Shown here: one piece after another, positions 1-5,514 of the stretch
Numbering within the stretch: position 1 is the first letter of the stretch
Layout of the letters: each line of letters opens with the position of its first letter
NCBI GenBank assembly: GCA_001799195.1
Contig: MGSU01000298.1
Location: forward strand, 1-5,514
Source of the DNA: Deltaproteobacteria bacterium RIFOXYA12_FULL_61_11
GTDB taxonomy: Bacteria; Bdellovibrionota_F; JAHFAK01; YA12-FULL-61-11
Direction: 5' to 3'
Length of the DNA: 5,514 nucleotides
The notes under the pieces: model-generated
The model's database searches: none
Seen by the model: the letters and a program-made list of their open reading frames with translations, nothing else
Told to the model about the DNA's origin: nothing
Program-made: the position numbers and the translations under genes

Positions 1-143
1 GCCGCTGCATCCTGCGCGTCGCTTGGAGGTCCGCATCCTTGCGGTCGCCCCCACCATGCTCATGCTTGCGCGTGGCGGGGGTCCCCCGTCGGCACCACCC
101 CAACGAGGTGTAAGGCACTGCTGGTAATCCACCCAAGACTAAA
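1..143. other. upstream region, no supportable gene
   Basis: All three plus-strand frames are open from the left edge, with stops at 111-113, 125-127 and 145-147, so the 3' end of an upstream gene could lie here. None of the three short translations (36 to 48 codons) shows a recognisable motif. The frame ending TGA at 145-147 would overlap the GTG start of the next gene as GTGA, a common coupling arrangement. The frame ending at 111-113 has the most G/C in third positions. On the minus strand an ATG-led stretch runs left from position 61 off the edge, but it has no ribosome binding site. A GGGGGTCCCCC run near 76-87 is too tight to form a good hairpin, and I see no clear promoter or terminator. 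Confidence 0.3.
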
Positions 144-1670
144 GTGACACCACCTTCCACGTCGTTCCCTGGTCCCGGTCCATCGTACATGCTATACTTC
201 GGCCTCGTCAAAGCCGTGGAGGCAGCGCGATCCTTGAAAAACCAGAAAGAACCCGGCTCGGCAGCTTCCCTGAACCACTCGGGTCGACTGTTGCGTAGGT
301 GCAGGGCTCTGTGTTCGGACCGGCCCGAGGTGGAGGTTGAGGCCGAACTCGTCCTGGACGATAGCGACGGCGCGGCCTGGCTGCACAAACACTGCCCCGA
401 ACACGGGTTGGAGCGAGCCATGGTCGCGAGGTCCGGTTGGTACCTCGAGGGTCTTGACGACTATTACTATCGACTCAACCCGGGCCCCTCCCGGCCCGAT
501 CCGCGCCGTCTCTCCGGGCATGTGCTCTACCTGACCACCATGCGATGCAATTTCCGTTGTCCGGTCTGTTTCCTCGAACTCGATCGCGAGAAAGAACTGA
601 CCGAGAGCATCGAAGCGCCCAGTCTGGACCAGATCCGCGAGCTCGTCGGCCGTTTTCGCGGCTGGCGGGCAGAGATATTCCCCCTGGGGGCGGAACCGAC
701 GATGCGGCCTGAATTGCCTGAGATTATCGCCCTCATCCGGCGTTCGGGCAATTATCCGGTTCTGGTCAGTAACGGCGAACGGCTTCGAGATGCCCGTTTC
801 TTCCGGTGCCTCGTCGACGCCGGCTTGTCCAAGCTGGTGCTCAGCATCGACGCCCTGGCCGATCCCCAGGTCGAACAGCAGTTCCGCGGCCGGCAGGTGG
901 AGCGTTCGAAGTTCCAGGTCCTGGAACTCGCCCGGAAGTTCGGGCTGCCGGTGCAACTGGAACGTTGCATGGCCCGAGGCATCAACGACGACGATCTGAA
1001 TGCGCATTTGCGCCTGGCCCGCGGGTTTCCCATGGTCCATAACCTGGTCTACCGGAGTTATCTCGATGTCGGGAGCTGTTCCTCGTCCTTCAGTCGGGAG
1101 CATCAACTCCTGCCCGACGAGATCGTCGAGGCTCTCGGTCGAGCCAACCCCGAACTGGCCATGCGCGACTTCTACGTTTTCCAAAAGTTGCTCTATGCCC
1201 TGTGCCGCATCACCGGTATGCCGCGTTGTCATCGCACCCAGGCCCTCTTCGTCCCCAGGGATGCAGCACCTCCTCTTGCCGAGGTGCTGGATTTCGAAAC
1301 CCTCGAGCCGATCCTCGAGCGTTTCGCCGAGGACACCCCGGCCAAGCCGCGCCGGGCAGCGGCCTCCTTGCTCGCTTGGCTCGGTCGCAGACTCGTGCAT
1401 CGTCCTGACCTGCTCTACGTGTTCGGTCTCCAGGGCTTGCGCCGCTTTTCGTATCCCGAACGCCACTACCCGAACTCCTACCTCAGCGTCTGCGTCTCGT
1501 CGCTCTATGACGCGGCGACCTATCACGCCACGGGGGTCTGGCGCTGTCATTCGGTCTGGCACCACGGCGGCAAACCCGAGGATTTCGAACCTTTCTGCAA
1601 GGTCATCCTGGACAGCTCCCGCTTCAAGCGCCGCCTGCTTCACTATCAACAGTCGGCCGGGAGGAGCTGA
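144..1670 (+). CDS. radical SAM protein, Tes/MJ0619-like
   Basis: This is a predicted cytoplasmic radical SAM enzyme of 508 residues. It would bind a [4Fe-4S] cluster through C135, C139 and C142 (CNFRCPVC) and cleave S-adenosylmethionine to start radical chemistry. The barrel continues with GAEP at 182-185, a degenerate form of the usual GGEP SAM-binding motif, and LSIDAL at 233-238. The N-terminus has C53, C57 and a CPEHG element at 84-88, which resembles the zinc-ribbon-like head of the Tes/MJ0619 group, although the usual second Cys of the first CxxC is missing after C57. The C-terminus carries C450, C468 and C485 in a pattern (D455, RCHS at 467-470, H473/H474, FC at 484-485) that recalls the C-terminal auxiliary-cluster segment of that group. 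Family members make archaeal tetraether lipids or methylate methanopterin; the substrate here is unknown. The GTG start at 144 has no clear ribosome binding site. An in-frame ATG at 189 is an alternative. It is probably cotranscribed with the next gene. Confidence 0.8.
   Translation: MTPPSTSFPGPGPSYMLYFGLVKAVEAARSLKNQKEPGSAASLNHSGRLLRRCRALCSDRPEVEVEAELVLDDSDGAAWLHKHCPEHGLERAMVARSGWYLEGLDDYYYRLNPGPSRPDPRRLSGHVLYLTTMRCNFRCPVCFLELDREKELTESIEAPSLDQIRELVGRFRGWRAEIFPLGAEPTMRPELPEIIALIRRSGNYPVLVSNGERLRDARFFRCLVDAGLSKLVLSIDALADPQVEQQFRGRQVERSKFQVLELARKFGLPVQLERCMARGINDDDLNAHLRLARGFPMVHNLVYRSYLDVGSCSSSFSREHQLLPDEIVEALGRANPELAMRDFYVFQKLLYALCRITGMPRCHRTQALFVPRDAAPPLAEVLDFETLEPILERFAEDTPAKPRRAAASLLAWLGRRLVHRPDLLYVFGLQGLRRFSYPERHYPNSYLSVCVSSLYDAATYHATGVWRCHSVWHHGGKPEDFEPFCKVILDSSRFKRRLLHYQQSAGRS
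1264..1289 (+). repeat. intragenic 9-bp stem-loop
   Basis: CAGCACCTC at 1264-1272 is perfectly complementary to GAGGTGCTG at 1281-1289, with an 8-base loop. It lies inside the first radical SAM gene, around residues 374-382, in the linker between the barrel and the C-terminal segment. No T-run follows, so it is not an intrinsic terminator. It may affect the mRNA or be chance in GC-rich coding DNA. Confidence 0.4.
1660..1666 (+). promoter_or_regulatory. strong Shine-Dalgarno for second radical SAM gene
   Basis: GGAGGAG lies inside the last codons of the upstream radical SAM gene and 6 bases before the ATG at 1673. The upstream TGA ends at 1670, so only 2 bases separate the two genes. This arrangement predicts translational coupling and fixes the downstream start. 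Confidence 0.85.
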
Positions 1671-1672
1671 GC

Positions 1673-3076
1673 ATGGCCACGGTCCTCTTCCTCGACCATT
1701 TCTGGATCGAGAATCTCGGCATCATGCAGCTTTCGGCGGTCCTGAAGAGGGCCGGACATGCGTCTCATGTCACGACCGGCGGTATCGGCGCCATCGCCAG
1801 GGCAGTTGAGCGCTACAAACCCGACCTCTTGGCCTTCTCGTGTTTCATGACCGACTATCAGTGGCACCTCGAGCGGGCGGCCGAGTGTAAACAGCGCTTT
1901 CCAGAATTACCTATCATTTTCGGTGGTTATGCTCCGACCTTCCTGACCTCGAGCTTCTGCGTCGACCAGGTCGATTACCTGTGCAGAGGGGAGGGGGAAG
2001 AGCCGCTGCTCCACCTCGTCGAGTACCTCGAGACCGGCCGTCCGGCGATGGAGGATCTCAACCTCTTGTGCCGCGAAGACGGCTTCCGCGCCAAGCCCTT
2101 CAATATCGTCCGGGACCTCGACAGGTTGCCCTGGGTGGACAGGGATCTCTTCGATTTCGGTCGCGACAACCCGCATCCCTTCATGATCCTCACCTCGCGG
2201 GGGTGCGTGCATTCCTGTTCGTTCTGCACCAACACGCTGATGCGCGAGGAAGCCGGCCCCGGCACGCCCAAGGTGCGCTTCCGCGCCCTTGAGGACGTGC
2301 TCGCCGAGCTGCGCGAACTGAAGAAAACCCGCAAGGTGTCGGAGATCAAGTTCGTCGACTACACCTTCAACCAGGATCAGGCGCGCATGCTCGAACTGCT
2401 CGAGCGCTACAATTGCGAGATCGATCTGCCCTTCAAGTTCGATATCCGGGGCAATTTCTTCACCGAGGACCAGGCCCGGCTCCTGGCCCGGTCGAAGTGC
2501 CTGCTTGTGCATTTCGGTATCGAGAGTGGCAGCGAACGGCTGCGCAACCAGGTCCTGAACAAGAACCTCAGCGACGCGCAGATCCTGGCCGCGGCCGAAC
2601 TCCTGCACCGCTACAAGTTGCGGTTCGTTACCTTCAATATGTGGGGTCTACCCCATGAGACCCTCGCCGATGCGGAACGGACGATCGAGCTGAACCATCG
2701 CGTGCGGCCGCTCTCGCCGGTGTCCACGCTCTATCTACCTTTCGCCGGGCATCCCCTGACTCGCCAGAGTATCGAGGAAGGGTTGGTCGATCCGGCAGAG
2801 CTACCCCTGGTGCAATTCGAACCGTGGCGTTCGTGTACCAGCATCGTCAAGAATCCCGATGCGCGGCGCATCGAGATGGTGATGTACTTCTCCCACCTCT
2901 CAGTCGTGTTCCCGGCTACGTGGCCCTTCTTCCGGTGGCTGGCCAGGACCGTGCGACCCAACTGGTTCTTCCGCTTCCTGTACGCGGCCATCACGCTCGG
3001 GTTCATCGTCCGTTGGGGACCCCATTTCGCCTGGATCGTCGCCAAGTACTCCTTCCTGCGCCTGTTGCGGCGCTGA
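1673..3076 (+). CDS. cobalamin-binding radical SAM protein
   Basis: This 467-residue protein has the standard two-part layout of class B (B12-dependent) radical SAM enzymes, whose members include methyltransferases and ring-forming enzymes. Residues 1 to about 125 form a Rossmann-like B12-binding domain, with IIFGGYAPTF at 81-90 and VDYLCRGEGEE at 100-110, the usual GG and RGEGE signatures. No DxHxxG motif is visible, so cobalamin would bind without a protein His ligand, as is common in this class. The radical SAM domain starts at about 170 with SRGCVHSCSFC, giving cluster ligands C178, C182 and C185. GIESGSERLRNQVLNKN at 282-298 is the conserved SAM/barrel motif. The last 37 residues (431-467) are aromatic, hydrophobic and end in LLRR, which suggests membrane contact or an apolar substrate. 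The start is well supported by a strong ribosome binding site. Its final 177 bases overlap the opposite-strand gene. Exact substrate and reaction cannot be read from the sequence. Confidence 0.9.
   Translation: MATVLFLDHFWIENLGIMQLSAVLKRAGHASHVTTGGIGAIARAVERYKPDLLAFSCFMTDYQWHLERAAECKQRFPELPIIFGGYAPTFLTSSFCVDQVDYLCRGEGEEPLLHLVEYLETGRPAMEDLNLLCREDGFRAKPFNIVRDLDRLPWVDRDLFDFGRDNPHPFMILTSRGCVHSCSFCTNTLMREEAGPGTPKVRFRALEDVLAELRELKKTRKVSEIKFVDYTFNQDQARMLELLERYNCEIDLPFKFDIRGNFFTEDQARLLARSKCLLVHFGIESGSERLRNQVLNKNLSDAQILAAAELLHRYKLRFVTFNMWGLPHETLADAERTIELNHRVRPLSPVSTLYLPFAGHPLTRQSIEEGLVDPAELPLVQFEPWRSCTSIVKNPDARRIEMVMYFSHLSVVFPATWPFFRWLARTVRPNWFFRFLYAAITLGFIVRWGPHFAWIVAKYSFLRLLRR
2900..3076. other. convergent 177-bp gene overlap
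   Basis: The plus-strand cobalamin radical SAM gene stops with TGA at 3074-3076. The minus-strand membrane-protein gene does not stop until TGA at 2902-2900. Both frames are open here. The plus-strand product keeps a plausible family-like C-terminus (about residues 409-467). The minus-strand product becomes Pro/Glu/Asp/Gly-rich with no hydrophobic segment (about residues 550-607). The plus frame therefore looks like the ancestral coding one and the minus frame like a read-through extension. There is no space for a bidirectional terminator between the genes. Confidence 0.8.
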
Positions 3077-4723
3077 AGGATCCTCGGAACCCTGCGACGG
3101 CGGGACCGGGGGGAAGACCTCGACCCCGAGCATGAGGTAGGACATGAGGTATTCCTTCCCGGGCAGGGGCTGGAGCTGCTCGGCGTACTCGAGGAGGAGG
3201 TCGGTTGTGCCGTTCTCGGTGAAACACTCCTCGAGACCCTGGACCTGATCTTCCATCACCAGGACCAACACCTTGTCCTCGTAACGCCGGTCCACGGCCA
3301 CTTCCTGGTTGGCATTGAAGAAGACCTCGGGGAAGGAGAGCCGGAGGTTGGCCTCCAGGGAGGCTTCCTGGACGAAGGTGGGGCAGTACAGGATGCGCAC
3401 CCGATCCCGCGGTTCCAGCTTCAACATGGAGAAGTCCTTTTCCATCAGGGGATCGGGTGGGACGAGGCGGTCATAGCCCTGGAAGGCATGATCTTGCCGG
3501 GAACGCAGTTCGAGCAGGTCCCTGAGGGGATGTTCGAGGAAGGACAGGGCCAGGGCATTGCCCGAGAGGGTGATGACGACGAGAACGCGGAGCAGGAGCC
3601 TCCGCTCGGAGAGCCAGAGTCCCAGGAAGATGGCTCCGAGCGAATAGAGGGGCAACAGGTAGAAGGACCTCTTCTGACCGAACATGGTCAACAGCACCAG
3701 GGCGAGGAGCCAGACGAAGAGGAAGAGCGCCGAGGGTTCCTTCCAACGGGGGTTTCTCAGAACCGCGGTCATGGAACGCACCAGGAAGAACAGCGGCACG
3801 AGGGTATACCCTTTCAAGAGGTAGAGGGGATAAAAGACGACCAGGAAGGGAATGGAGGAACCGTAGATCTCGGCCAAGATTCCGCCGGACAGCGAGAGCC
3901 AGTTCCTGAACAGCATGTCGTACAGGGCGGTCACGGTATCCTCGAGGCCGAAGGCCAGACTCACGCCCACGAAAGCGATGAGTCCTGCGCCCACCGTAAG
4001 GAAGCTTCGAAGGAGGCGGCGTCTGCCGTGCAGGATGAGCAGCAGCAGGAAGGGGGCGACCAGCAGGAAGAAGATCAGTTTGATCGAGGTTCCGAGCACG
4101 AGGCAGGCCAGGAACAGGCTCAGCGAACGTAGGAGCTTGCGTCCTTGCAGCAAACGCCAGGTTTGGAAGCAGCACACCATGAAGGGCCCGGCGAGGAGCA
4201 GGTCCAAGTTGTAGAAACGGGAGGCCGCCAACACGGACGGTGTGACGAAGAAGGTCATCACGGCATACAACGCACCGACCGGTCCGCTCAGCTCCCGGAG
4301 CAGGACGAACAGGTACCAGGCGGCCAGGAGCAGCGACAGGTGGAGGAGGGCGAAGAGCGAATACAGGTTCTTGCCGAACAGGTAGGTGACCGCTCCGCTG
4401 AAATAGAGCCCCAAGGGGAGCCGGACCCAGGTGATGGTTTCGGGATGGTACCGGGTGACAATGGCGGGATCTCCCCCCTGTGCGTAGAGGTGCAACGCAT
4501 CGCCGACCTGCATGGCCAGGCACATGAGGATGGTGGAATCCCCGGTCTGGAAATCGGTGTTCTTGTCGTGCCAATACAGGGTCGCGGCGAGCAAGACTGC
4601 GAGGAGCCCTGCCGCCAGGACGATATCTGCTCGGTGGAGGCTCTGCGGTGGAACTTTGCCGGGACTGCTCGTCATCGTTCGTTCTCGCCCGAGGCGCTGG
4701 ACTCGCAACACACCTGCTGCCAT
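2900..4723 (-). CDS. polytopic membrane glycosyltransferase-like protein (GT-C, ArnT/PMT-like)
   Basis: This 607-residue protein would sit in the inner membrane. GT-C enzymes of the ArnT/PMT type use polyprenyl-phosphate sugars to glycosylate lipids or proteins on the outer face. About 10 to 12 hydrophobic segments run from residue 33 to 394, beginning at 33-50. The first long loop (about 51-103) carries D53, D57 and D62, where this fold places its catalytic acid. RFYNLDLLLAGPF at 169-181 resembles the conserved Asp-containing helix start of the superfamily. Residues about 408-540 form a soluble, probably periplasmic, domain (ILYCPTF at 444-450). Residues from about 541 are acidic, Pro-rich and low complexity, and from 550 they are antisense to the radical SAM gene. 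The ATG at 4723 has only a weak ribosome binding site. An in-frame ATG at 4675 (residue 17) may be the true start, since a -10-like TATACT ends 2 bases before the first ATG. Donor and acceptor are unknown, and a non-catalytic GT-C relative is possible. Confidence 0.8.
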   Translation of the reverse strand: MAAGVLRVQRLGRERTMTSSPGKVPPQSLHRADIVLAAGLLAVLLAATLYWHDKNTDFQTGDSTILMCLAMQVGDALHLYAQGGDPAIVTRYHPETITWVRLPLGLYFSGAVTYLFGKNLYSLFALLHLSLLLAAWYLFVLLRELSGPVGALYAVMTFFVTPSVLAASRFYNLDLLLAGPFMVCCFQTWRLLQGRKLLRSLSLFLACLVLGTSIKLIFFLLVAPFLLLLILHGRRRLLRSFLTVGAGLIAFVGVSLAFGLEDTVTALYDMLFRNWLSLSGGILAEIYGSSIPFLVVFYPLYLLKGYTLVPLFFLVRSMTAVLRNPRWKEPSALFLFVWLLALVLLTMFGQKRSFYLLPLYSLGAIFLGLWLSERRLLLRVLVVITLSGNALALSFLEHPLRDLLELRSRQDHAFQGYDRLVPPDPLMEKDFSMLKLEPRDRVRILYCPTFVQEASLEANLRLSFPEVFFNANQEVAVDRRYEDKVLVLVMEDQVQGLEECFTENGTTDLLLEYAEQLQPLPGKEYLMSYLMLGVEVFPPVPPSQGSEDPSAPQQAQEGVLGDDPGEMGSPTDDEPERDGRVQEAEEPVGSHGPGQPPEEGPRSREHD

Positions 4724-4725
4724 CG

Positions 4726-4731
4726 AGTATA
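4726..4731 (-). promoter_or_regulatory. possible -10 element of the membrane-protein gene
   Basis: The minus strand reads TATACT at 4731-4726, one mismatch from TATAAT. No good -35 hexamer lies 16-18 bases upstream; the nearest TTGACA-like match, TTACAT at 4760-4755, leaves a 23-base spacer. If the element is real, transcription would start at about 4719, inside the first possible codons, and favour the ATG at 4675. Confidence 0.3.
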
Positions 4732-4775
4732 GGACCTACTCCAGGCATGGGTTGATGTAAAGGAGGGAGGTCCTA
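4730..4775. repeat. paired AGG(A/T)CCT sites, inverted
   Basis: TAGGACCT at 4730-4737 and AGGTCCTA at 4768-4775 are perfect 8-bp inverted repeats separated by 30 bases. Each copy is itself an odd-length palindrome around a central A or T (TAGGACCTA at 4730-4738, GAGGTCCTA at 4767-4775), with centres 37 bp apart. Position next to the possible -10 of the minus-strand gene would suit an operator pair, though short repeats like these can arise by chance. Confidence 0.35.
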
Positions 4776-4788
4776 CCTGCTCGCCTTG

Positions 4789-4822
4789 CCGGGAAACTGA
4801 CTGCACCGGGAAATCAACTGCA
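4789..4822. repeat. 17-bp imperfect tandem repeat (two copies)
   Basis: The unit at 4789-4805, CCGGGAAACTGACTGCA, is followed without a gap by CCGGGAAATCAACTGCA at 4806-4822. The copies match at 14 of 17 positions, with all three differences contiguous in the middle, so CCGGGAAA and ACTGCA are both conserved. It lies midway between two divergent genes. A direct-repeat binding site or a duplicated promoter element are both possible. Confidence 0.7.
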
Positions 4823-4837
4823 TTGCTCCTCTCCTTC

Positions 4838-4855
4838 CCTCATGGTACCTTGAGG
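4838..4855. promoter_or_regulatory. 18-bp near-palindrome, candidate operator
   Basis: CCTCATGGTACCTTGAGG is symmetric around 4846/4847 except for one T-T pair (4843/4850), so 16 of 18 bases obey dyad symmetry. It ends 18 bases before the GTG start of the lipoprotein gene and overlaps the first of two GGAGG-like stretches (GAGGAGG at 4852-4858). The placement suits a repressor operator or an RNA hairpin that hides part of the leader. No regulator is known from this window. Confidence 0.45.
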
Positions 4856-4863
4856 AGGTTGCT

Positions 4864-4868
4864 GGAGG
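4864..4868 (+). promoter_or_regulatory. Shine-Dalgarno of lipoprotein gene
   Basis: GGAGG lies 5 bases before the GTG at 4874 and supports that start over the out-of-frame ATG codons at 4842 and 4887. An in-frame TTG at 4859 touches the upstream GAGGAGG and is too close to use it. Confidence 0.6.
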
Positions 4869-4873
4869 TCCCC

Positions 4874-5514
4874 GTGTCCACCACCGATGCTCCTTGTCGT
4901 GCCCGTTCATGCTGCCCGGGTGCCCTCGCGATCGTCCTGCTCCTGGCCTGCTCTCCGACGGTGGACCTCTCCACGGTCGAGGCGCCCGAACCTCCTCGCC
5001 TGCCGCTCAATCTGCCGGGGGGGTGCGATGATTTCGATCCTACCTGCAATCCCGACCCGATCTTCGAGATCAATACTAATGACATGGTCGCCCCTGTCGA
5101 TGAACTGCCCACGGTGCCGGAGCTGGCCCGCCGGCTCCAGGAATTGATCACCCGAGGAGACGATCCGGGACTTTCCGTTACCCAGGGTCTTGGCACCGAG
5201 GCCGTGCTCGAAGAGCTTGCCCAGGGGAGATCCGCCCCGGTGGTGGCGGCCAATCGCCCTCATGAAGCTACTGCCGTGGACCCGGACCTCTTGCGCTTGC
5301 TCCTTGCCTTGCACCAGGCAGGACAAGCGGTCGAACTGCGCTTGCTCACGAACGGGGAGCACCCCGACGACAGCGCTCACTACTACGGCAGGGCGATGGA
5401 TGTGGGCAAGGACCTGGACCTCTACCGCTACCTCTTCGAGCACCGCCAGGAGCTGTGTATCTCGAGCCTCATCACCATGCCTCCCGAGGACTGGCCCCAG
5501 GGGACCTATAACCT
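4874..5514 (+). CDS. lipoprotein with M15-like peptidase motif, partial (3' end missing)
   Basis: The gene starts with GTG and is still open at the right edge, giving 213 residues and part of one codon. The N-terminus is a lipoprotein signal: basic residues R9 and R11, a hydrophobic core (about 16-25), and a lipobox LLAC with the lipidated Cys at 26, so the mature protein would be anchored in the membrane facing the periplasm. A Pro-rich linker with C51 and C58 follows. At 167-177 the sequence SAHYYGRAMDV matches the SxHxxGxAxD signature of peptidase family M15 and related hedgehog-fold domains, where H169 and D176 would be zinc ligands. Families with this motif cut peptidoglycan D-Ala-D-Ala or cross-links. 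The expected second His and catalytic Glu would lie beyond the edge, so activity cannot be judged, and an inactive M15-like domain is possible. It is transcribed away from the membrane-protein gene, from a shared intergenic region with repeats. Confidence 0.75.
   Translation, partial: MSTTDAPCRARSCCPGALAIVLLLACSPTVDLSTVEAPEPPRLPLNLPGGCDDFDPTCNPDPIFEINTNDMVAPVDELPTVPELARRLQELITRGDDPGLSVTQGLGTEAVLEELAQGRSAPVVAANRPHEATAVDPDLLRLLLALHQAGQAVELRLLTNGEHPDDSAHYYGRAMDVGKDLDLYRYLFEHRQELCISSLITMPPEDWPQGTYN

Follow-up and report, generated by a model that had tools for sequence, protein, structure and literature searches.

The window, i.e., the whole stretch of DNA that was analysed (5,514 bp), makes up the entire contig C298, and the view of the neighbourhood ends at the contig ends. 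The host genome (4.64 Mb, 342 contigs) is 87% complete, and its phylum is represented by two genomes in the collection. The following features were found in the window:

144..1670, + strand: P1, Tes-like radical SAM protein, from GTG at 144 to TGA at 1668–1670, 508 codons; start codon uncertain
546..569, + strand: radical SAM motif of P1, C135-x3-C139-x2-C142, invariant in all aligned relatives
1227..1598, + strand: predicted C-terminal auxiliary cluster region of P1, with C362, C468, C485 and an extra C450, from alignment with the 7tol sequence
1659..1666, + strand: GGGAGGAG, SD-like, lying within P1 and six bases ahead of the P2 ATG; putative ribosome-binding site of P2
1673..3076, + strand: P2, B12-binding/radical SAM protein, from ATG at 1673 to a stop at 3076, 467 codons
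1709..2017, + strand: B12-binding domain of P2, residues 13–115 (PF02310, 50 bits; cut-off 32.1)
2189..2692, + strand: radical SAM domain of P2, residues 173–340 (PF04055, 75.9 bits), with invariant C178/C182/C185
2900..4723, − strand: GT-C (PMT_2) membrane glycosyltransferase (PF13231, 43.2 bits), convergent

Both ORFs of the pair are open on the + strand and are separated by two bases (GC), the junction being GGGAGGAGCTGAGCATGG. The radical SAM domain of P1 was recognised in Pfam with 59.7 bits and that of P2 with 75.9 bits (cut-off 29.5), and only P2 has the additional PF02310 domain. This confirmed the initial annotation, which had described two radical SAM enzymes of different classes 2 bases apart, with a ribosome-binding site for the second inside the first gene. 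The start codon of P1 is uncertain because residues 1–45 are poorly predicted and most relatives start about 30–50 residues later. The 3′ end of P2 is overlapped over 177 bp by the convergent GT-C gene. No Rfam match was found in the window.

To evaluate the family of P1, NCBIfam profiles were used. The best score was obtained with TrsS (NF045646; 86.8 bits vs. a cut-off of 490), over the radical SAM core, and the Tes profile (NF045702), for which the equivalog cut-off is 450, gave 75.5 bits. As controls, the proteins of the loci L030 (Methanothermococcus) and L028 scored 746 and 575 bits, respectively, with the Tes profile, and that of L068 scored 628 bits with the TrsS profile. The closest solved relative of P1 was Tes, with E 8e-19 for the single sequence, and a three-member profile gave a nearly full-length match to 7tol (E 1e-68). 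An AlphaFold model of P1 (pLDDT 84.8), built without templates from a 36-row alignment including Tes sequences, was closest to Tes 7tom with Z 36.8 over 423 residues, followed by MoaA with 21.1. The rubredoxin, radical SAM and C-terminal cluster domains of the overall Tes fold were matched by model residues 46–504 (Z 36.6–36.8). The profile match to Tes, together with the match of the model to 7tom, indicates that P1 has the architecture of Tes from end to end, in agreement with the resemblance proposed initially.

P1 was nevertheless rejected as Tes itself, given the score of 75.5 bits vs. 450, the lack of the N-terminal auxiliary [4Fe-4S] motif and the Ser at the Met439 site. It was also rejected as TrsS, on the score of 86.8 bits vs. 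490 and on the test of tree topology given below. The HMPTM zinc ribbon (PF23545) scored 24.6 bits in P1, just below the cut-off of 27. This narrow miss may reflect a distant HMPTM kinship, but a pterin methylase reading of P1 was rejected. The alternative in the initial annotation, that such proteins methylate methanopterin, is outdated, since MJ0619 is Tes and its annotation as a pterin methylase was judged incorrect (PMC9433317). With an E threshold as high as 1, the Pfam search found no SPASM domain (PF13186) in P1, and a peptide-modifying SPASM reading was discarded on this basis.

The cluster ligands of P1 were compared with the Tes cofactor sites taken from PMC9433317. Residues C362, C468 and C485 are the equivalents of Tes C338, C455 and C470, and by our reading of their conservation they are predicted cluster ligands. 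The extra C450 stands two positions before the site of Met439, the labile ligand of Tes, which is Ser in P1; the conserved Tes Tyr459 is replaced by Trp. Since the Tes variant M439A remains active, as do Y459F/L (PMC9433317), Ser at the Met439 site need not abolish Tes-type chemistry. The same site is occupied by Glu in clade II of the tree described below, and mostly by Ile, with a nearby Cys, in the subgroup of a host paralogue of P1. The segment with the N-terminal auxiliary cluster motif (Tes C73-x3-C77-x2-C80 plus His) is absent from P1 and all members of clade I. In the rubredoxin ligand set C-x2-C-x20-C-x2-H, P1 keeps C57, C84 and H87, and the second Cys is Val63, for which C53 could be a replacement. 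The hydrophobic helices between C362 and C450 comprise 68 residues (46% hydrophobic), compared with 67–82 residues (36–52%) in most Tes rows and 31–68 residues (29–43%) in TrsS-side rows. In length and hydrophobicity this region of P1 is like the second lipid pocket of Tes, whereas on the TrsS side it is usually shorter and less hydrophobic. As judged from its sequence, P1 appears to be equipped for the first steps of a Tes-type reaction.

A tree of 47 proteins was divided into three parts, namely clade I, clade II, and Tes with TrsS. Clade I (13 rows, support 100/98) includes P1, the host paralogue on contig C336 and proteins from Omnitrophota, Acidobacteriota, Undinarchaeota and Woesearchaeota; clade II (10 rows, support 100/99) comes from unnamed phyla. 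P1 itself forms a very long branch. A grouping of P1 with TrsS was rejected (p-AU 0.003), whereas clade II and the Tes/TrsS side as a whole were not rejected as its place (p-AU 0.12 each). In view of these values and the long branch, we make no claim on the exact placement of P1, but only that it lies outside TrsS and that its score and cluster motifs set it far apart from Tes. Neither SPASM nor TrsS accommodates P1, so that a grouping with an unrelated radical SAM family, which would have contradicted the initial annotation, does not apply. P1 falls in a branch of the Tes superfamily that is deep and uncharacterised and occurs in Omnitrophota, Acidobacteriota, two archaeal lineages and unnamed phyla. 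A search of 386 genomes with P1 revealed members, at E 1e-25, in only 3, the host among them. In genome contigs, a scan with the single P1 protein found no relative, whereas an alignment-based scan did.

A comparison with known systems showed that Tes (GDGT-MAS; MJ0619, 7TOL/7TOM) and P1 have in common the fold, the radical SAM motif, the three C-terminal Cys and the second-pocket helices. P1 differs from Tes in the missing N-terminal cluster motif, the altered rubredoxin site and the loss of Met439 and Tyr459, as well as in having an adjoining B12-radical-SAM gene, a neighbour seldom seen at Tes loci. In the TrsS rows, unlike in P1, Met439 and the N-terminal cluster motif are retained and the long hydrophobic helices are lacking. 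Bacterial Tes homologues from Acidobacteriota and Planctomycetota, reported with unproven function (PMC8941075, PMC11868695), belong to the same superfamily and have the same domain order as P1. However, with 575 bits the protein of this type from L028 exceeds the Tes cut-off, and the tree places it on the side of Tes.

P2 is a member of the B12-dependent radical SAM class according to its two domains, both above cut-off, its C-x3-C-x2-C motif and the class fold of its model, as had been proposed initially. A fold search gave MgmA (9CCB; Z 31.5), AprD4 (30.3), CysS (29.9), OxsB (28.2) and TsrM (26.6). These matches of the model define the class only and not the reaction, and the P2 fold is equally close to the non-methylating enzymes AprD4, which is a dehydratase, and OxsB. 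The commonest reaction in this class is methylation. P2 has the two-domain fold in common with the five enzymes and differs from them in its own branch and in a long C-terminal helix of 38 residues (429–466). No family-specific NCBIfam cut-off was reached by P2, and it scored weakly with the RiPP C-methyltransferase and ApyD families. In the P2 tree, its branch (96/92) includes B12 genes that adjoin Tes-like genes at L119, L122 and L124, as well as further ones from L010, L015, L114 and L115; since nearly all rows of this tree were taken from loci with Tes-like genes of clade I or clade II, exclusivity of the branch is not implied. The coupled B12 gene of L117 belongs to another B12 branch than P2. 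By its domains and motif, P2 seems to be equipped for cobalamin-assisted radical chemistry.

The loci used to analyse gene neighbourhoods were collected by similarity to P1 alone. B12-radical-SAM genes were found at 7 of the 10 loci of the P1 branch (13 copies in 133 kb, 9.8 per 100 kb) vs. 2 of the 74 Tes/TrsS loci (2 copies in 850 kb), these being raw counts in which the related loci L016/L018 and L122/L123 are not independent. The background of all B12-binding domains in six such genomes was 31–71 per genome, or about 0.7–1.3 per 100 kb. Compared with this background, the neighbourhoods of the P1 branch are enriched several-fold in B12 genes, even within B12-rich genomes. On the same strand, the genes of the pair are spaced by 2 bp in the window, 0 bp in both L122 and L123 and 2 bp in L117, and L119 has a stop/start overlap on both sides. 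Tes-like and B12 genes are therefore translationally coupled in several genomes, as in the window. The pair is thus conserved, as it recurs in unrelated bacteria and archaea. No clear P1 homologue was found in the one other genome of the same class in the collection.

In L122, the cassette consists of a Tes-like gene and two B12 genes flanked by genes of a prismane protein and a catalase, and this compactness suggests that a module of the P1/P2 type requires no further linked gene. Multi-TM (GT-C-like) genes are enriched near the P1 branch, but none of them adjoins the L122/L123 cassette, so they are not a necessary part of the module. For the GT-C protein of the window, phmmer revealed no recognisable relative in the collected loci; its link to the pair therefore depends on the multi-TM enrichment, and the gene is a possible, not a necessary, associate of P1 and P2. 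Genes of glycan type near the branch are PMT_2 (window, L014 and L119), DegT with FAD (L010), FAD (L016), galactokinase-type (L119) and GT2 (L117). PP-loop-like genes, a label of our own reading with no match in Pfam, were seen near two members (L016 and L019), but the window and most of the other loci lack them.

In the host genome (87% complete), neither hopene cyclase nor GGGP synthase was found, and a hopanoid or archaeal-type lipid is therefore an unlikely substrate. The host does encode a protein of at least 924 aa with two BcrAD_BadFG domains and DUF2229, a domain set that occurs in PlsA/Ger-type ether-lipid reductases and makes the protein compatible with such an enzyme. Taken together, these observations lead us to favour, as a first guess for the substrate, either a lipid of the fatty-acyl or ether type or a polyprenol.

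The recurring pair appears to represent a genuine pathway, as yet uncharacterised, whose substrate is probably a greasy molecule. We give about an even chance to the reading that the two proteins form a conserved two-enzyme radical SAM module acting on a membrane-held lipid, in which carbon activation or coupling is combined with modification. What is seen directly are the genes, their coupling, the predicted folds, the cluster ligands and the recurring partnership. From the gene coupling, the hydrophobic helices of P1 and the tail of P2 we infer one hydrophobic substrate common to both enzymes; its identity as a lipid and the kind of bonds formed are likewise our interpretation. In the published mechanism, Tes takes H from a terminal carbon, and the carbon is kept on a sulfur of the C-terminal cluster (C–S) until a second radical attacks (PMC9433317). 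In the uncharacterised branch, the N-terminal auxiliary [4Fe-4S] cluster has been lost, with the radical SAM cluster and the C-terminal auxiliary-cluster domain kept; the long hydrophobic helices are kept in the part of it to which P1 itself belongs. P1 would cleave SAM and remove H from a long alkyl or polyprenyl chain at a carbon that is not activated. Its C-terminal cluster would then trap the carbon radical, which would be joined to a second carbon or remain as C–S. With cobalamin and a second SAM, P2 would go on to modify the same membrane-held molecule at an unactivated carbon, by methylation or in another way. Lipid modification of this kind, in which an unactivated carbon is activated or coupled and methylation is added, appears to be the best-fitting mechanism, with the substrate presumed.

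The main rival to this reading is that the module works on a sugar or glycan intermediate, or on another small specialised metabolite. The nearby GT-C, DegT, UDP-galactopyranose-mutase-like FAD, galactokinase-type and family-2 glycosyltransferase genes would fit it, as would the closeness of the P2 fold to AprD4, which was solved with paromamine. However, the compact L122/L123 cassette between prismane protein and catalase has no adjoining glycan gene, and the second-pocket helices of Tes are kept in P1, and we regard a non-lipid substrate of this kind as rather unlikely. P1 might also work like lipoyl synthase and leave sulfur, donated by its C-terminal cluster, on the substrate, so that a C–S bond and no C–C bond is formed. 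The Tes intermediate is itself a C–S bond to this cluster (PMC9433317), the ligand set is different in P1 (Ser at 439, extra C450), and the PP-loop-like genes near L016 and L019 would fit sulfur chemistry. But these genes, identified without a Pfam match, are missing at most loci including the window, and sulfur insertion seems improbable to us.

Maturation of a ribosomal peptide by P1 and P2, as by many SPASM and B12 radical SAM enzymes, would agree with the weak scores of P2 with the RiPP C-methyltransferase and ApyD families. P1, however, has no SPASM match and has Tes as its nearest solved relative by a wide margin, and an unsystematic look at the window revealed no precursor-like gene beside the pair; we consider a peptide substrate very improbable.

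With regard to the membrane-lipid reading, only some of the enzymes that make membrane-spanning lipids in bacteria are known, and known bacterial Tes homologues have no assigned function. For Mss, the bacterial membrane-spanning lipid synthase, a Tes-like catalytic architecture was reported in structure models (PMC13274423). No description of the branch lacking the N-terminal cluster, or of its B12 partner, was found in the literature, the coverage of which was incomplete. Published Tes surveys used cut-offs of E < 1e-50 or E < 1e-30 (PMC8941075, PMC11868695), and since P1 matches Tes only with E 8e-19, they would probably miss its branch. With its altered auxiliary clusters and recurring B12 partner, the branch provides a defined cassette of two genes that is open to expression and testing, and it offers natural ligand variants at the cluster that holds the reaction intermediate in Tes. 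A bolder proposal, which we regard as speculative and unlikely, is that an anaerobic pathway which has so far not been described is widespread among uncultured archaea and bacteria. It would lead to a new lipid class in which an unactivated chain carbon undergoes both coupling, by a Tes-type enzyme whose C-terminal cluster is re-designed, and methylation, by the dedicated B12 radical SAM partner of this enzyme. If this were true, the methylated membrane-spanning lipids known from sediments could be a product of such a coupling and methylation pathway.

The host also has a Tes-like paralogue of P1, located on contig C336 in a larger radical SAM cluster. This cluster contains three B12-radical-SAM genes, other radical SAM genes, U32-like genes and genes for an FAD oxidoreductase, DegT and multi-TM proteins. 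Of two U32-like ORFs of L010, one has no Pfam match; the first of the two has a homologue in L015 that is U32. Parts of the gene set of the paralogue are common to L015, L016, L017 and L018.

The paralogue of the Tes-like protein is encoded in a large cluster of the host genome. Besides the paralogue gene, the cluster contains three B12-radical-SAM and several radical SAM genes, as well as genes for two U32-like, FAD, DegT and multi-TM proteins. This gene set was found in part in the Omnitrophota loci L015 and L017 and the Acidobacteriota loci L016 and L018. Individual loci and the window contain the following features:

L010, G000:C336:12001-32000: host cluster around the Tes-like paralogue
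L016, 2927-3703: PP-loop-like protein near the Tes-like gene, acidobacterium
L019, 1636-2391: PP-loop-like protein near the Tes-like gene, archaeon
L120, 9117-10608: Tes-like gene of genome G387, broken into three overlapping ORFs
L125 (G000:C7), 2-2773: single host ORF with BcrAD_BadFG (two stretches) and DUF2229
Window, 2900-3076: 177 bp overlap of the GT-C ORF (- strand) with the P2 end, antisense
Window, 4823-5512, + strand: putative lipoprotein (LLAC), truncated by the contig end

No Pfam match was obtained for the L016 PP-loop-like protein. The three-ORF state of the L120 gene is a frameshift or an assembly error. The L125 ORF is truncated by the contig end and encodes at least 924 aa.

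The final residues of the GT-C ORF product are low-complexity sequence, and therefore its true end may differ or the ORF may be frameshifted. The partial lipoprotein ORF had no Pfam match; its HYYGRAMDVG sequence may resemble the M15-type HxxGxAxD motif.

In the L010 radical SAM ORF adjoining the paralogue (12446-13357), the translation includes an X stretch, which is masking or an assembly gap.
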